The notes under the pieces: model-generated
What the model was told of the DNA's origin: nothing
Seen by the model: only the letters and a program-made list of their open reading frames with translations
Database searches by the model: none
Assembly (NCBI GenBank): GCA_028533045.1
Contig: JAQQAP010000045.1
Location: 1-64,000, forward strand
Length of the DNA: 64,000 nt
From: Spirochaetales bacterium
GTDB taxonomy: Bacteria > Spirochaetota > Spirochaetia > DSM-2461
Direction: 5' to 3'
In this document: piece by piece, positions 1 to 64,000 of the stretch
How positions within the stretch are numbered: the stretch's first letter is position 1
Layout: the number at the start of each line of letters is the position of its first letter
Made by a program: the position numbers and the translations under genes

Positions 1-269
1 TTAATCAGGTTTTTCCCGTGAAGTCCCATGAGTCCGCCCGCCGTAAAAGCCAGGCCAAAGCTTCTGGTCTCATAATCGTAGAGGCGGCTTATGTCGGCTT
101 CCTTGATTCGGGCTTCCGTCTTCTCTATGGAGGTGTTGTTCCGCTTCATCATGTGTTCAATCACGCCCTCCTGCCACTGGGTATCCTTCTGACTGATGTT
201 GGCCATAAACTTGTTCTCTTCCAATGTGGTCAGGGGATTTTTTCTCAAATAATAATTAATCTTGTTCAT
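1..269 (-). CDS. Partial CDS (N-terminal part), possible HU-like DNA-binding protein
   Basis: This reading frame starts at ATG 269 and runs off the left edge of the window, so only about 89 N-terminal residues are visible. The start is supported by an AAAGGAG ribosome site eight bases upstream. The protein begins MNKINYYLRKNPLTT and continues through a charged, probably helical stretch (Gln-, Lys- and Glu-rich) to a Gly-rich FTAGGLMGLHG segment. The opening 'YYL..NPLT' pattern faintly resembles the N-terminal HU-like domain of DUF4469-type DNA-binding proteins, but this is a weak resemblance and no function is assigned. It is transcribed divergently from the gene at 468, with about 200 bases between them. 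Confidence 0.6.
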   Translation of the reverse strand, partial: MNKINYYLRKNPLTTLEENKFMANISQKDTQWQEGVIEHMMKRNNTSIEKTEARIKEADISRLYDYETRSFGLAFTAGGLMGLHGKNLI

Positions 270-432
270 TGTGAACTCCTTTGGGCTATTGCCCCTTATC
301 TTGCTCGTGTCCTTAAGGGCACATCCGTTTTTTTAGCCGGCCTATGCCCTATACCTACGAGGGAAAACGGGAAAATGTCCCCAAAATTCAAAAAAAAATT
401 AAAAAAGTTTTTTGAAGGGCTTTACTGAACAG

Positions 433-467
433 TTGCTCTTCACAAATTGTTCACTATAGAATGGACT
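433..467 (+). promoter_or_regulatory. Candidate promoter giving a leaderless mRNA
   Basis: A -35-like TTGCTC (433-438) and a -10-like TATAGA (455-460) are 16 bases apart. The ATG at 468 follows seven bases after the -10, so the transcript would start at or next to the start codon. No Shine-Dalgarno is visible. Confidence 0.45.
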
Positions 468-1286
468 ATGACCCTTAATACGGATTTGATAGAAAAAGAG
501 GCTCTAGGCCAGTATAATCGCTATCTTAAAGACCCCCGCGTGCCCCGGGACGTCTGCTCTGACATCTATCTAGAAGTGGTTAAACGCTTAAAAAGAGAAC
601 GGGACAAGGGTACGGCCAAAATACAGGGGAACCACCTGGGACAGCTCCTTAAATTTGCGGTCAGAACCGTTTTTCATAAACAGGGGAAGGAAAAAGAGGA
701 GGAAGAAATCCTCACCAATGTCATCAAAAAGAACGCCAGCCTTATTTGGTGCTCCAACAAAAACAGCGAAGAAAAGGAGTTTTTTAACCGCATTGCCCAC
801 TACCTAAAGGATTGGACGAAAAAGAAGGAGAACTACCCGGGCTACCTACGCATCTTCATGCTCTACCACTGTTTCCACCTCTCCCCGGAGTTTGTAGAAA
901 CCCTGGCCCCCTGCACCAATCGGGAGAAAGAAGAGCTTATGGAAGAGATGGAACTGCTCCGTAAAGAGATTCTGGAACAGACGAACGAGCAGCTTAACAG
1001 AAAAATCGTTCTGCGCAATATCAACTACTTCAAACTGGTAAAAAACGAGACAAAACTGGGCAGCCTGAATATTAAACAGTACGACTGCGACTCAAAGGAA
1101 TATCATGAGGCCCGGGATAAAATGAAGCAGATTCATAAAACCATAGAAAACCTTAACTACTTCCCCTCATGGGCAAGAATAGAAAACCTCACCGGCCTTT
1201 CGCGCAAATCGGTCAGTTACGCCTACCAGACCGTAAGCAAGGCTATTAAAGAGTCCTTTAAGGACGACACCTACTGGGGCGCCTAG
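468..1286 (+). CDS. Hypothetical protein with a C-terminal helix-turn-helix-like segment
   Basis: The product is 272 residues and I do not recognise the family with certainty. The N-terminal 80 residues are helical and charged. The C-terminal 30 residues (ENLTGLSRKSVSYAYQTVSK and flanks) look like a helix-turn-helix. A helical N-terminal part plus a C-terminal HTH recalls a divergent sigma factor (regions 2 and 4), but no sigma signature is clear. A TTG at 447 would extend the frame by seven residues. ATG 468 was preferred because a promoter-like pair places transcription start there. The stop codon overlaps that of the convergent NUDIX gene in the palindrome CTAG. Confidence 0.6.
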   Translation: MTLNTDLIEKEALGQYNRYLKDPRVPRDVCSDIYLEVVKRLKRERDKGTAKIQGNHLGQLLKFAVRTVFHKQGKEKEEEEILTNVIKKNASLIWCSNKNSEEKEFFNRIAHYLKDWTKKKENYPGYLRIFMLYHCFHLSPEFVETLAPCTNREKEELMEEMELLRKEILEQTNEQLNRKIVLRNINYFKLVKNETKLGSLNIKQYDCDSKEYHEARDKMKQIHKTIENLNYFPSWARIENLTGLSRKSVSYAYQTVSKAIKESFKDDTYWGA

Positions 1287-2236
1287 AAAAAAGCTTTTCG
1301 TACGGCCCAGGCCTGATGATCCAGCCTCAGCAATTGGGCCGCCTCTTCCGGCTTAAACCACTCCACTTCATGGTCCTCTTCCACGGGGGCCACACTCTTC
1401 CCGGTGCGCTCCGCCCGGTAGTAGTGGCCCGAGAGCTGCATGGGCAACTTTTTACTGGGGGTAATCCCAAAAAAGTGGGACAGTCCAATATAGTCTCCCA
1501 TACTCACATCCCAGCCCGCCTCTTCAATCAGCTCCCGCTTAAGGCAGTCCTCGTGGCTTTCTCCCTCATCTATCCCCCCACCAGGGAGAAAATAGCCCCG
1601 GAAAGTCTTCATAAGCGCCACCCGTCCCGCCTCGTCACAAATCAGCCCATAGACCCCTACTCGCTGTCGGTAATCAGCTTCCTTATCAATGGAACCAAAG
1701 ACGGGGGAGACCGCAAAGGGAACAGTCTTTTCCACCATGCGCAGAATAGAATCGCTCCGGTTATAAAGCTGAACTTGGTCCAGAGGAATCCACTTAAGAT
1801 CGTGGGACTCCTCTGTCACAGCCAGGTCAGTCTTGGAGTCGGCCTCAACAAAAAATCGTATATCAAAGTGATAGTGAGCCGGATCCGATTTTCTGGCGGG
1901 AATCAGGTGAATATCCAGGTCAAAAAGGGATTCCTTAAGAAGACGGCCGGTCAGCCCGGTCTCCTCCTTCACTTCCCGCAGAGCTCCCTCCAGGGCCCCT
2001 TCTCCCTCGTCCAGATGGCCCCCCGGCTGCAGCCAGAGATTCAGTTTAGCATGGTGGGTCATGAGAATATCCGTCCGTTCCCGGTTAATCACCCAGGCGG
2101 ACCCGGTAAAATGCCCCCGGCTCAACTCTTCCGAAAGCTCTTCCCCTCTTAGAAACTGAAGAAAGAGGGAAACCTTTTCCGCCTCCCGGGGATACTCCTT
2201 ACCATACTGCTCTATGAGACCGCTTAAACTTTCCAT
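1283..2236 (-). CDS. Tandem double-NUDIX hydrolase
   Basis: This 317-residue protein carries two NUDIX domains in tandem, and both NUDIX boxes look intact. The first contains GHLDEGE followed by REVKEETGL (about residues 75-100). The second contains GIDEGES followed by RELIEEAGW (about residues 220-245). NUDIX enzymes use the REUXEE glutamates to bind Mg2+ and hydrolyse nucleoside diphosphate derivatives, but the substrate cannot be read from sequence. The first 50 residues are an extra helical region before the first domain. The start at 2236 follows a GGGGAGG ribosome site. An upstream in-frame start would add 17 residues that contain this ribosome site, so it was rejected. Confidence 0.85.
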   Translation of the reverse strand: MESLSGLIEQYGKEYPREAEKVSLFLQFLRGEELSEELSRGHFTGSAWVINRERTDILMTHHAKLNLWLQPGGHLDEGEGALEGALREVKEETGLTGRLLKESLFDLDIHLIPARKSDPAHYHFDIRFFVEADSKTDLAVTEESHDLKWIPLDQVQLYNRSDSILRMVEKTVPFAVSPVFGSIDKEADYRQRVGVYGLICDEAGRVALMKTFRGYFLPGGGIDEGESHEDCLKRELIEEAGWDVSMGDYIGLSHFFGITPSKKLPMQLSGHYYRAERTGKSVAPVEEDHEVEWFKPEEAAQLLRLDHQAWAVRKAFF

Positions 2237-2262
2237 TTTCCCTCCCCGAATAGACGATAAAA

Positions 2263-2292
2263 TTGGCATTTTACCCCTACCTAGCATATCAT
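2263..2292 (+). promoter_or_regulatory. Candidate promoter of the 7TM-DISM receptor gene
   Basis: TTGGCA (2263-2268) and TATCAT (2287-2292) are separated by 18 bases. They lie about 30 bases before the GTG start at 2324, which has its own GGAG ribosome site. Confidence 0.4.
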
Positions 2293-2323
2293 TAAACGTA
2301 AGGCTTTTCCAATGGAGTAAAAG

Positions 2324-3046
2324 GTGACAAAAAAAGTACCCCTACTAATCTGTCTAACCCTGTTTATGGCGGTTTTGAACAGCCAGAATGCCCCCGTTTC
2401 CCTTAATGACTGGAAAGTCCTTTCACCGGGCTCCTCTGCCAAGTCTGTGACACTTCCCCAATCTATCGTAGGGGAACCCCTGTCAGACGGCCCTTATTAC
2501 ACCTTTACCCTCACCACGGAAGTGACTATTCCCCCCGCTCAGGAAGGCCTTGAGCTGTACTTTCAAACGGGACGTATGTCCGACGGCTTCTGTGAATTCA
2601 AGCTGAATGGGGTCAGCCTCTACCAAAACGGCCACGCCCCTCCCGTCTATTGGTTCCAGGGGGGGATTGAAGCGGGAGTACTTTTGCCCCCGGAACTTAT
2701 CCGCTACGGCAAAGCAAACACCCTGTCCCTAAACTACATAACGGAAAACCCCAACCTAACCATCCGAAAACCTTCCCTCACCGGGTATAAGGACGCCATT
2801 GTAAATACCCGGGTAAAGAACTTTTTCAATGTCCGAATCTACACCCTCTTTGCCTTTCTCAACCTCTTCATAGGCCTCTTCTACCTGCTCCAGTTCCTCG
2901 TGAAAAGGGAATTAAAGTACAACATGCTCTTTTCCCTGGCCAACCTTTTAATAGGACTCTACTTCTATCGAATATCTAACATCCCCCATAGCCTCCCCTT
3001 CGTGCGCTTTTATTCCCTCTCCAAAGGGGCCCGCTCTCTCTTTTGA
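2324..3046 (+). CDS. Disrupted 7TM-DISM receptor, N-terminal part
   Basis: This 240-residue frame has a signal peptide, then a beta-rich extracellular domain of the 7TMR-DISMED2 type (about residues 25-160). Two membrane segments follow (about 170-195 and 200-220), and then the frame stops abruptly after [16 protein letters not shown]. Receptors of this family have seven membrane helices followed by a cytoplasmic output domain. Here helices 3-7 are missing, and the MCP output domain begins at once in another frame (next entry), the two sharing the four bases TTGA. The simplest reading is one 7TM-DISM/MCP gene broken by an out-of-frame deletion of roughly 130-150 codons, or an assembly error. 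The start is GTG with GGAG six bases upstream. Confidence 0.7.
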
Positions 3047-4092
3047 GGGAAAAAGAGATTACCCGAAAAAACAGGGAACTGACCCAGTGGACCGACATGG
3101 TAAGGGAAGCCTACAGCGCCCTTTCGGAGGTACAGAACGACCTGGGCCATTCCATAGAGTCGGCCCGTAAAACCATGGGTGACCTCTCCCGGGATGCGGA
3201 ACACATGAACGAGAGCACCGTTAACCAAACGGAGGAAGTGAAAAAAACACTGGAAGGATTCGGCCATATTATCGGAGGATTCAACGAAATATTCTCCAGC
3301 CTTGATTCCCAGAATCAGGCTCTGGATACCACCTTTGAAATCACCGAGAGAATGGGCGAAGAGATGGAGCACCTCTCTTCCGGCTGTCGTGAAAGTGTGG
3401 AACAGGCCAATCAACTTAAAAGGGCCACCTCCACGGGACAGGAGTCAATGAACCGCTCCCTCGAATCAACCAGAAGTATCAGCGAAGGCTCCCGAGTCAT
3501 CAATGAGCTACTGGACACAATCAGCTCCATTGCGGACAACACCAATATCCTGGCCATGAACGCCGCCATCGAAGCGGCCCATGCGGGAGAATCGGGACGG
3601 GGCTTTTCCGTCGTAGCCGACGAAGTCCGCGCCCTGGCAGAGCTTTCCAATGAACAGATTAGCGAAATAGGCCACAATATAAAAACCATCAACCGCCAAA
3701 TAGAAGACAACACCAACCGCTCCGGCGAAGTCTCCACCGTCCTGGACGACATCTTTGCCAAGTCGGACAGCTCGGCGAATATGATGAGCCGGGTATATGA
3801 GAAAATCCTCACCCAAAAACAGGCCGCCGAGGCAATTCAAAGGGCCATGACCGAACTGCGGGAAGCGGCTAAAATGATATCGGTCAAAGCGGAAACACAG
3901 AATAAAAGCGGAAAAGTTCTTAAGAAAGGAATAGAGGGAACCAATGAAGCCCTGGAAGACTCCCTGAATCACGTTCGCCAAATCAGCAACAAAATGACGG
4001 TTATGCTTAATTTCTTTAACAACATTGACGGAGCCTTTAAAAAGACAGAAGAGATAAACGGTAAACTTAAAGAACTCCTTAGGGACAACTAG
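3043..4092 (+). CDS. Methyl-accepting chemotaxis signalling domain, C-terminal part of disrupted receptor
   Basis: These 349 residues are almost entirely the long helical hairpin of a methyl-accepting chemotaxis protein. The conserved hairpin tip is complete: [20 protein letters not shown], then [18 protein letters not shown] (about residues 165-205). This tip docks CheA and CheW. The segment has no membrane helix or sensor of its own. It is preceded by the truncated 7TM-DISM frame, with which it probably formed one gene. The only possible start near its beginning is a TTG overlapping the upstream stop, so it might still be translated by re-initiation as a soluble MCP. I consider a disrupted gene more likely. 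Confidence 0.75.
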
Positions 4093-4097
4093 AACTC

Positions 4098-4126
4098 TTG
4101 TAAAAGAAGGGCCAAAGGTCTATGAT
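4098..4126 (+). promoter_or_regulatory. Candidate promoter of purU
   Basis: TTGTAA (4098-4103) and TATGAT (4121-4126) are 17 bases apart. This gives a leader of roughly 30 bases before the purU start at 4165. Confidence 0.5.
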
Positions 4127-4164
4127 TTTGAGTCCCCACATATTTGAACAAGAGGAATAAACCC

Positions 4165-5028
4165 ATGAGAAATAAAAACAGAGAAACGGCGATTTTGTTA
4201 ATCTCCTGCGATGACCAGCCCGGCCTGGTAGCGGAAGTCTCCTATTTCGTCTCCACCTATAAAGGAAACATAGTCAGTTCGGACCAGCACAACGATAGTT
4301 CGGGGGCCTTTTTTATGCGGGTCCAGTGGGACATGGCCGACTTTACCATCCCCGCCGAAAAGATCGGCGCCGCCTTTGAGCCCATTGCGGAGAAATACAA
4401 CATGGATTGGAAGCTCAAATTCTCCCACATCCAGCCCCGCATCGCCATCATGGTATCCAAATACGACCACGCCCTCTTTGAACTGCTCCAGCGGAACAAG
4501 TCGGGCGAACTCCCCGGCGAAATTGTCCACATCGTGGGTAACCACAAGGACACCGAGTCCATCGCCGAGTACTTTGACATTCCCTTTAGCCACATCCCCA
4601 TCACCAAAGCCACCAAGGCAGAAATGGAAAAGAAGGAGATGGACCTTTTTGACTCTCTGGAAGTAGACCTGATTATCCTGGCCCGCTATATGCAGATTCT
4701 CTCTGCCGACTTTGTAGACCACTACCCCCAGAAGATCATCAACATTCACCACTCCTTCCTCCCCGCCTTCATCGGGGCCAAGCCCTACCACCAGGCCTTT
4801 GAACGGGGTGTTAAAATCATCGGCGCCACGAGCCACTACGTAACAAGCGACCTGGACCAGGGCCCCATCATCGCCCAGGGCATCACCCACATAAGCCACC
4901 GCGATTCCGTAGAAGACCTGATCCGCAAAGGCCGAGCCCTGGAAAAAAACGTCCTCGCCCGAGGTGTGGAACTGCACCTAAACCACCAGGTCCTCGTCTT
5001 CGGCAACAAAACCGTCGTATTCGACTAG
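4165..5028 (+). CDS. purU: Formyltetrahydrofolate deformylase
   Basis: PurU hydrolyses 10-formyltetrahydrofolate to formate and tetrahydrofolate, balancing the one-carbon pool and supplying formate for purine synthesis. The 287-residue protein has an N-terminal ACT domain (about residues 8-85) and a C-terminal formyltransferase-fold domain. The catalytic Asn-x-His is in INIHHSFLPAF (N193, H195) and the Asp in SDLDQGPII (D231). Length and motif order match the family. The start at 4165 was chosen over an in-frame TTG at 4144 because AGAGGA lies eight bases before it. A 10-base C run followed by nine A lies directly after the stop codon. A 5-formyl-THF cyclo-ligase elsewhere in the window belongs to the same pathway. 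Confidence 0.93.
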   Translation: MRNKNRETAILLISCDDQPGLVAEVSYFVSTYKGNIVSSDQHNDSSGAFFMRVQWDMADFTIPAEKIGAAFEPIAEKYNMDWKLKFSHIQPRIAIMVSKYDHALFELLQRNKSGELPGEIVHIVGNHKDTESIAEYFDIPFSHIPITKATKAEMEKKEMDLFDSLEVDLIILARYMQILSADFVDHYPQKIINIHHSFLPAFIGAKPYHQAFERGVKIIGATSHYVTSDLDQGPIIAQGITHISHRDSVEDLIRKGRALEKNVLARGVELHLNHQVLVFGNKTVVFD

Positions 5029-5049
5029 GCCCCCCCCCCAAAAAAAAAC

Positions 5050-5530
5050 AAACAGGGAATTATGGGAAGAAGAGGATTAAGAGGATTAAAAAAAGCCTCA
5101 AAGCTCCCATCTTAAATCCCATAATTCCCATAAATCCCAGTCAAAAAAAAAGAAAGCTCACTGGGAAAAGAGGGATTAAAAGGATTAAGAAGAAGCCTCA
5201 CAGCCCTATCCTAAATCCCATAATTCCCCCAAATCCCAGTCAAAAAAAAGAAAGCTCACTGGGAAAAGAGGGATTAAGAGGATTAAGAAAAGCTTCAAAG
5301 TCCCATCTTAAATCCCATAATTCCCAGTCAAAGAAAAAAAAGCTCACTGGGACAAGAGGGATTAAAAGGATTAAGAAGAAGCCTCAAAGCCCTATCTTAA
5401 ATCCCATTCTTCCCCCAAATCCCAGTCAAAAAAAGAAAGCTCACTGGGAGAAGAGGGATTCTCAGGGAGAAAAACTTTTTTGCTTAATAAAAGCCTCAAA
5501 AAAATCCCACACTTCTTATAATTCCCTGTT
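5050..5530. repeat. Imperfect tandem array of ~88-98 bp units
   Basis: About five head-to-tail copies fill the gap between purU and the DUF4954 gene; the first and last are degenerate. The motif AGCTCACTGGG recurs at 5155, 5253, 5341 and 5438, giving periods of 98, 88 and 97 bases. The short unit lacks ten bases near CCCCAAAT. Each unit contains GGATTAAGAGGATTAAG-like runs and CTTAAATCCCATAATTCCC. It also contains a dyad TCCCAGT / ACTGGGA separated by an A-rich spacer, so each boundary could form a hairpin. On the minus strand the runs GGG, GGGGG, GGG and GGG lie close together. No gene is visible in either strand here. The spacing between repeats is not unique sequence, so this is not a CRISPR array. 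Confidence 0.85.
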
Positions 5531-5563
5531 ACAATAGGGACATAAACATGAGGAGACCCGGCC

Positions 5564-7543
5564 ATGAAACAAAAGCACAAAACTGACTACCGCCCCCTAA
5601 GTAACAAAGAAATCTCCCAACTAGAGACAAAGGACAATCGGGCCCAAGACTGGACCAAAATTCTCGTGGCCGCCCCCTTCACTCCAGAACTCATAGAAAA
5701 CTGCCGCTTCTACGGCACCGTACATATAAGCCCCCTGGAGCAGGGCACACAAAAAGCGGGCAACATAAGCCTCCCCGTAGGCCTCTACGACAGCACCATA
5801 GACAGCTGCACCCTGGGACAAAACGTCGCCCTTCACAAGATAGGCTACCTCTCCCGCTACAACATCGGACAGGACAGCCTCCTCTTTAACATAGACGAAA
5901 TGAGCTGCAGCCCCACCCCCCGATTCGGGCAGGGCGTCACCATAGAAATAGCCAACGAAAAGGGCAGCCGGGCCGTTCAGAGCCACACAAAAATGCTCCC
6001 CGGCGACGCCTGGCTCTGGGCCAAATACCGGGACAAAACAACCCTCCGGGAAGCCTTCCAAAACTGGACCGAATCAGCCCTCCCCGCCCCCGGTCAGTAC
6101 GGCACCCTAGGCAAAGGAAGCCAAATCCGAAGCTGCCGGCGCATAGAGGACGTAAACTTTGGTCCCCATACTCAAGTGACCGGAGCGGACAGACTGACTA
6201 ACCTGACTCTGGCCGGCACCACCGAGCAGCCCGTCATCATCGGGGAAGCGGTCCAGTTGACCGACGGCATTGTCCAGAAGGGAGCCCGGGTCGACTTTGG
6301 CGCCAAGGGAGACCGTTTTATCCTGGGCGAAGAGACCCGCCTGACCTACGGGGCCCGCTTTATCAACAGCATCCTGGGGGCCAACAGCACCATAGGCTGC
6401 TGCGAAGTACAGAACGCCCTCCTCTTTCCCTTCCATGAGCAGCACCACAACAACTCCTTTCTCATTGCCGCCACCCTCCAGGGACAGAGCAATATAGCCG
6501 CCGGGGCCACCATCGGCTCCAATCACAACTCCCGCGGGGCGGACGGGGAGATCCTGGCGGAACGGGGTTTTTGGCCGGGACTGAATGTAAGCCTCAAACA
6601 CAACTGCCGCTTTGCCCCCTTTACCCTGCTCGCCAAGGGCTCCTACCCGGCGGAGTTGAACATCACCCTCCCCTTCTCCCTGGTTTCCCGGGACGAGAGC
6701 CGGGGAAGGCTCACCGTCATGCCCGCCTACTGGTTCCACTACAATATGTACGCCCTGGCTCGCAATAGCGCCAAATTCCGCAAACGTGACAAACGGCAGT
6801 CGCCGGTGCAGTCCCTGGAATTCCACTACCTGGCCCCGGACACCCTTGAGGCGATGAGAGAGGGACGAAGGCTCCTGGAAAAATGGTGCGGCAAGGATAA
6901 TCTGAATAATCCCGGCTACGACCCGGCCGAACTCCTTGTGGATGACCAACAATTGGAACGGGGCGGTAAAACAGTCCGTATCCTGCGGCCCGCCCGGGCC
7001 TGGCGAAGCTACGGGGAACTAATAGAATACTCCCTGGTACTGAATCTTCTGGAGGCTAAATCCACCGAAGACCTGGAAGGGGGCCGATTGGGCTCCTGGA
7101 TTAACGCGGGGGGGCAACTGATCTCTCCGGAGCAGCGGGATGGCCTGGAAAAGGACGCCGCCCGGGGAATCCTCGAAAGTTGGGAAGATCTCCACAAACG
7201 TTACGCCCAGTGGAGCGACCAGTATAATAAAGAAAAACTGCGCCACAGCCTGGCCTGCTGGTGTGAGATGACAGGAAAAGAGGCCCTGACTCCCGGGGAC
7301 CTTAAAGAGGTGATCCGGTCAGCCTTAAACACCGCCGCCCAACAGCTTGAGGTCACCCGCCGCTCCCGGGAAAAGGACTTTACCGACCCCTTCCGTCTCA
7401 TAACCTTTCGGAACGATGAGGAACGAAATGAGGTAATGGGACGCCTGGAAGAGGACAGTTTTATTGGAGAACAGGAGGAAGCTTTGTCAGTCCTGACGAT
7501 AGCTTGCGAAGAACTTCTCCATTCGGTCAGCCGCGAGGGATAG
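5564..7543 (+). CDS. DUF4954 family left-handed beta-helix protein
   Basis: This 659-residue protein matches the DUF4954 family, found in Bacteroidota and spirochaetes. The first 400 residues show hexapeptide-like repeats typical of left-handed beta-helix (sugar-nucleotide acyltransferase-like) folds, for example STIDSCTLGQNVALHKIG and TIGSNHNSRGADGEI. A helical C-terminal region follows. No signal peptide is present, so a cytoplasmic location is inferred. The biochemical role is unknown; the fold suggests a nucleotide-sugar or acyl-transfer enzyme. The start follows AGGAG 10 bases upstream. A TATAAT at 5517-5522 may be its -10 box. Its last 57 bases overlap the 3' end of the convergent aminotransferase gene. 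Confidence 0.85.
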   Translation: MKQKHKTDYRPLSNKEISQLETKDNRAQDWTKILVAAPFTPELIENCRFYGTVHISPLEQGTQKAGNISLPVGLYDSTIDSCTLGQNVALHKIGYLSRYNIGQDSLLFNIDEMSCSPTPRFGQGVTIEIANEKGSRAVQSHTKMLPGDAWLWAKYRDKTTLREAFQNWTESALPAPGQYGTLGKGSQIRSCRRIEDVNFGPHTQVTGADRLTNLTLAGTTEQPVIIGEAVQLTDGIVQKGARVDFGAKGDRFILGEETRLTYGARFINSILGANSTIGCCEVQNALLFPFHEQHHNNSFLIAATLQGQSNIAAGATIGSNHNSRGADGEILAERGFWPGLNVSLKHNCRFAPFTLLAKGSYPAELNITLPFSLVSRDESRGRLTVMPAYWFHYNMYALARNSAKFRKRDKRQSPVQSLEFHYLAPDTLEAMREGRRLLEKWCGKDNLNNPGYDPAELLVDDQQLERGGKTVRILRPARAWRSYGELIEYSLVLNLLEAKSTEDLEGGRLGSWINAGGQLISPEQRDGLEKDAARGILESWEDLHKRYAQWSDQYNKEKLRHSLACWCEMTGKEALTPGDLKEVIRSALNTAAQQLEVTRRSREKDFTDPFRLITFRNDEERNEVMGRLEEDSFIGEQEEALSVLTIACEELLHSVSREG

Positions 7544-8701
7544 GGTTTCCAGATCGGGCAGGAAGACGATGCGGAAGTGATCCGGATCGGGCCAGTTAAA
7601 ACCGGTTCCCTGCACCACAAGAATGTGAGTCTCCTTCAAAAGATCCAGGGCAAACTGCATGTCGTTGCTTATGTTAAAGCGCTTCCTGTCCAGTTTGGGA
7701 AAGAGGTAGAGCGCCCCGCCCGGCTTCTGGCAGGTAATGCCCGGTATGGCCGTTAACCTTTCATAAAGGTAGTCCCGCTGCTTGTAGAGACGCCCGCCGG
7801 GGCAAATCAGCTCCCCAATACTCTGGTAGCCGCCCAGGGCGGTCTGTATGGCAAACTGGCCGGGCACATTGCTGCAAAGACGCATATTGGAGAGCATGGT
7901 GAGCCCTTCTATGTAACCGGCGGCATGTTTCTTCTCCCCGCTCAGCACCATCCAGCCAGCCCGGAATCCGCAGGATCGGTAGGCTTTGGAGAGGCCGTTA
8001 AAGGTAAGGAAGAGGACATCGTCGGCCAGGGAAGCCAAAGGGGTATGGACAGCGTCGTCATAGAGGACCTTGTCGTAAATCTCGTCGGCAAATATTATCA
8101 GGCTGTGTTTCCGGGCCAATTCAATTATCCCTTCCAGCACTTCCCGGGGGTAAACGCCTCCGGTGGGGTTGTTGGGATTAATGACTACGATGGCCCGGGT
8201 CCTGTCGGTGATTTTCTTTTCCATGTCCGAAAGGTCCGGAATCCAGCCGGATGCCTCGTCGCAAAGGTAGTGAACCGCCTTTCCCCCAGCCAGATTCACA
8301 GAAGCGGTCCAGAGGGGGTAGTCCGGGGCGGGAACGAGCATTTCGTCCCCCCGGTTCAGAAGGGCCTGGGTAGAGAGCTGAATGAGTTCGCTTACCCCGT
8401 TTCCGGTGTAAATATCCTCTATATCCACACCCTCAATGCCCACCCGCTGGCATTCGTGCATTATGGCCTTTCGGGCGGCAAACATCCCCTTTGAGGCGCT
8501 ATACCCTTCGGCCTGGGACATGTTTCGAATCATATCCTGAACAATTTCGTCGGGCGCCCGGAATCCAAAGGGGGCCAGGTTCCCGATATTCAGCTTAATG
8601 AGGGAGATCCCCTCCTCTTCCATACGGATGGATTCCTCCATCACCGGACCGCGGATGTCGTAGCAGACATTGTCCAACTTGTGGGATTTTTCGATATTCA
8701 C
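7487..8701 (-). CDS. alaA: Pyridoxal-phosphate aminotransferase, AlaA-like
   Basis: The 404-residue protein is closely similar along its whole length to Escherichia coli AlaA (glutamate-pyruvate aminotransferase), as recalled from memory. It opens IEKSHKLDNVCYDIRGPV and contains KLNIGNLAPFGF, ILVPAPDYPLW-like and NPNNPTGGVYP segments. The pyridoxal-phosphate lysine lies in FNGLSKAYR (K239). It should interconvert alanine and 2-oxoglutarate with pyruvate and glutamate. The start is GTG 8701, six bases after the stop of the upstream membrane-protein gene, so the two probably form an operon. The gene's 3' end overlaps the convergent DUF4954 gene by 57 bases, and the AlaA C-terminus is at its normal length. 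Confidence 0.9.
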   Translation of the reverse strand: MNIEKSHKLDNVCYDIRGPVMEESIRMEEEGISLIKLNIGNLAPFGFRAPDEIVQDMIRNMSQAEGYSASKGMFAARKAIMHECQRVGIEGVDIEDIYTGNGVSELIQLSTQALLNRGDEMLVPAPDYPLWTASVNLAGGKAVHYLCDEASGWIPDLSDMEKKITDRTRAIVVINPNNPTGGVYPREVLEGIIELARKHSLIIFADEIYDKVLYDDAVHTPLASLADDVLFLTFNGLSKAYRSCGFRAGWMVLSGEKKHAAGYIEGLTMLSNMRLCSNVPGQFAIQTALGGYQSIGELICPGGRLYKQRDYLYERLTAIPGITCQKPGGALYLFPKLDRKRFNISNDMQFALDLLKETHILVVQGTGFNWPDPDHFRIVFLPDLETLSLAADRMEKFFASYRQD

Positions 8702-8707
8702 AGAAAT

Positions 8708-9529
8708 TTAGCCTTCGATCTGACCGATCCATTTGCGGGCGTCCTCGATCAAAGAGGACATGAAGACGGAAAGGATATTGCTTTCCCGGCTCTTTTCCAG
8801 GGCCCGGTTCCAGGCGGAGAGGGAGATAGTCTCCTTCTTGAGTTCCAAAGTCTTCTCCGAAAGAAGAGTCTGCTTTTCCATAGGGATTTTATCGCGGAGC
8901 GTATCCAGCAGGTAGCAGTCCAGAAGACGAAGGACCTTGTCCTTGGTCTTGCTTTCCAGAATCTCCATAAGCGGTTCCATCGCTTCATCCACTCGCTTGC
9001 CGCTGTAGCAGGAGAAGGCGAGACACCAGAGAATCCACTCCCGGTCGTGCACCTTGTCCATGGCAAGAATCTCATGAAAAAAGAGCTCCGCCCCAGCCGC
9101 ATCCTTCTTCAAAAGCCGGTTCACACCAAACTGAAGGCCGGTTATGCGAAAAAGATCCGGCTTTTTGTCGCGCACTTCCGCTTCGAGCCGGTCAATCTTA
9201 TCCAGGTTAGATACGGAGAGGGCCCCGTTGATATAGAGAGAAACATAGCGTTTCTTAAGTTTTTTCTGATCAAAAATCTTCTCTTCCAGGTAATAAAGGA
9301 GACCGGGCCAGTCCTCTTCCTCCAAATAGTGAAAGAGTTTCCAGTTAATAACAAAGTACCCGTCCAAAAGGGAGATAAAGAGAACAAAGAGAGCCACCAG
9401 AATCCAGTTCTGCGACCAGAAAAGGGAGGAATATTCATTACCCAGCATTACGAGGGGAATCAGAGTGATAAAAAGAAAGGCAAAAAGCACTATAATGTTA
9501 AAAAGGATGAATATAGTCTTAAATTTCAT
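8708..9529 (-). CDS. Hypothetical membrane-anchored helical-repeat protein
   Basis: The 273-residue product has two N-terminal membrane helices (about residues 5-30 and 40-62). A long cytoplasmic, helix-rich part follows whose Leu/Ala spacing resembles TPR-like helical repeats. No catalytic motif is visible and I do not recognise a named family. AGGAG ten bases before the ATG supports the start. The gene lies directly upstream of the AlaA-like aminotransferase, six bases away, and is probably co-transcribed with it. Confidence 0.75.
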   Translation of the reverse strand: MKFKTIFILFNIIVLFAFLFITLIPLVMLGNEYSSLFWSQNWILVALFVLFISLLDGYFVINWKLFHYLEEEDWPGLLYYLEEKIFDQKKLKKRYVSLYINGALSVSNLDKIDRLEAEVRDKKPDLFRITGLQFGVNRLLKKDAAGAELFFHEILAMDKVHDREWILWCLAFSCYSGKRVDEAMEPLMEILESKTKDKVLRLLDCYLLDTLRDKIPMEKQTLLSEKTLELKKETISLSAWNRALEKSRESNILSVFMSSLIEDARKWIGQIEG

Positions 9530-9558
9530 GTCCGATTCTCCTATAATATAAGTAAACC

Positions 9559-9587
9559 TTGATACAGTTGCCGTTTAGACATTTAAT
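9559..9587 (+). promoter_or_regulatory. Candidate promoter of the HD-GYP/kinase operon
   Basis: TTGATA (9559-9564) and TTTAAT (9582-9587) are 17 bases apart. The leader to the HD-GYP start would be about 50 bases. Confidence 0.4.
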
Positions 9588-9645
9588 CTTAGAGCATTTT
9601 ATCAAGGTGGTCAACGCAGATTTTTTTACCCGGGAGTAGCACAAA

Positions 9646-10827
9646 ATGAATATCATCGAAGTGGAGAAAATGGAACCGGGCACCTATTATGAATCCCCCG
9701 TCTATCTGGATTCCGGTTTTATGGTGCTTTCCGGCGATCTGGCCGTAAGCGATTCTCTCATCGCCATGCTTAAAAAATGGCAGTATACGGAGATTTTAAC
9801 GGAAGGTTCTCCCCTCCCCAGCGAAGCCTCCGCCACAAACGCCCTTTCCGGAGCCTCTCTGGACCAGGACGAAAAGGAGAAAGAAGGACTCCTCCAGGCG
9901 CAGAAATCCTACAATCGTTACCTGGATTTTACCGATGAATTCTACGAAAAGTTCAAGAGAACCAACAATATCAATCTGAATTCCCTTACCGACTTTATCA
10001 AGGAAGTCATAGCCATGGTAAAGGAGAACGAACAGTATATCCTGCGTTTTGCGGAACTTAAAAACGAAAAGAACCGTCCCTACTTCATAACCCATGCGGT
10101 AAGGACCACCATCATAGCCCTAACCATCGCCACGAAGCTTAAAAATCCCCGCATTGCCCCCCACAAGGTCATTGAAGTGGGGATTTCCTGTATGCTCCAC
10201 GAAGTGGGAATGCTGCAAATTCCCCCGGAAATCTACAACAAAGAGGGGACTTTGACACCGGAAGAGAAAAAAACTATTTCCCTCCACCCCCTATTGGGTT
10301 ACCGTATGCTCAAGGAGATGAAGGAGATTCAGCCTCCCCTTTCCCAGGATATCCTTTTGGGGATTCTGGAACATCACGAGCGGGAAAACGGGACCGGCTA
10401 TCCCCAGAAACTGGGGGCAAACCGCATTTCCCTTTACGGGAAAATCATTGCCATTGCCTGCAGCTACGACGCCCAGATCTCCTCCCGCCCCTTTAGGAGC
10501 GAAAAGGACGCCCACACCAGTATTGCCACCCTCCTCAAAGAGATGGAAAGCCTCTACGACAGAGATATTCTCCTGCCCCTGCTGGAGTCTCTCTCCCTCT
10601 ACCCCATTGGCTGTTATGTGATAATGAAGAACAAAGCCATTGGTGTGGTGACCAAGACAAACAGCGAAAAACCCCGTTATCCCATAGTAAAACTTCTGGT
10701 GGACGAAAGCAGGAATCCCTATAAGGACCAGCCTCTTATGCAAACCTCCGAAGAAGAGGGAGGTAAGATTGTCCGGGTTCTCACTTCTCCCGAAGTGGCC
10801 AGCCTCAAGGATAACGGAGTATTATAA
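9646..10827 (+). CDS. HD-GYP domain protein with an altered HD motif
   Basis: The 393-residue protein has an N-terminal DUF3391-like region, a helical linker and an HD-GYP domain (about residues 145-310). Canonical HD-GYP enzymes hydrolyse cyclic di-GMP with metals held by the HD dyad and further histidines. Here the HHERENGTGYP motif (243-253) and the SLHP histidine (H214) are intact. The expected HDIGK is HEVGM (185-189), so the metal-binding Asp is Glu and the conserved Lys is Met. Activity may be reduced, changed or lost, and the protein may act as a c-di-GMP sensor. GGGAG upstream supports the start. The stop overlaps the next start (TAATG), so it is translationally coupled to the kinase gene. 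The C-terminal 80 residues are a separate beta-rich segment. Confidence 0.88.
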   Translation: MNIIEVEKMEPGTYYESPVYLDSGFMVLSGDLAVSDSLIAMLKKWQYTEILTEGSPLPSEASATNALSGASLDQDEKEKEGLLQAQKSYNRYLDFTDEFYEKFKRTNNINLNSLTDFIKEVIAMVKENEQYILRFAELKNEKNRPYFITHAVRTTIIALTIATKLKNPRIAPHKVIEVGISCMLHEVGMLQIPPEIYNKEGTLTPEEKKTISLHPLLGYRMLKEMKEIQPPLSQDILLGILEHHERENGTGYPQKLGANRISLYGKIIAIACSYDAQISSRPFRSEKDAHTSIATLLKEMESLYDRDILLPLLESLSLYPIGCYVIMKNKAIGVVTKTNSEKPRYPIVKLLVDESRNPYKDQPLMQTSEEEGGKIVRVLTSPEVASLKDNGVL

Positions 10828-12506
10828 TGAGCTACCATGGTAAGGAACTGACTTTAACCTTAAAAAACCGCGCCACTGTCATACATCCCAAAGGGGGTGA
10901 GCGATTCGAAGACTTCATTCCGGAAAATCTTCGCTTCTCCGGCCAATTCCCCCTGGTGGGAATTACCATGAATAACCAGACCCACTCCCTTATGCACCGG
11001 GTCGATACGAACGGTGAGTTGGGAATGGTTTATCTGAATGACCGGGCGGGACTGAATATTTATCGTCAAAGTCTGACCTTTCTTACGGAGATGGCCTTTC
11101 ACAATCTCTACCCCAAGGGCGACCTGGTGATAGACCACTCCCTGGGAAACGGTTTTTACTACCACCTGGAAGGAGAGAATCCCCAGTCGGCCGAAGCAAT
11201 TCCCCGCCTGCGCCGGGAGATGGAACGGCTCGTAGAGGAGAATTTCCCCATAGACCTGTCCCATCTGAACTATGTGGAAACCATGGAAATGATTAAAGCC
11301 CGGGGGGGAGCGGAAAAAACCCTCACCCTCATGGAAGGGCTGAATAAACCGCGCATCATGATACTTAACTGCGACGGGTACCGCACTATTTTCCACGGCC
11401 CTCTGGTTCCCCGTACGGGCCTTCTGACCCAGTGGGAGATTCAGGAATACGACGACGGCTTCCTCCTTCGCTTTCCCCCTTCCCGGACCCCTCTGACCAT
11501 GGCGCCCTTTAAGGATGAGCCTAAGCTTTTCTCCATCTATCAGGAACATAAGAAGTGGGGAAAGATTCTCGACGTTCACTGTGTGGGTCAGCTTAACGCC
11601 TTGGCCATGGACAGAAAGAAACGGGAACACTTTATCCTTACCGCCGAAACGCTCCACTCACAGAAAATGAGTGACATAGCCCACGACATACACGACAGGG
11701 GCAAGGTAAAACTGGTCCTCGTGGCCGGTCCATCCTCCTCAGGCAAAACAACCTTTACCAAAAGAATGGCCATAAATCTGCAAACCCTGGGTTACAACCC
11801 CGTCATGGTATCCCTGGACGACTACTACCTCCCCCGGGAACAGGTGCCCAAGGATGAAGAGGGAGAAATCGACTTTGAAGCCCTGGAGGCCCTGGATGTG
11901 CCCCTGCTGAATCAAAATCTCCTGGATCTCTTTGCGGGCAAGGAAGCGGAAATCCCCATTTTCAACTTCAAAAAGGGAGGCCGCCAGGATAAGGGACGCC
12001 TCTTAAAGCTGGAAGAGAACACCCTCCTTATTATGGAAGGGATTCATGGGCTAAATGAAAAGCTTACCGGAAAAATCCCGGCGGAATTAAAATATAAGAT
12101 CTACATTTCCGCCCTGACCCAGCTGAATCTGGATGATAACAATCGTATTTCCACCACCGATAACCGAATGATCCGGCGCATTGTGCGGGACTACCAGTTC
12201 CGAGGCTACACCGCCCACACCACCATTGGCATGTGGCCCTCGGTCCGCCGGGGGGAACAGAAAAACATCTTTCCCTACCAGGGAGAGGCGGACGTTATCT
12301 TCAACTCCGCCCTGGACTATGAACTGGGAGTACTCAAAGGTCTGGCCGAACCGCTTCTCAAAAGCGTGAAGCCCACCGAAGAGGAGTACAGCGAAGCCTG
12401 TCGGCTCCTTTCTTTTCTGAACTACTTTGCCCCCATTCCTTCGGAGGATATTCCCAAGCTGTCCCTATTAAGAGAATTCGTAGGGAATAGCGGATTTAGA
12501 TACTAG
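10827..12506 (+). CDS. Fused nucleoside (uridine-type) kinase with TGS/ThrRS-like N-terminal region
   Basis: The 559-residue protein combines an N-terminal region related to the TGS and second-additional domains of threonyl-tRNA synthetase (about residues 5-270) with a C-terminal uridine kinase/phosphoribulokinase P-loop domain. The Walker A motif GPSSSGKTT is at 301-309. It is followed by VSLDDYYLPRE, the substrate region of uridine kinases, and by LIMEGIHGLNE. The family is known as a long nucleoside kinase in bacteria; the exact substrate is not established from sequence. The start overlaps the HD-GYP stop. A GC-rich hairpin follows the stop codon. Confidence 0.88.
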   Translation: MSYHGKELTLTLKNRATVIHPKGGERFEDFIPENLRFSGQFPLVGITMNNQTHSLMHRVDTNGELGMVYLNDRAGLNIYRQSLTFLTEMAFHNLYPKGDLVIDHSLGNGFYYHLEGENPQSAEAIPRLRREMERLVEENFPIDLSHLNYVETMEMIKARGGAEKTLTLMEGLNKPRIMILNCDGYRTIFHGPLVPRTGLLTQWEIQEYDDGFLLRFPPSRTPLTMAPFKDEPKLFSIYQEHKKWGKILDVHCVGQLNALAMDRKKREHFILTAETLHSQKMSDIAHDIHDRGKVKLVLVAGPSSSGKTTFTKRMAINLQTLGYNPVMVSLDDYYLPREQVPKDEEGEIDFEALEALDVPLLNQNLLDLFAGKEAEIPIFNFKKGGRQDKGRLLKLEENTLLIMEGIHGLNEKLTGKIPAELKYKIYISALTQLNLDDNNRISTTDNRMIRRIVRDYQFRGYTAHTTIGMWPSVRRGEQKNIFPYQGEADVIFNSALDYELGVLKGLAEPLLKSVKPTEEEYSEACRLLSFLNYFAPIPSEDIPKLSLLREFVGNSGFRY

Positions 12507-12531
12507 GGGGAGTGAGGAGCATCACTTAAAG

Positions 12532-12549
12532 GCCGGCCCGAGGGCCGGC
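12532..12549. terminator. GC-rich hairpin between convergent genes
   Basis: GCCGGCC and GGCCGGC form a seven-pair stem with a four-base loop between the kinase gene and the convergent membrane-protein gene. There is no clear T run on either side, so terminator function is plausible but not secure. Confidence 0.5.
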
Positions 12550-12560
12550 AGAGAGAGATA

Positions 12561-13004
12561 TTATATATTCAGGATTCCCTGAAGAAGAATCTCATAAACC
12601 AGCACCCAGATACCGGCAATAATTGCGGCAATACCAATCTTGCTCTGAGAGCTAACCAGTTTTTCCCGCAGTTGAGTAGCCTTTTCCTGCGCCTCTTCGG
12701 GCATTCGGGAAAGTAGCATACTCTGAATCATGGCAAATCCCAAAATCATTCCACCGGCAGCGTTGATTACGTTAGCCCCTAGACGAGTCGCCCACCAAAG
12801 AGGCCAGTTACCAAGCCAGCTCAAATGAAGAACGGAAGAGACAATCCCCCACACTCCCCATGCGAATACCACCAATCCAAAAGTCCCTTGATAGGGAGTT
12901 ATCTTGTCTAATAACTCTTTTGCTTTTTCATTCTTTTCGGCCACAAGACTGGGAACGCAAAATGCCCCCAGAAGAATAAGTGCCAGTCCGTTGATCAGTC
13001 CCAT
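12561..13004 (-). CDS. Hypothetical four-helix membrane protein
   Basis: The 147-residue protein shows about four hydrophobic segments: residues 1-20, 38-60, 75-98 and 122-145. A charged loop rich in Lys and Glu lies between the first two, and another before the last. No motif identifies a family. AAAGGAGG ten bases before the ATG is a strong ribosome site. It is a single-gene unit between a convergent kinase gene and the PHP gene downstream of the ArsR regulator. Confidence 0.75.
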   Translation of the reverse strand: MGLINGLALILLGAFCVPSLVAEKNEKAKELLDKITPYQGTFGLVVFAWGVWGIVSSVLHLSWLGNWPLWWATRLGANVINAAGGMILGFAMIQSMLLSRMPEEAQEKATQLREKLVSSQSKIGIAAIIAGIWVLVYEILLQGILNI

Positions 13005-13147
13005 ATGACTAATCCTCCTTTATGTAGTTTCTTATGTTCAAAAAAGTACTGCAAAAGGCAGAGGAGGACTATAATACGCAGGGGGTATTTTTCTACCCCA
13101 TTAGGGTTAAAAAGCCCCCAGAAGGGATCTAGACACAGTTTTTAACA

Positions 13148-13837
13148 TTAAACCCGGAAGGGAGCCGGGGGAGTGAGGAGCATTTTTTCCTCTTCCGGGC
13201 CGGGCTTCCCGTTAAGGGGAATAAGAGCCTTTCGGTTGGCCCAGGGCACGCCGCAAGGGGCTTTGATCATTTGGGCCAGCTCCTTTTCATCCTTGGGAAG
13301 GGTGGGAAACATGGTGGCATAGGTTCCCAGAGTCAGGGGACTGTGGCTGTCCGACCCGGCGAGAGTGGGCTTTTTAAGGACTTCGAGCACTCGAGCGATT
13401 CCCTCACGATGCTTAGCCTTTATATTGGAACTCATTACTTCTATGCCGTGAATGGCCCGAAAGTCTTCCCGCTCGGACAGATTATCGGGGATAGGAGTAA
13501 AGCGGCCCGGATGGGCCCAGATAAGGGCGGCCTCCTGTTCGGAAGCGAGGACGGCAAGATCGGCTAATGTCTTTGACTGATCCCAAGGGGAAAGGTCCGC
13601 CCCTATGACCAGAAAATGACCTTCCGCCACACTGGCTTCCATGGCGCAATAGAGCTTGATACCGCCCAGTTTCTCCTGCAGTTCCTCTTTCTCAGAAGGG
13701 GTCCATTGAAAATTGTGTTCCGTTATGACAAGCCCATCGAGCCCTGTAAAGGGAGCCATGGCAGCCAACTCATCCGGAGAGATTCGTGAACAGGGGGAGT
13801 AGCTGTTGCTGTGAATATGGAGGTCGATTTTTACCAT
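13148..13837 (-). CDS. PHP-domain metal-dependent phosphoesterase
   Basis: The 229-residue protein starts MVKIDLHIHSNSYSPCS, the first PHP metal-binding motif (HxH). It continues with VITEHNF (second motif), WAHPGR and AGSDSHSP, which supply the remaining histidine and aspartate ligands. PHP domains hydrolyse phosphoesters, including nucleotides and histidinol phosphate; the substrate here is unknown. It lies 18 bases after the ArsR-type repressor on the same strand, so the pair is probably one transcript. No good Shine-Dalgarno precedes the ATG. Confidence 0.85.
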   Translation of the reverse strand: MVKIDLHIHSNSYSPCSRISPDELAAMAPFTGLDGLVITEHNFQWTPSEKEELQEKLGGIKLYCAMEASVAEGHFLVIGADLSPWDQSKTLADLAVLASEQEAALIWAHPGRFTPIPDNLSEREDFRAIHGIEVMSSNIKAKHREGIARVLEVLKKPTLAGSDSHSPLTLGTYATMFPTLPKDEKELAQMIKAPCGVPWANRKALIPLNGKPGPEEEKMLLTPPAPFRV

Positions 13838-13855
13838 GTCACATAAAAAAAGTGT

Positions 13856-14161
13856 CTAGAAATCAGGCCCGTTCTTTAATCCCATAGCAATAATGTTTTT
13901 CACAAAGGGATCGGTAATGCTGTAGATTCGCTTGTTGCCGTTGGTTTTTGACTCTACAATACCCCGATTCTTAAGGATGGCCAGGTGCTGGGATATCACG
14001 GGCTGAGGCTGATCAAGACATTTCCACAACTCGGAAACACAGGAACTGTTCTTTTCTATAAGGCAAAGGATCTCCAAACGAAGGGGATGTCCTAACACTT
14101 TCAGTTTTTCGGCTGTCTTGGCAATACGCTCTTTCGAACAGCACTGTTTTTCATCATTCAT
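13856..14161 (-). CDS. ArsR/SmtB-family transcriptional repressor
   Basis: The 101-residue protein has the family winged helix-turn-helix: LGHPLRLEILCLI, then ELWKCLDQPQPVISQHLAIL and GIVESKTNGNKRIYSI. Cysteines near the N-terminus (KQCCSKE), in LCLI and in SCVSELWKC are possible sensing or metal ligands. ArsR proteins usually release DNA on binding a metal or another ligand; the inducer is unknown. A consensus-like promoter ends nine bases before the ATG and no ribosome site is present, so the mRNA is predicted to be leaderless or nearly so. The gene is divergent from the glycosyltransferase gene and may control it and the PHP gene. Confidence 0.9.
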   Translation of the reverse strand: MNDEKQCCSKERIAKTAEKLKVLGHPLRLEILCLIEKNSSCVSELWKCLDQPQPVISQHLAILKNRGIVESKTNGNKRIYSITDPFVKNIIAMGLKNGPDF

Positions 14162-14170
14162 AACGTTCTC

Positions 14171-14216
14171 ATTATATAGGGATAATCACAAAAATTCAAT
14201 ATTGTAAAAAAATATT
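14171..14216 (-). promoter_or_regulatory. arsR promoter with possible operator
   Basis: On the minus strand TTGAAT (14199-14194) and TATAAT (14176-14171) are 17 bases apart, a near-consensus promoter. AATATT occurs twice (14198-14203 and 14211-14216) around an A-rich centre overlapping the -35, which could be an ArsR operator; that role is inferred. Confidence 0.6.
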
Positions 14217-14266
14217 TTGTATACTTTAATGGATATGACGAAATAAAGTCATAATCTGCTATTTTC

Positions 14267-14301
14267 TCGACTTTTTCCTTCAGCTGTAGTATGATGGATC
14301 C
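14267..14301 (+). promoter_or_regulatory. Candidate leaderless promoter of the glycosyltransferase gene
   Basis: TCGACT (14267-14272) and TATGAT (14290-14295) are 17 bases apart. The ATG at 14302 follows the -10 after six bases, and no Shine-Dalgarno is seen. Confidence 0.5.
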
Positions 14302-15582
14302 ATGACAAAAGACAAACTGCATATTGCCATTTTTACGGATAGTTACAGACCATCCATAAATGGCATTACCACTTCCATAGATCATCTGACTGTCCGTTTA
14401 GCCGAAAGGGGACACCGATTCACCATTATATCTCCCACCCTCACCGAGGAGGAGAAGCCACTCCACGAAAACATTACCCATATTACGGTTCCTTCCATAC
14501 CGGCTTCTTACTATGAAGAGTTCCGCTGGGCCACCCTGCGAATTACCAAGATACTGACAAAACTCAAGGATGAAAGTGTGGACCTGGTCCACTTTATGAC
14601 TCCTATTATCACCAGCTACCTGGGAATTAAGATTGCCCGAAAACTGGAAATACCGGTGGTGGGAACCTACCACACCCTTATTGCGGACCCCACCTACTAC
14701 GAGCAGCTTATGAACAAGCTCGTCAAGGCGACTCCCGAATCGGTCTGGTACTACACAAACCTTTATTATAATGCGGCAGACCTAGTGACAGCCCCCACCC
14801 AGAATATGGTGGATCTCCTGGATGAAAACGGCTGTACCACCGATATGATCGCCCTCTCCAACGGCATCGACCCCAGCGTTTTTGACAACTCCCGGGCAGA
14901 GGAGATGAAGAAGAAATATAATCTGGGAGAGAAAACCGTTCTTTATGTGGGACGGGTCTCCATAGAGAAAAATATCAATGTTCTCATAGACGCCTTTGAC
15001 AAGCTGACTGAACGGATACCGGACGCTCAGCTCCTTATTGTGGGCGACGGACCCAAGAGGGAGGAAATTGAGGACTATGCGGCGGAGAAAAAATCGGCCT
15101 CGCAGATTACCTTTACCGGTATGATTCCCCATGAGGAACTGGTGACAAGCGGGATTTTCGGAGCCTGTAAACTTTTTGCCACGGCCAGTGAGACGGAAAC
15201 CCAGGGAATTACCCTGCTCGAAGCCCTTCACTGCGGCCTCCCCTGTATCGGTGCCGACGCTCTGGGTGTTTCGGAGACCATTGTCCACGGAGAAACGGGA
15301 TTCCTCGTTCCTCCCCGGTCGGTGGATGAAATGGCAGACAGAATGACCCAAATACTGGAAGACGATGCCCTGCAAAGCCGAATGAGCGAAGCCGGGAAGG
15401 AGTGGGTCAAAGCCCACTATATCGAAGCGATTATTGACAGATGGGAAGCGATTTATCTGGATTTGGCCGACCGCTATCGGGCGGGAGAGATAGAGAAGAA
15501 GGACTACCTTCACATCAAGAAAATTCTCACCACCCTAAAAAGGTTCAAGCTGGATATTCCCTTTATAAAGCGCTACTCATGA
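14302..15582 (+). CDS. Glycosyltransferase family 4 (GT-B fold)
   Basis: This 426-residue enzyme has the GT4 layout. The N-terminal Rossmann domain begins IAIFTDSYRPSINGITTS. The C-terminal nucleotide-sugar domain contains LYVGRVSIEKNI, VGDGPKREEIE, FATASETETQGITLLEALHC and GLPCIGADALGV. The E-x7-E region (ETETQGITLLE) is intact. The overall pattern is like diacylglycerol glucosyltransferases of other bacteria, so a membrane glycolipid role is possible but not proven. Its stop overlaps the start of the cysteine desulfurase gene (ATGA), making an operon with the next two genes. Confidence 0.87.
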   Translation: MTKDKLHIAIFTDSYRPSINGITTSIDHLTVRLAERGHRFTIISPTLTEEEKPLHENITHITVPSIPASYYEEFRWATLRITKILTKLKDESVDLVHFMTPIITSYLGIKIARKLEIPVVGTYHTLIADPTYYEQLMNKLVKATPESVWYYTNLYYNAADLVTAPTQNMVDLLDENGCTTDMIALSNGIDPSVFDNSRAEEMKKKYNLGEKTVLYVGRVSIEKNINVLIDAFDKLTERIPDAQLLIVGDGPKREEIEDYAAEKKSASQITFTGMIPHEELVTSGIFGACKLFATASETETQGITLLEALHCGLPCIGADALGVSETIVHGETGFLVPPRSVDEMADRMTQILEDDALQSRMSEAGKEWVKAHYIEAIIDRWEAIYLDLADRYRAGEIEKKDYLHIKKILTTLKRFKLDIPFIKRYS

Positions 15583-16721
15583 GTACCTATCTAGATTGGG
15601 CGGCCACCGCCCTCCCCGACGAAACTATCTACCGCGAAGCCCTGGAAGCGTCCCTGAACCATCCGGGAAATCCTTCCGCCCAGCACAGTATGGGAGCGGA
15701 AGCGAAAGAACAGCTGGAAGAGGACAGGAAACGCTGCGCCGCCCGGCTGGGCTGCCCGGCGGAGCGGCTTTTTTTTACCTCCGGCGGGTCCGAATCAAAC
15801 AACATTGTTCTTCTCTCCCGACTGAACGACCGGAAACCGGGGCAGATTATCATCTCCTCCCTGGAACACGCCTCCCTTTCCGAACCGGTAGAGCTGCTTA
15901 AGAAACAGGGACATAAAATCAAGATTCTCACCCCCGACGAACGGGGTATCATTCCTCCCCAAAAGCTGGCCCGGGCCCTGAATGAAGAGACCCGTCTGGT
16001 GTCCCTCATTGCCGTTCATAATGAAACGGGGGTTCGCCAGCCTATAAAAGAGCTCGTCGCCGAGCTAAGGGCCTTTGAACAGCGAGAAGGGGTTAGGACG
16101 ATTCAATTTCATAGCGACATGGTCCAGGCACCGGGTAAAATGACCTTGAACCTGGAAGAGCTGGGAGTCGATTCGGCCTCCTTTAGCGCCCATAAGATTC
16201 GGGGGCCCAAACAGTCGGGGCTCCTTTACTTAAAGAAGGATATGGCCGTTTTCTACCGAGGCGGCGGTCAGGAACGGGGGATTCGCCCCGGTACGGAGAG
16301 TCTGTTTAACAGCCGCTCCATGGCGTTGAGCCTGGAAAAGTGGGGAAGCGAAGCCTGGAAGGGCGAAACGGCGGAGCTGCTGCTTAAGGAGCTGTCACAA
16401 ATAAAGGGGCTTCTCCTTAACCCTGCGGCCCGCCTCACGGAACAGGAACTTTATGCGCCGGCCATTGTTAACTTCTCCCTGGCTCCCCTACCCGGGGAGG
16501 TTCTTCAAAGGGTTCTGAATGAGCAGGGTTTCTGCATATCCACCGGTTCGGCCTGCTCCTCTAATAAGAAGAGTCAGACCGGCGGTCTTATCTCTATGGG
16601 GATTGATAAAAGCAGGGCCCACTGTTCGGTGAGAGTTTCTCTGGGGCCCGCCACGACCAAAGAGGAGATTCTTTCCTTTATTGACTGCCTAAAGGGTATC
16701 CAGTCCCAATATGCTTTCTAA
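15579..16721 (+). CDS. Cysteine desulfurase (NifS/IscS-like)
   Basis: The 380-residue class V PLP enzyme removes sulfur from cysteine for Fe-S clusters and other thio-cofactors. Visible landmarks are YLDWAATALP at the start, FTSGGSESNN, VHNETGVRQP, the PLP-lysine segment SFSAHKIRGPKQSG, the RGGGQERGIRPGTES region, and the catalytic-cysteine loop STGSACSSNKK. The start at 15579 overlaps the glycosyltransferase stop by four bases. A longer in-frame reading would begin inside that gene and add 46 non-homologous residues. No iscU or suf partner lies next to it. Confidence 0.92.
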   Translation: MSTYLDWAATALPDETIYREALEASLNHPGNPSAQHSMGAEAKEQLEEDRKRCAARLGCPAERLFFTSGGSESNNIVLLSRLNDRKPGQIIISSLEHASLSEPVELLKKQGHKIKILTPDERGIIPPQKLARALNEETRLVSLIAVHNETGVRQPIKELVAELRAFEQREGVRTIQFHSDMVQAPGKMTLNLEELGVDSASFSAHKIRGPKQSGLLYLKKDMAVFYRGGGQERGIRPGTESLFNSRSMALSLEKWGSEAWKGETAELLLKELSQIKGLLLNPAARLTEQELYAPAIVNFSLAPLPGEVLQRVLNEQGFCISTGSACSSNKKSQTGGLISMGIDKSRAHCSVRVSLGPATTKEEILSFIDCLKGIQSQYAF

Positions 16722-17277
16722 GAAAGAGCTTAGGGAGGAAATCCTGTCTCTCCTGGCAGATATGGGAGAGGAAGCCCAACGAGGCGCCTCCCGGAACCTC
16801 TGTGCCTTCATTGAATCGACCCCTCTCTATCAAGAAGCCGATGCCCTCTTTGCCTTCTACCCTTTTTTGGGGGAGATAGACCTGCGTCGGCTTATGAATT
16901 CAGCCTTAACACAGGGGAAAACCCTCTGTCTCCCTCGGGTTGAAGGGAGGGAGATGAGTTTTTACAGGGTGGAAAGTCTTGAAGAAGAGAAGTTGGAGCC
17001 TAACCGCTGGGGAATATTCGAACCTCTTCCCGGGGCGCCTCTTTGTGAAGGAGGAGCTTTTAAAGCCCCCCTTATGCTGGTGCCCGGTCTGGCATTTACG
17101 AAAGAGGGGAAACGGCTGGGAAGAGGGGGCGGTTACTACGACCGCTACCTGGAGAGGGAGAGGAACTCCTTTTCCCTGGCCGGTGTGGCCTACCCCTGTC
17201 AGATGGTCAAGGATATTCCCACCGAAGCCCATGATATTCTCCTGAACCGGGTCTACTCGGCTCCTTCAAAACTGTAA
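16711..17277 (+). CDS. 5-formyltetrahydrofolate cyclo-ligase
   Basis: The 188-residue enzyme converts 5-formyl-THF to 5,10-methenyl-THF using ATP. The signature LGRGGGYYDRYL (about residues 135-146) is complete, and FYPFLGEIDLRRL is the N-terminal substrate region. It overlaps the cysteine desulfurase by 11 bases and is surely co-transcribed with it. It complements PurU elsewhere in the window in one-carbon folate metabolism. Confidence 0.92.
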   Translation: MLSKKELREEILSLLADMGEEAQRGASRNLCAFIESTPLYQEADALFAFYPFLGEIDLRRLMNSALTQGKTLCLPRVEGREMSFYRVESLEEEKLEPNRWGIFEPLPGAPLCEGGAFKAPLMLVPGLAFTKEGKRLGRGGGYYDRYLERERNSFSLAGVAYPCQMVKDIPTEAHDILLNRVYSAPSKL

Positions 17278-17350
17278 TGTGACGGTTTAATGAAAGGCCT
17301 TCCCTTTTTCCCGGGCTTTTAGTAATTATGAGGAATAAGGAGAAGGAAAA

Positions 17351-17488
17351 ATGAAAAAACAGCTTAAAATTCTTGGTTTAGCAGCTCTGCTCGTTCTTTT
17401 TATCAGTTCCTGTGTGGTACTCACTCCGGGAAGAACAAACAATAAAAAGAACAGTCATCGCCGGGTGGAATCAAGCCTGTCGAAATAG
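17351..17488 (+). CDS. Small lipoprotein (45 residues)
   Basis: ATG 17351 follows the strong ribosome site AAGGAGAAGG. The product starts MKKQLKILGLAALLVLFISS, then Cys-21, a typical lipobox and signal peptide. The mature part is only about 25 residues and is rich in Asn, Lys, Arg and Ser. This resembles small secreted lipoproteins such as entericidin-type peptides in size only. It overlaps the 3' end of the convergent DUF456 gene by 18 bases. Confidence 0.75.
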   Translation: MKKQLKILGLAALLVLFISSCVVLTPGRTNNKKNSHRRVESSLSK

Positions 17489-17983
17489 GGCGAATCCCAG
17501 AAGAATTAAAATGATCAGCCCGGCGGCGTATTTATAGGCCAGGGCCAAGAGCTTTCCTATAACCGCGCCCTTTCCGGCCCGGCCCGCCTCGGTGCTGTCC
17601 TTTGCTTCCAAACGGTACTCAACGGCAAAGGTAAAAAGAAAGATTCCCAGAAAAACTCCTATAACCGAGCCGATAACGGGTACAACCATACCGCCCACAA
17701 TGGCTCCGGCAAAACCGCCTATACCGGCGGCGATCATCCCTTTTTTTGAAGCCCCGTACTTTTTTGCTCCCAAAAGTCCCATAAGGGCATCCATAACCTC
17801 ACCGGACACGGCTAAAAGCAACATGATAATAAACTTCCCCCACCCCATGGTTCCATCGGTGGTAAGAAGATAAATCAGAGCAATGAGAGGACCGGCAAAA
17901 TTAGCGGGGATTCCCAGGATCTGTATGACATAGAGAACAGCGGCCACCGTAAGAAACAGGATTTTGACTATGAGCGTTTCCAT
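17471..17983 (-). CDS. DUF456 family membrane protein
   Basis: The 170-residue protein shows the DUF456 pattern: ILGIPANFAGPLIALIYLL, then SGEVMDALMGLLGAKKYGAS, the Gly-rich IAAGIGGFAGAIVGG and VIGSVIGVFLGIFLF, and a final membrane helix. It has about five membrane segments. The function of the family is not known. It starts six bases after queD on the same strand, so the two are probably one transcript. Confidence 0.87.
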   Translation of the reverse strand: METLIVKILFLTVAAVLYVIQILGIPANFAGPLIALIYLLTTDGTMGWGKFIIMLLLAVSGEVMDALMGLLGAKKYGASKKGMIAAGIGGFAGAIVGGMVVPVIGSVIGVFLGIFLFTFAVEYRLEAKDSTEAGRAGKGAVIGKLLALAYKYAAGLIILILLGFALFRQA

Positions 17984-17989
17984 TCTAAC

Positions 17990-18352
17990 CTACCTGCAGT
18001 AACTAGCCCGGCTGGTATCGGTCTCAAACACGTCTACCCGGCTGGGAGAGAGGGGGGCAATAAGCTTCTCCGTCTCTTCAAAGATATAACGGGCGATCTT
18101 TTCCGCACTGGGACGACCGTCCTCAAAATAGGGGTGATCGTTCAGGTTGGTGTGGTCCAAGGTACCGCAAACCTGACGCAAAGCCTTTTTAAGAATTCCG
18201 AAGTCACACAGCATGCCCCCTTCGTCCAACTCTTCCCCTTCCATATGAAGGAATACCTTATAGTTGTGTCCGTGAAGGTTCTCGCACTTCCCGTGATAAT
18301 TTACCAAATAATGGGCGGCCGCAAAATCGGCCTCGACTCTTACTTTATACAT
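17990..18352 (-). CDS. queD: 6-carboxytetrahydropterin synthase / 6-pyruvoyltetrahydropterin synthase homologue
   Basis: The 120-residue protein has the QueD/PTPS features: zinc histidines in FAAAHYL and NLHGHNY, the catalytic cysteine in GKCENLHGH, the DHTNLND motif, and Glu in DVFETDT near the end. QueD makes 6-carboxytetrahydropterin for queuosine and other deazapurines, while PTPS makes biopterin. With no other que gene nearby the exact role is open, though CxxxHGH favours QueD. A GGAGG-containing leader precedes the ATG. Confidence 0.87.
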   Translation of the reverse strand: MYKVRVEADFAAAHYLVNYHGKCENLHGHNYKVFLHMEGEELDEGGMLCDFGILKKALRQVCGTLDHTNLNDHPYFEDGRPSAEKIARYIFEETEKLIAPLSPSRVDVFETDTSRASYCR

Positions 18353-18424
18353 GGTAATATCCTACCTCCGAAGGTCCGAAAAGTCACCCCTTAACAGAAA
18401 AAAAATATTTTCCCGGCCTACCTG

Positions 18425-18453
18425 TTGACAATTTTTTTGCCTCTTGCTATATT
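18425..18453 (+). promoter_or_regulatory. Promoter of the first tRNA-Asn gene
   Basis: TTGACA (18425-18430) and TATATT (18448-18453) are 17 bases apart and lie 17 bases before the tRNA. The -35 is perfect consensus. Confidence 0.8.
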
Positions 18454-18470
18454 ACGCAAGCACTTAATGA

Positions 18471-18543
<73 letters not shown>

Positions 18544-18561
18544 CTAGTTTAAGTTTTGAAG

Positions 18562-18588
18562 GGCAAGGATTTATTCCTTGCCTTTTTT
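18562..18588 (+). terminator. Rho-independent terminator after the first tRNA-Asn
   Basis: GGCAAGGA and TTCCTTGCC form a strong stem with a short loop, followed by TTTTTT. Confidence 0.85.
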
Positions 18589-18646
18589 ATTTATAAGCCT
18601 TTGTCCGAAGTGTCATACAAGAAAGTTCAACTTTAACCACCGGGAG

Positions 18647-18675
18647 TTGACTCTTTTTCCATTTTCTTTTATATT
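18647..18675 (+). promoter_or_regulatory. Promoter of the second tRNA-Asn gene
   Basis: TTGACT (18647-18652) and TATATT (18670-18675) are 17 bases apart, the same architecture as the first copy but with different flanking sequence. Confidence 0.75.
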
Positions 18676-18690
18676 ATTTTCCGCAATTGA

Positions 18691-18763
<73 letters not shown>

Positions 18764-18774
18764 CTAAAAAGCAT

Positions 18775-18812
18775 AAGGCAGATGAGTATTTAAACTTGTC
18801 TGCCTTTTTTTA
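18775..18812 (+). terminator. Rho-independent terminator after the second tRNA-Asn
   Basis: AAGGCAGA and TCTGCCTT form an eight-pair stem followed by a T run. Confidence 0.8.
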
Positions 18813-18885
18813 TCCCTTTTCCTGACAGCCTTCGGGAATTGACCCTTTCCTGCTTTTCCGTACAATGGGAGATGAGGAGATTTAC

Positions 18886-19539
18886 ATGACCCGATTAAAG
18901 ATAAACCTGCTAGTACTCACCCTTTTATTCCCCCTACTCTCCCTGAGCGCCCAGGAAACCTGGGTCTCCCTTAACGGGGTATTCCGCTCTTACACCCAAA
19001 ACGAATCGTACGACTCCTCCATAGATAAAACGACGGAAACCGACCTGGGCTACGGACTTAAGGGAATGCATTTTTTCAATGAGCACATTGGCGCCTACGC
19101 TTCTATTAATATTTTTACCCCCCAGAGCTGGGACTTAACCTATACCGACGGTGACGAAGATGATAACGACCTCTCTACCGGAATGGATACGGCCACCGGC
19201 TTTGGCTATATGCTGGGTGTGGCGGGAACCATCAGCCCCACCGATGTTCTGGATTTCTATATGGCCCTGGGATATGCGGGGACAAAAGTCACCTTACAGG
19301 AGAGCGACAGCGACGATAACTTTCTCTATAAATACGAATCCCGCTTAAGAGGTGTGGGAACCGACTTTGGCGTTAAGCTGAATGTACAAGAGTCGGTCTA
19401 CCTGAATGTGGGGACCTCTCTCATCGTTCAGCTTTGGGCCGATGAAGAGATGACCGATTCCGACTATAGCGAAAGCGGAACATCCACCATGGCCTCCCTC
19501 GATGTACGCCCCTACTTCGGCTTTGGGATTTCCTTTTAA
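18886..19539 (+). CDS. Predicted outer-membrane beta-barrel protein
   Basis: The 217-residue protein has a signal peptide (MTRLKINLLVLTLLFPLLSL, then SAQ). The mature part alternates hydrophobic and polar residues, has acidic Asp/Ser/Thr-rich loops, and ends FGFGISF with a C-terminal Phe typical of barrel proteins. An eight-to-ten-strand barrel is plausible; no named family is recognised. The ATG at 18886 was preferred because GAGGAG lies eight bases upstream. A start 21 bases earlier is possible but has no ribosome site. Confidence 0.75.
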   Translation: MTRLKINLLVLTLLFPLLSLSAQETWVSLNGVFRSYTQNESYDSSIDKTTETDLGYGLKGMHFFNEHIGAYASINIFTPQSWDLTYTDGDEDDNDLSTGMDTATGFGYMLGVAGTISPTDVLDFYMALGYAGTKVTLQESDSDDNFLYKYESRLRGVGTDFGVKLNVQESVYLNVGTSLIVQLWADEEMTDSDYSESGTSTMASLDVRPYFGFGISF

Positions 19540-19596
19540 ATAGTCCCCAGAACCCTCTTTTGTATTCTAGCTTTTGGGGCTTAGGGGAAAAAATGC

Positions 19597-19632
19597 TTTC
19601 AAATCCCCCTCTTTCTTGGTAAAATCACCCCT
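19597..19632 (+). promoter_or_regulatory. Candidate leaderless promoter of the MoxR cluster
   Basis: TTTCAA (19597-19602) and TAAAAT (19620-19625) are 17 bases apart. The ATG at 19633 is seven bases after the -10 and lacks a Shine-Dalgarno. Confidence 0.5.
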
Positions 19633-20598
19633 ATGGGATCGGAAAATATAGAAAAAGTCAGTAATTGGGCCGAAAAACTCAAGACCGAAATAGGCCGGGT
19701 CATCCTGGGAAAAGATCCTCAAATAGAAATGATTCTAACCGCCCTCCTCTGCGGCGGTCATATACTGCTGGAAGATGTTCCCGGTGTGGGCAAAACCATA
19801 CTGGCCCGGGCGCTGGCTGCCGTTATGGGAGGAAATGTCCAACGTATTCAGGGAACCCCCGATTTGCTTCCTTCCGATATTCTGGGAGCTTCTGTTTACA
19901 ATCCCCAGTCGGGCCTCTTCCGCTTTAGCCGGGGCCCCATCTTCTCTCAAATAATTCTTATGGATGAAATCAACCGGACGGCACCCCAGTGCCAGGCGGC
20001 CCTTCTTCAGGCCATGGAAGAAGGGGCTGTTTCCCTAGAAGGCAAATCCCTCTCTCTGGGAGATTTCTTCCTTCTCATAGCTACTGAAAATCCATTGGAC
20101 TTTGAAGGGACCTACGAACTGCCTCAGGCTCAAAGGGATCGTTTTTTTCTCTCCCTCTCTCTCGGTTATCCCGACAGAAAAGCCGAAGGGGCTATGCTGA
20201 CCGAACAAAACCGCCTCTCCCACCCGGTAGACGATCTTAAACCTGTCAGCTCCCCGAAAGAGCTCCTTTCCCTAAGGAAACTTGTGGAAGAAGTAGAAGT
20301 CCCCCTCTCCCTGGAAAACCGGATACTTGATATAACGGAACGGTCGCGGAAAGACGAACGGCTGGAGCTGGGAGCTTCTCCCCGGGCTGCACGAGCTCTT
20401 TACAAAGGTGTTCAGGCACGGGCCGCCATACAGGGTCGGCCATGCGCCGCCCATCGAGACCTGACCAAACTGGCCGTCCCCGTTCTTAGGGGAAAAATAA
20501 AACTCAGCACCCCCTCACTTCTTAGCGGCTTGGCAAAAGAGGACATCATAGGGGCCCTTCTTTCCCAAACTGAAGTGGGGGAGTTAAGCCATTCGTGA
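19633..20598 (+). CDS. MoxR-family AAA+ ATPase (first copy)
   Basis: The 321-residue AAA+ ATPase has Walker A EDVPGVGKT (residues 47-55), Walker B ILMDEINR (108-115), the MoxR-type LLQAMEEG and sensor-1 LIATENP, then a C-terminal lid ending SPRAARAL. MoxR ATPases act as chaperones that mature partner proteins, commonly VWA-domain or DUF58 proteins encoded next door. Its stop overlaps the GTG start of the DUF58 gene by four bases. A second, divergent MoxR gene lies at the end of the same cluster. Confidence 0.92.
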   Translation: MGSENIEKVSNWAEKLKTEIGRVILGKDPQIEMILTALLCGGHILLEDVPGVGKTILARALAAVMGGNVQRIQGTPDLLPSDILGASVYNPQSGLFRFSRGPIFSQIILMDEINRTAPQCQAALLQAMEEGAVSLEGKSLSLGDFFLLIATENPLDFEGTYELPQAQRDRFFLSLSLGYPDRKAEGAMLTEQNRLSHPVDDLKPVSSPKELLSLRKLVEEVEVPLSLENRILDITERSRKDERLELGASPRAARALYKGVQARAAIQGRPCAAHRDLTKLAVPVLRGKIKLSTPSLLSGLAKEDIIGALLSQTEVGELSHS

Positions 20599-21482
20599 CC
20601 GGTCATATTGCCCTCTTGAGTCTTCTGGGCCTGCTCCTATTACTTCGCACAGGGGCCTGGATTGCCATAAAACTGATTCCCTCTTCTCTACAGATTATAT
20701 CAAATGAAGAGATCCTCTATTCCCGGGCAGGCAGAGAGTTCTCTCTGGAAATACTTATTCGAAATACCTCTCCCCTCCCCCTGGCTCCTTTTAAGATACT
20801 CCTCGACTTCCCCGGATTGCCTTCGCCCCAATCGGAGATAACCCTCCTTCGTCTTCCCTCCGGTGGTGAGCAAAAAGTCAATTTTAAGATCAAAGCCCTC
20901 TCTCGGGGACTCTTTGATTCCGGCCGGATTGACCTCTCCGGGACCGACTTACTTCGTTATGGAAGTTGGCAAAAGTCCTCCCCTCTCAAAGAAAAAGTCT
21001 TTGTCTACCCTCCGGTAAAGACCATGTCCCGTCTCGATTCTCCCTGGCAGAAAGAACAGGAGGGCCCTATTCACATTGTTTTGAATCTCAGCTTTCCCCT
21101 TTACCCCTTGAGCGGACGGGAAGAGATGATCGAAAATGCCATTACACGGGCCGCCTCGGCAGCAATCTACTTCCTGGGTCGAGGACGGGAGGTTTCTCTC
21201 ATCTGCGCAGGGAGCCTTCCCGATACCCCACAAGATACAACACACTCTATTTTACGGGGAAGAGGCAATGAACAGTCCCGCCGGATTCTGGGATTTCTGG
21301 CACTCATACAGGCTCAGAAGGAAAGAATCGGCCTGCCCGAACTTCTCTCCCTAAGGGAAAATCCCCGGGAGAGAAAAACCTCCTACTATCTCATTACTCC
21401 GCCCCTACTTACGGAGGATAAAAACTTCCTCTTTGAGCAAAAGAGGCAATTCAGGGAGGTGGACTATATTTATGAAGATTAA
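20595..21482 (+). CDS. DUF58-like protein lacking the conserved core motif
   Basis: The 295-residue protein has two N-terminal hydrophobic stretches, a beta-rich Ig-like middle and a C-terminal alpha/beta segment (ENAITRAASAAIYFLGRGREVSLIC). This matches DUF58 partners of MoxR. The family hallmark, an R-x-Y-x-PGD-x-R-x-I-x-W-x-x-A-R stretch, should lie between VYPPVKTMSRLDSP and IHIVLNLS but is absent. It may be an in-frame internal deletion or a very divergent member. The start is GTG 20595, overlapping the MoxR stop. Confidence 0.7.
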   Translation: MTGHIALLSLLGLLLLLRTGAWIAIKLIPSSLQIISNEEILYSRAGREFSLEILIRNTSPLPLAPFKILLDFPGLPSPQSEITLLRLPSGGEQKVNFKIKALSRGLFDSGRIDLSGTDLLRYGSWQKSSPLKEKVFVYPPVKTMSRLDSPWQKEQEGPIHIVLNLSFPLYPLSGREEMIENAITRAASAAIYFLGRGREVSLICAGSLPDTPQDTTHSILRGRGNEQSRRILGFLALIQAQKERIGLPELLSLRENPRERKTSYYLITPPLLTEDKNFLFEQKRQFREVDYIYED

Positions 21483-22314
21483 GCTCGCCCGACTCTTTCC
21501 CCTTCTGTGGCCTCCCGTGGTCCTCTCTGTCCTATTCAGCCTGGCCTCCCCTTACGAGGAGGTACTAATGGCCCGGTTGGTCTATCTTATTCCGGCTGTC
21601 ACGGTCGGATTGTTCCTGCCCCTGGCTATGGGTTTTCTGGTAGCAGCACCTCTCAAAGCGGGCAGAAGATTGCTTTATGAACTGGAGAGTTACCCCCAAA
21701 ATGAGTTAACCGCACAACTTTCCCGCTTTAGCTATGAAAGGGAGGAGTGGAAAAGACTAACCCAAAGAGCCCGACTCCTTACCGGCTTTCTTAGCCTGAC
21801 TTTCCTGGCCGCCTATCTCGTTCAGGTGCAATTTCTCTCTCCCCCCAATCGCCTGACTCCTTTCTTCCTCATGGCCCTTATTCTCCTTTGCGCAGTCTAC
21901 CGCTTTTACACACGCCTTCTGGATGAAAGAAGAGACTTTCTGACTCTCGCCCACCGCTTTGGTCAGGATGAAATAGAAAGAGGATATAAAGGGAAAGTTA
22001 AGTCAAAACAAAAAGAGAGGGCTCCCCATAATTCAGCTCAACCACACCTTCTTTCACTCCCCAAAGTATTAAAAGCCTTTAATAAAGTGGTTAAATGGGG
22101 GGCGAAGCAGGATATTACCTATCAAAATAACCTTTCCCCGGCGGACTTCCTTAGAACCCTGGGAAAAAAAGTACCCCGCAAAAGCAAGGATTTTGATCGA
22201 TTGGCCCAGTTTCTGGACGGCTATTTCTACTCCTCCCGTCCCATAAAGGAAGAGGACATTGAAAGCTTTCTGCGGAGTGTTAAAATCGTCATAAAAAAGG
22301 AGAAAAACCGATGA
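21472..22314 (+). CDS. Membrane protein with DUF4129-like C-terminal domain
   Basis: The 280-residue product has four membrane helices (about residues 8-25, 32-55, 100-120 and 125-145) and a cytoplasmic C-terminus. The segment SPADFLRTLGKKVPRKSKDF, then LAQFLDGYFYSSRPIKEEDI, resembles the DUF4129 domain found at the end of transglutaminase-like proteins that accompany MoxR/DUF58 genes. Here the transglutaminase domain itself is missing. It overlaps the DUF58 stop by 11 bases, with GGGAGG upstream, and its own stop overlaps the next ATG. Confidence 0.7.
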   Translation: MKIKLARLFPLLWPPVVLSVLFSLASPYEEVLMARLVYLIPAVTVGLFLPLAMGFLVAAPLKAGRRLLYELESYPQNELTAQLSRFSYEREEWKRLTQRARLLTGFLSLTFLAAYLVQVQFLSPPNRLTPFFLMALILLCAVYRFYTRLLDERRDFLTLAHRFGQDEIERGYKGKVKSKQKERAPHNSAQPHLLSLPKVLKAFNKVVKWGAKQDITYQNNLSPADFLRTLGKKVPRKSKDFDRLAQFLDGYFYSSRPIKEEDIESFLRSVKIVIKKEKNR

Positions 22315-23243
22315 CCTCCCTTCAAACATGGGCCGAACGGGTCTGCAGAGAGATAAAGAAAGAATATTACCCACCGAACGAGGAAATTCAACTCATCCTT
22401 GCCGCCCTTCTTTGCCAGGGACACATTCTTATAGAGGGTAAGCCGGGAACGGGAAAAACACAGCTGGCCCGGGCCTTATCCACCGTTCTGGGAGGGGATT
22501 TCAAGCATATGTCCTGTACGCCCGATCTAGAACCTTCCGATATTCTGGGAGCCTCCCTCTACAGCCGGGAAAAGGAGAAATTTATTTTTCGGAAGGGGCC
22601 TATCATGACCAATATATTTCTCTTAGATGAAATTAACCGCAGCTCTCCCCGTACCCAATCGGCACTTATGGAAGCGATGGGAGAAGGAAAGATAAGCGTG
22701 GAAGGGACCAATATTCCCCTTCCCAATCCTTTTTTTCTCATTGCCACCGAATCGACCGTTGAAAAGGAAGGCATTTATCCCCTCCCGGAAGGACAGAAAG
22801 ACCGCTTCTTCCTAACCCTTACTCCCGACTATCCCGGCCGGGAAGAAGAGAGGTGGATAATGAAACGGAGCGGTAAAGGAGAGACGGCAAAAACCGTTTC
22901 CGGACCGGATGAACTGCGGGCCCGACAAGGGGAAGTCCTTGAGGTACACCTTGAAGATGGTTTAAAAGAGTATATTCTTGATCTTGTAGACTATACCAGA
23001 AAAGATGGCGAGCTTGTAACGGGAATCTCGCCCCGGGGGTCGCTGGCCCTTTATAGAGGATCTCAAGCTCTTGCCGCTCTAAAAGGGCGGGACTTTGTCA
23101 TCCCCGGAGATATCCAGACTATGATCTATCCCATTTTTAAAAATAGGCTTTCCTTTAGGCAGGGCCCCTATGGAGACATGCCCGATGAAGGGGAATATAT
23201 AAACAATATGTTAAACAGAATTTCCGTTCCTCCCATTGAATAA
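22311..23243 (+). CDS. MoxR-family AAA+ ATPase (second copy)
   Basis: The 310-residue protein has Walker A EGKPGTGKT (42-50), Walker B IFLLDEINR (102-110), LMEAMGEG and LIATEST. It is a clear paralogue of the MoxR at 19633 but is divergent across its length, and the common NP of sensor 1 is ST. The ATG overlaps the preceding stop (ATGA) and is preceded by AAAGGAG. It closes the four-gene cluster. Confidence 0.92.
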   Translation: MTSLQTWAERVCREIKKEYYPPNEEIQLILAALLCQGHILIEGKPGTGKTQLARALSTVLGGDFKHMSCTPDLEPSDILGASLYSREKEKFIFRKGPIMTNIFLLDEINRSSPRTQSALMEAMGEGKISVEGTNIPLPNPFFLIATESTVEKEGIYPLPEGQKDRFFLTLTPDYPGREEERWIMKRSGKGETAKTVSGPDELRARQGEVLEVHLEDGLKEYILDLVDYTRKDGELVTGISPRGSLALYRGSQALAALKGRDFVIPGDIQTMIYPIFKNRLSFRQGPYGDMPDEGEYINNMLNRISVPPIE

Positions 23244-23271
23244 GCCCGTCGGGAAGATTACTATTAGCATT

Positions 23272-23913
23272 ATGAGAGATTTCATAGTAAATTGCCTGGT
23301 GAGACTGGCTATCGCCCTTACCATTAAACTGGATAAAACAAGTAAAAAGGCCCTACAGACCATTCCCGGGAAGGGCCCTGCTCTCCTTATCATGAATCAT
23401 GTATCCAATATTGAAGGACCGGTAATCTACTCCCGTCTGCAGCCCCGAAACACCATAGCTCTGGGTAAGGCGGAATTGTGGGACAGTTTTGGTACCCGTC
23501 AGATGATGGAAGCCTGGAAATGTATTCCTATCACAAGAAGCGGCGTAGACCAGAAAGCCATTGCCGCTTGTAGGGGAGTTCTTGAACGGGGTGATTTTCT
23601 TTGTATCGCCCCGGAAGGGACCCGCAGCAAGAGCGGTAAAATGAAAAAGGCCAAACCGGGAGTAACCCTTTTCATTACCCCAGACGCCCCGGTTATCCCA
23701 TTGGCCTTCTGGGGCCTGGAAAACTACAGCAAGAATCTTAAAAAACTACGGCGGACCCCTATGCATATCCGCGTGGGCGAACCTTTCTATCCGAAAAAAC
23801 CGTCCGGTCGTTTTAGCGGAGAAAAACGGCAGGAGATGGTGGACGACATGATGAATCGAGTAGCCGCCCTCATGCCCGAAGAGTACCGGGGATACTACGG
23901 CAGCGATTCTTAG
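23272..23913 (+). CDS. PlsC-family 1-acylglycerol-3-phosphate acyltransferase-like protein
   Basis: The 213-residue protein has an N-terminal hydrophobic segment, MNHVSNIEGP (the block I position) and the block III motif APEGTRSKSG. PlsC enzymes acylate lysophosphatidic acid in membrane phospholipid synthesis using the NHX4D catalytic dyad. Here the dyad reads H-VSNI-E, Glu in place of Asp. A TTG at 23236 overlaps the upstream MoxR stop and would add 12 residues. Neither start has a clear ribosome site, so ATG 23272 is a choice. Confidence 0.8.
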   Translation: MRDFIVNCLVRLAIALTIKLDKTSKKALQTIPGKGPALLIMNHVSNIEGPVIYSRLQPRNTIALGKAELWDSFGTRQMMEAWKCIPITRSGVDQKAIAACRGVLERGDFLCIAPEGTRSKSGKMKKAKPGVTLFITPDAPVIPLAFWGLENYSKNLKKLRRTPMHIRVGEPFYPKKPSGRFSGEKRQEMVDDMMNRVAALMPEEYRGYYGSDS

Positions 23914-23957
23914 AAAAGAGTCATTTTACACTTTTAGCAAATATTTGCATTTTCCCC

Positions 23958-23986
23958 TTGATTTCCCTAGGGGCTTTTGGTATTTT
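23958..23986 (+). promoter_or_regulatory. Candidate promoter of trxB
   Basis: TTGATT (23958-23963) and TATTTT (23981-23986) are 17 bases apart. Confidence 0.4.
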
Positions 23987-24016
23987 CAAACACATAAATT
24001 GTATAAACTAATACTG

Positions 24017-24033
24017 TGTCCCCCGTTGGGACA
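24017..24033 (+). promoter_or_regulatory. Hairpin just before the trxB ribosome site
   Basis: TGTCCC and GGGACA form a six-pair stem with a five-base loop, ending one base before GGGGAGGA. It could stabilise the mRNA or tune translation. Confidence 0.4.
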
Positions 24034-24049
24034 TGGGGAGGAATAAATT

Positions 24050-24985
24050 ATGGCTGATTGGGATTTGATTATTATCGGCGCAGGCCCGGCAGGACTGGCT
24101 GCGGCTCAGTACGGGTCACGGGCCAACCTTAAATGCGTTATCGTTGAAGAAATGGCACCGGGCGGACAGGCTCTGACCATTGACGACCTGGAAAACTACC
24201 CCGGATTTCCCAAGGGTGTAAACGGATTCCAGTTTTCCGATGATATGCGGGCCCAGGCCGAAAAATTCGGCGCCGAGTTCAAATCGGCCAGCGTAAAAGA
24301 GATCGTTAAAGAGGGGGAAGACTTTGTTGTAAAGACCGCCCGTGACGAAATCAAAGCTCCCGCCCTTATATTTGCCACCGGAGCCAAGCACCGCCACCTG
24401 GGAGCTCCCGGGGAAGAAGAATTTGCCGGTAAGGGTGTTTCCTACTGTGCCACCTGTGACGGTCCCTTCTTCAAGGGGAAAAAGATCCTCGTTGTAGGCG
24501 GAGGCGATGCGGCCTGTGATGAAGCGGTTTACCTCTCCAAACTTTCCGACCAGGTAAAGATCATCCACCGAAGAGACCGATTCCGCGCCCAGAAAGCTGT
24601 GGCCGACCGGGTGATTAACGACCCCAACATCGAAGTAAACTTCAATACCACCTGCGAAGAAATCAAGGGTGAAATGAAGGTTAACAAGGTTGTCCTGAAA
24701 GACACGGTGACCGGCGAACTCCGGGAAGAAGAGATGGACGCGGTATTCATCTTCGTGGGAACCATTCCCCAGACCCAGATTGCCCCCGATGTAGACCTGG
24801 ACGACATGGGCTACATCAAAACCAATGAAAAGATGGAAACGTCCCTGCCCGGCTTCTACGCCGTAGGCGATGTACGGGACACTCCCTTCCGCCAGGTAAT
24901 TACCGCCTGTGCCGACGGGGCCGTGGCAGCTCACGTAGCTTCCAACTACATTGACGAACTGCGAGGACAGGCTTACGGAAAGTAG
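24050..24985 (+). CDS. trxB: Thioredoxin reductase
   Basis: The 311-residue flavoenzyme passes electrons from NADPH to thioredoxin. FAD binding is at IIGAGPAGLAA (8-18), the redox pair is SYCATCDG (C133, C136), and NADPH binding is at VVGGGDAACDEA. AVGDVRD near the C-terminus closes the FAD site. Length is normal for the low-molecular-weight type. GGGGAGGA precedes the ATG by eight bases, and a hairpin plus T-run terminator follows the gene. Confidence 0.95.
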   Translation: MADWDLIIIGAGPAGLAAAQYGSRANLKCVIVEEMAPGGQALTIDDLENYPGFPKGVNGFQFSDDMRAQAEKFGAEFKSASVKEIVKEGEDFVVKTARDEIKAPALIFATGAKHRHLGAPGEEEFAGKGVSYCATCDGPFFKGKKILVVGGGDAACDEAVYLSKLSDQVKIIHRRDRFRAQKAVADRVINDPNIEVNFNTTCEEIKGEMKVNKVVLKDTVTGELREEEMDAVFIFVGTIPQTQIAPDVDLDDMGYIKTNEKMETSLPGFYAVGDVRDTPFRQVITACADGAVAAHVASNYIDELRGQAYGK

Positions 24986-25007
24986 GCTTTAGCTCCCAGT
25001 CACAAGG

Positions 25008-25035
25008 GCCTCCCGGAAACGGGGGGCTTTTTTTT
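25008..25035 (+). terminator. Rho-independent terminator of trxB
   Basis: GCCTCCCG, a GAAA loop and CGGGGGGC form an eight-pair stem (one G-T pair) followed by eight T. Confidence 0.85.
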
Positions 25036-25049
25036 GCTTTCCTAATACC

Positions 25050-25078
25050 TTGACCCTTTAAGCATCCGATTCTAAAAT
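25050..25078 (+). promoter_or_regulatory. Promoter of the GNAT gene
   Basis: TTGACC (25050-25055) and TAAAAT (25073-25078) are 17 bases apart. This gives a leader of about 30 bases carrying the GAAGGGGG ribosome site. Confidence 0.6.
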
Positions 25079-25114
25079 GAACTACTTATAAATCTCCGAA
25101 GGGGGTTGGGAATA

Positions 25115-25570
25115 GTGGAAATACGAATTGAGACTCTTAAAAAAGAAGAACTCGATAAAATAGCCCCGCTCTGGGAAAAACTGAATCAAATCCACCTGAA
25201 TGACTCACAATATTGGAAAGAAAGGTTTGAAACAATGACGTTCAATAAAAGAGCCGAATCGCTCTATTCAATGAATGAGGAGAATCTTCACTGTCAGGTT
25301 TTAACCGATGGGTCAAACCTTTACGGCTATTGCCTTACCAGCATTCAGGAAAACAGAAAAAAAGGCGGAATAGAGTCCCTCTTTATTGATAAGGAACTAA
25401 GGGGTGAGAACTGGGGAACTAGCTTGGTAGAAAAGGCTATAAGCTGGCTCAAAGAACAAAAGGCCGAGCGGATTTTCGTTTCCGTAAGCGAAGGTCATGA
25501 GAGGGTATTCCCCTTCTACCGGAAGTTGGGTTTCGCTCCCAAAATGACCAACCTTGAACTTAAAGACTAA
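25115..25570 (+). CDS. GNAT-family N-acetyltransferase
   Basis: The 151-residue protein has the GNAT fold order: IRIETLKKEELDKIAPLWEKL, the GGIESLFIDKELRGENWGTSLVE region (acetyl-CoA loop R-G-x-x-x-G/T variant), and FYRKLGFAPKM at the end. It transfers an acetyl group from acetyl-CoA to an unknown acceptor. GTG 25115 was chosen because GAAGGGGG lies about nine bases upstream; a TTG at 25106 sits too close to that site. Its stop overlaps the stop of the convergent HU-fusion gene. Confidence 0.8.
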   Translation: MEIRIETLKKEELDKIAPLWEKLNQIHLNDSQYWKERFETMTFNKRAESLYSMNEENLHCQVLTDGSNLYGYCLTSIQENRKKGGIESLFIDKELRGENWGTSLVEKAISWLKEQKAERIFVSVSEGHERVFPFYRKLGFAPKMTNLELKD

Positions 25571-26409
25571 TTTTCCTCTTCCGGGACGGGATTCTTTCCC
25601 ACCCTTTCTTTGAAGCCCGACGAAAAGGAGATCTTCGGTACATAGGTAGCCGGTTTGGCCCCGATTGTCATCTCCTCTCCGGTGGCCGGATTACGTCCGA
25701 TTCGGGCCTTCTGGGCGGGTCGGATATCACAGTAAAACTTACCCAGCCGTCCCAGGGGCACTCTCTCGCCCATCAAAACACCGGTCTCTATCATGGCTTC
25801 GTAATCGTCCAGGAGGGATTTTACGTCCTTCTGAGTCATATTATGCTTCTGAGAGAGGTAGGAGGTCATGGTTTTGCGAGTAAAGTGGTCCGGTCCCTGC
25901 CCTTCCACTCCGGTAAGAAAGGTTTTATTGATTTTCACAAAGCCGTTAGAGAGAAAGATCATGGCTTCGGCGATTCGCTTGTTCTGCTTGTCCGGCTCCA
26001 GGTCTTCCGGAGCGGCGACAATTCGGTAGAGGGGAGATGTTTTTTTGAGCATGCGGCTCTCAAATTCGGCACTCTGACCGGGAGTGACATTGCCGGAGAG
26101 AGAAATGGATCTCTCCACAATCATTTCCGGTACATCTTCACGAATTTTAATACTTGAATATTCCAGACGACATCCGTCCCCTTCGTCGGCAAAGTAAGCC
26201 AGAAGGGAACCGGAAAAGGTCAGAGCCAGAAAAGCCCGATTTTCTTCCGGTGCCAGAGTCTCCACTTCTTCCAGCTTAAGGTTATGGGACTGGCCGGAAA
26301 ATAATTCTTCCTTATTCTGCCAGCTTCCTTCAACTCTCTCAAAGGGTAATTCCCCAAAGGCGCCCTTTTCATAAAGTGCTTTCAAATGGCGTTCGATTCT
26401 TTCGTTCAT
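25567..26409 (-). CDS. HU/IHF-like DNA-binding domain fused to an unknown N-terminal domain
   Basis: The last 100 residues of this 280-residue protein match the HU/IHF family: MTQKDVKSLLDDYEAMI, then VPLGRLGKFYCDIRPAQK, IGRNPATGEEMTIGAKP and SFSSGFKERV. The first 175 residues are an unrelated region with beta-rich stretches and no recognised motif. HU proteins bend DNA as dimers. A HU domain at the C-terminus of a larger protein suggests a specialised nucleoid or regulatory protein. GGGGAGAAT near the ATG serves as ribosome site. Confidence 0.8.
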   Translation of the reverse strand: MNERIERHLKALYEKGAFGELPFERVEGSWQNKEELFSGQSHNLKLEEVETLAPEENRAFLALTFSGSLLAYFADEGDGCRLEYSSIKIREDVPEMIVERSISLSGNVTPGQSAEFESRMLKKTSPLYRIVAAPEDLEPDKQNKRIAEAMIFLSNGFVKINKTFLTGVEGQGPDHFTRKTMTSYLSQKHNMTQKDVKSLLDDYEAMIETGVLMGERVPLGRLGKFYCDIRPAQKARIGRNPATGEEMTIGAKPATYVPKISFSSGFKERVGKNPVPEEEN

Positions 26410-26423
26410 ATATTCTCCCCTAT

Positions 26424-26567
26424 CTATAACATGATTTTCTGAAACAACAGAAAAATAAAAAGCGTATATCCCACACTCAACAGAGTCCCTAATAAATAAT
26501 ACTCTGCAAAGACTTTATTTTCCAGCATTTTAAAGCGGGCCAGGGATTTGATGGCAATTATTATTCC
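26424..26567 (-). pseudogene. C-terminal remnant of a DUF3307 membrane protein
   Basis: The minus-strand frame overlapping and following the SatD-like stop reads GIIIAIKSLARFK, then MLENKVFAEYYLLGTLLSVG and a hydrophobic tail ending KIML and TAG. This matches the C-terminal end of DUF3307 proteins (pattern GF-IAAKS-RF, then EY-L-GTLLS), the usual neighbour of SatD. Full DUF3307 proteins are about 240 residues; only some 47 codons remain. An internal ATG at 26528 could give a 34-residue membrane peptide, but no ribosome site supports it. Confidence 0.65.
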
Positions 26568-27427
26568 CCTCCGGGCTCAACGATTTCATAAACAGCCATC
26601 AAGGCCATAAGGATTTCATCCAGATTGGATGCTTTAAGCCGCTCATAATAGCTTGCCTGGCTAATATTCAACTTTTCCAGGGTATGGCTTAATTCGACCT
26701 TGGTAAAATCTTCCCTAATGGCCTCCCACTGTTTTGCGGTTATTCTGACAATAGCCTTGTTTATAAGAGGCATGAGTTTGTTGCAGATCCGGTCCTTCTG
26801 GCTGTGACCTGTCATAATAAGCCCATCATATTGGCGGGATTTTTTAAGTTTGTTAATCTGATCCCGGGCATTCCAGAAAAGGGGGCCGTTCATCTCCCAG
26901 GAATTCTCTTTTAGCTCCCCCTCAATCCGGCCCGCCCCAATTCCGTATCTTACTTCATAGGGAGAAAGATGACTCAGACTAAGCATCAATAAATCACCCA
27001 GATGGCGATTCAGGGGAAAAAGAATCTGGATTTCATCCCCCTGGGAGATATGATACTTTCTCTCCGAATCAAATCGTAGCTTAATGGAACGATTTATAGC
27101 TTCTGTTTTTTCGATTAATTGGCGATTAAAAAGATTATAATCTTCCGACCTGGTGGAGTTGATTATATCCATGGTAATGACAAGATAGTTGGCGGAATGA
27201 TCGGAAAGGACTTTTTCCTCTTCCCTTAGGGTATAAATCCCCCGGGAAAGATTCCGAATTACCCCCCGCTCCTTCAATTCATAGACATACCAGTGAAGGG
27301 TTTTCCGTTTTATTTCACCGAATACTTCTTTGTAAAATTCATAGAAGTCGTCTGTGGTAATTGTTTCGTAGTGGCAAAACTTATCCTTTAAGGCTTCTAT
27401 ATGTAAATCAACTTCATCCAGGGCCAT
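26561..27427 (-). CDS. SatD-like protein with N-terminal winged-helix domain
   Basis: The 288-residue protein has two parts. Residues 1-75 look like a winged helix (WYVYELKERGVIRNLSRGIY), of the kind seen in AbiEi-type antitoxins. Residues 78-285 follow the SatD family: YLVITMDIINSTRS, then ISQGDEIQILFP, RYGIGAGRIEGEL and a final HTH ISQASYYERLKASNL. SatD function is poorly known; the family is often paired with a DUF3307 membrane protein. Here that partner is only a remnant. AAGGAT before the ATG supports the start. Confidence 0.75.
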   Translation of the reverse strand: MALDEVDLHIEALKDKFCHYETITTDDFYEFYKEVFGEIKRKTLHWYVYELKERGVIRNLSRGIYTLREEEKVLSDHSANYLVITMDIINSTRSEDYNLFNRQLIEKTEAINRSIKLRFDSERKYHISQGDEIQILFPLNRHLGDLLMLSLSHLSPYEVRYGIGAGRIEGELKENSWEMNGPLFWNARDQINKLKKSRQYDGLIMTGHSQKDRICNKLMPLINKAIVRITAKQWEAIREDFTKVELSHTLEKLNISQASYYERLKASNLDEILMALMAVYEIVEPGGE

Positions 27428-27532
27428 TATTATCCTTCCCGGAATCCATTATACCATATCTTTTACATTTAACAAGCTTTTCCGGGTTTCAACCCAAATA
27501 AAGCTCTTTCCGGGAAGAAACCCGGGAGACTA

Positions 27533-27766
27533 TTAACTACCGGCCCCTTCGGTCTTTTTGGCGGAACCGGAGGTAGAACTCTTGCCCTTTGCATCGTTCA
27601 CGTAGAAGCCGCTCCCCTTAAAAATAATTCCCATTCCGCCGCCAATCAAACGTCGAAGCGTTTCCTTATGACATTCGGGGCAGGTGGTTAGTGAGTCTTC
27701 CGTCATGGACTGGAATTTCTCAAAGGTATATCCGCATTCTTTGCATTCGTAATCGTATGTGGGCAT
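27533..27766 (-). CDS. FmdB-family zinc-ribbon regulatory protein
   Basis: The 77-residue protein begins MPTYDYECKECGYTFE and has a second CPECH pair, giving a four-cysteine zinc ribbon. LRRLIGGGMGIIFKGSGFYVND is the typical FmdB C-terminal part, with a Gly/Ser/Lys tail. Its role is uncertain; the name comes from a putative regulator of formamidase genes. GAGGAT lies upstream of the ATG. Confidence 0.9.
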   Translation of the reverse strand: MPTYDYECKECGYTFEKFQSMTEDSLTTCPECHKETLRRLIGGGMGIIFKGSGFYVNDAKGKSSTSGSAKKTEGAGS

Positions 27767-27843
27767 CTTATCCTCAAAATTCGTAATTTTTCTCCTAATA
27801 TAATCATTTTTCCTTATTGTGGCAAGTTTTAGAAAATTACTAA

Positions 27844-27881
27844 TTGGTAAGTTTCCCGTAAATCTATTATTATTTACTATT
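27844..27881 (+). promoter_or_regulatory. Candidate leaderless promoter of the GGDEF gene
   Basis: TTGGTA (27844-27849) and TATTAT (27868-27873) are 18 bases apart, and ATG 27882 is eight bases after the -10. No Shine-Dalgarno is present. Confidence 0.4.
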
Positions 27882-29444
27882 ATGCGCTTACTGCACCAGA
27901 TTCCTTCGGAACTTAAAAGTTCCCGCCGATTACTTCAAAGACTCTTTGCGGTATATCTCTTTTTCCTACTCCTGTTCGGCCTTATAGGTTATGTATGGAT
28001 TCTCCGCCCCTTCCTGCATCTGGAATCGGAGGAACTGAAACGGGTAAAACAAAGTGTAGAAGTCGCCCTGGAACGGGAAATCCTTTATATAGACAGCATT
28101 GTTAAAGACGTAGCCTTTTGGGACGATACCTGGAACTACCTTAGAGAACCGGAAAACAACAAAGATTATGTAATTACTAATTTGGAGATAGAAACACCAA
28201 TCAACCTTTCCCTGGAGTATATGGCCATTATCAATCGGGACAGAACAATTCTTTACCAAATAATTGTGGATACGGAAGAGGAGGAGATAACCTCCTGGCC
28301 CTCATTCCCTTCAGATAGACTCAACGAAAATATTCTTCTGCCAAAAGACCGGGAAGTCTATAGAGGAATATTCAAAAACGGAACGGACCTCATCATCCTG
28401 TCCATCAGGAATGTGTATAAAGGTGACGGGAAAGGCCCCTCCGCCGGCTATTATATGGTGGGGAAAAAGGTGGACGAAAACCTAATGGAACAGATGCGGG
28501 GCATGTCCTACCCCTACCTGGATATTACTCCTTTAGATCCCCAGGAGATAGATTCCATACAGACAAAGAGATACAGAGGAGACTCCCTCATTCTACAGGA
28601 ACTCCTCCCCGACATTTACGGTACCCCGGCGGCTTTGCTCACAGTCAATTATAAAAGAACTATTCTCAATGCGGGAAAAAACAGCCTTGTATTCTACATC
28701 ATAAGTGTTATTGTCAATATGATAGCCATAGGCCTCATTACTATGCACTTTATAGAAAACCACATGATATTCCCCCTCAAACTCCTTTTGGAGCATATGA
28801 ATCGCATTAATGACAAGGACGACTTCTCCCTAAGACTCGAAATGGAAAGACAAGATGAATTCGGGATCCTCAGTGCCGACTATAATCGCCTTCTGGATCT
28901 GATTGAAGAGAACAACAGCCGCCTTATAGAGATGGCAAACCGCGATGAACTTACGGGACTTCATAACCGGAGATTTATTAACGAATACATAGAATCCATA
29001 AGCACCGGCGAGCAGGAAACCGGATCGGCCCTCATGATCGATATAGACTATTTCAAAAAATACAACGACCGCTACGGCCATATTGCGGGGGATCATTGCA
29101 TACGGCAGGTGGCGGAAGTAATTAAAGATACGGCAACCCGTCCGGCCGATATATCCTCCCGCTACGGCGGGGAAGAGTTCATTATTCTTCTTTTTGATAC
29201 CAGCCGGGAAGGAGCCCTAACGGTGGCAGAAAAAATACAGGCAACCCTAAGGAAAATGAAAATTCCCCACGAAAACTCACCTGTCCAACCCTATGTTACC
29301 GTAAGCGGGGGACTCTCCTTCCGAAAAAGCCTCAAAAGCAAAGAGGATATTCTGGAAATGATAAATGAAGCGGACAAGGCCCTCTACCAATCCAAAGAAG
29401 AAGGCCGGGACAGGATTACCTTTTTTAAGGAGACATTCGGCTAA
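27882..29444 (+). CDS. CHASE4-HAMP-GGDEF diguanylate cyclase
   Basis: The 520-residue membrane enzyme has an N-terminal helix (about 18-40), a periplasmic CHASE4 sensor with VAFWDDTWNYL, a second helix (about 270-292) and HAMP (to about 345). The C-terminal GGDEF domain contains RDELTGLHNRRF, DIDYFKKYNDRYGH and the active-site GGEEF. The inhibitory I-site RPAD stands exactly five residues before GGEEF, so product feedback by c-di-GMP is expected. It should make c-di-GMP in response to an external signal, opposing any HD-GYP phosphodiesterase. A GTG at 27819 would extend the protein by 21 residues; ATG 27882 fits the family and the promoter better. Confidence 0.9.
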   Translation: MRLLHQIPSELKSSRRLLQRLFAVYLFFLLLFGLIGYVWILRPFLHLESEELKRVKQSVEVALEREILYIDSIVKDVAFWDDTWNYLREPENNKDYVITNLEIETPINLSLEYMAIINRDRTILYQIIVDTEEEEITSWPSFPSDRLNENILLPKDREVYRGIFKNGTDLIILSIRNVYKGDGKGPSAGYYMVGKKVDENLMEQMRGMSYPYLDITPLDPQEIDSIQTKRYRGDSLILQELLPDIYGTPAALLTVNYKRTILNAGKNSLVFYIISVIVNMIAIGLITMHFIENHMIFPLKLLLEHMNRINDKDDFSLRLEMERQDEFGILSADYNRLLDLIEENNSRLIEMANRDELTGLHNRRFINEYIESISTGEQETGSALMIDIDYFKKYNDRYGHIAGDHCIRQVAEVIKDTATRPADISSRYGGEEFIILLFDTSREGALTVAEKIQATLRKMKIPHENSPVQPYVTVSGGLSFRKSLKSKEDILEMINEADKALYQSKEEGRDRITFFKETFG

Positions 29445-29474
29445 TTCCCGCTTTCCCCGCTCATCCATATCCGC

Positions 29475-29486
29475 TATACTACCCCC
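29475..29486 (+). promoter_or_regulatory. Candidate -10 box of ndk (leaderless)
   Basis: TATACT (29475-29480) is six bases before the ATG with no ribosome site. No good -35 is visible at 17 bases. Confidence 0.35.
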
Positions 29487-29969
29487 ATGACCACAGAAAC
29501 AACCTTTGTAATGATTAAGCCCGACGGCGTTAAGCGGGCACTAACGGGACAGATCATCGACCGATTCGAACGATGCGGACTGACTGTGAGGGATATGAAA
29601 ATGGCTCGGGCCAGCCAGACTCTGGCAGAAGAACACTACGCAGAGCACAAGGGAAAATCCTTCTTCGAACCTCTTGTGAATTTCCTCACCTCCGGACCTG
29701 TTATTGCCATGGCACTGGAAGGGGCCGAGGCAATTGGAGTCGTACGAAAGATGGTAGGAGCAACTCAGCCCAAGGAAGCCGCCCCCGGTACTATCCGCGG
29801 GGACTTTTGCCACATGGGTTACGACCGGGCCGCCGAAGTAATCGGCACCATGCCCAACCTGATCCACGCCTCCGATTCCCCGGAAAGCGCCGCCCGGGAG
29901 CTGGCTCTCTGGTTTGGCGATTCGGAAGGATTCAAGGACTACTCCCGCTGTGACGCAGAACTCTTCTAA
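29487..29969 (+). CDS. ndk: Nucleoside diphosphate kinase
   Basis: The 160-residue enzyme moves the gamma-phosphate between nucleoside triphosphates and diphosphates. The first motif is FVMIKPDGVKR. GTIRGDF precedes the catalytic histidine motif NLIHASDS. Length is slightly above the usual 140-155 owing to the tail EGFKDYSRCDAELF. The maf gene starts inside its last 20 bases, so the two are translationally coupled. Confidence 0.94.
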   Translation: MTTETTFVMIKPDGVKRALTGQIIDRFERCGLTVRDMKMARASQTLAEEHYAEHKGKSFFEPLVNFLTSGPVIAMALEGAEAIGVVRKMVGATQPKEAAPGTIRGDFCHMGYDRAAEVIGTMPNLIHASDSPESAARELALWFGDSEGFKDYSRCDAELF

Positions 29970-30546
29970 ACCTTTCTATCTCCTCTCCGCCTCCCCCAGG
30001 CGGAGAGAGCTTTTGGGCCGACTGGGGATTAAGCCGATTGTGGCCCCGGTAGACCTGGAAGAATTTCATGACCCCAACCTTTCCCCGGACAAACTGACTC
30101 TCTCCCTGGCCGCCCAGAAGATGGACGCCTTCCTGAGTCAGTCTTCCCTCCCCCCGGAAAGCGCCGCCCTCACGGCGGACACCATTGTCCATGCCGAAGG
30201 CCGGCACCTGGGTAAACCTTCCGACCGGAACGAGGCAAAGGAGATGCTGTGCCACCTTTCCGGCAAGGAACACCTGGTTTCCACCGGTTTCGTTCTTATC
30301 CTGGACGGAAAGCGCCATGAGAGTGTGGAAACCACCACCGTCTGCTTCCACACTCTAAGTGACCGGGACATCGATTTTTACCTCGATTTGAAGGAGTGGC
30401 ACGATGCGGCGGGGGCCTACAAAATCCAGGAAGGGGGAGAAATTATGATTAATTGGATAAAAGGCTCCTGGAGTAACGTTATGGGGTTGCCAATATCATC
30501 GATTTATGCCATCTTAAGGGACGAAAATTACTGGGCGGAAAAGTAA
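29950..30546 (+). CDS. maf: Maf-family nucleotide pyrophosphatase
   Basis: The 198-residue protein has the Maf signature FYLLSASPRRRELLGRLG, then TADTIVHAEGRHLGKPSD and the KIQEGGE region. Maf proteins hydrolyse non-canonical or excess nucleoside triphosphates to monophosphates. GTG 29950 was chosen as start because it places six residues before the conserved FYLLSASP and AAGGA lies about 14 bases upstream. A longer frame would begin further inside ndk. The gene sits in a nucleotide-metabolism pair with ndk. Confidence 0.88.
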   Translation: MTQNSSKPFYLLSASPRRRELLGRLGIKPIVAPVDLEEFHDPNLSPDKLTLSLAAQKMDAFLSQSSLPPESAALTADTIVHAEGRHLGKPSDRNEAKEMLCHLSGKEHLVSTGFVLILDGKRHESVETTTVCFHTLSDRDIDFYLDLKEWHDAAGAYKIQEGGEIMINWIKGSWSNVMGLPISSIYAILRDENYWAEK

Positions 30547-30568
30547 ACATTTTACGTCTCCCCCAAAA

Positions 30569-30642
30569 GGGATTTCCTCGAAATCCCCATCTTCCGGTAA
30601 CCAGCCCGAGAATTAAGCGAAGGACCGCAGAAAGATCTGCGG
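30569..30642 (+). promoter_or_regulatory. rpsB leader with two hairpins
   Basis: GGGATTTC-CTC-GAAATCCC (30569-30587) and CCGCAG-AAAGAT-CTGCGG (30625-30642) are two perfect inverted repeats in the 111-base rpsB leader. Neither is followed by a T run. Ribosomal protein S2 represses its own operon through the leader in other bacteria; such a role here is inferred. Confidence 0.45.
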
Positions 30643-30657
30643 AACAAGGAGGCCAAT

Positions 30658-31449
30658 ATGGCAGTAGTAACAATGAAAAACCTGCTCGAATCAGGTGTTC
30701 ATTTCGGTCACCAGACCAAAAGATGGGATCCCCGAATGAAGAAGTACATCTTCTCTCAGAGAAACGGGATTCACATCATCGATCTCCAGAAAACCAGTCA
30801 GGCTATCAAAGAAGCCTATGAAGTGGTTAGAGAGACCGTACGTCAGGATAAGTCCATCCTGTTCGTAGGAACTAAAAAGCAGGCCCAGGCCGCTATCGAA
30901 AGAGAAGCCAAGCGATGTGAAATGTACTATGTAAACAATCGTTGGCCCGGTGGTATGATGACTAACTTCTCCACCATCAAGAAGTCCCTCCACAGACTCA
31001 AGAAAATTGAGAAGATGGAAGTGGATGGTACTTTCGATCAGCTGACCAAGAAAGAAATTTCCCGTCTGCTCAAAGAAAAAGCAAAAATGGAAAAGACCCT
31101 CGGCGGTATCAAGGATATGAACGAACTGCCCGGCGCCCTTTTCATTATAGATACAAGAAAAGAAGCTATCGCCGTAGCGGAAGCTCAGAGACTGGGTATA
31201 CCTATCATCGCCGTTGTGGATACCAACTGTAACCCCGAAGGTATTGATCATCCCATTCCCGGTAACGACGACGCTATTCGTGCGATCAGTCTGTTTACCA
31301 AGCTGATTTCCGACGCCGTTCTCGAAGCGGACAACGAAGTTGGACTGGAAGTCATCGAAACCCTTCAGGACGATGAACCCACCCCTTTCGCCTCCAAGCC
31401 TGCTCCCGCAGCTGAGGCTAAAACCGAAGAAGAGGAGACAAACGAGTAA
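30658..31449 (+). CDS. rpsB: 30S ribosomal protein S2
   Basis: The 263-residue protein has the S2 landmarks [41 protein letters not shown] and [12 protein letters not shown]. The C-terminus carries an acidic, Ala/Glu-rich tail. AAGGAGG precedes the ATG. The stop overlaps the tsf start (TAATG). Codons here favour AGA and GGT, unlike the CGG- and GGG-rich neighbours, as expected for a highly expressed gene. Confidence 0.97.
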
Positions 31450-32285
31450 TGGCAGTAACTCCCGCTGACGTAAAAAAACTGAGAACCGCTACCGATGCCG
31501 GTATGCTGGACTGTAAGAAAGCCCTTGTAGAAGCCGACGGTGATTTTGCAAAAGCCGAAAAGATCCTTAAAGAAAAGGGTCTGGCCAACGCCGGTAAGAG
31601 AGCTGACAGAGCTACCACAGAAGGTGCCGTATTTACTTACATCACCGACAATAAAGCCTGTGCAATCGAGCTTGACTGTGAAACTGACTTCGTAGCCAAG
31701 ACCGATCAGTTCAAGGAACTGGGAAGCACCATTGCCAAGACCTGTCTCGAAAAGGGTCTGACCGAAATCAACGACGAACTCGATGTTATGATTAAGGAAG
31801 GTATTACCGTTCTTAAGGAAAACATGGTAGTTAAGAAGATTGAGCTTACCGATATTGCCGACGACGAAGTTGTAGCTGAATACAGCCACAACGGCGGTCA
31901 GATTGGTGTACTTGTTAAGCTTAAGTGCGATAGCGTCGAAACCGCAGCCAAGGACGAAGTTAAGCAGATTGCCTTTGACCTGGCTCTTCACGGTGCCGCT
32001 TTTAACCCCCCCTACCTGAACAGAGGCGGAATCCCCGAAACCTATATTAAGGAACAGGAAGAGATTTTCACCACTCAGGCCGAAAACATGGACAAGCCCG
32101 CCAACGTTGTTGCCGGTATTGTTAAGGGTAAGCTGAACAAGCACCTTTCCCAGATCTGCTTTGTAGACCAGGCTTTTGTTAAGAATGACAAAATTACCTG
32201 TAAGAAAGCTATCGAGGAAGTGGCCAAAGCCGCAGGTGGCAAGGTTGAAATGACCGGGTACACCTATTTTGCCGTAGGTCAGTAA
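31449..32285 (+). CDS. tsf: Translation elongation factor Ts
   Basis: EF-Ts recycles EF-Tu by releasing GDP. The 278-residue protein begins with VKKLRTATDAGMLDCKKAL, the UBA-like domain, and carries the EF-Tu-contact motif CETDFVAKTDQF. It is coupled to rpsB through TAATG. A terminator follows, so rpsB-tsf is a transcription unit separated from frr. Confidence 0.96.
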   Translation: MAVTPADVKKLRTATDAGMLDCKKALVEADGDFAKAEKILKEKGLANAGKRADRATTEGAVFTYITDNKACAIELDCETDFVAKTDQFKELGSTIAKTCLEKGLTEINDELDVMIKEGITVLKENMVVKKIELTDIADDEVVAEYSHNGGQIGVLVKLKCDSVETAAKDEVKQIAFDLALHGAAFNPPYLNRGGIPETYIKEQEEIFTTQAENMDKPANVVAGIVKGKLNKHLSQICFVDQAFVKNDKITCKKAIEEVAKAAGGKVEMTGYTYFAVGQ

Positions 32286-32298
32286 AATTTTACATAAT

Positions 32299-32338
32299 GG
32301 GACTGCTCTCCAAGGGGGGCGGTCCCTTTCTTTTTTTA
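32299..32338 (+). terminator. Rho-independent terminator after tsf
   Basis: GGGACtGC pairs with GCGGTCCC around a GC-rich inner stem, followed by TTTCTTTTTTT. Confidence 0.8.
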
Positions 32339-32380
32339 TGTGACTTTTGCTTATGCATAGCCACACCTTAGGAGGACTTA

Positions 32381-32923
32381 ATGGATACTATTATTAAAGA
32401 CGGGGAAAGCAGAATGCAGAAGAGCGTTAAGTCTCTTCAGGATGATTTTAACGGTGTAAGAACCGGTCGGGCTTCTGCTTCCATTTTTGACAAGGTTCAG
32501 GCCGACTACTACGGCACCCCTACTCCCCTCAACCAGATTGCCAACATTTCCATTCCCGAAGCCAGACTGATTGTTATTCAGCCCTTCGACAAGAATGCTC
32601 TGGGTGACATCGAAAAGGCTATTCTGGCTTCCGAGCTGGGCCTCAACCCTTCCAACGACGGTAAGGTTATTCGAATCAACATTCCCCCTTTGACCGAAGA
32701 AAGAAGAAAGGACCTGGTTAAACAGGCCAAAAACATGGCTGAACAGGCCAAGGTCGCCATCAGAAATATCAGACGCGATATTAACGATGCCATCAAAAAA
32801 GGTGAATTCACCGAAGACGAAAAGAAAAAATCCGGCGACGATGTACAGAAAGTCACCGATAGCTATATCGATCAGATTTCCAAACTCGCCGATGCCAAAG
32901 AAAAGGAAATAATGGAGATATAA
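32381..32923 (+). CDS. frr: Ribosome recycling factor
   Basis: RRF splits post-termination ribosomes with EF-G. The 180-residue protein has the family pattern FNGVRTGRASASIFDKV, YYGTPTPLNQIANIS, IQPFDKNALGDIEKAI, and IPPLTEERRKDLVKQ, plus the arginine-rich NIRRDIN segment. TTAGGAGG precedes the ATG. The stop overlaps the uppS start (TAATG). pyrH, often between tsf and frr, is not present here. Confidence 0.96.
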   Translation: MDTIIKDGESRMQKSVKSLQDDFNGVRTGRASASIFDKVQADYYGTPTPLNQIANISIPEARLIVIQPFDKNALGDIEKAILASELGLNPSNDGKVIRINIPPLTEERRKDLVKQAKNMAEQAKVAIRNIRRDINDAIKKGEFTEDEKKKSGDDVQKVTDSYIDQISKLADAKEKEIMEI

Positions 32924-33630
32924 TGGGATCCCAATCCTTTCCCTCCCATGTGGGAATCATTATGGACGGCAACGGCCGCTGGGCCCAATCCCGGGGATTA
33001 AAACGTTCGAAAGGACACCGGGAAGGGGTGACTTCGGCCAAAGCCATTGTCAAGAAAGCTTCCGATATGGGAATAAAGTACCTCTCCCTCTATGTATTTT
33101 CCACGGAAAACTGGAAGAGAACAGAAGAAGAGGTTTCTTTTTTAATGGTCCTTATTCGGCAATATTTGAAACAGGAATACCAGTTTTACATAGACAATAA
33201 GATCCGGGTTATTCACTCGGGCCGCCGGGAGGATCTTCCCAAAGAAGTTCTCGGCGATATAGACCAGGTTGTGGACCAGACCAAGGACTTTGAAAATCTT
33301 ACGGTTAACCTTTGTATTAATTACGGCGGGCGGGACGAAGTGGTCCGGGCCGTAAAGAATATCGTTCAGGCCGGAACAGCTCCGGAAGAAGTAACAGAAG
33401 AACTGATTAGCCGTTCTATAGATAACGGCCCCCTTCCTCCGGTAGACCTTATAATCAGGACCGGCGGAGATTTACGGTCGAGCAATTTCCTCTTGTGGGA
33501 AGGAGCCTATGCGGAGTTTTTCTTTACCCAAAAACTCTGGCCCGACTTCACCCCGGAAGATTTTGCTTCCGCATTGGACAGTTTTGGCAAAAGAGACCGC
33601 CGCTGGGGAGGATACAATGCCCATGAATAA
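32923..33630 (+). CDS. uppS: Undecaprenyl diphosphate synthase (cis-prenyltransferase)
   Basis: The 235-residue enzyme makes the C55 lipid carrier for peptidoglycan from FPP and IPP. Motifs are complete: HVGIIMDGNGRWA, LSLYVFSTENWKR, INYGGRDE, and DLIIRTGGDLRSSNFLLWE. It is coupled to frr (TAATG), and cdsA begins within its last 14 bases. Confidence 0.95.
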   Translation: MGSQSFPSHVGIIMDGNGRWAQSRGLKRSKGHREGVTSAKAIVKKASDMGIKYLSLYVFSTENWKRTEEEVSFLMVLIRQYLKQEYQFYIDNKIRVIHSGRREDLPKEVLGDIDQVVDQTKDFENLTVNLCINYGGRDEVVRAVKNIVQAGTAPEEVTEELISRSIDNGPLPPVDLIIRTGGDLRSSNFLLWEGAYAEFFFTQKLWPDFTPEDFASALDSFGKRDRRWGGYNAHE

Positions 33631-34486
33631 TACGGCTAAAAGACTAATTTTATTTGTAATCGCCTTTCCCATACTGGGGGCTCTGATTTTTCTTCTCCCC
33701 CACTATCATCATTTGGCGGCGAATCTGGTAATAATACTGGTAACCATTCTCTCAACCAGAGAATTGACCATTATGTTTATCCAGGCCGGATTCAGCATAA
33801 AAAGTCCCTACTACCCCTTGTTGAGCGGGTTGATTCCCCTCTGCCAATATTTGATTATATCAGACTATACGCAGGAGCCGACTCTGACCCTTCTTTTTGT
33901 GGTCCTTGTCTCGGCCAATCTGATATATCCGGTTTTCCGAAAGGACAAGAATAAGGTAGTCAAATCAGTTTCAACAGTGCCCATTACGATTTTCCTTTTG
34001 GTATATCCCGCCTATTTTTTCTCCTACATTACAAGGTTATCCGGCTTTGACCAGGCCTCCTATTTTCTCTTTTTCCTGGTGCTTCTTGTCTACCTGAATG
34101 ACTCGATAGCCTGGTTTTTCGGGGTCCTTTTTGGCAGAAACAGGAACGTCTTCGCCGTGAGTCCCTCCAAGAGCCGGGAAGGATTCTTCGGGGGCTTCCT
34201 AGCCTCTGTGGCGGTTTCCCTTCTGTTTATCGTGTACCTTCCCCGCTTTATAGACGGTCTGGAGCCCGGTTCTCCCGTCCTGGCTATTATCATGGGGCTG
34301 GTTTGTGGTTTTACCACGATTCTCGGTGACCTGGCCGAATCGGCATTAAAGCGCTACACCAATGTAAAGGACTCGGGTGATATGATTATGGGCAGGGGCG
34401 GTCTTCTCGATTCGGTAGACTCCCTCCTTCTCACTGCGCCTGTTTTCTACTATTTCATTACACTCTACTTGAGGATGTCTCTTTGA
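33617..34486 (+). CDS. cdsA: Phosphatidate cytidylyltransferase
   Basis: CdsA forms CDP-diacylglycerol for phospholipid synthesis. The 289-residue protein has about eight membrane helices and the signature block SPSKSREGFFGG, then GDLAESALKRYTNVKDSGD and MGRGGLLDSVDS. The common PGHGGxLDR reads MGRGGLLDS, two substitutions in a conserved stretch. ATG 33617 lies five bases after GGGGAGG; a second ATG at 33623 is possible. The stop overlaps the dxr TTG start. Confidence 0.93.
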   Translation: MPMNNTAKRLILFVIAFPILGALIFLLPHYHHLAANLVIILVTILSTRELTIMFIQAGFSIKSPYYPLLSGLIPLCQYLIISDYTQEPTLTLLFVVLVSANLIYPVFRKDKNKVVKSVSTVPITIFLLVYPAYFFSYITRLSGFDQASYFLFFLVLLVYLNDSIAWFFGVLFGRNRNVFAVSPSKSREGFFGGFLASVAVSLLFIVYLPRFIDGLEPGSPVLAIIMGLVCGFTTILGDLAESALKRYTNVKDSGDMIMGRGGLLDSVDSLLLTAPVFYYFITLYLRMSL

Positions 34487-35616
34487 AAAAAGTCATTGTT
34501 CTAGGCTGTACCGGTTCCATTGGGGCCAGTACCATGGATATAATAGCCCAATTTCCCGGAGAGTTCTCCGTTGAAGCCCTCTCTGCCCATTCGGCCCGGA
34601 GCAGTGAAATCCTCCTTAAGTATAAATCGGTCTATGGCGGAGCCAAACTGGCTCTCACCGGTGTAGAAACACCTCCGGAGGGAATCGATTATGCCGGTAC
34701 AGACGGTCTTTTGCGCATGATAGAAGAGACGGGAGCCGATATTGTGGTCAACGGAATATCCGGAGCCGCTGGACTGCTTCCTTCCATCAAATCCCTGGAA
34801 AGTGGCAAGGACTTGGCCCTGGCCAACAAGGAAACCATTGTAACCGCAGGGGATTTAATCTTTGCCCTGGCCGAGAAAATGGGCTGCACCATCCTTCCGG
34901 TCGATTCGGAACACTCCGCTCTTTTTCATTTGCTTATGGGACGGGATCCAGACACGGTTTCCGAATTGATACTTACCGCTTCCGGCGGGCCCTTCGTGGA
35001 TATGCCCTTTGAAGAACAGAAAGGGGTGACTCCCGCCCGGGCCCTCAAGCACCCCAACTGGGATATGGGCGCCAAAATCAGCATAGATTCGGCCACCCTG
35101 GCCAATAAGGGACTGGAAGTCATCGAAGCGTGGAAACTCTTTCATCTCCCCCTGGACAGGATCTCTGTTCTCGTTCATCGGCAGAGCCTGGTACACTCCC
35201 TCATTCGTACCAAAGATAATGCCCTCTACGGTCAGTTCAGCTCCCCCGATATGAAGCTCCCCATTCAAAACGCCCTTTTCTACCCGGAGTTACGCCCCGT
35301 AGAAGCGGCCTATACGGACCTTTGCGGACCTGCCCTTACCTTTGAAAAACCCGACCGCAAACGTTTCCCCATGCTGGACCTGGCCTATAAGTCGGCCGAA
35401 TTGGGCGGCCCCGCCCCCATTGTCTACAACGGAAGCAACGAAATTGCCGTGGCCGCCTTCCTTAAAGAGGAGATCGGCTTTACCCAGATTGGGGAAGTTA
35501 CCGATGCTATGCTGAATTTATCCTGGCCCGATCCACAGAATACCCTGGAAGGAATAGAGGAAGTAGACCGCCTCTCCCGGGAACGGTCGCTGGCCTTTAT
35601 AGGAGAAAAACTTTGA
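34483..35616 (+). CDS. dxr: 1-deoxy-D-xylulose 5-phosphate reductoisomerase
   Basis: Dxr makes MEP, the committed step of the non-mevalonate isoprenoid pathway. The 377-residue enzyme has the NADPH-binding GCTGSIGASTMD, LANKETIVTAG, the metal site VDSEHSALFH, and SIDSATLANKGLEVIEA. NGSNEIAVAAF follows near the end. The start is TTG 34483 in the overlap TTGA with the cdsA stop, preceded by GAGGAT. Its product leads to the substrate of the upstream uppS. Confidence 0.96.
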   Translation: MKKVIVLGCTGSIGASTMDIIAQFPGEFSVEALSAHSARSSEILLKYKSVYGGAKLALTGVETPPEGIDYAGTDGLLRMIEETGADIVVNGISGAAGLLPSIKSLESGKDLALANKETIVTAGDLIFALAEKMGCTILPVDSEHSALFHLLMGRDPDTVSELILTASGGPFVDMPFEEQKGVTPARALKHPNWDMGAKISIDSATLANKGLEVIEAWKLFHLPLDRISVLVHRQSLVHSLIRTKDNALYGQFSSPDMKLPIQNALFYPELRPVEAAYTDLCGPALTFEKPDRKRFPMLDLAYKSAELGGPAPIVYNGSNEIAVAAFLKEEIGFTQIGEVTDAMLNLSWPDPQNTLEGIEEVDRLSRERSLAFIGEKL

Positions 35617-36971
35617 ATTTAGGGCCTCTCGTTCAGATTTTCCTGGGCCTCTTGGGCCTTACCGTTGTCATTACCGTTCATGAATTGGGCCATCTCTTGG
35701 CAGCCCGTCTTTTTAAGGTAGAAGTCCTTACCTTTTCCATTGGAATTGGCAAGAAACTCATTGTCCTCAAGGGTAAAAAAACGGAGTGGGCCCTTTCCCT
35801 CCTCCCCCTGGGCGGCTATTGCCGTCTTAAGGGAGAACAAAACTTCATTCAAGCCTGGGAAGAAAAAAGCGATCACATACCCTATGAGGAGGGCTCACTC
35901 TTCTCCGCCCCCTGGTGGCAGCGCGTTATCATTGCCCTGGCAGGTCCGGCGGCAAATCTGATATTCGGGGCCTTGCTCCTTTCGCTTGTAGCCTTGATTC
36001 GCTACCCCGTTAACTATGTGGATCCGATCATTGTTCCCGTTTCCCGCTACGATGAAAATCGCTCCGACTGGCCCGCCGACAAAGCAGGACTGCAAACAGG
36101 TGACCGAATCACCTCCATAGACGGGGAAGAGGTCAGCCGTTTTTCTCAAATCCAGGAGAAAGTCATTCTGGAAGGAGGGAATCCTCTTAGTTTTACTGTT
36201 GAACGGAACGGAGAAGAATTTACCACCACAATAACCCCCGAACTGAATAAAGAAAACGGCACCGGTTACATAGGAGTCTATCCTTTTATAGAAGCGGAAG
36301 TAAAAGAGGTGGGGGAACGTTCCATCTTCTCCTTTCTCTCCCCGGGCGAACGGATTATAACTCTTAACGGAGGAACCGTTGAGTGTACCATGGACTTTTA
36401 CCAGCTCCTGGATGAATCGGACGGTCAACTTGAAACAATCACCACTATTAAAGACGGAGAAACAAGGGAGTACGACCCTCATATCCTTATTATAGAAGGA
36501 GACAGCTACCCCTCTTTTCCTTTTAAAACGGAACTGACCCCCTCCTATGGGCTTTTAGGAGCCTTGAAGCAGGGTACTGCCGACATGAGCGATATGATGG
36601 GCCGAACAGTCAAAAGCCTGGGGCTCCTATTTAAGGGGATTCAGCTTAACTCGGCCCTATCCGGCCCCCTCCGCATCTCCTGGATGACCGGAGAAGTGGC
36701 CCTTTCCGGTTTTGGCCTGGGATTCAGAATCGGTCTGAATCGGATAATTCAGTTCCTCTCTCTTATATGCGCTGCCCTGGCCTTTGCCAACCTCCTTCCC
36801 ATTCCCGTGCTGGACGGGGGACAGGTTATCCTCTATTTTATAGACGGAATAAGAAAAAAGGCCCTTACCCCCCATTTTATCTACTACTACCAAATGGTCG
36901 GAACGGTCCTGGTTATAACTTTGGCCCTCTTTGCTTCCGCCAACGATATTCTATTTTTCCTAAGGAGTTAA
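35613..36971 (+). CDS. rseP: RseP-type site-2 zinc metalloprotease (M50)
   Basis: The 452-residue intramembrane protease has HELGH in the first helix (ITVHELGHLLAA, about residues 19-30), a PDZ region (GLQTGDRITSIDGEEV) and the second metal motif LPIPVLDGGQVI near the C-terminus. It cleaves membrane-bound anti-sigma factors or signal-peptide remnants; the substrate is unknown. The start is TTG 35613, overlapping the dxr stop as TTGA, with AGGAG upstream. It is the usual neighbour of dxr and cdsA. Confidence 0.92.
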   Translation: MNLGPLVQIFLGLLGLTVVITVHELGHLLAARLFKVEVLTFSIGIGKKLIVLKGKKTEWALSLLPLGGYCRLKGEQNFIQAWEEKSDHIPYEEGSLFSAPWWQRVIIALAGPAANLIFGALLLSLVALIRYPVNYVDPIIVPVSRYDENRSDWPADKAGLQTGDRITSIDGEEVSRFSQIQEKVILEGGNPLSFTVERNGEEFTTTITPELNKENGTGYIGVYPFIEAEVKEVGERSIFSFLSPGERIITLNGGTVECTMDFYQLLDESDGQLETITTIKDGETREYDPHILIIEGDSYPSFPFKTELTPSYGLLGALKQGTADMSDMMGRTVKSLGLLFKGIQLNSALSGPLRISWMTGEVALSGFGLGFRIGLNRIIQFLSLICAALAFANLLPIPVLDGGQVILYFIDGIRKKALTPHFIYYYQMVGTVLVITLALFASANDILFFLRS

Positions 36972-36973
36972 TC

Positions 36974-39013
36974 ATGACCAGGAAAGGAATCGGACTTCTC
37001 GTTTTTCTCATCATCGCCCTGGGACAACTGGGAGCCGAAAGCTACCGTATTGTGCCCAATTACGGGCATCTGGATGAAGTTAGTGAAATAAACTGGGACA
37101 AAGAGCGAAATATCCTTCTAACCCTGGGAAAAGACGGCATCTGCCTTGCCGTGGATCTTGAGAACAACCGGGTTCTTAACCGACTGACCCTCCCGGGGAC
37201 TCCCCTTCTGGCCCGTTTAAATCCGACCTATCCCGAATTGGCCCTCATAACGGAAAAGAGTGATGCCTATGTCCTGTATGTTCTTAATTGGCAGACCGGG
37301 GAAATACTTATACAACAAGACAAAAGTGAGATTCCCTTTTTCCTGGACTACTCAAAATCGGGAGAAATACTCCTCCTGGGATCGGAAGAGATTCATTTCC
37401 TGGCCCATGACTCGGACAGTGAGCTAGAGGGCCCGGAAGAGGTCAGCGAACTTCTCTCTTTTGGTTATCTGGGCGGTTCGGAAAAAACCTTTATGGGCTA
37501 CAGCCCTTCCGGATCCCTTATCTACTACGATCGGTTTACCTCCAAAATACTGGGCCAGGCCGCTACGGAAGAGGACCTGACCGATTTGACTGTTCTGAAC
37601 GGTGATGTCCGCCTCATTACAGCGCAAAAGGAAAACACCCTTCTTTTAATAGACAGACAAACAGGTTTAACCCTTGATTCACTGGAATTCGAAGAACTCC
37701 TCTCCTGGCATGTCCAAAAAGAGGACGACCTGATTACCACTCTTTCCCGGGAAAAAAACGAATTCACCGCCAGAAGCTATCGTATTAAAAGAGACAAGTT
37801 CTCCCGTGATTCGGAAAAGAAAATCACCGACAGAGACAATCTGACAACGGCTCTTTTGGCCGAAAGCCGTTATCTTCTGGGAGACATGAGCGGGGATATT
37901 TACAGCAGCGCCCAAAAAAGCCGTCAGGTTTATCCACTTCTCCCTTCGAGTCCTTTGTCCATTGAAAGTGTCGATTTCATAGATAACAAAATGCTCGTAG
38001 GAAGCGGAGACAGCCTTATGATCTGGGAATCCCCCTTTTTTGAGAAAGAGGGTCTCTCTACCAATCATCTCCTTAACCTCTCACGGCAAACAATAGACCT
38101 TCCCCTGGAAAAAAGCGAAGTACTTAATTTCCAGGACAATCCCGTATTCTGGCAGCCCGATAGGAGTATAAAATACCCCTACTACCTTTTCGAATACGAT
38201 GAAATGATAAAATTGGGTGAAGTGGAAGAGAAAGAAAAATCCCAAGGCTTCAAGAAGGAAGTAAGCTTTGGCTATGCCGATTTAAGCTTCTATAGGGATT
38301 TGGAACTCCTGGTGGACGAGAATAAGAACTGCCGAATTTCACGACTAACAGATGAGGAAGGGGCTATTTCCCGAGAAGAGATTTACTCCTTCTCCCACCC
38401 TTCTCTGGAGCGGGCGGCTTTAATCAGCCCCACCCATCTGGCCCTGGGCAGCAATACCTACTTTGGAGGCCGGAACAGTATTAATGTAACAAATATCTAT
38501 ACGGGAGAATCGATTCCCCTCAGCGATGAAAGAACCATTGTCACCTCCTTCCTCCCCGATGGTAAGGAAGAGGGCTTCTACTCCTTCGGATTTCTGGAAC
38601 GGGATGAAGAATCCTTTGGACAGGTAAAATACCACAGACTGGACAATCTCTTTGAGGAGGGTGAATTAATTATGGAATTCCCCCAGACAGCTGTTAGTCG
38701 CTGTGAATTAAACCTGGGTCATGAAGGCAGGGTTTATGTAAGTACCCCCGAAGGAAACTGGTGCCGTTCAGGAAAGGAGAAAAACGAATCGGACAGCTAC
38801 GCCCTGGGAGGACCGGCCCTGCATCAAGGATATATCTATCGTATAGAAAAGAACCATTCCCTGATTATTTCCCGGGAAAAGGATCTTAAGCCCCTTGTGA
38901 CGGTGTATTTCTTTGAAGGGGGAGAGTGGCTGGCTCTGAACGAAAGCAATCCCTACTACTTCTACTCATCCAAAGCCAGAGAGCTATTTACAGTATATAA
39001 AGTTAACGATTAA
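36974..39013 (+). CDS. Secreted beta-propeller-like hypothetical protein
   Basis: The 679-residue protein begins with a signal peptide (MTRKGIGLLVFLIIALGQLG, AES). Repeated blocks follow, such as HLDEVSEINWDKERNILLT and LDYSKSGEILLLGS, that look like WD40-type propeller blades. No catalytic motif is visible. It starts three bases after rseP with TAAGGAG upstream, so it is in the same operon. The signal peptide directs it to the periplasm or outer membrane. It may be a spirochaete-specific envelope protein. Confidence 0.75.
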   Translation: MTRKGIGLLVFLIIALGQLGAESYRIVPNYGHLDEVSEINWDKERNILLTLGKDGICLAVDLENNRVLNRLTLPGTPLLARLNPTYPELALITEKSDAYVLYVLNWQTGEILIQQDKSEIPFFLDYSKSGEILLLGSEEIHFLAHDSDSELEGPEEVSELLSFGYLGGSEKTFMGYSPSGSLIYYDRFTSKILGQAATEEDLTDLTVLNGDVRLITAQKENTLLLIDRQTGLTLDSLEFEELLSWHVQKEDDLITTLSREKNEFTARSYRIKRDKFSRDSEKKITDRDNLTTALLAESRYLLGDMSGDIYSSAQKSRQVYPLLPSSPLSIESVDFIDNKMLVGSGDSLMIWESPFFEKEGLSTNHLLNLSRQTIDLPLEKSEVLNFQDNPVFWQPDRSIKYPYYLFEYDEMIKLGEVEEKEKSQGFKKEVSFGYADLSFYRDLELLVDENKNCRISRLTDEEGAISREEIYSFSHPSLERAALISPTHLALGSNTYFGGRNSINVTNIYTGESIPLSDERTIVTSFLPDGKEEGFYSFGFLERDEESFGQVKYHRLDNLFEEGELIMEFPQTAVSRCELNLGHEGRVYVSTPEGNWCRSGKEKNESDSYALGGPALHQGYIYRIEKNHSLIISREKDLKPLVTVYFFEGGEWLALNESNPYYFYSSKARELFTVYKVND

Positions 39014-39303
39014 TCGTGGCCTCGGTTCAGGCTGATTTTTTCAATAGCCTCACCTACCGCCTTACGGACAACATCTTCGAACTCTCCGTCCTGGGCGGTG
39101 CTGTAAATGGCACCCATGAGAGATACACGGTAGCGGGGCTGCAGCATATTCAAAGAGATGCAAACCATATCGAGGACACAATCCTCACATTTGCATATAT
39201 CGTCGTCGGAAATCTTTTCCAACTCCTCTTCCATTATTTTAAAAACCAGCTCTTCCGTGTGATTTTTCAGATTTGACAAGTCATAGATTTCGTCGAGCGC
39301 CAT
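39010..39303 (-). CDS. ComFB-like late competence protein
   Basis: The 97-residue protein has the ComFB pattern: NHTEELVFKIMEEELEK, a CKCEDCVLDMVCISLN cysteine cluster, and LQPRYRV. ComFB occurs in the Bacillus competence operon but its molecular role is not settled; zinc binding by the cysteines is likely. It follows dnaB by 15 bases on the same strand. Its stop overlaps the 3' end of the convergent secreted-protein gene. Confidence 0.8.
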   Translation of the reverse strand: MALDEIYDLSNLKNHTEELVFKIMEEELEKISDDDICKCEDCVLDMVCISLNMLQPRYRVSLMGAIYSTAQDGEFEDVVRKAVGEAIEKISLNRGHD

Positions 39304-39318
39304 TATGTCTTACTCCTT

Positions 39319-40665
39319 CTACGGGTTTTGGTGAGTCATAGATTCAAAACGGGTATAACGGGGAATAAACATTACCTCCACCGTGTCGGTGGGACCGTTA
39401 CGCTGCTTTGCAACAATGATCTGCGTTCTAATACCATTTTCGTCACCTTCACCGCTTTTGTCAACAATTCTTTCACGATGGAGGAGCATAACAACATCCG
39501 CATCCTGCTCAATGGCTCCCGATTCACGCAAGTCAGCCAGACCGGGGGCTTTACCTTCGGTCTGACGCCCTACCTGAGAAAGGACGACAATGGGGATATC
39601 CAACTCTCGGGCCAGGGCCTTGAGAGAACGGCTCACCTCTGCCATCTGTTCGTGGCGAGGGGTGGATTTATCTTCCGGCGTAATAAGACCAATATAGTCA
39701 ATAAAAATAATCTGAACATCGTATTTGGCCTTCATTTTTCGGGCCATGGAACGCATATCCAGAAGGGAGATATTGGGGGTGTCTTCTATATAAAAGGGCG
39801 ATTCATAAAGGCGACTTGCCGAATCGGCCAGTTTGCGGAAGTCCGTCTTTGAAAGAAGACCGGTCCGCAGGGAATTCGAGTTAATTCGAGCGTCCAGTGC
39901 CAAAAGACGCATCATGAGTGAGAGATCGGACATTTCCAGGGTAAAGAAACCGCAGGGGATTTTCTTTTGAACCGCCACATTGGCTGCCATGGAAAGGGCA
40001 AAGGCGGTCTTACCAATGGAAGGCCGGGCCCCGATAATAATCATTTCCGACTTTTGAAAACCGGAAGTTAACATGTCCAGTTCGGGAAAACCGGAGGGTA
40101 CCCCGGTAAACTCCCCTTTTTGCCTGTAACGTTCCTCTACCATCTCTACGGCCCGTCGGACGATGTCCTTGGCCGGCTTGAGGTTACCGTTATTCTGGCT
40201 GTCGCTTATTTTAAAGATTTCCTTTTCCGCCGATTCTATGGAATTCCGTGAATCGATCGTATCGGAATGGACATTGGCAATCATCTGATTAGCCACATTG
40301 AGGAGGTTTCGCCTTACGGCGCAATCTTTAACTATTCGTGCGTAATATTCAACATTGGCCGTAGTGGGGACCGAGGAGGTCAGATGGGCCAGATAACCGG
40401 CTCCGCCCGATTTCTCGAGCAGATCCATGGTTTTAAGTTCCTCTTTGACACTAAGGATATCCGGAACGGCTCCCCGGTCAAAAAGGTTCATAATAGCCCG
40501 GAGAACATTACCGTTAGCCGGTTTATAGAAATCGTCGGGATGGACGAAGCCTAGAACCAGATCCAGTATGTCTCCGGAGAAGTTTAGCAGAAGAGCGCCG
40601 ATGGCTGCCTCTTCCGCTTCCTCATTATAAGGAGGTATTTTGTCTTTGAGAGACGGAGGATTCAA
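39319..40665 (-). CDS. dnaB: Replicative DNA helicase
   Basis: The 448-residue helicase has the N-terminal DnaB domain (NEEAEEAAIGALLLN, then HPDDFYKPANGNVLRAI) and the RecA-like motor with Walker A GARPSIGKTA (212-221). Walker B is IIFIDYIGL and the arginine-finger region includes SGAIEQDADVV. It unwinds DNA at the fork. The start is TTG 40665, directly after the rplI stop, with GAGGAA upstream. Confidence 0.96.
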   Translation of the reverse strand: MNPPSLKDKIPPYNEEAEEAAIGALLLNFSGDILDLVLGFVHPDDFYKPANGNVLRAIMNLFDRGAVPDILSVKEELKTMDLLEKSGGAGYLAHLTSSVPTTANVEYYARIVKDCAVRRNLLNVANQMIANVHSDTIDSRNSIESAEKEIFKISDSQNNGNLKPAKDIVRRAVEMVEERYRQKGEFTGVPSGFPELDMLTSGFQKSEMIIIGARPSIGKTAFALSMAANVAVQKKIPCGFFTLEMSDLSLMMRLLALDARINSNSLRTGLLSKTDFRKLADSASRLYESPFYIEDTPNISLLDMRSMARKMKAKYDVQIIFIDYIGLITPEDKSTPRHEQMAEVSRSLKALARELDIPIVVLSQVGRQTEGKAPGLADLRESGAIEQDADVVMLLHRERIVDKSGEGDENGIRTQIIVAKQRNGPTDTVEVMFIPRYTRFESMTHQNP

Positions 40666-41127
40666 CTATTCTTCCTCTTTTTCAATACCCTTAACTTCTA
40701 CTTTAAGATCGGCCGATTCGCCGCCGTAAAGCTTAACCTTTACAACATAGCTGCCCACCATCTTAATGGCGTGCTCGGGAACTTCGATCTTTTTCTTCTC
40801 AACTGCAATGCCAAGCTTGTTCAGCTCGTCTACGATGGACTGGGAAGTAACAGCTCCGAAAAGCTTGCCCTTCTCGCCAACGGGCATTTCAATCTCGAGA
40901 TTTTCACCGGCCAGACGATCCTTAAGACCCAGGGCGGCTTTTTTCTTTTCTTCTTTTCTTTTGTCGATGGCCGCTTTCTTCTGCTCCAGGTTATTAACAT
41001 TTTCCTTGGTGCAAACAACAGCCATACCCTTGGGGATAAGGAAGTTTCTGGCGTAACCGTCGGCTACAACCTTAACGTCTCCCTCTTCACCCAGATTGGC
41101 AATATCCTGACTAAGAATAATTTTCAT
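40666..41127 (-). CDS. rplI: 50S ribosomal protein L9
   Basis: The 153-residue protein begins MKIILSQDIANLGEEGDVK and contains VADGYARNFLIPKGMA, the L9 N-domain signature, then a long charged helix and the C-domain (GKLFGAVTSQSIVDEL). AGGAG precedes the ATG. It belongs to the rpsF-ssb-rpsR-rplI-dnaB operon. Confidence 0.96.
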   Translation of the reverse strand: MKIILSQDIANLGEEGDVKVVADGYARNFLIPKGMAVVCTKENVNNLEQKKAAIDKRKEEKKKAALGLKDRLAGENLEIEMPVGEKGKLFGAVTSQSIVDELNKLGIAVEKKKIEVPEHAIKMVGSYVVKVKLYGGESADLKVEVKGIEKEEE

Positions 41128-41151
41128 TACGGTCTCCTGTTTTTAGTGTTC

Positions 41152-41439
41152 CTACTGCGCTACGAAGGGCAGAAGGGCGATAGCTCTGGCTCTCTTGATT
41201 TCTCTGGAAAGAGCTCTCTGATGCTTGGCACAGGTTCCGGTAATTCTTCTGGGAAGGATCTTACCCCGTTCGGTGGTGAAACGCTTGAGCGTATCAACAT
41301 CTTTGTAGTCAAGAGTCAGTTTGTTGGCGCAAACCTTACAAACTTTTTTCTTGAAATAAGTTCTCTTAGGACCTCTGGAAGGTCTTTCGGGACGCTCTTT
41401 GGGAGCGTTATTTTCATTTCTATCCTGTGTATCGGACAT
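41152..41439 (-). CDS. rpsR: 30S ribosomal protein S18
   Basis: The 95-residue protein has the S18 core [15 protein letters not shown], then [18 protein letters not shown]. Three cysteines (CKVCANK and GTC) suggest a zinc-binding S18 variant. The 25-residue N-terminal tail is charged and disordered. AGGAG precedes the ATG. Confidence 0.96.
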
Positions 41440-41533
41440 GTGATTCTCCTAAATGCGGCTTGCTCTACGGCAAGCATGGTGTAAATTAATCCGGAACGGT
41501 ATAGGAACGCCGCCCGGCATCCGGTTTGTAAGC

Positions 41534-42040
41534 TTAAAAGGGTATGTCGTCCTCGTAGTTATCCTGTCTCGGCTGAGACGGGGGAGTATAACTCTCGAAG
41601 GACTGGGAATTCTGGCTCTGCGGCGGCGCCTGCCTCTGGGGCTGCTGCTGATAGGAATTGTTGTTCCCGTAACCGCCTGACTGGCCACCCTGATTATAGG
41701 ATGAACCTTCCGAACGGCCTCCGAGAAGCTGAATGTTAACTGCCTCTATAGTTACTTTGCTTCTCTTGGCTCCGTCCTGCTCCCATCTTTCCTGTCTCAG
41801 CTGACCTTCAACGGCCACCTGAGTACCCTTGGTAAGATAGGAATTGAGCGATTCGCCTCTACGGCCCCACAGGTGAAGATCGAAAAAATTCGCTTCATCC
41901 ACCCACTGGTCTCCCTGCTTCCTTCTTCTATTGACGGCGAGGCTGAATTTACAAAGGGCGAAGCCGGAATTCGTATAACTCAACTCCGCATCACGGGTGA
42001 GCCTACCTACGAGCATAACCTTGTTAATGTCCTCTGCCAT
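41534..42040 (-). CDS. ssb: Single-stranded DNA-binding protein
   Basis: The 168-residue protein has the OB fold of SSB (KVMLVGRLTRDAELSYT, then FFDLHLWGRRGESLNSYL). A Gly/Gln/Ser-rich linker follows, and the tail DNYEDDIPF has the acidic tip that binds partner proteins. It starts six bases after rpsF. Confidence 0.96.
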   Translation of the reverse strand: MAEDINKVMLVGRLTRDAELSYTNSGFALCKFSLAVNRRRKQGDQWVDEANFFDLHLWGRRGESLNSYLTKGTQVAVEGQLRQERWEQDGAKRSKVTIEAVNIQLLGGRSEGSSYNQGGQSGGYGNNNSYQQQPQRQAPPQSQNSQSFESYTPPSQPRQDNYEDDIPF

Positions 42041-42046
42041 AATAGA

Positions 42047-42328
42047 TTAGCCCTCTTTTCTTACAAAAATGTACTTGAGTATTTCACCGACGAGCTTAAG
42101 ATCTTCTTCGATCTTAACGATGGATTCGGGGTCGATATCAAGGTTAAAGAGATGGTAGTGACCATGCTGCTCATTTTCTACTTCGTAAGCGAGCTCACGA
42201 TCGCCTCGATCCTCTTCGGATTCGATCTTGGCAGATCTCTTGTCAAGGACCTTTTTTACCGCTTCTACACCGGTAACGTACTTGTTCTCTTTAGTTCCGA
42301 ATACAACCATTAATTCGTATTTTCTCAT
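42047..42328 (-). CDS. rpsF: 30S ribosomal protein S6
   Basis: The 93-residue protein has the S6 pattern MRKYELMVVF, then ELAYEVENEQHGHYHLFNLD. AAGGAGG lies five to six bases before ATG 42328. An upstream in-frame start would add 25 residues that cover this ribosome site, so it was rejected. It heads the minus-strand operon. S6 and S18 repress this operon through the leader in many bacteria; a specific motif could not be confirmed. Confidence 0.95.
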   Translation of the reverse strand: MRKYELMVVFGTKENKYVTGVEAVKKVLDKRSAKIESEEDRGDRELAYEVENEQHGHYHLFNLDIDPESIVKIEEDLKLVGEILKYIFVRKEG

Positions 42329-42387
42329 GTTTCCTCCTTGCGGACTAGATTGATTTACCCATACAGGGCAAATAAAGAGGCCCGAAC

Positions 42388-42416
42388 AATTTATCATTAC
42401 CATAGAACTATGTCAA
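42388..42416 (-). promoter_or_regulatory. Promoter of the rpsF operon
   Basis: On the minus strand TTGACA (42416-42411) and TAAATT (42393-42388) are 17 bases apart, with a leader of about 55 bases before rpsF. Confidence 0.7.
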
Positions 42417-42485
42417 CAGGACCGGGACAATTATTAGATATATAAAAAGTTAATCCACAGCGCCGGTTCGTCCGAAAATGATAAC

Positions 42486-42950
42486 ATGACGGAAAATGTG
42501 AACTACGAGGACAATCTCTTTTATCTTTCCCGCACCATCGACCTGCTGGACAACGGGGTTAAGCTGAACCTGGACAGGGACTTGTTCTATAAAAAGACGA
42601 TGGAGCTCCTTGTCTTTACCGACGAAACACTACAGAGTATCTTCGCCGACCTAACGGAGAATAGCTACCTCATCAATCGCAACCTTTATCTTCACTCCCT
42701 CATGAAAAAAAAGAAAAAGTTCATCAACACCCTTTACCGCTACCTAAAAAAGGAAAAAAGCGAATGGCCCCTTGATGACAAGGACCGTGCCAGGCTTCAG
42801 CGGGCACTGGAAGTTCACCAGGCCGACATTGGTGATATAAGGGGCACCCTGTCCCTTTCGGACGACCGGGAAGAGGACCGGGAAATCATCTCCCGAAACG
42901 AAATGAACTTCCTTATGGCCCCGGGACTCCTGGACGAAGAAGAGGAATAA
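42486..42950 (+). CDS. Hypothetical helical protein
   Basis: The 154-residue product is highly charged and predicted to be mostly helical, with a KKKKK run near the middle and an acidic C-terminus (LLDEEEE). No signal peptide or membrane helix is visible and no family is recognised. It is divergent from the rpsF operon and convergent with the M23 peptidase, meeting it without a gap. No Shine-Dalgarno precedes the ATG; a weak GAAAAT lies six bases upstream. Confidence 0.65.
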   Translation: MTENVNYEDNLFYLSRTIDLLDNGVKLNLDRDLFYKKTMELLVFTDETLQSIFADLTENSYLINRNLYLHSLMKKKKKFINTLYRYLKKEKSEWPLDDKDRARLQRALEVHQADIGDIRGTLSLSDDREEDREIISRNEMNFLMAPGLLDEEEE

Positions 42951-44417
42951 TTACATTAGGATAAGCGGATTAATCCCGTCAAAGGATTCGCCCGAAAGAT
43001 TCCGCTGCTTACCCGAGTCAGAATAGATACGCACTTCCCAATGTAGATGGGGACCGGTAGACTTTCCCGTATTTCCGATATCACCAATTTTTTCATTCTG
43101 AGCCACCACATCGCCTACCACCGTATTGGAGGGAGCCTTTAAGTGGGCATAAAAGGTTGTGAAGCGCGTCACGTTGGGATAGGCGGCCCGGATTTCGGAA
43201 GTCAGTTTATGCTCAACCTCCACATACCAGCCGTAGTCATGGTCCTCTGAGTTGGCAATAATCCGTCCCGCATCTACCGCCACAATGGCCCCGGGCGTGT
43301 CTTCATCACGCACCAGGATTTCCGAACGATTGGCCGGGGTAATCTTGAGAATATTGCTTATGTTAATAATATCCACCGCGTAGTGAGGCCGGTAGCCGCC
43401 TTCTCCCAGGGGGCTGGCCCGCTGCGAAGTGTAACCGGAAGAGATAATATATCCCTTACCGTTATTTTCGCCCCCGTCGTTCCGCACGGGATAAACCAAG
43501 TGAGAGAAAACGATGTCATAGCTGTCCAGTTCCAGAATATTCTCCTGGTCTGTGGCCAAAAGAAGTTTCGCTTCGTTCTCCGACTGGGGCAAACGGGTAA
43601 AGTGGTAGTACATCTCCCCAAAACTGGCGGACTGCTCAATGAGGGCGGATAGATAATAATAGGCGGTGCGCCGGTTTTTCTGCCAGCTGGGAATCTCCGA
43701 AACGGAAAGCTTAACCATCTCGGACATATTAAAACGGTTGAATTCCAGATTCTGCTGCTCCCGCTGGAGGCCCGCTTCCACCGCAGCTAAATCGGCCATA
43801 ACCGTAGAGATCTGCCGATTCAAGTCATCCAGCACGTTCTCGTTAAGGGCGGCGCTGGAGGAGATCGTCCTGTCCAGCTGATTCACAATCCGCACCATCC
43901 GGTTGTACTGGATGTTACCGGAAAACATGGTAGTAAATAGTCCGAATACCAGAACGGCCGAAGCAATGAGAAAGTAGATATGGGAGTAGGACTTCTTTAC
44001 GTAGGGGCGCATGGCGCTGTTGAAGGGACGACTCTTGCCGGGAAGCTCCAGATAGGGCCTCCGACCGCCGTTCTCCTCGCCGGAAAGTCTCTCCCGCAGG
44101 TCCACCAGCTCCCGGGCCAGAATACTCTGTTCCATGGGGCCGTCGTTCTTGGAGCAGGTCACCAGCTCCGGCTCTGAATCGGAAAGGCGGAAAGACCAGT
44201 AGTAGGAGAGAGTCTCCTCCCGCTCCTCGGGAATAACCATCTCGCTTAATACGAGACGTCCCTTTCCCTCCCTCTGGAGGCGCAAATAATAGGCCGCGGG
44301 CTCACCGGTGACAAGATTCACCTGTCCCTGCCGCTGGAAGACTGTCTCTTCCCCAATAAGGCTTAAACTCTGTTTGAGAATATTTTTAATAAGTGTGTTT
44401 TTTAATTCCCTGTCCAT
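42951..44417 (-). CDS. M23-family metallopeptidase with N-terminal cytoplasmic domain
   Basis: The 488-residue protein has a cytoplasmic N-terminal region of about 140 residues, one membrane helix (IYFLIASAVLVFGLFTTMF), a coiled-coil stretch and a C-terminal LytM/M23 domain. The zinc ligands are intact: HYAVDI (HxxxD) and HLHWE (HxH). It should cut peptidoglycan cross-links or activate amidases in the periplasm. ATG 44417 is 14 bases after a TATTCT (-10) whose -35 TTGACT is 17 bases upstream, so the leader would be very short. A TTG at 44432 is an alternative start. Confidence 0.85.
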   Translation of the reverse strand: MDRELKNTLIKNILKQSLSLIGEETVFQRQGQVNLVTGEPAAYYLRLQREGKGRLVLSEMVIPEEREETLSYYWSFRLSDSEPELVTCSKNDGPMEQSILARELVDLRERLSGEENGGRRPYLELPGKSRPFNSAMRPYVKKSYSHIYFLIASAVLVFGLFTTMFSGNIQYNRMVRIVNQLDRTISSSAALNENVLDDLNRQISTVMADLAAVEAGLQREQQNLEFNRFNMSEMVKLSVSEIPSWQKNRRTAYYYLSALIEQSASFGEMYYHFTRLPQSENEAKLLLATDQENILELDSYDIVFSHLVYPVRNDGGENNGKGYIISSGYTSQRASPLGEGGYRPHYAVDIINISNILKITPANRSEILVRDEDTPGAIVAVDAGRIIANSEDHDYGWYVEVEHKLTSEIRAAYPNVTRFTTFYAHLKAPSNTVVGDVVAQNEKIGDIGNTGKSTGPHLHWEVRIYSDSGKQRNLSGESFDGINPLILM

Positions 44418-44431
44418 AAGGCTTCGCTGCA

Positions 44432-44460
44432 AGAATAATCTATAGAATCCGGTCAGTCAA
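44432..44460 (-). promoter_or_regulatory. Candidate promoter of the M23 peptidase gene
   Basis: On the minus strand TTGACT (44460-44455) and TATTCT (44437-44432) are 17 bases apart. Confidence 0.45.
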
Positions 44461-44512
44461 TGAAAGGGGCTGCCCCATAGGGGAAATTCCCCGTTTTTTT
44501 AATACCCCTCCC

Positions 44513-44547
44513 TTGCCATCTGCCGCCAATCCTTATATTATGACCCC
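44513..44547 (+). promoter_or_regulatory. Leaderless promoter of dapB
   Basis: TTGCCA (44513-44518) and TATTAT (44536-44541) are 17 bases apart. ATG 44548 follows after six bases and no ribosome site is present. A small GGGGA/TCCCC hairpin with seven T lies just upstream at 44480-44500. Confidence 0.6.
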
Positions 44548-45294
44548 ATGAATCTAGTCATTACCGGATACGGCCGAATGGGCCGTCTAGTGGAAAAAAT
44601 CAGCCTTGAGAGAGGTCATAACATTATTGCCCGTGTGGATAAGGGCGGCTACGGGGATATCTCCGAATTGACTCCTGAAGTCCTGGAAAAGGCGGACGGC
44701 GTTGTGGAATTCGCCCTGTCCAAAGGTTTCGAAGAGAACTGTCGTCTCTATGCCGAATCGGGAGTTCCCGCCGTAGTGGGAACAACGGGCTGGTACGATA
44801 AGAAGGACGAAATAGAGGCCCTCTTTAAGGAAAAAAACGGCTCCTTCCTTTACGGATCGAACTTCTCCATTGGAGCCCACATATTCTTTACCCTAACAGA
44901 ACGGGCCGCCGAGCTTATCGCCGACATCCCCGACTACGATATCATGGTTACCGAATACCACCACAAAATGAAGCAGGATTCCCCCTCGGGAACGGCTATT
45001 ACCACGGGGGAACGCATTCTTAAAGGCTGTCCCCGCAAGACCAAAATGCAGTTCGAAAAACTGGACCGCAGAATCGAAGACGAAGAACTTCATATCGCCT
45101 CCGTAAGGGGGGGCCACATTCCCGGTATCCACCGTGTCTACATGGATTCCCCTGCGGACACCATCGAAGTCTCCCACTCCGCCCGCAGCCGGGACGGATT
45201 TGCCCTGGGAGCGGTTATGGCCGTAGAGTGGCTCCACGGAAAGAAAGGCTTTTTCACCGTAGACGATTTCATTAAAGACTTTTTTAAACTATAA
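44548..45294 (+). CDS. dapB: 4-hydroxy-tetrahydrodipicolinate reductase
   Basis: DapB catalyses the second step of the diaminopimelate/lysine pathway. The 248-residue enzyme has the NAD(P) loop ITGYGRMGRLV (residues 4-14), VGTTGWYD, and the catalytic EYHHKMKQDSPSGTA. It lies 163 bases before dapA, separated by a large inverted repeat rather than a gene. DAP is also needed for the cross-linked peptidoglycan of many Gram-negative cells. Confidence 0.94.
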   Translation: MNLVITGYGRMGRLVEKISLERGHNIIARVDKGGYGDISELTPEVLEKADGVVEFALSKGFEENCRLYAESGVPAVVGTTGWYDKKDEIEALFKEKNGSFLYGSNFSIGAHIFFTLTERAAELIADIPDYDIMVTEYHHKMKQDSPSGTAITTGERILKGCPRKTKMQFEKLDRRIEDEELHIASVRGGHIPGIHRVYMDSPADTIEVSHSARSRDGFALGAVMAVEWLHGKKGFFTVDDFIKDFFKL

Positions 45295-45349
45295 TAAATT
45301 AAAACCGGGCAGAATATAGAAAACGAACAGATTGTTCCATAGGCTAGGC

Positions 45350-45410
45350 GGCAGCGGGATTTAAAACCGCAGTGTACAAAAAGTACATGAGGATTTTAAA
45401 TCCCGCTGCC
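45350..45410. repeat. Large inverted repeat between dapB and dapA
   Basis: GGCAGCGGGATTTAAAA (45350-45366) and its exact complement (45394-45410) are 17-base arms around 27 bases. The centre contains a second dyad, TGTAC-AAAAA-GTACA. An outer pairing GTTCCATA / TATGGGAC lies further out. No T run follows, so it is not a simple terminator. It could be a cis-acting RNA, a protein-binding palindrome or a short mobile remnant. Confidence 0.75.
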
Positions 45411-45457
45411 AACGACGTATATGGGACTAGATGTCGTTTGCCCAAAGGAGACATGCC

Positions 45458-46333
45458 ATGCTGGAAGGAGTATTCACAGCCCTCGTAACCCCCTTCGACA
45501 AGAACCTCAAAATCGACAGGGAATCGCTTAAAAAGATAGTGGACTTTCAGATTAAAGAAGGTATTTCCGGCCTGGTACCCATGGGAACCACCGGGGAAAG
45601 CCCCACCGTATCTATCGAAGAAAATATGGACGTGGTGGAAATGGTGGTTAAAATGGCCGACGGCAAGGTGCCCGTTATTGCCGGAACCGGTTCGAACTGC
45701 ACCGGGGAAGCCATCAAAATGACAAAAATGGCCAAGAATATGGGGGCCGACTACTCCCTACTGGTCAATCCTTATTATAATAAACCGACACAGGAAGGCC
45801 TCTACCGTCACTTTATGGCCGTGGCCGATGCGGTGGATCTTCCCATTGTCCTTTACAACATCATGGGCCGGACCGGTGTTAACCTGGAAACCCCTACCCT
45901 CCTAAAATTGGCCAAGCACGAGAATATCGTGGCCGTCAAGGAAGCCAGCGGGGATCTCTCCCAGATGATGGACGTGATTAATCAGAAACCCAAGGACTTT
46001 GCCGTTCTCTCCGGAGACGACAACCTGGCCCTGCCCCTTACTCTGATGGGAGGTAACGGAGTTATTTCCGTGGCCAGTAACATTGTCCCCCGCTGGATGG
46101 AAGAGATGGTCGGCGCCGCCCGTAAGGGAAATCTGACCAAAGCGAAAACTATTCACTACGAACTGCTGCCCCTTTTCAAGGGCATGTTCCTGGAAACCAA
46201 CCCGATTCCTGTAAAATCGTGCATGTCCCTCATGGGCCTTTTGGAAGAGGAGTACCGCCTTCCTCTCTGCCCTCCCTCCGACGAGAACCGGGAAATCCTG
46301 AGAGAGATGCTCCGGGGACAGGGTCTTATTTAG
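45458..46333 (+). CDS. dapA: 4-hydroxy-tetrahydrodipicolinate synthase
   Basis: DapA condenses pyruvate and aspartate semialdehyde. The 291-residue enzyme has GTTGES (43-48), tyrosine Y133 in LYNIMGRTG and the Schiff-base lysine K161 in VAVKEASGDL. The usual YNVPGRT is YNIMGRT. ATG 45458 was chosen because AAAGGAG lies seven bases upstream. The gene is followed ten bases later by prmC. Confidence 0.95.
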   Translation: MLEGVFTALVTPFDKNLKIDRESLKKIVDFQIKEGISGLVPMGTTGESPTVSIEENMDVVEMVVKMADGKVPVIAGTGSNCTGEAIKMTKMAKNMGADYSLLVNPYYNKPTQEGLYRHFMAVADAVDLPIVLYNIMGRTGVNLETPTLLKLAKHENIVAVKEASGDLSQMMDVINQKPKDFAVLSGDDNLALPLTLMGGNGVISVASNIVPRWMEEMVGAARKGNLTKAKTIHYELLPLFKGMFLETNPIPVKSCMSLMGLLEEEYRLPLCPPSDENREILREMLRGQGLI

Positions 46334-46343
46334 GTTCGCTCCC

Positions 46344-47186
46344 ATGACTGTCAGAGAACTCCTCCGGGAGGGCCGGGAGCTTTTGTCCCGGTCCGGGATA
46401 AGCGATACGGTAGACCTGGACACCTCCCTTCTTCTCTGTCACGTCCTGGGGATAGGGCGGGAGAAACTTTTTGCCCTTCTCCCCGACCCGGTTGATGAAG
46501 CCGGGGCCGAAGAATTTCTTAAACTGACCGAACAGCGCTGCCGGAACTATCCCGTCGCCTACTTAACGGGCAGCAAGGAGTTTTTCGGACGGGATTTTAC
46601 CGTGGGAGAGGGGGTGCTTTGCCCCCGACCGGATACGGAAATCCTTGTAGAAAAATCCCTGGAATTCCTGGAAGGTCAGGACGAGCCTGAATTACTGGAC
46701 CTTTGCTCCGGTTCGGGCTGTGTTGGCCTGACCCTGGCTCTGGAACGCCCGGACAGCCGGGTCGTCTGTGTTGATATTGACGAAGCACCGGAAAAAGCCT
46801 TTTACAAAAACCGGGAATCCCTGGAAGCAAAGAACGCCTCTTTTACCCGGTCTAATCTCTTTAGGAATGTAAAAGGACTGTTCCATCTCATTGCCACCAA
46901 TCCTCCCTATCTCACAAGTGATGAAACCTCGGAAAGAATGGACGAGGGGTGGAAAGAACCGGCCCTCGCCCTGGACGGGGGGGAAGACGGACTGGACCTG
47001 GTGGAAGAAATTGTAAAAAAGTCCATTGATTATCTTGCCCCGGAGGGGTATCTTCTAATAGAAGCTCATCCGGAACAGATGACAGGGATACTTCAAATGA
47101 TGGGGACCGCCGGTTTTACCTCCCTGGGAACAGCCGACGATCTAGCGGGAAGAAAAAGGGTAGCCTATGGCCGACGGAAAAAGTGA
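46344..47186 (+). CDS. prmC: Peptide chain release factor N5-glutamine methyltransferase
   Basis: PrmC methylates the GGQ glutamine of release factors. The 280-residue protein has the N-terminal helical domain, the substrate loop YLTGSKEFFGRDFTVG, the SAM site LLDLCSGSGCVGLTLA and the catalytic NPPYL. prfA is not next to it in this window. Its 3' end overlaps rel by 20 bases. Confidence 0.92.
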   Translation: MTVRELLREGRELLSRSGISDTVDLDTSLLLCHVLGIGREKLFALLPDPVDEAGAEEFLKLTEQRCRNYPVAYLTGSKEFFGRDFTVGEGVLCPRPDTEILVEKSLEFLEGQDEPELLDLCSGSGCVGLTLALERPDSRVVCVDIDEAPEKAFYKNRESLEAKNASFTRSNLFRNVKGLFHLIATNPPYLTSDETSERMDEGWKEPALALDGGEDGLDLVEEIVKKSIDYLAPEGYLLIEAHPEQMTGILQMMGTAGFTSLGTADDLAGRKRVAYGRRKK

Positions 47187-49248
47187 CAGTCTTATCCTCT
47201 CAACAGAAGCTCTCGACAAACTTATAGCCAACTTCGAAGCTACCCTCGTCCACTACACCAAGGCTGAACGAAAGCAGATCATGGGCGCCGTTTACTGGGC
47301 CCGGGAACTTCACAAAGACCAGAAAAGAGCCTCCGGGGAACCCTACATCATCCATCCCATCGAATCGACGGGAATACTGGTAGATCTGCAGCTCGACGCC
47401 ACCACCATTACCGCCTCCCTTCTCCACGACGTTCTGGAAGACACCGACGTGGGAAGCGAACTGATGCGGGAAAAGTTTGGCGACGAAGTGGTTATGCTCG
47501 TGGACGGGGTAACCAAAATTGACATTATGGAGGTAGGCGACAAGGCCCTCCAGAAAATAGAAACCCTCAGAAAGATGATCTTTGCCATCGTGAAGGACAT
47601 CCGGGTCATCTTTATCAAACTGGCCGACAAGCGGCACAATATGGGCACCCTGAACTTCGTTTCCCCGGAGAAGCAGAAGCGCATTGCCCGGGAGTGTCTG
47701 GAAATATACGCCCCCCTGGCGGGCCGGTTGGGTATACATACGGTAAAAATGGAGTTGGAGGATTTAAGCCTTAAATACCTCAATCCCCAGTCCCACCTAC
47801 AAATAAAAACCTACATAGACCAAAAGAAAAAGGAACGGGCCGAATACCTGGTAGAGGTACAGGAACGAATTGAAAAAGCCGCCAAAAAAGCGGGAATCAA
47901 GAAAATTTCCGTGGAAACCCGGGCCAAACACTTCTACTCCATCTATCGTAAAATGAAAACTAAGGGAAAGGACCTGGATGAAATCTACGACCTTATGGGG
48001 GTTCGGATTCTCTGCCTTTCCAAAATCGACTGCTACCATCTTCTGGGAATTATACACCAGCTTTGGCCTCCCATCGAAGGACGATTCAAAGACTACATTG
48101 CCATGCCCAAGGCCAATGACTACCAGAGCCTTCATACCACAGTCCGCTGCCATGGCCACCGCCCTCTGGAGATTCAGATTCGTACCTACGAAATGGATGA
48201 AACGGCCAACTACGGCGTGGCGGCTCACTTTATTTACAAAGAGAACAAAGACAACGAGGAAGAGCCGGATAAACAGGAAATAGACTTTGTAAAGAAGCTT
48301 AAGAACTGGAACATGGAGGACTATAGCTCCAATGAGTTCATGGATTCCATCAAGCGCGATCTGCTTCAGGACACGATTATCGTCTACACTCCCAAAGGTC
48401 AGCCTATCGTCCTTCCCGAGGGCTCCACGGCCATCGACTTTGCCTACCATATCCACTCCCACATTGGGGACCACTGTGTACGGGCCCGGGCCAACGGAAG
48501 CATTATTCCTCTGACCAAGCCCCTCAAGAACACCCAGACAGTGGAGGTGATGACCCATCCCGACGCCCACCCCCATCAGAATTGGCTTAAGTACACCAAA
48601 AGCCACCGGGCCCGGGACAAAATACGTCACTGGATAAACAAGCACAACGAAGACTACATCATAGAAGGCAATATCATCGCCAAACCGGGTCGGGACAAGA
48701 AGGAGCTGAGCAAGCCCCTCCCCCCGAGCAAGAACCCCGAGAAGGAAGAGAGTTACAGTCCGGAACAGAAGGTTCTGGACAAGGAAAAGGTTACCATCTC
48801 CCTTAACCGGGAACGGAATATGATGATTCAAATTTCCCAGTGCTGCCAGCCTACTCCCGGGGATGCCATCATCGGCTATGTCTCCCGGGGACGGGGTATT
48901 ACGGTTCACAAAGTGGATTGCCCCAACCTCAAGGGAATAGATGACTTTGAAAACCGCAAGGTAGAGGTGGAGTGGGAAATGTCCACCACCAAGTACTCCC
49001 ACCGCTTCCATGTAATAGCCAACCGCACGGCGGACCTCTTTAGCGAGATTGAAGGGGCCATTAAGAAGCACGGGGGCCATTTGATTTCGGGCAGCGTGAA
49101 TGAATCGGACCGGGGGAACCTGGAAGGGGACTTTACTGTGGAGATGGATAAAAAGTCTAAACTGGGACAAATCAGCAAAAGCATCCGCACCATTCCCACG
49201 GTTTTTTCCCTGTACGAATCGTCCGGACGCTATGAAGAGGACGAATAG
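47167..49248 (+). CDS. rel: Bifunctional (p)ppGpp synthetase/hydrolase
   Basis: The 693-residue protein has an HD hydrolase domain (HPIESTGILVDL, ASLLHDVLEDT, KLADKRHNM), a synthetase domain (YDLMGVRI, then GRFKDYIAMPKANDYQSLHT), a TGS domain (YTPKGQPIVLPEGSTAIDFA), a zinc-finger-like CCQPTPGD region and a C-terminal ACT domain. The RFKD (RxKD) motif is the type found in bifunctional Rel/SpoT. It controls the stringent response by making and degrading (p)ppGpp. It overlaps prmC by 20 bases and is followed directly by trmL. Confidence 0.95.
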   Translation: MADGKSDSLILSTEALDKLIANFEATLVHYTKAERKQIMGAVYWARELHKDQKRASGEPYIIHPIESTGILVDLQLDATTITASLLHDVLEDTDVGSELMREKFGDEVVMLVDGVTKIDIMEVGDKALQKIETLRKMIFAIVKDIRVIFIKLADKRHNMGTLNFVSPEKQKRIARECLEIYAPLAGRLGIHTVKMELEDLSLKYLNPQSHLQIKTYIDQKKKERAEYLVEVQERIEKAAKKAGIKKISVETRAKHFYSIYRKMKTKGKDLDEIYDLMGVRILCLSKIDCYHLLGIIHQLWPPIEGRFKDYIAMPKANDYQSLHTTVRCHGHRPLEIQIRTYEMDETANYGVAAHFIYKENKDNEEEPDKQEIDFVKKLKNWNMEDYSSNEFMDSIKRDLLQDTIIVYTPKGQPIVLPEGSTAIDFAYHIHSHIGDHCVRARANGSIIPLTKPLKNTQTVEVMTHPDAHPHQNWLKYTKSHRARDKIRHWINKHNEDYIIEGNIIAKPGRDKKELSKPLPPSKNPEKEESYSPEQKVLDKEKVTISLNRERNMMIQISQCCQPTPGDAIIGYVSRGRGITVHKVDCPNLKGIDDFENRKVEVEWEMSTTKYSHRFHVIANRTADLFSEIEGAIKKHGGHLISGSVNESDRGNLEGDFTVEMDKKSKLGQISKSIRTIPTVFSLYESSGRYEEDE

Positions 49249-49749
49249 ATGAGCGTAAACATAGTACTTTACGAACCGGAAATTCCCCAAAACACCGGCA
49301 ATATAGCCCGAACCTGCGCCGCCACGGGAGCTTCCCTGCACTTGATCCACCCCCTGGGCTTTAGTGTGGACGAGAAGCACGTACGACGGGCCGGACTGGA
49401 CTACTGGGACCTTCTGGACATTCACCACTACGATAACTGGGCCGATTTCCTTTCAAAGAATGGGGAGGGGTCCTTCTTTTTCGCCACCACCAAGGCCAAA
49501 AAACACTACGCCCAGGTGGAGTACGGAGAGAACTGTTATATTATTTTTGGGCCCGAGTCGCGGGGGCTGCCGGAGGAACTTCTTGTGGAGTACCGGAACG
49601 ATAATATTCGCATCCCCATGAAGGGAGAAGCCCGTTCGCTTAACCTATCCAATGCTGTAGCTATTCTGGCCTATGAGGCCTTGAGGCAAGGAGATTTTGC
49701 CGGGCTTGCCGAAGAAGGGGCGCTCCATAATCTGGAAGAGCCGAACTAA
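49249..49749 (+). CDS. trmL: tRNA (cytidine/uridine-2'-O-)-methyltransferase TrmL
   Basis: The 166-residue SPOUT enzyme methylates the wobble base of certain tRNAs. It begins NIVLYEPEIPQNTGNIART and has the knot motifs LIHPLGF, FGPESRGLPEE and IPMKGEARSLNLSNAVAI. It starts one base after the rel stop and ends four bases inside the convergent AraC gene. Confidence 0.93.
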   Translation: MSVNIVLYEPEIPQNTGNIARTCAATGASLHLIHPLGFSVDEKHVRRAGLDYWDLLDIHHYDNWADFLSKNGEGSFFFATTKAKKHYAQVEYGENCYIIFGPESRGLPEELLVEYRNDNIRIPMKGEARSLNLSNAVAILAYEALRQGDFAGLAEEGALHNLEEPN

Positions 49750-50750
49750 AGTCTGCCGGAGCCTTTGGTATTCTCTTTTCTGTACAGGGAGGGAGAAACG
49801 CCCACCCTGTTTCTAAAAGTACGACTAAAATAGGAAGGATCGGTATAGCCCGTTCTGTCACAAATCTCACTCATATTAAGACGGGTATTTATGAGCATCT
49901 TCCGGGCTTCTTCCATTCTGATATTAATAAGATAGTCCATAACGGTCACATCCAGGGTCTTTTTAAAAAGGTCATTCATGGTGGTCCTGTTTATGGCAAA
50001 CTGTTCACAGAGATGGTCCAGGGTAATTTGCCTGTGGTAGGAATCTTTCATGTAGGAACAGATTTTTTCGACCAAACCGGGAGCATCGGGGTCGCTCTCC
50101 CTTTCCCGGGAGCTCTCTTTAGCCCGGGCGAAATATCCCTCTACCTTATAGAGGATCTGTATAAGAACGGCTTTTGCCTCATAAGGCCATTTATGGGAGG
50201 CTTTATCTTTAAGTATCCCCTCCAGTTCATCTATAAGTGTCCCCAAGTACCGGCTGTGGGAAAAATCAAGCTTTAAGTATTTTTCATCAATTCCGTAGAA
50301 AAAAGGAGTAATATAAAAAAAGTCTCTAAAACCACTCTGAACCTGAAGTTCCCCGTCAATGAGATTACGAAAAAGAAGAGCCTTGTTAATTATATAGGGG
50401 TTAAAAGGTATAAGGCGATAGATACAATCCTTGTCGTCCAGTACATTTAGACTTTCGTAGGGGTTAAGATATAGAACGGAGGACGGGGGTAATACCCTCA
50501 TATTCCCATCTACTTCAAGGGCAAGCTTCCCCTCTTCCACGAAGAGGATAATAAGGCGCACTTCCCACTCCCAATCCTCGGGATTGCTAAAACGGTCCAG
50601 CACAACAAGGGGTAATTTCATAATCTCAGAGGGACAGTCGGGATTTTTGAGTTCCCCATCGATTGTCCTTAAAAGAGAGGATTTATCCAACTGCTTTATC
50701 GCGACATCTTCCTTCGAAAGATTCTTCTCACCCAAAAAGTAATAGGACAT
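49746..50750 (-). CDS. AraC-family transcriptional regulator
   Basis: The 334-residue protein has an N-terminal cupin-like sensing region (about residues 40-140), a helical linker and a C-terminal double HTH: QITLDHLCEQFAINRTTMND, then NMSEICDRTGYTDPSYFSRT. AraC proteins activate or repress sugar- or stress-related genes; the effector is unknown. A perfect -35 and near-perfect -10 end six bases before its ATG and no ribosome site is present. Confidence 0.9.
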   Translation of the reverse strand: MSYYFLGEKNLSKEDVAIKQLDKSSLLRTIDGELKNPDCPSEIMKLPLVVLDRFSNPEDWEWEVRLIILFVEEGKLALEVDGNMRVLPPSSVLYLNPYESLNVLDDKDCIYRLIPFNPYIINKALLFRNLIDGELQVQSGFRDFFYITPFFYGIDEKYLKLDFSHSRYLGTLIDELEGILKDKASHKWPYEAKAVLIQILYKVEGYFARAKESSRERESDPDAPGLVEKICSYMKDSYHRQITLDHLCEQFAINRTTMNDLFKKTLDVTVMDYLINIRMEEARKMLINTRLNMSEICDRTGYTDPSYFSRTFRNRVGVSPSLYRKENTKGSGRL

Positions 50751-50756
50751 GGGTAG

Positions 50757-50785
50757 ATTTTATTCGCCGAGTCAGGATTTGTCAA
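50757..50785 (-). promoter_or_regulatory. Leaderless promoter of the AraC gene
   Basis: On the minus strand TTGACA (50785-50780) and TAAAAT (50762-50757) are 17 bases apart. The ATG (50750) is six bases after the -10, leaving no room for a ribosome site. This is the clearest leaderless candidate in the window. Confidence 0.65.
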
Positions 50786-50793
50786 CGGAGTTC

Positions 50794-51651
50794 CTACTCC
50801 TTCTCCCCGGAAAAACGGGAGAGCACACTACTGGTTAAAATCAGGACCACCCCCAGAATAATATTAAGGGTAAAGTTCTCCCCTAAAAGAATTACCCCGT
50901 AAAGGAAGCCAAAGAACACCTCCGTGTAACCTAAGGCCCCGTATTGGAAAATGGAGAGCCTCTTAAGGGCAAAGAAAAAGAGGCCGAATCCCACAATTCC
51001 CACGGAGAAGCCGTAGACAATCCCCAAAGCGGTTTGAGCCAGAGGAATCCCGGGCAGTTCGGCTATAAGAAAGGGAAGGAAGATGAGGGCTCCCAGGCCG
51101 TTCTGAAAAAAGAGGGTCTCCCCTTCCCCGTATCCCTCCAGGACTTTTTTGAATATTACCATGGCACCGGAGAAGATCAGAGCCGAAAGGATCATCATAA
51201 GACTTCCGAGCAAATCGCTCCGGGAGAGGGAAAAGCCCTTCTGAACATTCAAAAGGACTACTCCGGAAAGGGCCATGAAAAGAATAAGAAACTCTCTGAG
51301 CTTTAGTTTTTTCTTATTAAGAAAACAATCCAGAAGCAGGGCGAAAATAGGCCAGAGATAGAGCAGAACCACCGCATTGGTCAGGGTGGTAAGTTTGTAG
51401 GAAAAGACGTAAAGGAACATGCGCAGCCCATTAAGGCTGGAACCGAGCAGTATCATCTTCCGGTCTTCCGGGCCTCCCAGAACCAATTTTCTCTTGATCA
51501 TGAGGGGCAGGAAAAAGAGGAACGGCAGCCCCATGCGGAATCCGGTCATGGCTAAGCTGCTAAAAGGAAGGGACTTGATATAAAGGCCGCTCGAAGCGCC
51601 TATGGCGGCGGCTAAAATAATCGCCGGTACGGCAAGGTTTTTACTGTTCAT
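50794..51651 (-). CDS. EamA/DMT-family transporter
   Basis: The 285-residue protein has ten membrane helices in two EamA halves, with the family pattern AIGASSGLYIKSLPFSSLAM early and ALGYTEVFFGFLYGVILLGE late. DMT transporters export amino acids and other metabolites; the substrate is not clear. It overlaps the upstream glutamine amidotransferase gene by 11 bases on the same strand. Confidence 0.85.
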   Translation of the reverse strand: MNSKNLAVPAIILAAAIGASSGLYIKSLPFSSLAMTGFRMGLPFLFFLPLMIKRKLVLGGPEDRKMILLGSSLNGLRMFLYVFSYKLTTLTNAVVLLYLWPIFALLLDCFLNKKKLKLREFLILFMALSGVVLLNVQKGFSLSRSDLLGSLMMILSALIFSGAMVIFKKVLEGYGEGETLFFQNGLGALIFLPFLIAELPGIPLAQTALGIVYGFSVGIVGFGLFFFALKRLSIFQYGALGYTEVFFGFLYGVILLGENFTLNIILGVVLILTSSVLSRFSGEKE

Positions 51652-52336
51652 AGATTTTATCCAATAGGGCGCCCATGAGTCGGTTTATCTCGCTAAAGGG
51701 GTTTTCCTCTGAAAGGATGAGCTTTTCAGACTGAATGAATCGGCCTTCATCCAACAGGTCCTCCCCGGCGTTCTGCACCAGAAGGGAGGCGGACTGGGGA
51801 GTCGTTTCCAGATGAAACTGGAAGGCGAAAACCCGATCCTCGTAAACAAAACCCTGATGGGCACAGGCCCGGCTGGCCAAAATGTGCTGCGCTCCGGCGG
51901 GAATGGCAAAGGTGTCCCCGTGCCAGTGAAAAGCGGGAAAAACCTCGGGGAGAACCTCCTTGAGACAGGTCTCTTCCAGGCCTTCCTGGGCAAAAAGAGG
52001 ATGCCAACCAATCTCCTTATGCTCTCCGGGAGTCACATCGGCCCCCAAAACATCGGCAATCAGCTGGGCTCCCAGGCAGATCCCCAGGACAATTTTCCCG
52101 GCCTCGATAAAAGAGCGTATGCAGGCCTTCTCCTCCTTGAGCCAGGAATAGTCAGCCTCATCGGCGATTCCCATGGGGCCGCCCATAACAACCAGCCAGT
52201 CGCTCTCTTCGGGCAGAGGAAGCCGGTCCCCTTCAAATAATTTGCAATGGGCCAGCTCAAAGCCTTTTGATTCAAACCAGTCAGCCATGCTGCCCGGTCC
52301 CTCAAAGGGTACGTGTTCTATAAAGGTGACTTTCAT
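51641..52336 (-). CDS. Class I glutamine amidotransferase-like protein
   Basis: The 231-residue protein has the GMP-synthase-type amidotransferase fold: VVMGGPMGIAD, the nucleophile cysteine in LGICLGAQLIAD, and the histidine in FQFHLET. The stand-alone form is common and often hydrolyses gamma-glutamyl compounds or supplies ammonia. GGAGAGA lies before the ATG. It is coupled to the transporter downstream by an 11-base overlap. Confidence 0.87.
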   Translation of the reverse strand: MKVTFIEHVPFEGPGSMADWFESKGFELAHCKLFEGDRLPLPEESDWLVVMGGPMGIADEADYSWLKEEKACIRSFIEAGKIVLGICLGAQLIADVLGADVTPGEHKEIGWHPLFAQEGLEETCLKEVLPEVFPAFHWHGDTFAIPAGAQHILASRACAHQGFVYEDRVFAFQFHLETTPQSASLLVQNAGEDLLDEGRFIQSEKLILSEENPFSEINRLMGALLDKIYEQ

Positions 52337-52383
52337 GGACTCTCTCCTATGCCGTACATGTTACAGGAACTTTCCCCTTCCTT

Positions 52384-53040
52384 CTACCCGTAAATTGCGT
52401 CCATATCGGGGGATTCCACCGTGTAATAGTGCACCCAGACAAAGGCGTGCTGAAAAAGGGCGGCTACCAGGGCTGCCTGGGAGCGAAAAATAAGGGCAAT
52501 GGCCCAGAAAAGAAGAAAAACATAGCCGTACATCACATTGTTCGACCAGCGGTACATTCCTCCGCTGGCCAGTGGCATGGAACGGTAGGATTCCCTAAAG
52601 TGATCCGCCCCTACCGCCCGGATAATCCCAAAGTAGCGGGCCACCGAATAGCTTCCGTAGAGGGAAGGAATGAGGAGCAAAAGGGCAAGAAAAACCCACA
52701 GAGCCGCCGCTCCCGGCAAAGTAGCCCTGTCGCTTAAAGCAATAAGGACAGTAAGAACAGGACGGGCGGCCAGGGGCGGCAGAAATAGAAGGCTCCAGAT
52801 GAGCAGATCATACTTCCCAAAGAGCCGGGTAAAAAGATTAAAGCAGAGCTGGGCCCGCCAGACAAGCCAGACCAGAAACTGGTGATAAAGAACGACCCCC
52901 ATGAGAATCCGGAGCAAGCGGTAAGTCTGCGGGGAAAAGCGCCCTTCCGTAGTAAAATGAAAGCCCAGAAGCAGGGCTGCCGAGAGAATCACTCCCGCCA
53001 GACTGCTCCTGAAAAAGTGGCTGGCCTTTATTTTGTCCAC
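52384..53040 (-). CDS. Membrane methyltransferase-like protein (PEMT/ICMT superfamily)
   Basis: The 218-residue protein has about five membrane segments. Its C-terminal part (GMYRWSNNVMYGYVFLLFW, then HAFVWVHYYTVESPDM) recalls the SAM-binding region of phospholipid and isoprenylcysteine methyltransferases. The assignment rests on this resemblance alone. The start is GTG, overlapping the stop of the dicarboxylate transporter gene by 13 bases, so the two are probably one operon. Confidence 0.6.
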   Translation of the reverse strand: MDKIKASHFFRSSLAGVILSAALLLGFHFTTEGRFSPQTYRLLRILMGVVLYHQFLVWLVWRAQLCFNLFTRLFGKYDLLIWSLLFLPPLAARPVLTVLIALSDRATLPGAAALWVFLALLLLIPSLYGSYSVARYFGIIRAVGADHFRESYRSMPLASGGMYRWSNNVMYGYVFLLFWAIALIFRSQAALVAALFQHAFVWVHYYTVESPDMDAIYG

Positions 53041-54314
53041 TTGGACATATCCAGTTCTTTCTCCCCTTTGGCAACCAGAAGGGTTCCCATCATGTCACCG
53101 GTAACATTGGTAATGGTTCGTCCCATGTCCAAAAGGGCGTCGATTCCCAGAATCATGGCGTAGGCAGCGGCTACGGCCGAACCGGCCTCGATGGTAATAC
53201 CGATAGAGTTGAGTACCATGAGGAGCATGATGGCTCCGGCCCCGGGGATTCCCGCAGAACCGATGGAGGCCAATACGGCGGTAAGAATAATGGTAAACTG
53301 CTGGGCCAGACTCAGGTCCATTCCTACGGCGTTGGTAATAAACAGGGCGCAAACACCCATGTAAATGGCCGTACCGTCCATGTTGATGGTCGCTCCCAGG
53401 GGCAGGGTAAAGGAAGAGATCTTCCTGGGGACACCCAGATTTTCCGTCATATTCCGCATGGTAACCGGCAGGGTTCCGCTGGAAGAACGGGTTACGAAGG
53501 CGGTAATCATCGCTTCCCGGGCGCCCTTGAAGAAAGTCAGGTAGCCGAGTTTGTTAATGATAAGGAACACACCGTATACCAGGGCGATCTGCAGAGCAAA
53601 CCCAATGTAGGCCGTAAGAGTTACCAGTCCCAGAGAACCAAAGGCTTTGGCTCCCTGCTTACCAAAAACAACAGCAATAAGAGCAAATACACCAATGGGA
53701 GCGTATTCCAGAATCCAGCGAACGATGACATACATCACTTCCGCCGCCCCGTTGAATACTTTAAAAAGGGCCTTTCCACTCTCCTGAAGCTTTTCATCTT
53801 CCGAATTGCTTACCACGGAGATACCAATACCAAAGACAAGGGCGAAGAAGATAATAGGCAGAACCTGACCCTGACTCAGAGCGCCAAAGGGGTTCTTGGG
53901 GATGATAGCCAGAAGGGTATCGACAAACTTGGGCTGGGACAGGGCTTTACCGGCGGCACTCGCATCGGCGGCAAGATTCAGACCCGCACCGGGATGAAAA
54001 ATATTGGCCACAAGAAGACCGATAGTAACGGCCAGAGCGGAAGTGAGCATGTAGTAAACAAAGATGCGCACACCAATCTTTCCCAGTTCCCGGGGATGAA
54101 CGCTGGATGCACCGACCACGAGGGTACACAAAATAAGGGGCATAACGATCATCTTAAGCAGATTGACCAAAATGCTTCCTAAAGGCTGAACCACAGCCAC
54201 GGAAGGCCCAAAAATAATACCCGCAATGGCCCCAAGAACCAAACCGATAAGAATCCGCAAGAGCAGATTCGTGTTGAAATACCAGGAAAAGATACCTTTC
54301 TTCTTTTCTCCCAT
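53028..54314 (-). CDS. Dicarboxylate/amino acid:cation symporter (SDF family)
   Basis: The 428-residue transporter has the DAACS layout. About eight membrane helices are followed by the hairpin and substrate site AFVTRSSSGTLPVT, and GATINMDGTAIYMGV binds sodium and substrate. The usual SSSAATLP is SSSGTLP. It should take up glutamate, aspartate or C4-dicarboxylates with Na+ or H+. TTGGAGGA precedes the ATG. Confidence 0.92.
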   Translation of the reverse strand: MGEKKKGIFSWYFNTNLLLRILIGLVLGAIAGIIFGPSVAVVQPLGSILVNLLKMIVMPLILCTLVVGASSVHPRELGKIGVRIFVYYMLTSALAVTIGLLVANIFHPGAGLNLAADASAAGKALSQPKFVDTLLAIIPKNPFGALSQGQVLPIIFFALVFGIGISVVSNSEDEKLQESGKALFKVFNGAAEVMYVIVRWILEYAPIGVFALIAVVFGKQGAKAFGSLGLVTLTAYIGFALQIALVYGVFLIINKLGYLTFFKGAREAMITAFVTRSSSGTLPVTMRNMTENLGVPRKISSFTLPLGATINMDGTAIYMGVCALFITNAVGMDLSLAQQFTIILTAVLASIGSAGIPGAGAIMLLMVLNSIGITIEAGSAVAAAYAMILGIDALLDMGRTITNVTGDMMGTLLVAKGEKELDMSKWTK

Positions 54315-54337
54315 AAAATAAATCCTCCAAAAACGTA

Positions 54338-54377
54338 GTAGAAGGTTTCATTCTACACGAAATGTGAATTTTTACAA
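54338..54377 (-). promoter_or_regulatory. Candidate symporter promoter with hairpin
   Basis: On the minus strand TTGTAA (54377-54372) and TAGAAT (54355-54350) are 16 bases apart. The -10 overlaps a dyad GTAGAA / TTCTAC (54338-54356), which may be an operator or a transcript-start hairpin. Confidence 0.45.
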
Positions 54378-54525
54378 GAAAAAGATTGTTTTCCGGTTCA
54401 GCCGGTACGGAACTGGCTACGCCGGGTGGAAGTATTTAGATTTGATATCGCCGGGGGCTATTGAGAGGTATTTTTGGGGAACATATGTTATACGGCAATT
54501 AGAAATGGCAAAACTTCTCAAGTAA
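54364..54525 (+). CDS. Possible small ORF or gene fragment
   Basis: A 53-codon plus-strand frame (GTG 54364 to TAA 54525) reads like a real protein C-terminus, with GWKYLDLISPGAIERYFWG and IRQLEMAKLL. It fills the gap between two minus-strand genes. No ribosome site or clear start is visible, and I cannot name a family. It may be a remnant of a lost gene, or chance. Confidence 0.25.
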   Translation: MNFYKKKIVFRFSRYGTGYAGWKYLDLISPGAIERYFWGTYVIRQLEMAKLLK

Positions 54526-54527
54526 AA

Positions 54528-55136
54528 CTACAACTCCTCAGTCTTGAACTGAGTATACCCCTCGTAGTAATAGCTCACGTCAATTCCCTTCATAAAAAGC
54601 TCCCGGTCACCAATCTTATCTGTTAAGGCCTCTTTGAGGAGAAATTTAATTTCTATGTCCTTAACCACACTGCGCTGCATGGAAGAGAGGTAATCCTCCT
54701 TATCCACCAGGTTCCAATCAATAACCCGTTGAATCTCTTTCTTTAAAATCAGATCCAGCCAGATACGGGTAGCCCGGCCGTTTCCTTCCCTAAAGGGGTG
54801 GGCAATATTCATTTCTACGTATTTTTCTATAATCCGGTCATAGTTATTTTGTGGCATCTTATCAATGCTGGCCAGCGACTGTTCCAGATACATAAGGGGG
54901 GCAAAGCGAAAGTCCCCTTTGGCAATATTAACGTCCCGAACTTTGCCGGAAAAATAATAAATATCTTCAAACAAATAAGCATGTATAAAGGAAAGACCGG
55001 AAAAAGTGCCTACTTCCGCTTTATTAATATCTCCCGAATCATAGAGTTGCCGGGCCTTCTGCTTACTGATTTTTTCTTCGGTCACGGCGAGTTCTACCTG
55101 GTTTGTAATATTTAATTTGTTTTTGAGTATCACCAT
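54528..55136 (-). CDS. Fic-family protein, class III arrangement
   Basis: The 202-residue protein has the complete Fic motif HPFREGNGR (H113-R121), which catalyses AMP transfer. A SYYYEG sequence (188-193) near the C-terminus matches the (S/T)xxxE(G/N) inhibitory helix. Placement of this helix at the C-terminus and the short length correspond to class III Fic proteins such as NmFic, which are self-inhibited. There is no separate antitoxin gene beside it. The target is unknown. Confidence 0.88.
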   Translation of the reverse strand: MVILKNKLNITNQVELAVTEEKISKQKARQLYDSGDINKAEVGTFSGLSFIHAYLFEDIYYFSGKVRDVNIAKGDFRFAPLMYLEQSLASIDKMPQNNYDRIIEKYVEMNIAHPFREGNGRATRIWLDLILKKEIQRVIDWNLVDKEDYLSSMQRSVVKDIEIKFLLKEALTDKIGDRELFMKGIDVSYYYEGYTQFKTEEL

Positions 55137-55145
55137 AACCTCTCT

Positions 55146-55583
55146 TTATCTAACCTCTTCAGGCAAAACAAGCCTATACCCGGGCCTCACCCCCCACTCC
55201 CGGAACTTCCCCTGATTTACTTCAAGGGCATACATGGCCGGAGCGGCGGAAGGTACCGAACTGGTATCCAGAGGTTCCATATCCCGTATGTCAACAATCA
55301 CCCCGTCCCTATCGATGTAGGCTATGGAAAGGGGTATGAGGGTGTTTTTCATCCAAAAGGAGCGTGTTCTCTCATCGTCAAAGATAAAGAGCATGCCCCG
55401 GTCCTCATCCAGGGATTCCCGGTGCATGAGGCCGGTCTGCCGTTCCTCGTTGGTACGAGCCAGTTCTACCGTAATATCATGGCCTTTTATGGTCATAAGC
55501 GCCTCTTCCAGACCATGGGCGCTCTTGGTGGAGCAAGAAAAAGTCAGTATTAATAAAATCAGAGGGGAAAGGATTTTTTTCAT
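55146..55583 (-). CDS. DUF192 lipoprotein
   Basis: The 145-residue protein starts with a lipoprotein signal (LILLILTFSC, Cys-17) and then the DUF192 domain: GLMHRESLDEDRGMLFIF, FWMKNTLIPLSIAYID and the PAMYALEVNQG end. Its function is unknown, though DUF192 is usually secreted. It is four bases after its upstream neighbour on the minus strand. Confidence 0.88.
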   Translation of the reverse strand: MKKILSPLILLILTFSCSTKSAHGLEEALMTIKGHDITVELARTNEERQTGLMHRESLDEDRGMLFIFDDERTRSFWMKNTLIPLSIAYIDRDGVIVDIRDMEPLDTSSVPSAAPAMYALEVNQGKFREWGVRPGYRLVLPEEVR

Positions 55584-55586
55584 CTT

Positions 55587-56198
55587 TTAGAACTCCTCGG
55601 CGAATTCTTTGCGGGAGGTTTCCCGGTAGCTGTCTCTTACGCGGCTCTCTTCCAGGGAGGCCTCAAAGGAGACCCGGTCCAGGTATTTTACCGTAAGGGG
55701 GTACTCCAGGGAGAGAATCGTGTCTTCCGAATACCAGGCGGCGTACTGGGGGGTCATGTCGTCGGGCTCGCCGTATTTATCGTGGAGCCGGGAGTAGATG
55801 GTAAAGTAGTCGATTCTCTCCCGGCTCATTTCCAATTCAATAATAAAGAGCTTCTCTTCCCGGAATTGAAACCAGGCCCGTTCTATGAATCCGGTGCCCC
55901 GACTGTCTATGATGTTCTCGTTGGGGTTGTTGAACATGGTCACTTCCACGTCCCCCCGGTAGGCAAAGTAGTTATCCGCCAGAAGAGCGTCCTTGGTTTC
56001 CTCAAGGCCCATGCCCAAATAGAGTTCCCGGTAACGTCCCCGAACAGGCTCGTAGAGTTTTTCTGTCTCTTCGCTCCCGGTCTCCTCAGCCCCGCTACCA
56101 AAAGGAGCCTCCTGGGCGCTTAGAAGGATGGGACAGCTTAAAATCAGCATAAAAAAAATCAGCTTTTTCACTCTTAGATTATCGGTCCCTAGAGCCAT
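55587..56198 (-). CDS. Hypothetical secreted protein
   Basis: The 203-residue protein has an N-terminal signal peptide (KKLIFFMLILSCPILLSAQ) and a mature part with repeated YR/RE and acidic segments. LYLGMGLEETKDALLADNYF resembles a helix at the start of a small periplasmic domain. No named family is recognised. The ATG at 56198 overlaps the zinc-ribbon gene by ten bases; a GTG ten codons later is also possible. Confidence 0.65.
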   Translation of the reverse strand: MALGTDNLRVKKLIFFMLILSCPILLSAQEAPFGSGAEETGSEETEKLYEPVRGRYRELYLGMGLEETKDALLADNYFAYRGDVEVTMFNNPNENIIDSRGTGFIERAWFQFREEKLFIIELEMSRERIDYFTIYSRLHDKYGEPDDMTPQYAAWYSEDTILSLEYPLTVKYLDRVSFEASLEESRVRDSYRETSRKEFAEEF

Positions 56199-56497
56199 AG
56201 CTTAATCAGAAAGAGGAGGAGTCCCGTTAAGAGAAGGATTCCCACGGCAAAAAAGACCGGGGGAAGGTCCAAAAGGGGGCGCTGTTTCTTCTTTCTCTCT
56301 CCGTCCAGGGGGTGAACGGCTTCCCGGTCTCCCAAATATCCGCAGGAGGGACAGCCCGCATCAAATTCCTTCTCATCCCCGGAATAGCTGCACCGGGGGC
56401 AAACTACGGCGCCAAAATAGCGACCGCAGGAGGGACATTTGAGGGCATTTTGGGATACTTTTTTCCCGCAATGGTTGCAATAAAAGGATCGGGACAT
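56189..56497 (-). CDS. Zinc-ribbon protein with C-terminal membrane helix
   Basis: The 102-residue protein has five CxxC pairs: CNHC, CPSC, CPRC and CPSC plus neighbouring cysteines, forming two zinc ribbons. A basic linker and a final membrane helix (FFAVGILLLTGLLLFLIKL) follow. It probably sits on the inner face of the membrane. Its ATG overlaps the stop of the large phosphatase gene (TAATG), so it is co-translated with it. Confidence 0.75.
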   Translation of the reverse strand: MSRSFYCNHCGKKVSQNALKCPSCGRYFGAVVCPRCSYSGDEKEFDAGCPSCGYLGDREAVHPLDGERKKKQRPLLDLPPVFFAVGILLLTGLLLFLIKLWL

Positions 56498-59400
56498 TAA
56501 TTCTTCTCCACAGCTAATATGGTAAGGTCGTCAAACTGGTCGTCCTCATCGAGGTGACTAAAGTAAACATACTCCGGAAATCCCGCTTTTTCTTCGGGAT
56601 GCTTAAAATAATCCCGATATTGGAGAAAATGGTCCCGGAGGAACTGGTCGATTTTCTTGTCCACCTGGATGGTGTGGTCCGGATCGGCCCGGTGGTAGGG
56701 GTGGAGGCGGAAGATCTTTTCTATGGCCACCAACGCGGTTACGGCCTCTTCCGCCGTACCCTTGCAGGTGGAGAAGTCGAACTGGAAGCGCAGGTCCTTG
56801 TCCGGATTGTGGTACTTGATAAGTTCGTAGGATCCCTTGTTCATAACCTGGGGCACGATATCCTGCATTCGGGGTATACCGAATTCCTCAAAGCCCTCCC
56901 CTTCGTGGTGATTAATCTCTTTCCCTTCGGGCACATCGCCGTGGCAGCTGTTGTCACATACAATGCGCTCGTAGGCATCGTTACGGAAATAGCGCTGGGA
57001 CTCTTCGATACCGTCGGTGAACATGAACATGATGTCCCCGGAGTTGAGCTTATAATTCTCCTGCTGGTAACCGTCTTTCATCTCTACCAGGAAGGAGTCA
57101 ATCTGTCCCGCCGCCGGAGCTTCGCCCAGTTCTATCTCCACCATTTTATTTGTGACGCTGTCATACTTGTGAAAATACTTATCCCCCGCATGACTCAACA
57201 CACACTGACCGCTTTTATTGTTTATAACCATCATGGAGAAGGCGGCAAAACGGCCCTGGAAACCTACTTCGTTCAGAAGGTCGTTAATGTTGTAGATGAT
57301 GGGAGGCAGATTGATGCCCTTTCGCGGCTCCATCTCCCGGCAATGGCTTACGAACAGGGTGGCAACTTCCACCATGATAAGTGAGGCGGAAACCCCCTTA
57401 CCGGCGATATCGCATTTGATAACGGCGTAGTGTTCATCGTCCAGCTTTCGGTAGTCAAAATAGTCCCCCGATACCCCTTTGGCCCCTTCATAGTAGCCGT
57501 AGAAAACCAGGTTACCATCCTCTTTAAAACCGGTGGTAAGCTTTCGTTTAGAGTCCCCTACCAAACGTTCTTCCAGAGGAATAAAGGCCTTCTGCATATC
57601 CTTACCAACGGTAAGTTCCTTGCTCGCTTCGGCCGCCTTGGCCAGCTGCAGGGTCATCTGGTTAATAGTTTCTCCCAGTTCGCCCAGCTCGTCGGAGGAT
57701 TTAATCTCCATAAGCTTATTTTTCAGAACCGATTTATCCTCTGTATCCCGGATAACCTGTACGTGATCGGCCAGAAGGCGAATAGGCCGAATCATGGTGG
57801 ACGCCATAAGGAAGGCTCCCAGAATAGAGGCGGCAATGGCGATGGCAAAGGTAATACTGGTAATAACAAAGATGTTTCGCCGGGTAGCCTTAATCTGACT
57901 TATGAGGGGACCCACGGAAACGTCCAGTCGAATCGCCCCGCGGTAGTAGGTTTCCGAACCCTTTTCCTGATACACAACGGGCTTGTAGAAGGTAAAAACC
58001 TGCTCATTCTCTCCCAAAAGAAGAAGTTCGGCCGGATTGAATTCGGGTTCACTTAAGATTCCCACCTGGTCCGTAATGGCTGTGAGCGATTCGTCAATCT
58101 GATCGGAAAGGAGATTGATGGTCTCACTGATTTCGTCGATTTTATCCTTTGAGCCTCCCTGAAGCAGGAGGGCGGTGGCTTCACTGTTGAGCTGGTCGTA
58201 ATTGCGGACCATATCGGCCAGGCTTTCCGAAGCGAGGCTGTTAATCCGATTTTCCACCTCTTCCAGCCGTGGCTCTATCACATCCCAGAGCGGAGTGTTC
58301 CCTACGGAAAAGGTGGTAAGAAATTCCTTTTCGATAAGAATAGCCGCGACCTCCGGCGAGATATGGCGCATCTCCTCATTCAGAACAAACCGGCCCTCCT
58401 CTTCCTGGTAGAGGCTCTCCAAAAGACTTTCCTCTTCTTCGGTCAGGGTGGAGATTATGCTGGTGTAATCCCGGGATGAGTAGCTCTCCGGCAGGGCCTG
58501 GTAAAGATCGATATCCTCCTTATTGGAGGCCCAAATGTAGTTATAATGGTCAGGATCGCTAAATCCCTTACCGGTGATGGTGGTTCCCAGGGCCTCTTCC
58601 ATGGCGGAAGTCTGCCGGGGGAGGAGGCTCAATTCGATACGGTTTCCCAGGGGCAGATAACTTTCCGCCCCGGAAGCCAGGGTATTTACCATCATGTGGC
58701 TTCGTTTCTCCAGCTCGTCCCCCAGGGAGATCTGCTGGGTGGTAATCATGTAGTTCCCCAATACCAGGGCAACCAAAAGGACAATGGAAACAACCAGGGC
58801 CAGGAAGGCCAGGGTAAATTTCGCTCGGAGTCCGACTCCCTGTTTTTTCATAGTACTCATCCTTTCTTCCGCCAGTTCGGAAGCCATAAGGGTTCCCTCA
58901 ATGAGGGCTTGTGCGTTAATTTCCAGTTCCCGATTCTCCTGCCAGAGCCGTACCGACTTAAGAGCCAGTAGAGGTATGAGAATCAGGAGAAAGGCTAATA
59001 GCAGGTAGAAGCTGACCCGGTTAAGGGCCAGACGGAGGGCTCTATCCTGAATGAGAGTCCAGTCCATGGTAAAGCTGCGGGTAAAGTCACCAAATTTCAC
59101 ATTCCCCGTGGCATCCAGTTTTATCATGTTGCGGGCAAAGACGATGCCCCGCAGGGGATGTTCCACCCCAATGTAGTAGACCCCTTCCCGCATATCGTCG
59201 ATAATCGGACCGTATATGCTGTAGTCGGAGGTAACCGTAAAGTCCTCATCCACAAAGTATTCGTAGTCCCAGGGAGCCTGGCCGTTTTTATCCACCAAAA
59301 CCCGGACCACATCGCCTCCGGCGGCGAACCCCCGCCCTCTTATGTCCAGAACAATGCTCTCTTCCCGGTTCTTTGAAGAGCCGACCCAGCTGATGTAGGT

Positions 59401-61245
59401 AACGGGAATATACTTGTTCATGCGGAAGCGGAGGGTCTCGATCTTTCCCATATTCCCCGTTTTGTCCAGGGACCCCACGGCCAGGAGCCAAAAACCGTCA
59501 TCCCGGTTGCTCAGCTTCACAGCCCGGTCGGTGGTCATAACTCTCTGGGGCGGATCGAATTTATCGGTGTCGAACTCTTCTATGCTAAAGGGGTCGTTTC
59601 CCAGGTAAACCAGGTTGTATGAGTAGCCTGCCAGGTCCTCGTCTTCCGGTGAGTTCCAGGCCAACACGGGAGAGTTGCTCATCAAGGCCCCGAAGGCGTC
59701 CGTTTCGGGACGGATAAATACAACCGGAGAGGGGGGTGTCGTGTCCCTGTAGTAGGGAACGTGGAGCGGTTCGGACCAGTTGCCCGCATTGTCCCGCACG
59801 CTTATGTGGATATACCAGACCCCGTCGTCGTCGGCCGTATTAGTCGTGGCCCGGGGCCTTAAAATCAGTCTTTCACCATTGGTGGACGGATCGGTATCGG
59901 GGTTTCTGTCCCAGCCCAGACGGTACCCTTCTATACCGGAGGAGTCCTCCGGTACGGTCCAGCTAAAGGTCACCAGGCTTTTGGGGTTTCTCTCGCCCAG
60001 GGTAAAGGAGACCGGTTCAATACGGGGTTTGTCCACCGATTTATCTGGAGCCAGCATGACGAGCCTGTTCCTGTCGCCAATCTGGTTCTCCCAAAAGAGA
60101 TAGAGGTCGCCCTTAAATATGAGAGGAATACCGTAGGAGGAGTTCCCCTGGCCCCGGCTCATCCGGTCTCCCCCCAGATAGGTCGTTTTCAAATCGGTCA
60201 TGACCACCTGATTCCCGTCCCGGTTATCGAACCAAAGAACGTACTGGCTGCCGTCCTTCTCAAAGTATCGGGGCGCGGCATTATAACGGTAGCCGGTGGT
60301 AACAGGAGTAAAATTGCCCGCCACATCGCCGTTCCGATCCAGACGGGCCGTATAGATTTGAGGGGATAGCTGGGAATAATGCCTTTCCCAGGTCATAATC
60401 AGCCCCTCCTCCCCGGAAGAGAGAGAAGGTCTCTGGTTATCCCAGTAAATCGATTCCTGACTGACACCCTCATAGCTTTCGTCCCTGTCGGTGAGGAGTT
60501 TGGGGGCAGACCAGCCCGTACTTCCCGCTTCCCGACTTAATAGGTAAATCTGCCAGGTAATTCGAGCGCCCGTATAGAGTGACTGGAACACCACGTAATC
60601 CCGGCCGTCATGGGACTGGAAATCGGGGAGAAAGTTCCAGGTAAGTTCCTCATCTGTTATAAGGGGAGCCGGTTCGGTCCATTCCCCGTTAATTATTTCC
60701 GTATAAATTATTTGTAAGGATGATGTCAGAGTCAGTCCGCTCTCTCCCCCACTGGCGCTCCGGGTACTAAAAAGAATGAGGTTTCCATCGGATTTTTCAT
60801 AGAGACGGGGAGCCAAACTGGTTACTTCCGAAAGGATTTCTCCGCTCCGGATAAAGTCGCTCTCCCCCGCCCTTTTCTTATAGACCGCAATGGTGTTCTC
60901 ATCTTCATGAAAGGCCATGTGAAAGTCGCCGGAAGAGTCGGCTACCAAAGAGAATAAGGACACCTGATCTTCCCAAAAATACTTGATGGGATCGAGTATG
61001 ACTTTGTCCGAAGTCCACACTATCCCGTCATGGGAGGAGATAGAGTGAAAGGCCACCGTACCGTCTGCCTCGTTAAACTCCTGCCAAACAGCAAGGATCT
61101 CATTGTCCGAATTGACCACTTGGGGAAAACGGGCGTCCCGATCGGCCATGATCTGTTCGTTTTCCCAAAAGAAATCGACTTGACCAAAAAGAGGAAGAGA
61201 GAGAAAAATAAATAGTAGAAGGGGCAGCCATTTTTTAAAGTCCAA
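56497..61245 (-). CDS. Large secreted-propeller / HAMP / SpoIIE phosphatase
   Basis: This 1582-residue membrane protein begins with a signal peptide (KKWLPLLLFIFLSLPLFGQ). An extracellular beta-propeller of sialidase-like repeats (about 25-420) and fibronectin/Ig-like segments (to about 700, for example RDNAGNWSEPLHVPYYRDTT) follow. Then come membrane helices, a sensor region, HAMP (IRPIRLLADHVQVI) and a C-terminal SpoIIE-type PP2C phosphatase. The phosphatase metal-binding acidic residues are in GVSGDYFDY, KCDIAGKGVSASLIM and FTDGIEES. It should dephosphorylate an anti-sigma-factor antagonist or similar partner in response to an external ligand. It overlaps the TPR-like gene by 11 bases. Confidence 0.87.
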   Translation of the reverse strand: MDFKKWLPLLLFIFLSLPLFGQVDFFWENEQIMADRDARFPQVVNSDNEILAVWQEFNEADGTVAFHSISSHDGIVWTSDKVILDPIKYFWEDQVSLFSLVADSSGDFHMAFHEDENTIAVYKKRAGESDFIRSGEILSEVTSLAPRLYEKSDGNLILFSTRSASGGESGLTLTSSLQIIYTEIINGEWTEPAPLITDEELTWNFLPDFQSHDGRDYVVFQSLYTGARITWQIYLLSREAGSTGWSAPKLLTDRDESYEGVSQESIYWDNQRPSLSSGEEGLIMTWERHYSQLSPQIYTARLDRNGDVAGNFTPVTTGYRYNAAPRYFEKDGSQYVLWFDNRDGNQVVMTDLKTTYLGGDRMSRGQGNSSYGIPLIFKGDLYLFWENQIGDRNRLVMLAPDKSVDKPRIEPVSFTLGERNPKSLVTFSWTVPEDSSGIEGYRLGWDRNPDTDPSTNGERLILRPRATTNTADDDGVWYIHISVRDNAGNWSEPLHVPYYRDTTPPSPVVFIRPETDAFGALMSNSPVLAWNSPEDEDLAGYSYNLVYLGNDPFSIEEFDTDKFDPPQRVMTTDRAVKLSNRDDGFWLLAVGSLDKTGNMGKIETLRFRMNKYIPVTYISWVGSSKNREESIVLDIRGRGFAAGGDVVRVLVDKNGQAPWDYEYFVDEDFTVTSDYSIYGPIIDDMREGVYYIGVEHPLRGIVFARNMIKLDATGNVKFGDFTRSFTMDWTLIQDRALRLALNRVSFYLLLAFLLILIPLLALKSVRLWQENRELEINAQALIEGTLMASELAEERMSTMKKQGVGLRAKFTLAFLALVVSIVLLVALVLGNYMITTQQISLGDELEKRSHMMVNTLASGAESYLPLGNRIELSLLPRQTSAMEEALGTTITGKGFSDPDHYNYIWASNKEDIDLYQALPESYSSRDYTSIISTLTEEEESLLESLYQEEEGRFVLNEEMRHISPEVAAILIEKEFLTTFSVGNTPLWDVIEPRLEEVENRINSLASESLADMVRNYDQLNSEATALLLQGGSKDKIDEISETINLLSDQIDESLTAITDQVGILSEPEFNPAELLLLGENEQVFTFYKPVVYQEKGSETYYRGAIRLDVSVGPLISQIKATRRNIFVITSITFAIAIAASILGAFLMASTMIRPIRLLADHVQVIRDTEDKSVLKNKLMEIKSSDELGELGETINQMTLQLAKAAEASKELTVGKDMQKAFIPLEERLVGDSKRKLTTGFKEDGNLVFYGYYEGAKGVSGDYFDYRKLDDEHYAVIKCDIAGKGVSASLIMVEVATLFVSHCREMEPRKGINLPPIIYNINDLLNEVGFQGRFAAFSMMVINNKSGQCVLSHAGDKYFHKYDSVTNKMVEIELGEAPAAGQIDSFLVEMKDGYQQENYKLNSGDIMFMFTDGIEESQRYFRNDAYERIVCDNSCHGDVPEGKEINHHEGEGFEEFGIPRMQDIVPQVMNKGSYELIKYHNPDKDLRFQFDFSTCKGTAEEAVTALVAIEKIFRLHPYHRADPDHTIQVDKKIDQFLRDHFLQYRDYFKHPEEKAGFPEYVYFSHLDEDDQFDDLTILAVEKN

Positions 61246-64000
61246 GGTTTGCTTCGGTTCTCCTTTTTAGTTCCTGAAGGGGCGGGTAAGACTGATTGGC
61301 CTGTACCTTCCACAGCTCCTGTATGATCTGATAGGCCGCCACGTAGTCTCCGGCCACAAATTTTTCCTCCGCCGACTGATACTGACTGAGAGAAGCGGAA
61401 GAGAGGACCACCGTACTCTCGCCCCCCTCGTAGAGGCGCATTTGGTCAATCAGTTCACTGGCATCGGAGTTATTCGGGTTCAGGGCAATCGCTTCGCCCA
61501 GCTGTTCAATGGCTCCCGCAAAAAGGTTCAGATTTCCGCTGTCGAATACGGCCTTGGCGCTGGCGTAAAGTTCGTTACTCTTACGGAGTACCGCCGGATC
61601 GGGGGGCGGAATCTTAATCCCCAATTCGTATTCCAGGTTTAGAATATTATTCTGAATATTGGAATAGTCCGGAATAATCTCGGCAAGGTCCTTAAGGTCA
61701 ATGTAGGCCTGTTCCGGCTGGTAGGCACTCTGGGCCAGGGCATTACGATATTTCTCCGCAAAGGTCAGGGCAAAGTTTTCCTCGTCCCGGGCTTTAAGAA
61801 TACGCAGGTTTAATACGCTGGCGTTCTGATTCAACGGCATAAGAATGAGTACCTGGCGCAGGAAATCTTCCGCTCGGGTGAAGCTCTGCACGCTTTCCAC
61901 CTTTCTATTTTCCCTAAGCAAATTTATCCCGCTCTGGTAGTTCTTCCAGGCCAGATTAAGAAGCTGGGAAATTTCATTGTAAAGGGGATTGCTCTCTTCC
62001 AGGTACCGCCCCGATTCTACGGAGAGGGCGGTCCGCACCAGACTCATCCAGTAGGCAAGCTCGCTGTTTTCGTCTGTGTTGGTGGTGAACCACTTGTTTT
62101 CCGCCTGAATCAAACGGGCTTCACTCTGGGCATAAAGACCCTGAAAATAGAGGTTCTTTCCCTGATTAATCAATTCACGCACTTCCCGGATAACCTGTTT
62201 GTTCTCTTCGTCCACAATTCGAGCCTGAAGGGCGGCGATCCGGGCATCCAGATCGTCCCGGTTAAAACTGTCCTCATCGTAGGAGAGAGCGGAAACATAG
62301 AGCTGCTGGGCCAGGGCCAATTCATCCCGAGCCAGCTGAAAATTGGCGTAATAGAGCTGCCGTTCGGCCTGATTAAAGCGGAACTCTCCGGCATTGTAAT
62401 CCTTTTGAGCCAAATAAATAAAGTTTTCCCCGTCCTCCTGCATCAGAGCGATTTCCTGATCAAAGGAAACGGCCCGTTCCAGGATGGCATCGGCCCGGAT
62501 AATATAGGGATTCAGTTGAGTGCCGTCGTAAATAGCGTTCTGTTCGTCCGTGTAAAGATCCCGGTAGGAGGAAGCCTGACTTACCAGAGCGTTTAACTGT
62601 TCGTCCAGCAGGGCCAGGTCCGCCAAAGCTCTCTGGGGATAACGGAAAAGGAGATCCTCTCCCTGGGAAACACCGCTTATGTAGTCCGCATCCCGGGACA
62701 GTCGCTCTTCATATTCGGCCAGAAGAGTTTCCGGTTCAACAATGTCAAAGTCGGCCATGGCCAAAACAATATTTTCTTCCAGAATCTTTCCCCGGTCAAT
62801 CAGATGGTCCGTATCTTTTTGCGTACTATCCAGGGGGGAGTTCGTTTTATCCTGCAAGAGGGGGTCAAGGCTCCACACAAGCTCTTTGCCTTCCACTTCT
62901 TCCGCCAGGGGAACATAATTGGACCACTCGGTCAAAACGGCTTCACGGAGATTTTCGTAGAAGTCCCGGTCCCCTTCGGTAAAGAAGAACTCGTTATTAT
63001 CCAGAGCTTCCTGCCCGGCAATAAGCTTCTCATAATCGCCGTAACGGGCTTCACGCTCTTTGGTTCGCCGGTAATCATCGTAGTACTTGGCCGCAATACG
63101 CTGCCCAACCCTGTCGATGGTTCCATCACGGTTAAGGTAAATTCTATCCAAGACCCATTGGTATAAATCAAGCAGTTCATCCGTCTGATCGGCAGCCCTT
63201 TCAAAACTCGGAGTCGATTCGGCCCAGTTACCCACGGAATAATTGGCATAACCCTCATCCCAATAACGTATCTGGTTTTCCAGGGCAACTGTCAAAGACC
63301 GGTCCAGAGCCTCTTCCAGGAAATAGTCCACGGCCACCGTAACCCCTTCCCAGTCATCCACACTTTGACGACCGGCCAGAAGACGGTTCATGAAGGAGAG
63401 GTGAAAGTCTTCCACCCCCTTGTTCCCTTCCATGACCAGCTTGTTCTGCCGGTCGTATACAGTGGAGATACGATATATATCGTTGCGGATTTCCACAAGA
63501 TCGCTTACCCCGTATAGCTCCCAGTTCGTCTCCAGACGCTCCAAATCCAATACCAGCTCCTCATAGGCCCGGTAAACCGGATCCTTAATCAGATTTCCGT
63601 ATCCACTCTCATCAAAGGTTTGACGAAAAAGCTCAAAACCGGTCTGGTAGAGCTCTATGGCCTGCCGATACTCCCCTTCATCCAAAAACACCAGGGCCTT
63701 GTCCATAATTTCGTTAAAGATTTTTCTGTAGTAGACCAACTCCGCACTAATACGGGCATCACGAATCGCCAGACGTGTGGCCTCATTGGGATTACTGTCC
63801 AGAGAGTCCAGTTCCCGAATCAGGTTTAGGGCCTCTTCATAGTCTTCGTCCTCAAAAAGGACCTTGATCAAATCGTCATAAAGGCTGTTGTAGCTGTCCC
63901 GCACATCTTTTATATAGCGGATCTTGTTCTGGGCCAGTTCAAAATACTCCGGATTTTGCTTGGAAAGGGCAATAAGAACCTCTATGGCTTCGTTAAAATT
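61235..64000 (-). CDS. Very large TPR-like helical protein, partial
   Basis: At least 921 residues are visible; the frame is open to the right edge of the window, so the N-terminus lies outside. It is nearly all alpha-helical, with repeated Tyr/Leu/Ala and Asp-rich 34-36-residue-like units such as AYEELVLDLERLETNWELYG and LYVSALSYDEDSFNRDDLDA. That pattern is typical of TPR solenoids. No catalytic motif was found. It probably forms a protein-binding scaffold in the same operon as the SpoIIE phosphatase and zinc-ribbon genes. Confidence 0.75.
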   Translation of the reverse strand, partial: NFNEAIEVLIALSKQNPEYFELAQNKIRYIKDVRDSYNSLYDDLIKVLFEDEDYEEALNLIRELDSLDSNPNEATRLAIRDARISAELVYYRKIFNEIMDKALVFLDEGEYRQAIELYQTGFELFRQTFDESGYGNLIKDPVYRAYEELVLDLERLETNWELYGVSDLVEIRNDIYRISTVYDRQNKLVMEGNKGVEDFHLSFMNRLLAGRQSVDDWEGVTVAVDYFLEEALDRSLTVALENQIRYWDEGYANYSVGNWAESTPSFERAADQTDELLDLYQWVLDRIYLNRDGTIDRVGQRIAAKYYDDYRRTKEREARYGDYEKLIAGQEALDNNEFFFTEGDRDFYENLREAVLTEWSNYVPLAEEVEGKELVWSLDPLLQDKTNSPLDSTQKDTDHLIDRGKILEENIVLAMADFDIVEPETLLAEYEERLSRDADYISGVSQGEDLLFRYPQRALADLALLDEQLNALVSQASSYRDLYTDEQNAIYDGTQLNPYIIRADAILERAVSFDQEIALMQEDGENFIYLAQKDYNAGEFRFNQAERQLYYANFQLARDELALAQQLYVSALSYDEDSFNRDDLDARIAALQARIVDEENKQVIREVRELINQGKNLYFQGLYAQSEARLIQAENKWFTTNTDENSELAYWMSLVRTALSVESGRYLEESNPLYNEISQLLNLAWKNYQSGINLLRENRKVESVQSFTRAEDFLRQVLILMPLNQNASVLNLRILKARDEENFALTFAEKYRNALAQSAYQPEQAYIDLKDLAEIIPDYSNIQNNILNLEYELGIKIPPPDPAVLRKSNELYASAKAVFDSGNLNLFAGAIEQLGEAIALNPNNSDASELIDQMRLYEGGESTVVLSSASLSQYQSAEEKFVAGDYVAAYQIIQELWKVQANQSYPPLQELKRRTEANLGL

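Follow-up and report, generated by a model that had tools for sequence, protein, structure and literature searches.

In a Spirochaetales stretch of 64,000 nucleotides (GCA_028533045.1, contig JAQQAP010000045.1, positions 1–64,000; hereafter the window), the palindromic feature between dapB and dapA is probably one copy of a non-autonomous, MITE-like mobile repeat of about 121 nt, which folds into one long hairpin whose internal loops contain conserved blocks. The superfamily to which it would belong is patchily distributed over several bacterial phyla, very probably takes in both the enterobacterial ERIC and the repeat found in the Escherichia coli pyrH-frr gap, and has Xanthomonas members whose opposite strand overlaps the sRNA family sX9. 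The parts of the element and its neighbors are as follows (R1 is the covariance model described below).

44548–45294, plus strand: dapB, dihydrodipicolinate reductase, the upstream gene (open reading frame; Pfam DapB_N/DapB_C).
45320–45440, plus strand: repeat element, R1 positions 1–121 (131.5 bits, E 7.5e-39, with R1 built partly from this very copy).
45320–45329, plus strand: 5' arm of the outer stem P1, partner about 45432–45439 (predicted fold; own-copy pair analysis).
45334–45341, plus strand: 5' arm of P2, GTTCCATA, partner TATGGGAC at 45420–45427 (direct reading; fold; own-copy pair analysis).
45341–45349, plus strand: conserved junction AGGCTAGGC, family form GGCNAGGC (own-copy alignment A2).
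45350–45366, plus strand: 17-base 5' arm of P3, GGCAGCGGGATTTAAAA, partner TTTTAAATCCCGCTGCC at 45394–45410 (fold; strongest both-side changes in the own-copy and cross-phylum alignments).
45367–45392, plus strand: conserved apical core CCGCAGTGTAC-AAAAA-GTACATGAGG, containing an asymmetric internal loop, GCA/GA (invariant or near-invariant alignment columns; source of the search pattern).
45411–45417, plus strand: conserved junction AACGACG (own-copy alignment).
45427–45433, plus strand: conserved CTAGATG near the 3' end of the element (own-copy alignment).
45444–45450, plus strand: dapA Shine-Dalgarno AAAGGAG, adjacent to the element but not part of it, and left unpaired by the predicted fold (direct reading; fold).
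45458–46333, plus strand: dapA, dihydrodipicolinate synthase, the downstream gene (Pfam DHDPS).

The interval 45295–45457 is the entire dapB-dapA intergenic gap, within which the structured element itself spans about 45320–45440, and Pfam supports the identities of both genes. An earlier sequence-only reading had described a nested inverted repeat here, and direct reading verifies each of its three components: the 17-base arms are perfect complements, the inner TGTAC/GTACA dyad lies at 45373–45387 with an inner stem GTGTAC/GTACAT, and the outer pair of P2 arms contains one G-U. An inverted-repeat search of the gap returned 28-nt arms that are 82% complementary, and its minimum free energy of -64.7 kcal/mol compares with -32.9 +/- 3.9 for shuffled sequences (z -8.2), none of the 200 shuffles being as good. 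Ahead of dapB itself there is a promoter-like site, TTGCCA-17-TATTAT (44513–44548), ending 6 nt upstream of the ATG, with which dapB would be nearly leaderless.

The same reading had held that the feature is not a lysine riboswitch, and this is borne out by an Rfam search of the whole window, which returned only tRNAs at the gathering score; lysine riboswitches and other Rfam families can be rejected for the element on this ground. At loose thresholds, the only matches at the element were chance-like short miRNA or sRNA hairpins, and sX9 scored 17.8 bits on the window copy against a gathering score of 44. Inside the element, no intrinsic terminator, i.e., a GC stem followed by a T run, was called. 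An integron attC site appears unlikely, the copies being dispersed. Elsewhere in the window, two tRNA genes with identical scores lie 220 bases apart (18471–18763).

When the gap is used as a blastn query, further copies turn up on numerous contigs of this 4.2-Mb genome. R1, built from 12 own-genome copies (14 were written out, and two dropped before alignment), returns 30 rows at E<=1 from this genome, 21 of them at E<1e-10 and five of the 30 being opposite-strand echoes of other rows; in all, about 21 dispersed copies of the roughly 121-nt repeat can be counted. The sequence-only reading had offered two options, control of dapA or a small mobile remnant, and had named a genome-wide search as one way to check them: the many unlinked copies found are as for a mobile element, and with most of them at non-orthologous positions in same-genus relatives the remnant emerges as the better option. 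The copies are short, numerous, dispersed and without an ORF, and they bear terminal inverted repeats, which take the form of the outer stem in the own genome (partly degraded in the window copy) and of host-specific outer arms elsewhere. Half-element matches, which would be a sign of an autonomous partner with the same ends, were sought in the own genome, and none was significant; no transposase or autonomous partner emerged from this search.

In the alignment of own-genome copies, the letters of the internal loops are conserved (CAGAT, GGCTAGGC, CCGCAGTG/CATGAGGA, AACGACG and CTAGATG), and the stems vary freely yet remain complementary. Across a structure of 36 pairs, 97.0% of the cells pair, as against 84.6% in shuffled alignments and 32–48% in slid versions, and both sides have changed in 19 of the 36 pairs (10.2 when shuffled). 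One own copy (C20) is only 71 nt long and is without the apical part. Another (L036, 1501–1663) carries beside its apical stem an insertion of about 40 nt with a small hairpin of its own.

Among 41 genomes, namely the own and 40 relatives, 14 have R1 matches at E<=0.01, with at least 20 rows in two and none in 27, and a cross-phylum model, R2, finds the element in five of 120 genomes drawn from the phylum, the own genome included. The length is nearly fixed across relatives at about 119–121 nt, and tandem copies occur in the own genome (C5) and in the relative G007 (C419 and C117). When the flanks of 26 relative loci were compared with those of 23 own loci, similarity appeared only where a second, unmasked element lies, indicating that most copies are not at shared sites. 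An exception is the orthologous dapB-dapA gap, where one same-genus genome (G002) has the element at the same site and another (G001) is without it; between the window and G002 copies, nine of the 36 pairs have changed on both sides, three on one side, 19 are identical and five are non-standard in G002. The assembly also contains a second dapBA pair (L231, G000:C5:146260–146446), possibly from contamination (given as 7%), whose DapA is 88% identical and whose gap is without this element; the hairpin it does contain is a different one, present as a single copy in the genome, and was rejected as a family member.

These observations bear on whether the element is instead a dedicated cis-regulator of dapA, be it a leader, an attenuator or an unknown riboswitch. 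It occupies the gap in sense orientation, with its end 3 nt short of the dapA Shine-Dalgarno, G002 carries a copy at the same place with both sides changed in nine pairs, and the 5' UTR of an ilvC-like gene harbors a further own copy. However, around 20 other copies lie beside unrelated genes, mostly antisense at their 3' ends, G001 and the second dapBA pair lack the element, and neither an Rfam riboswitch match nor a terminator-like site is seen in it, such that dedicated regulation appears quite improbable. With the feature taken as a copy of a mobile repeat, a local effect at dapB-dapA is still possible, given its presumed presence in a transcript and its retention in one of two same-genus relatives. 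The window element would be cotranscribed with dapB and dapA, since no promoter-like site was called within the gap, and the hairpin between them could then set the relative stability or balance of the two messages. For ERIC, PMC2229807, citing De Gregorio 2005, reports cotranscription in Yersinia and an orientation-dependent destabilization of upstream messages via an RNase E site.

The spread of the family goes well beyond spirochaetes. In genome_contigs, at least 118 stretches match the core pattern CGCAGTGTACN{2,8}GTACATGAGSAT exactly, against 0.4 expected with uniform bases, and the titles among the matches listed include Pseudomonas, Xanthomonas, Legionella, Rickettsiales, Holosporales, Bacteroidales, Balneolales, Acidobacteria, Thermodesulfatator, Deferribacteraceae, Melainabacteria, Oligoflexales, Lysinibacillus and Ureibacillus. 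R1 matches 76 of 80 fetched core-pattern loci at E<=0.01, the four misses including both Bacilli loci; R1 also gives 24–38 bits to the opposite strand of good hairpins, so that a hairpin alone earns a score with it. The outer arms vary by host and are largely complementary within any one copy. In a cross-phylum alignment of 77 rows (A4), 88.5% of the cells pair (58.6% when shuffled), and both sides have changed in 33 of the 36 pairs, amounting to 793 cells as against 266 in shuffled and 133–217 in slid versions; A4 was fitted to the R1 structure, which favors that structure, and of its rows one is from the opposite strand and two are short fragments from E. coli. The location is mainly chromosomal: plasmid copies are few (2 and 10 plasmid records in two queries), one viral contig has the element, and one query of phages gave no match, all of which speaks against a phage or plasmid origin. 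In one alphaproteobacterial genome (L113, L144, L145), a short palindrome, approximately GACACTTGTGTC, has been inserted at differing points of differing copies, a repeat within a repeat. In Bacteroidales copies (such as L116, L119, L126, L143, L151, L157), the outer arms differ from copy to copy and are still largely complementary, as though every copy had rebuilt its outer stem or acquired it from the target.

The structure is also strand-specific. Outside the apical stem, 74 rows of A4 (three of the 77 having been dropped) contain 134 G-U and 40 A-C oppositions, with 52 sequences having more G-U and eight more A-C. Independently of any alignment, folding is more stable on the plus strand in 103 of the 112 copies and less stable there in eight; the set, drawn from 21 own loci, 26 relative loci and 85 wide matches, comprises 19 own copies, 20 from relatives and 73 wide matches, and here, as in the gene-context counts below, the copies are mutually related and the tests ignore kinship. 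Together, the G-U excess and the energy asymmetry imply that the strand carrying CGCAGTG..CATGAG is the one that folds, either as RNA or as single-stranded DNA; for the window copy, it coincides with the dapA-sense strand. Palindromes are prone to hairpin-templated correction and gene conversion. Accordingly, one might regard the copies as selfish or inert double-stranded palindromes devoid of strand-specific function, with stems kept complementary by templated mutation or conversion, and the very fast, complementary change of P3 and the tandem copies would fit this. That account is nonetheless unlikely in the face of the strong one-strand excess of G-U over A-C, the energy asymmetry and the conservation across phyla of asymmetric internal-loop letters.

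The element also has a preference for gene 3' ends, with its own 3' end toward the stop codon. The gene on its 3' side faces it with the stop codon in 55 cases and with the start in 19, and the gene on its 5' side with the stop in 34 and the start in 47, as judged with a crude ORF caller and with copies placed inside an ORF omitted. The stop is found within 5 nt of the model 3' end in 23 of the 55 cases on the 3' side; the corresponding figures are none of 34 for the 5' side and 346 of 2020 for random placements. Part of the difference between the sides is a boundary effect, since many copies appear to extend 15–25 nt beyond the model on the left. Several of the abutting genes (an AICARFT, FtsA and a laccase domain) are full-length by Pfam, and their stops are therefore probably natural. 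Two different AICARFT genes of the assembly (L036 and L038) each end at the 3' end of an element. The window copy has the rarer, sense orientation, most other copies being antisense at gene 3' ends; a second own sense copy is in the 5' UTR of the ilvC-like gene, which, from its first residues, we take to be ilvC.

As for movement, the family may be mobilized by a transposase supplied in trans, using targets of the TA type, as ERIC is described to do. Other E. coli strains lack the ERIC copy that precedes btsT, and the gap of about 123 nt fits a TA target. In the own genome, the only occupied and empty pair that aligned, upstream of the ilvC-like gene (L026), is not clean and faces unrelated sequence in the genus; the own copy L025 has no orthologous site in the genus, and two plasmid loci had no second record for an empty-site comparison.

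The link to named repeats comes from several directions. A Yersinia plasmid copy in xylA-xylB has matches in 5375 of 5426 E. coli genomes, at a median of five places, which fall 23348 times on chromosomes and 10 times on plasmids, the best copy lying in pyrH-frr. This E. coli repeat may be the one called "RSA." With the default filters, R2 gave two matches at E<=5 in 147 kb of E. coli: the pyrH-frr copy, whose score is not independent as two 34-nt fragments of that repeat are in the R2 training set, and one ERIC copy, which lies between hsdM and hsdR (33.2 bits, E 2.6e-6). Three of the four ERIC copies in these 147 kb were missed at this setting, suggesting that ERIC is a distant member. With the filters off, R2, which was trained without ERIC, recovers three of three E. 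coli ERIC loci (24.5, 23.7 and 21.1 bits; E 8e-5 to 9e-4) at the right place and on the right strand, the ERIC sequence having been taken from PMC2759123 and then located in E. coli; the opposite strand was not listed at E<=10, which argues against the score coming from the hairpin alone. Thus, the same fold and core blocks are found on the same strand as ERIC, and the superfamily appears to include the E. coli ERIC. The modest scores of 21–33 bits and the loss of most ERIC copies to the default filters would also suit a real cross-phylum family to which ERIC is an unrelated look-alike. This is rather unlikely, although less so than the other alternatives, as R2 finds all three loci correctly, GGAGCGTAC..GTACGTGA of the pyrH-frr copy recurs in one ERIC copy, and ERIC and the family share the CAAGGCG and CAACGCAG blocks.

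The sX9 family (RF02228) scores above gathering on six of 18 loci scanned, by title four Xanthomonas, one Pseudomonas and one Lysobacterales MAG, and always on the strand opposite to the element; on these matches, the Xanthomonas sRNA family sX9 is antisense to part of an element. More broadly, ERIC, the repeat of pyrH-frr, the sX9 locus of Xanthomonas and many repeats without a name in various bacterial phyla may all go back to a single family of structured repeats, either ancient or repeatedly transferred. The strand that folds would be held by a widely conserved host factor or by the mobilizing enzyme, with the result that a conserved core of RNA (or single-stranded DNA), and not the ends, would be the constant part; this is put forward tentatively, as a serious possibility. 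So far, ERIC has been seen as a repeat of enterobacteria and as a target for fingerprinting. Should its core be common to several phyla under a strand-specific structural constraint, the upkeep and movement of such repeats would become testable by comparison, an Rfam sRNA family would be an antisense slice of a repeat, and many gene 3' ends would carry the same folded module.

MITE-like palindromic repeats as such are already well known: PMC2267715 lists 92 stem-loop families by species, PMC3110155 describes BRE and PMC10969869 reviews MITEs. In this literature, mainly open-access, no paper was found to join ERIC, sX9 and the repeats of other phyla, and the ERIC superfamily as one family is most likely undescribed there. 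YPAL/RU-2, RU-3, RUP, BOX, NEMIS, RPE and BRE resemble the element in size, intergenic location, hairpin and sometimes tandem arrangement (BRE; PMC3110155), whereas YPAL and RU-3, judged by eye from the sequences given in PMC2759123, have no such core. The sX9 sRNA corresponds to only a part (76 nt) of the element on the opposite strand, and the consulted portion of its Rfam entry does not call it a repeat. The pyrH-frr repeat has the same apical core and different terminal repeats. The window element, with the ends AAAACGA..TCGTTT in place of the terminal TATACCC..GGGTATA, is not ERIC proper. ERIC, also known as IRU or RU-1, is described for gammaproteobacteria only (enterobacteria and Vibrio) in the literature consulted; it differs in its terminal sequences and middle stems and reaches only 21–33 bits with R2. 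Nevertheless, it is likewise a chromosomal, intergenic palindrome (of about 127 bp) with an RNA-like hairpin and presence or absence between strains, and it shares with the element the inner blocks CAAGGCG / CAACGCAG and the asymmetric apical GGAG/UGA loop.
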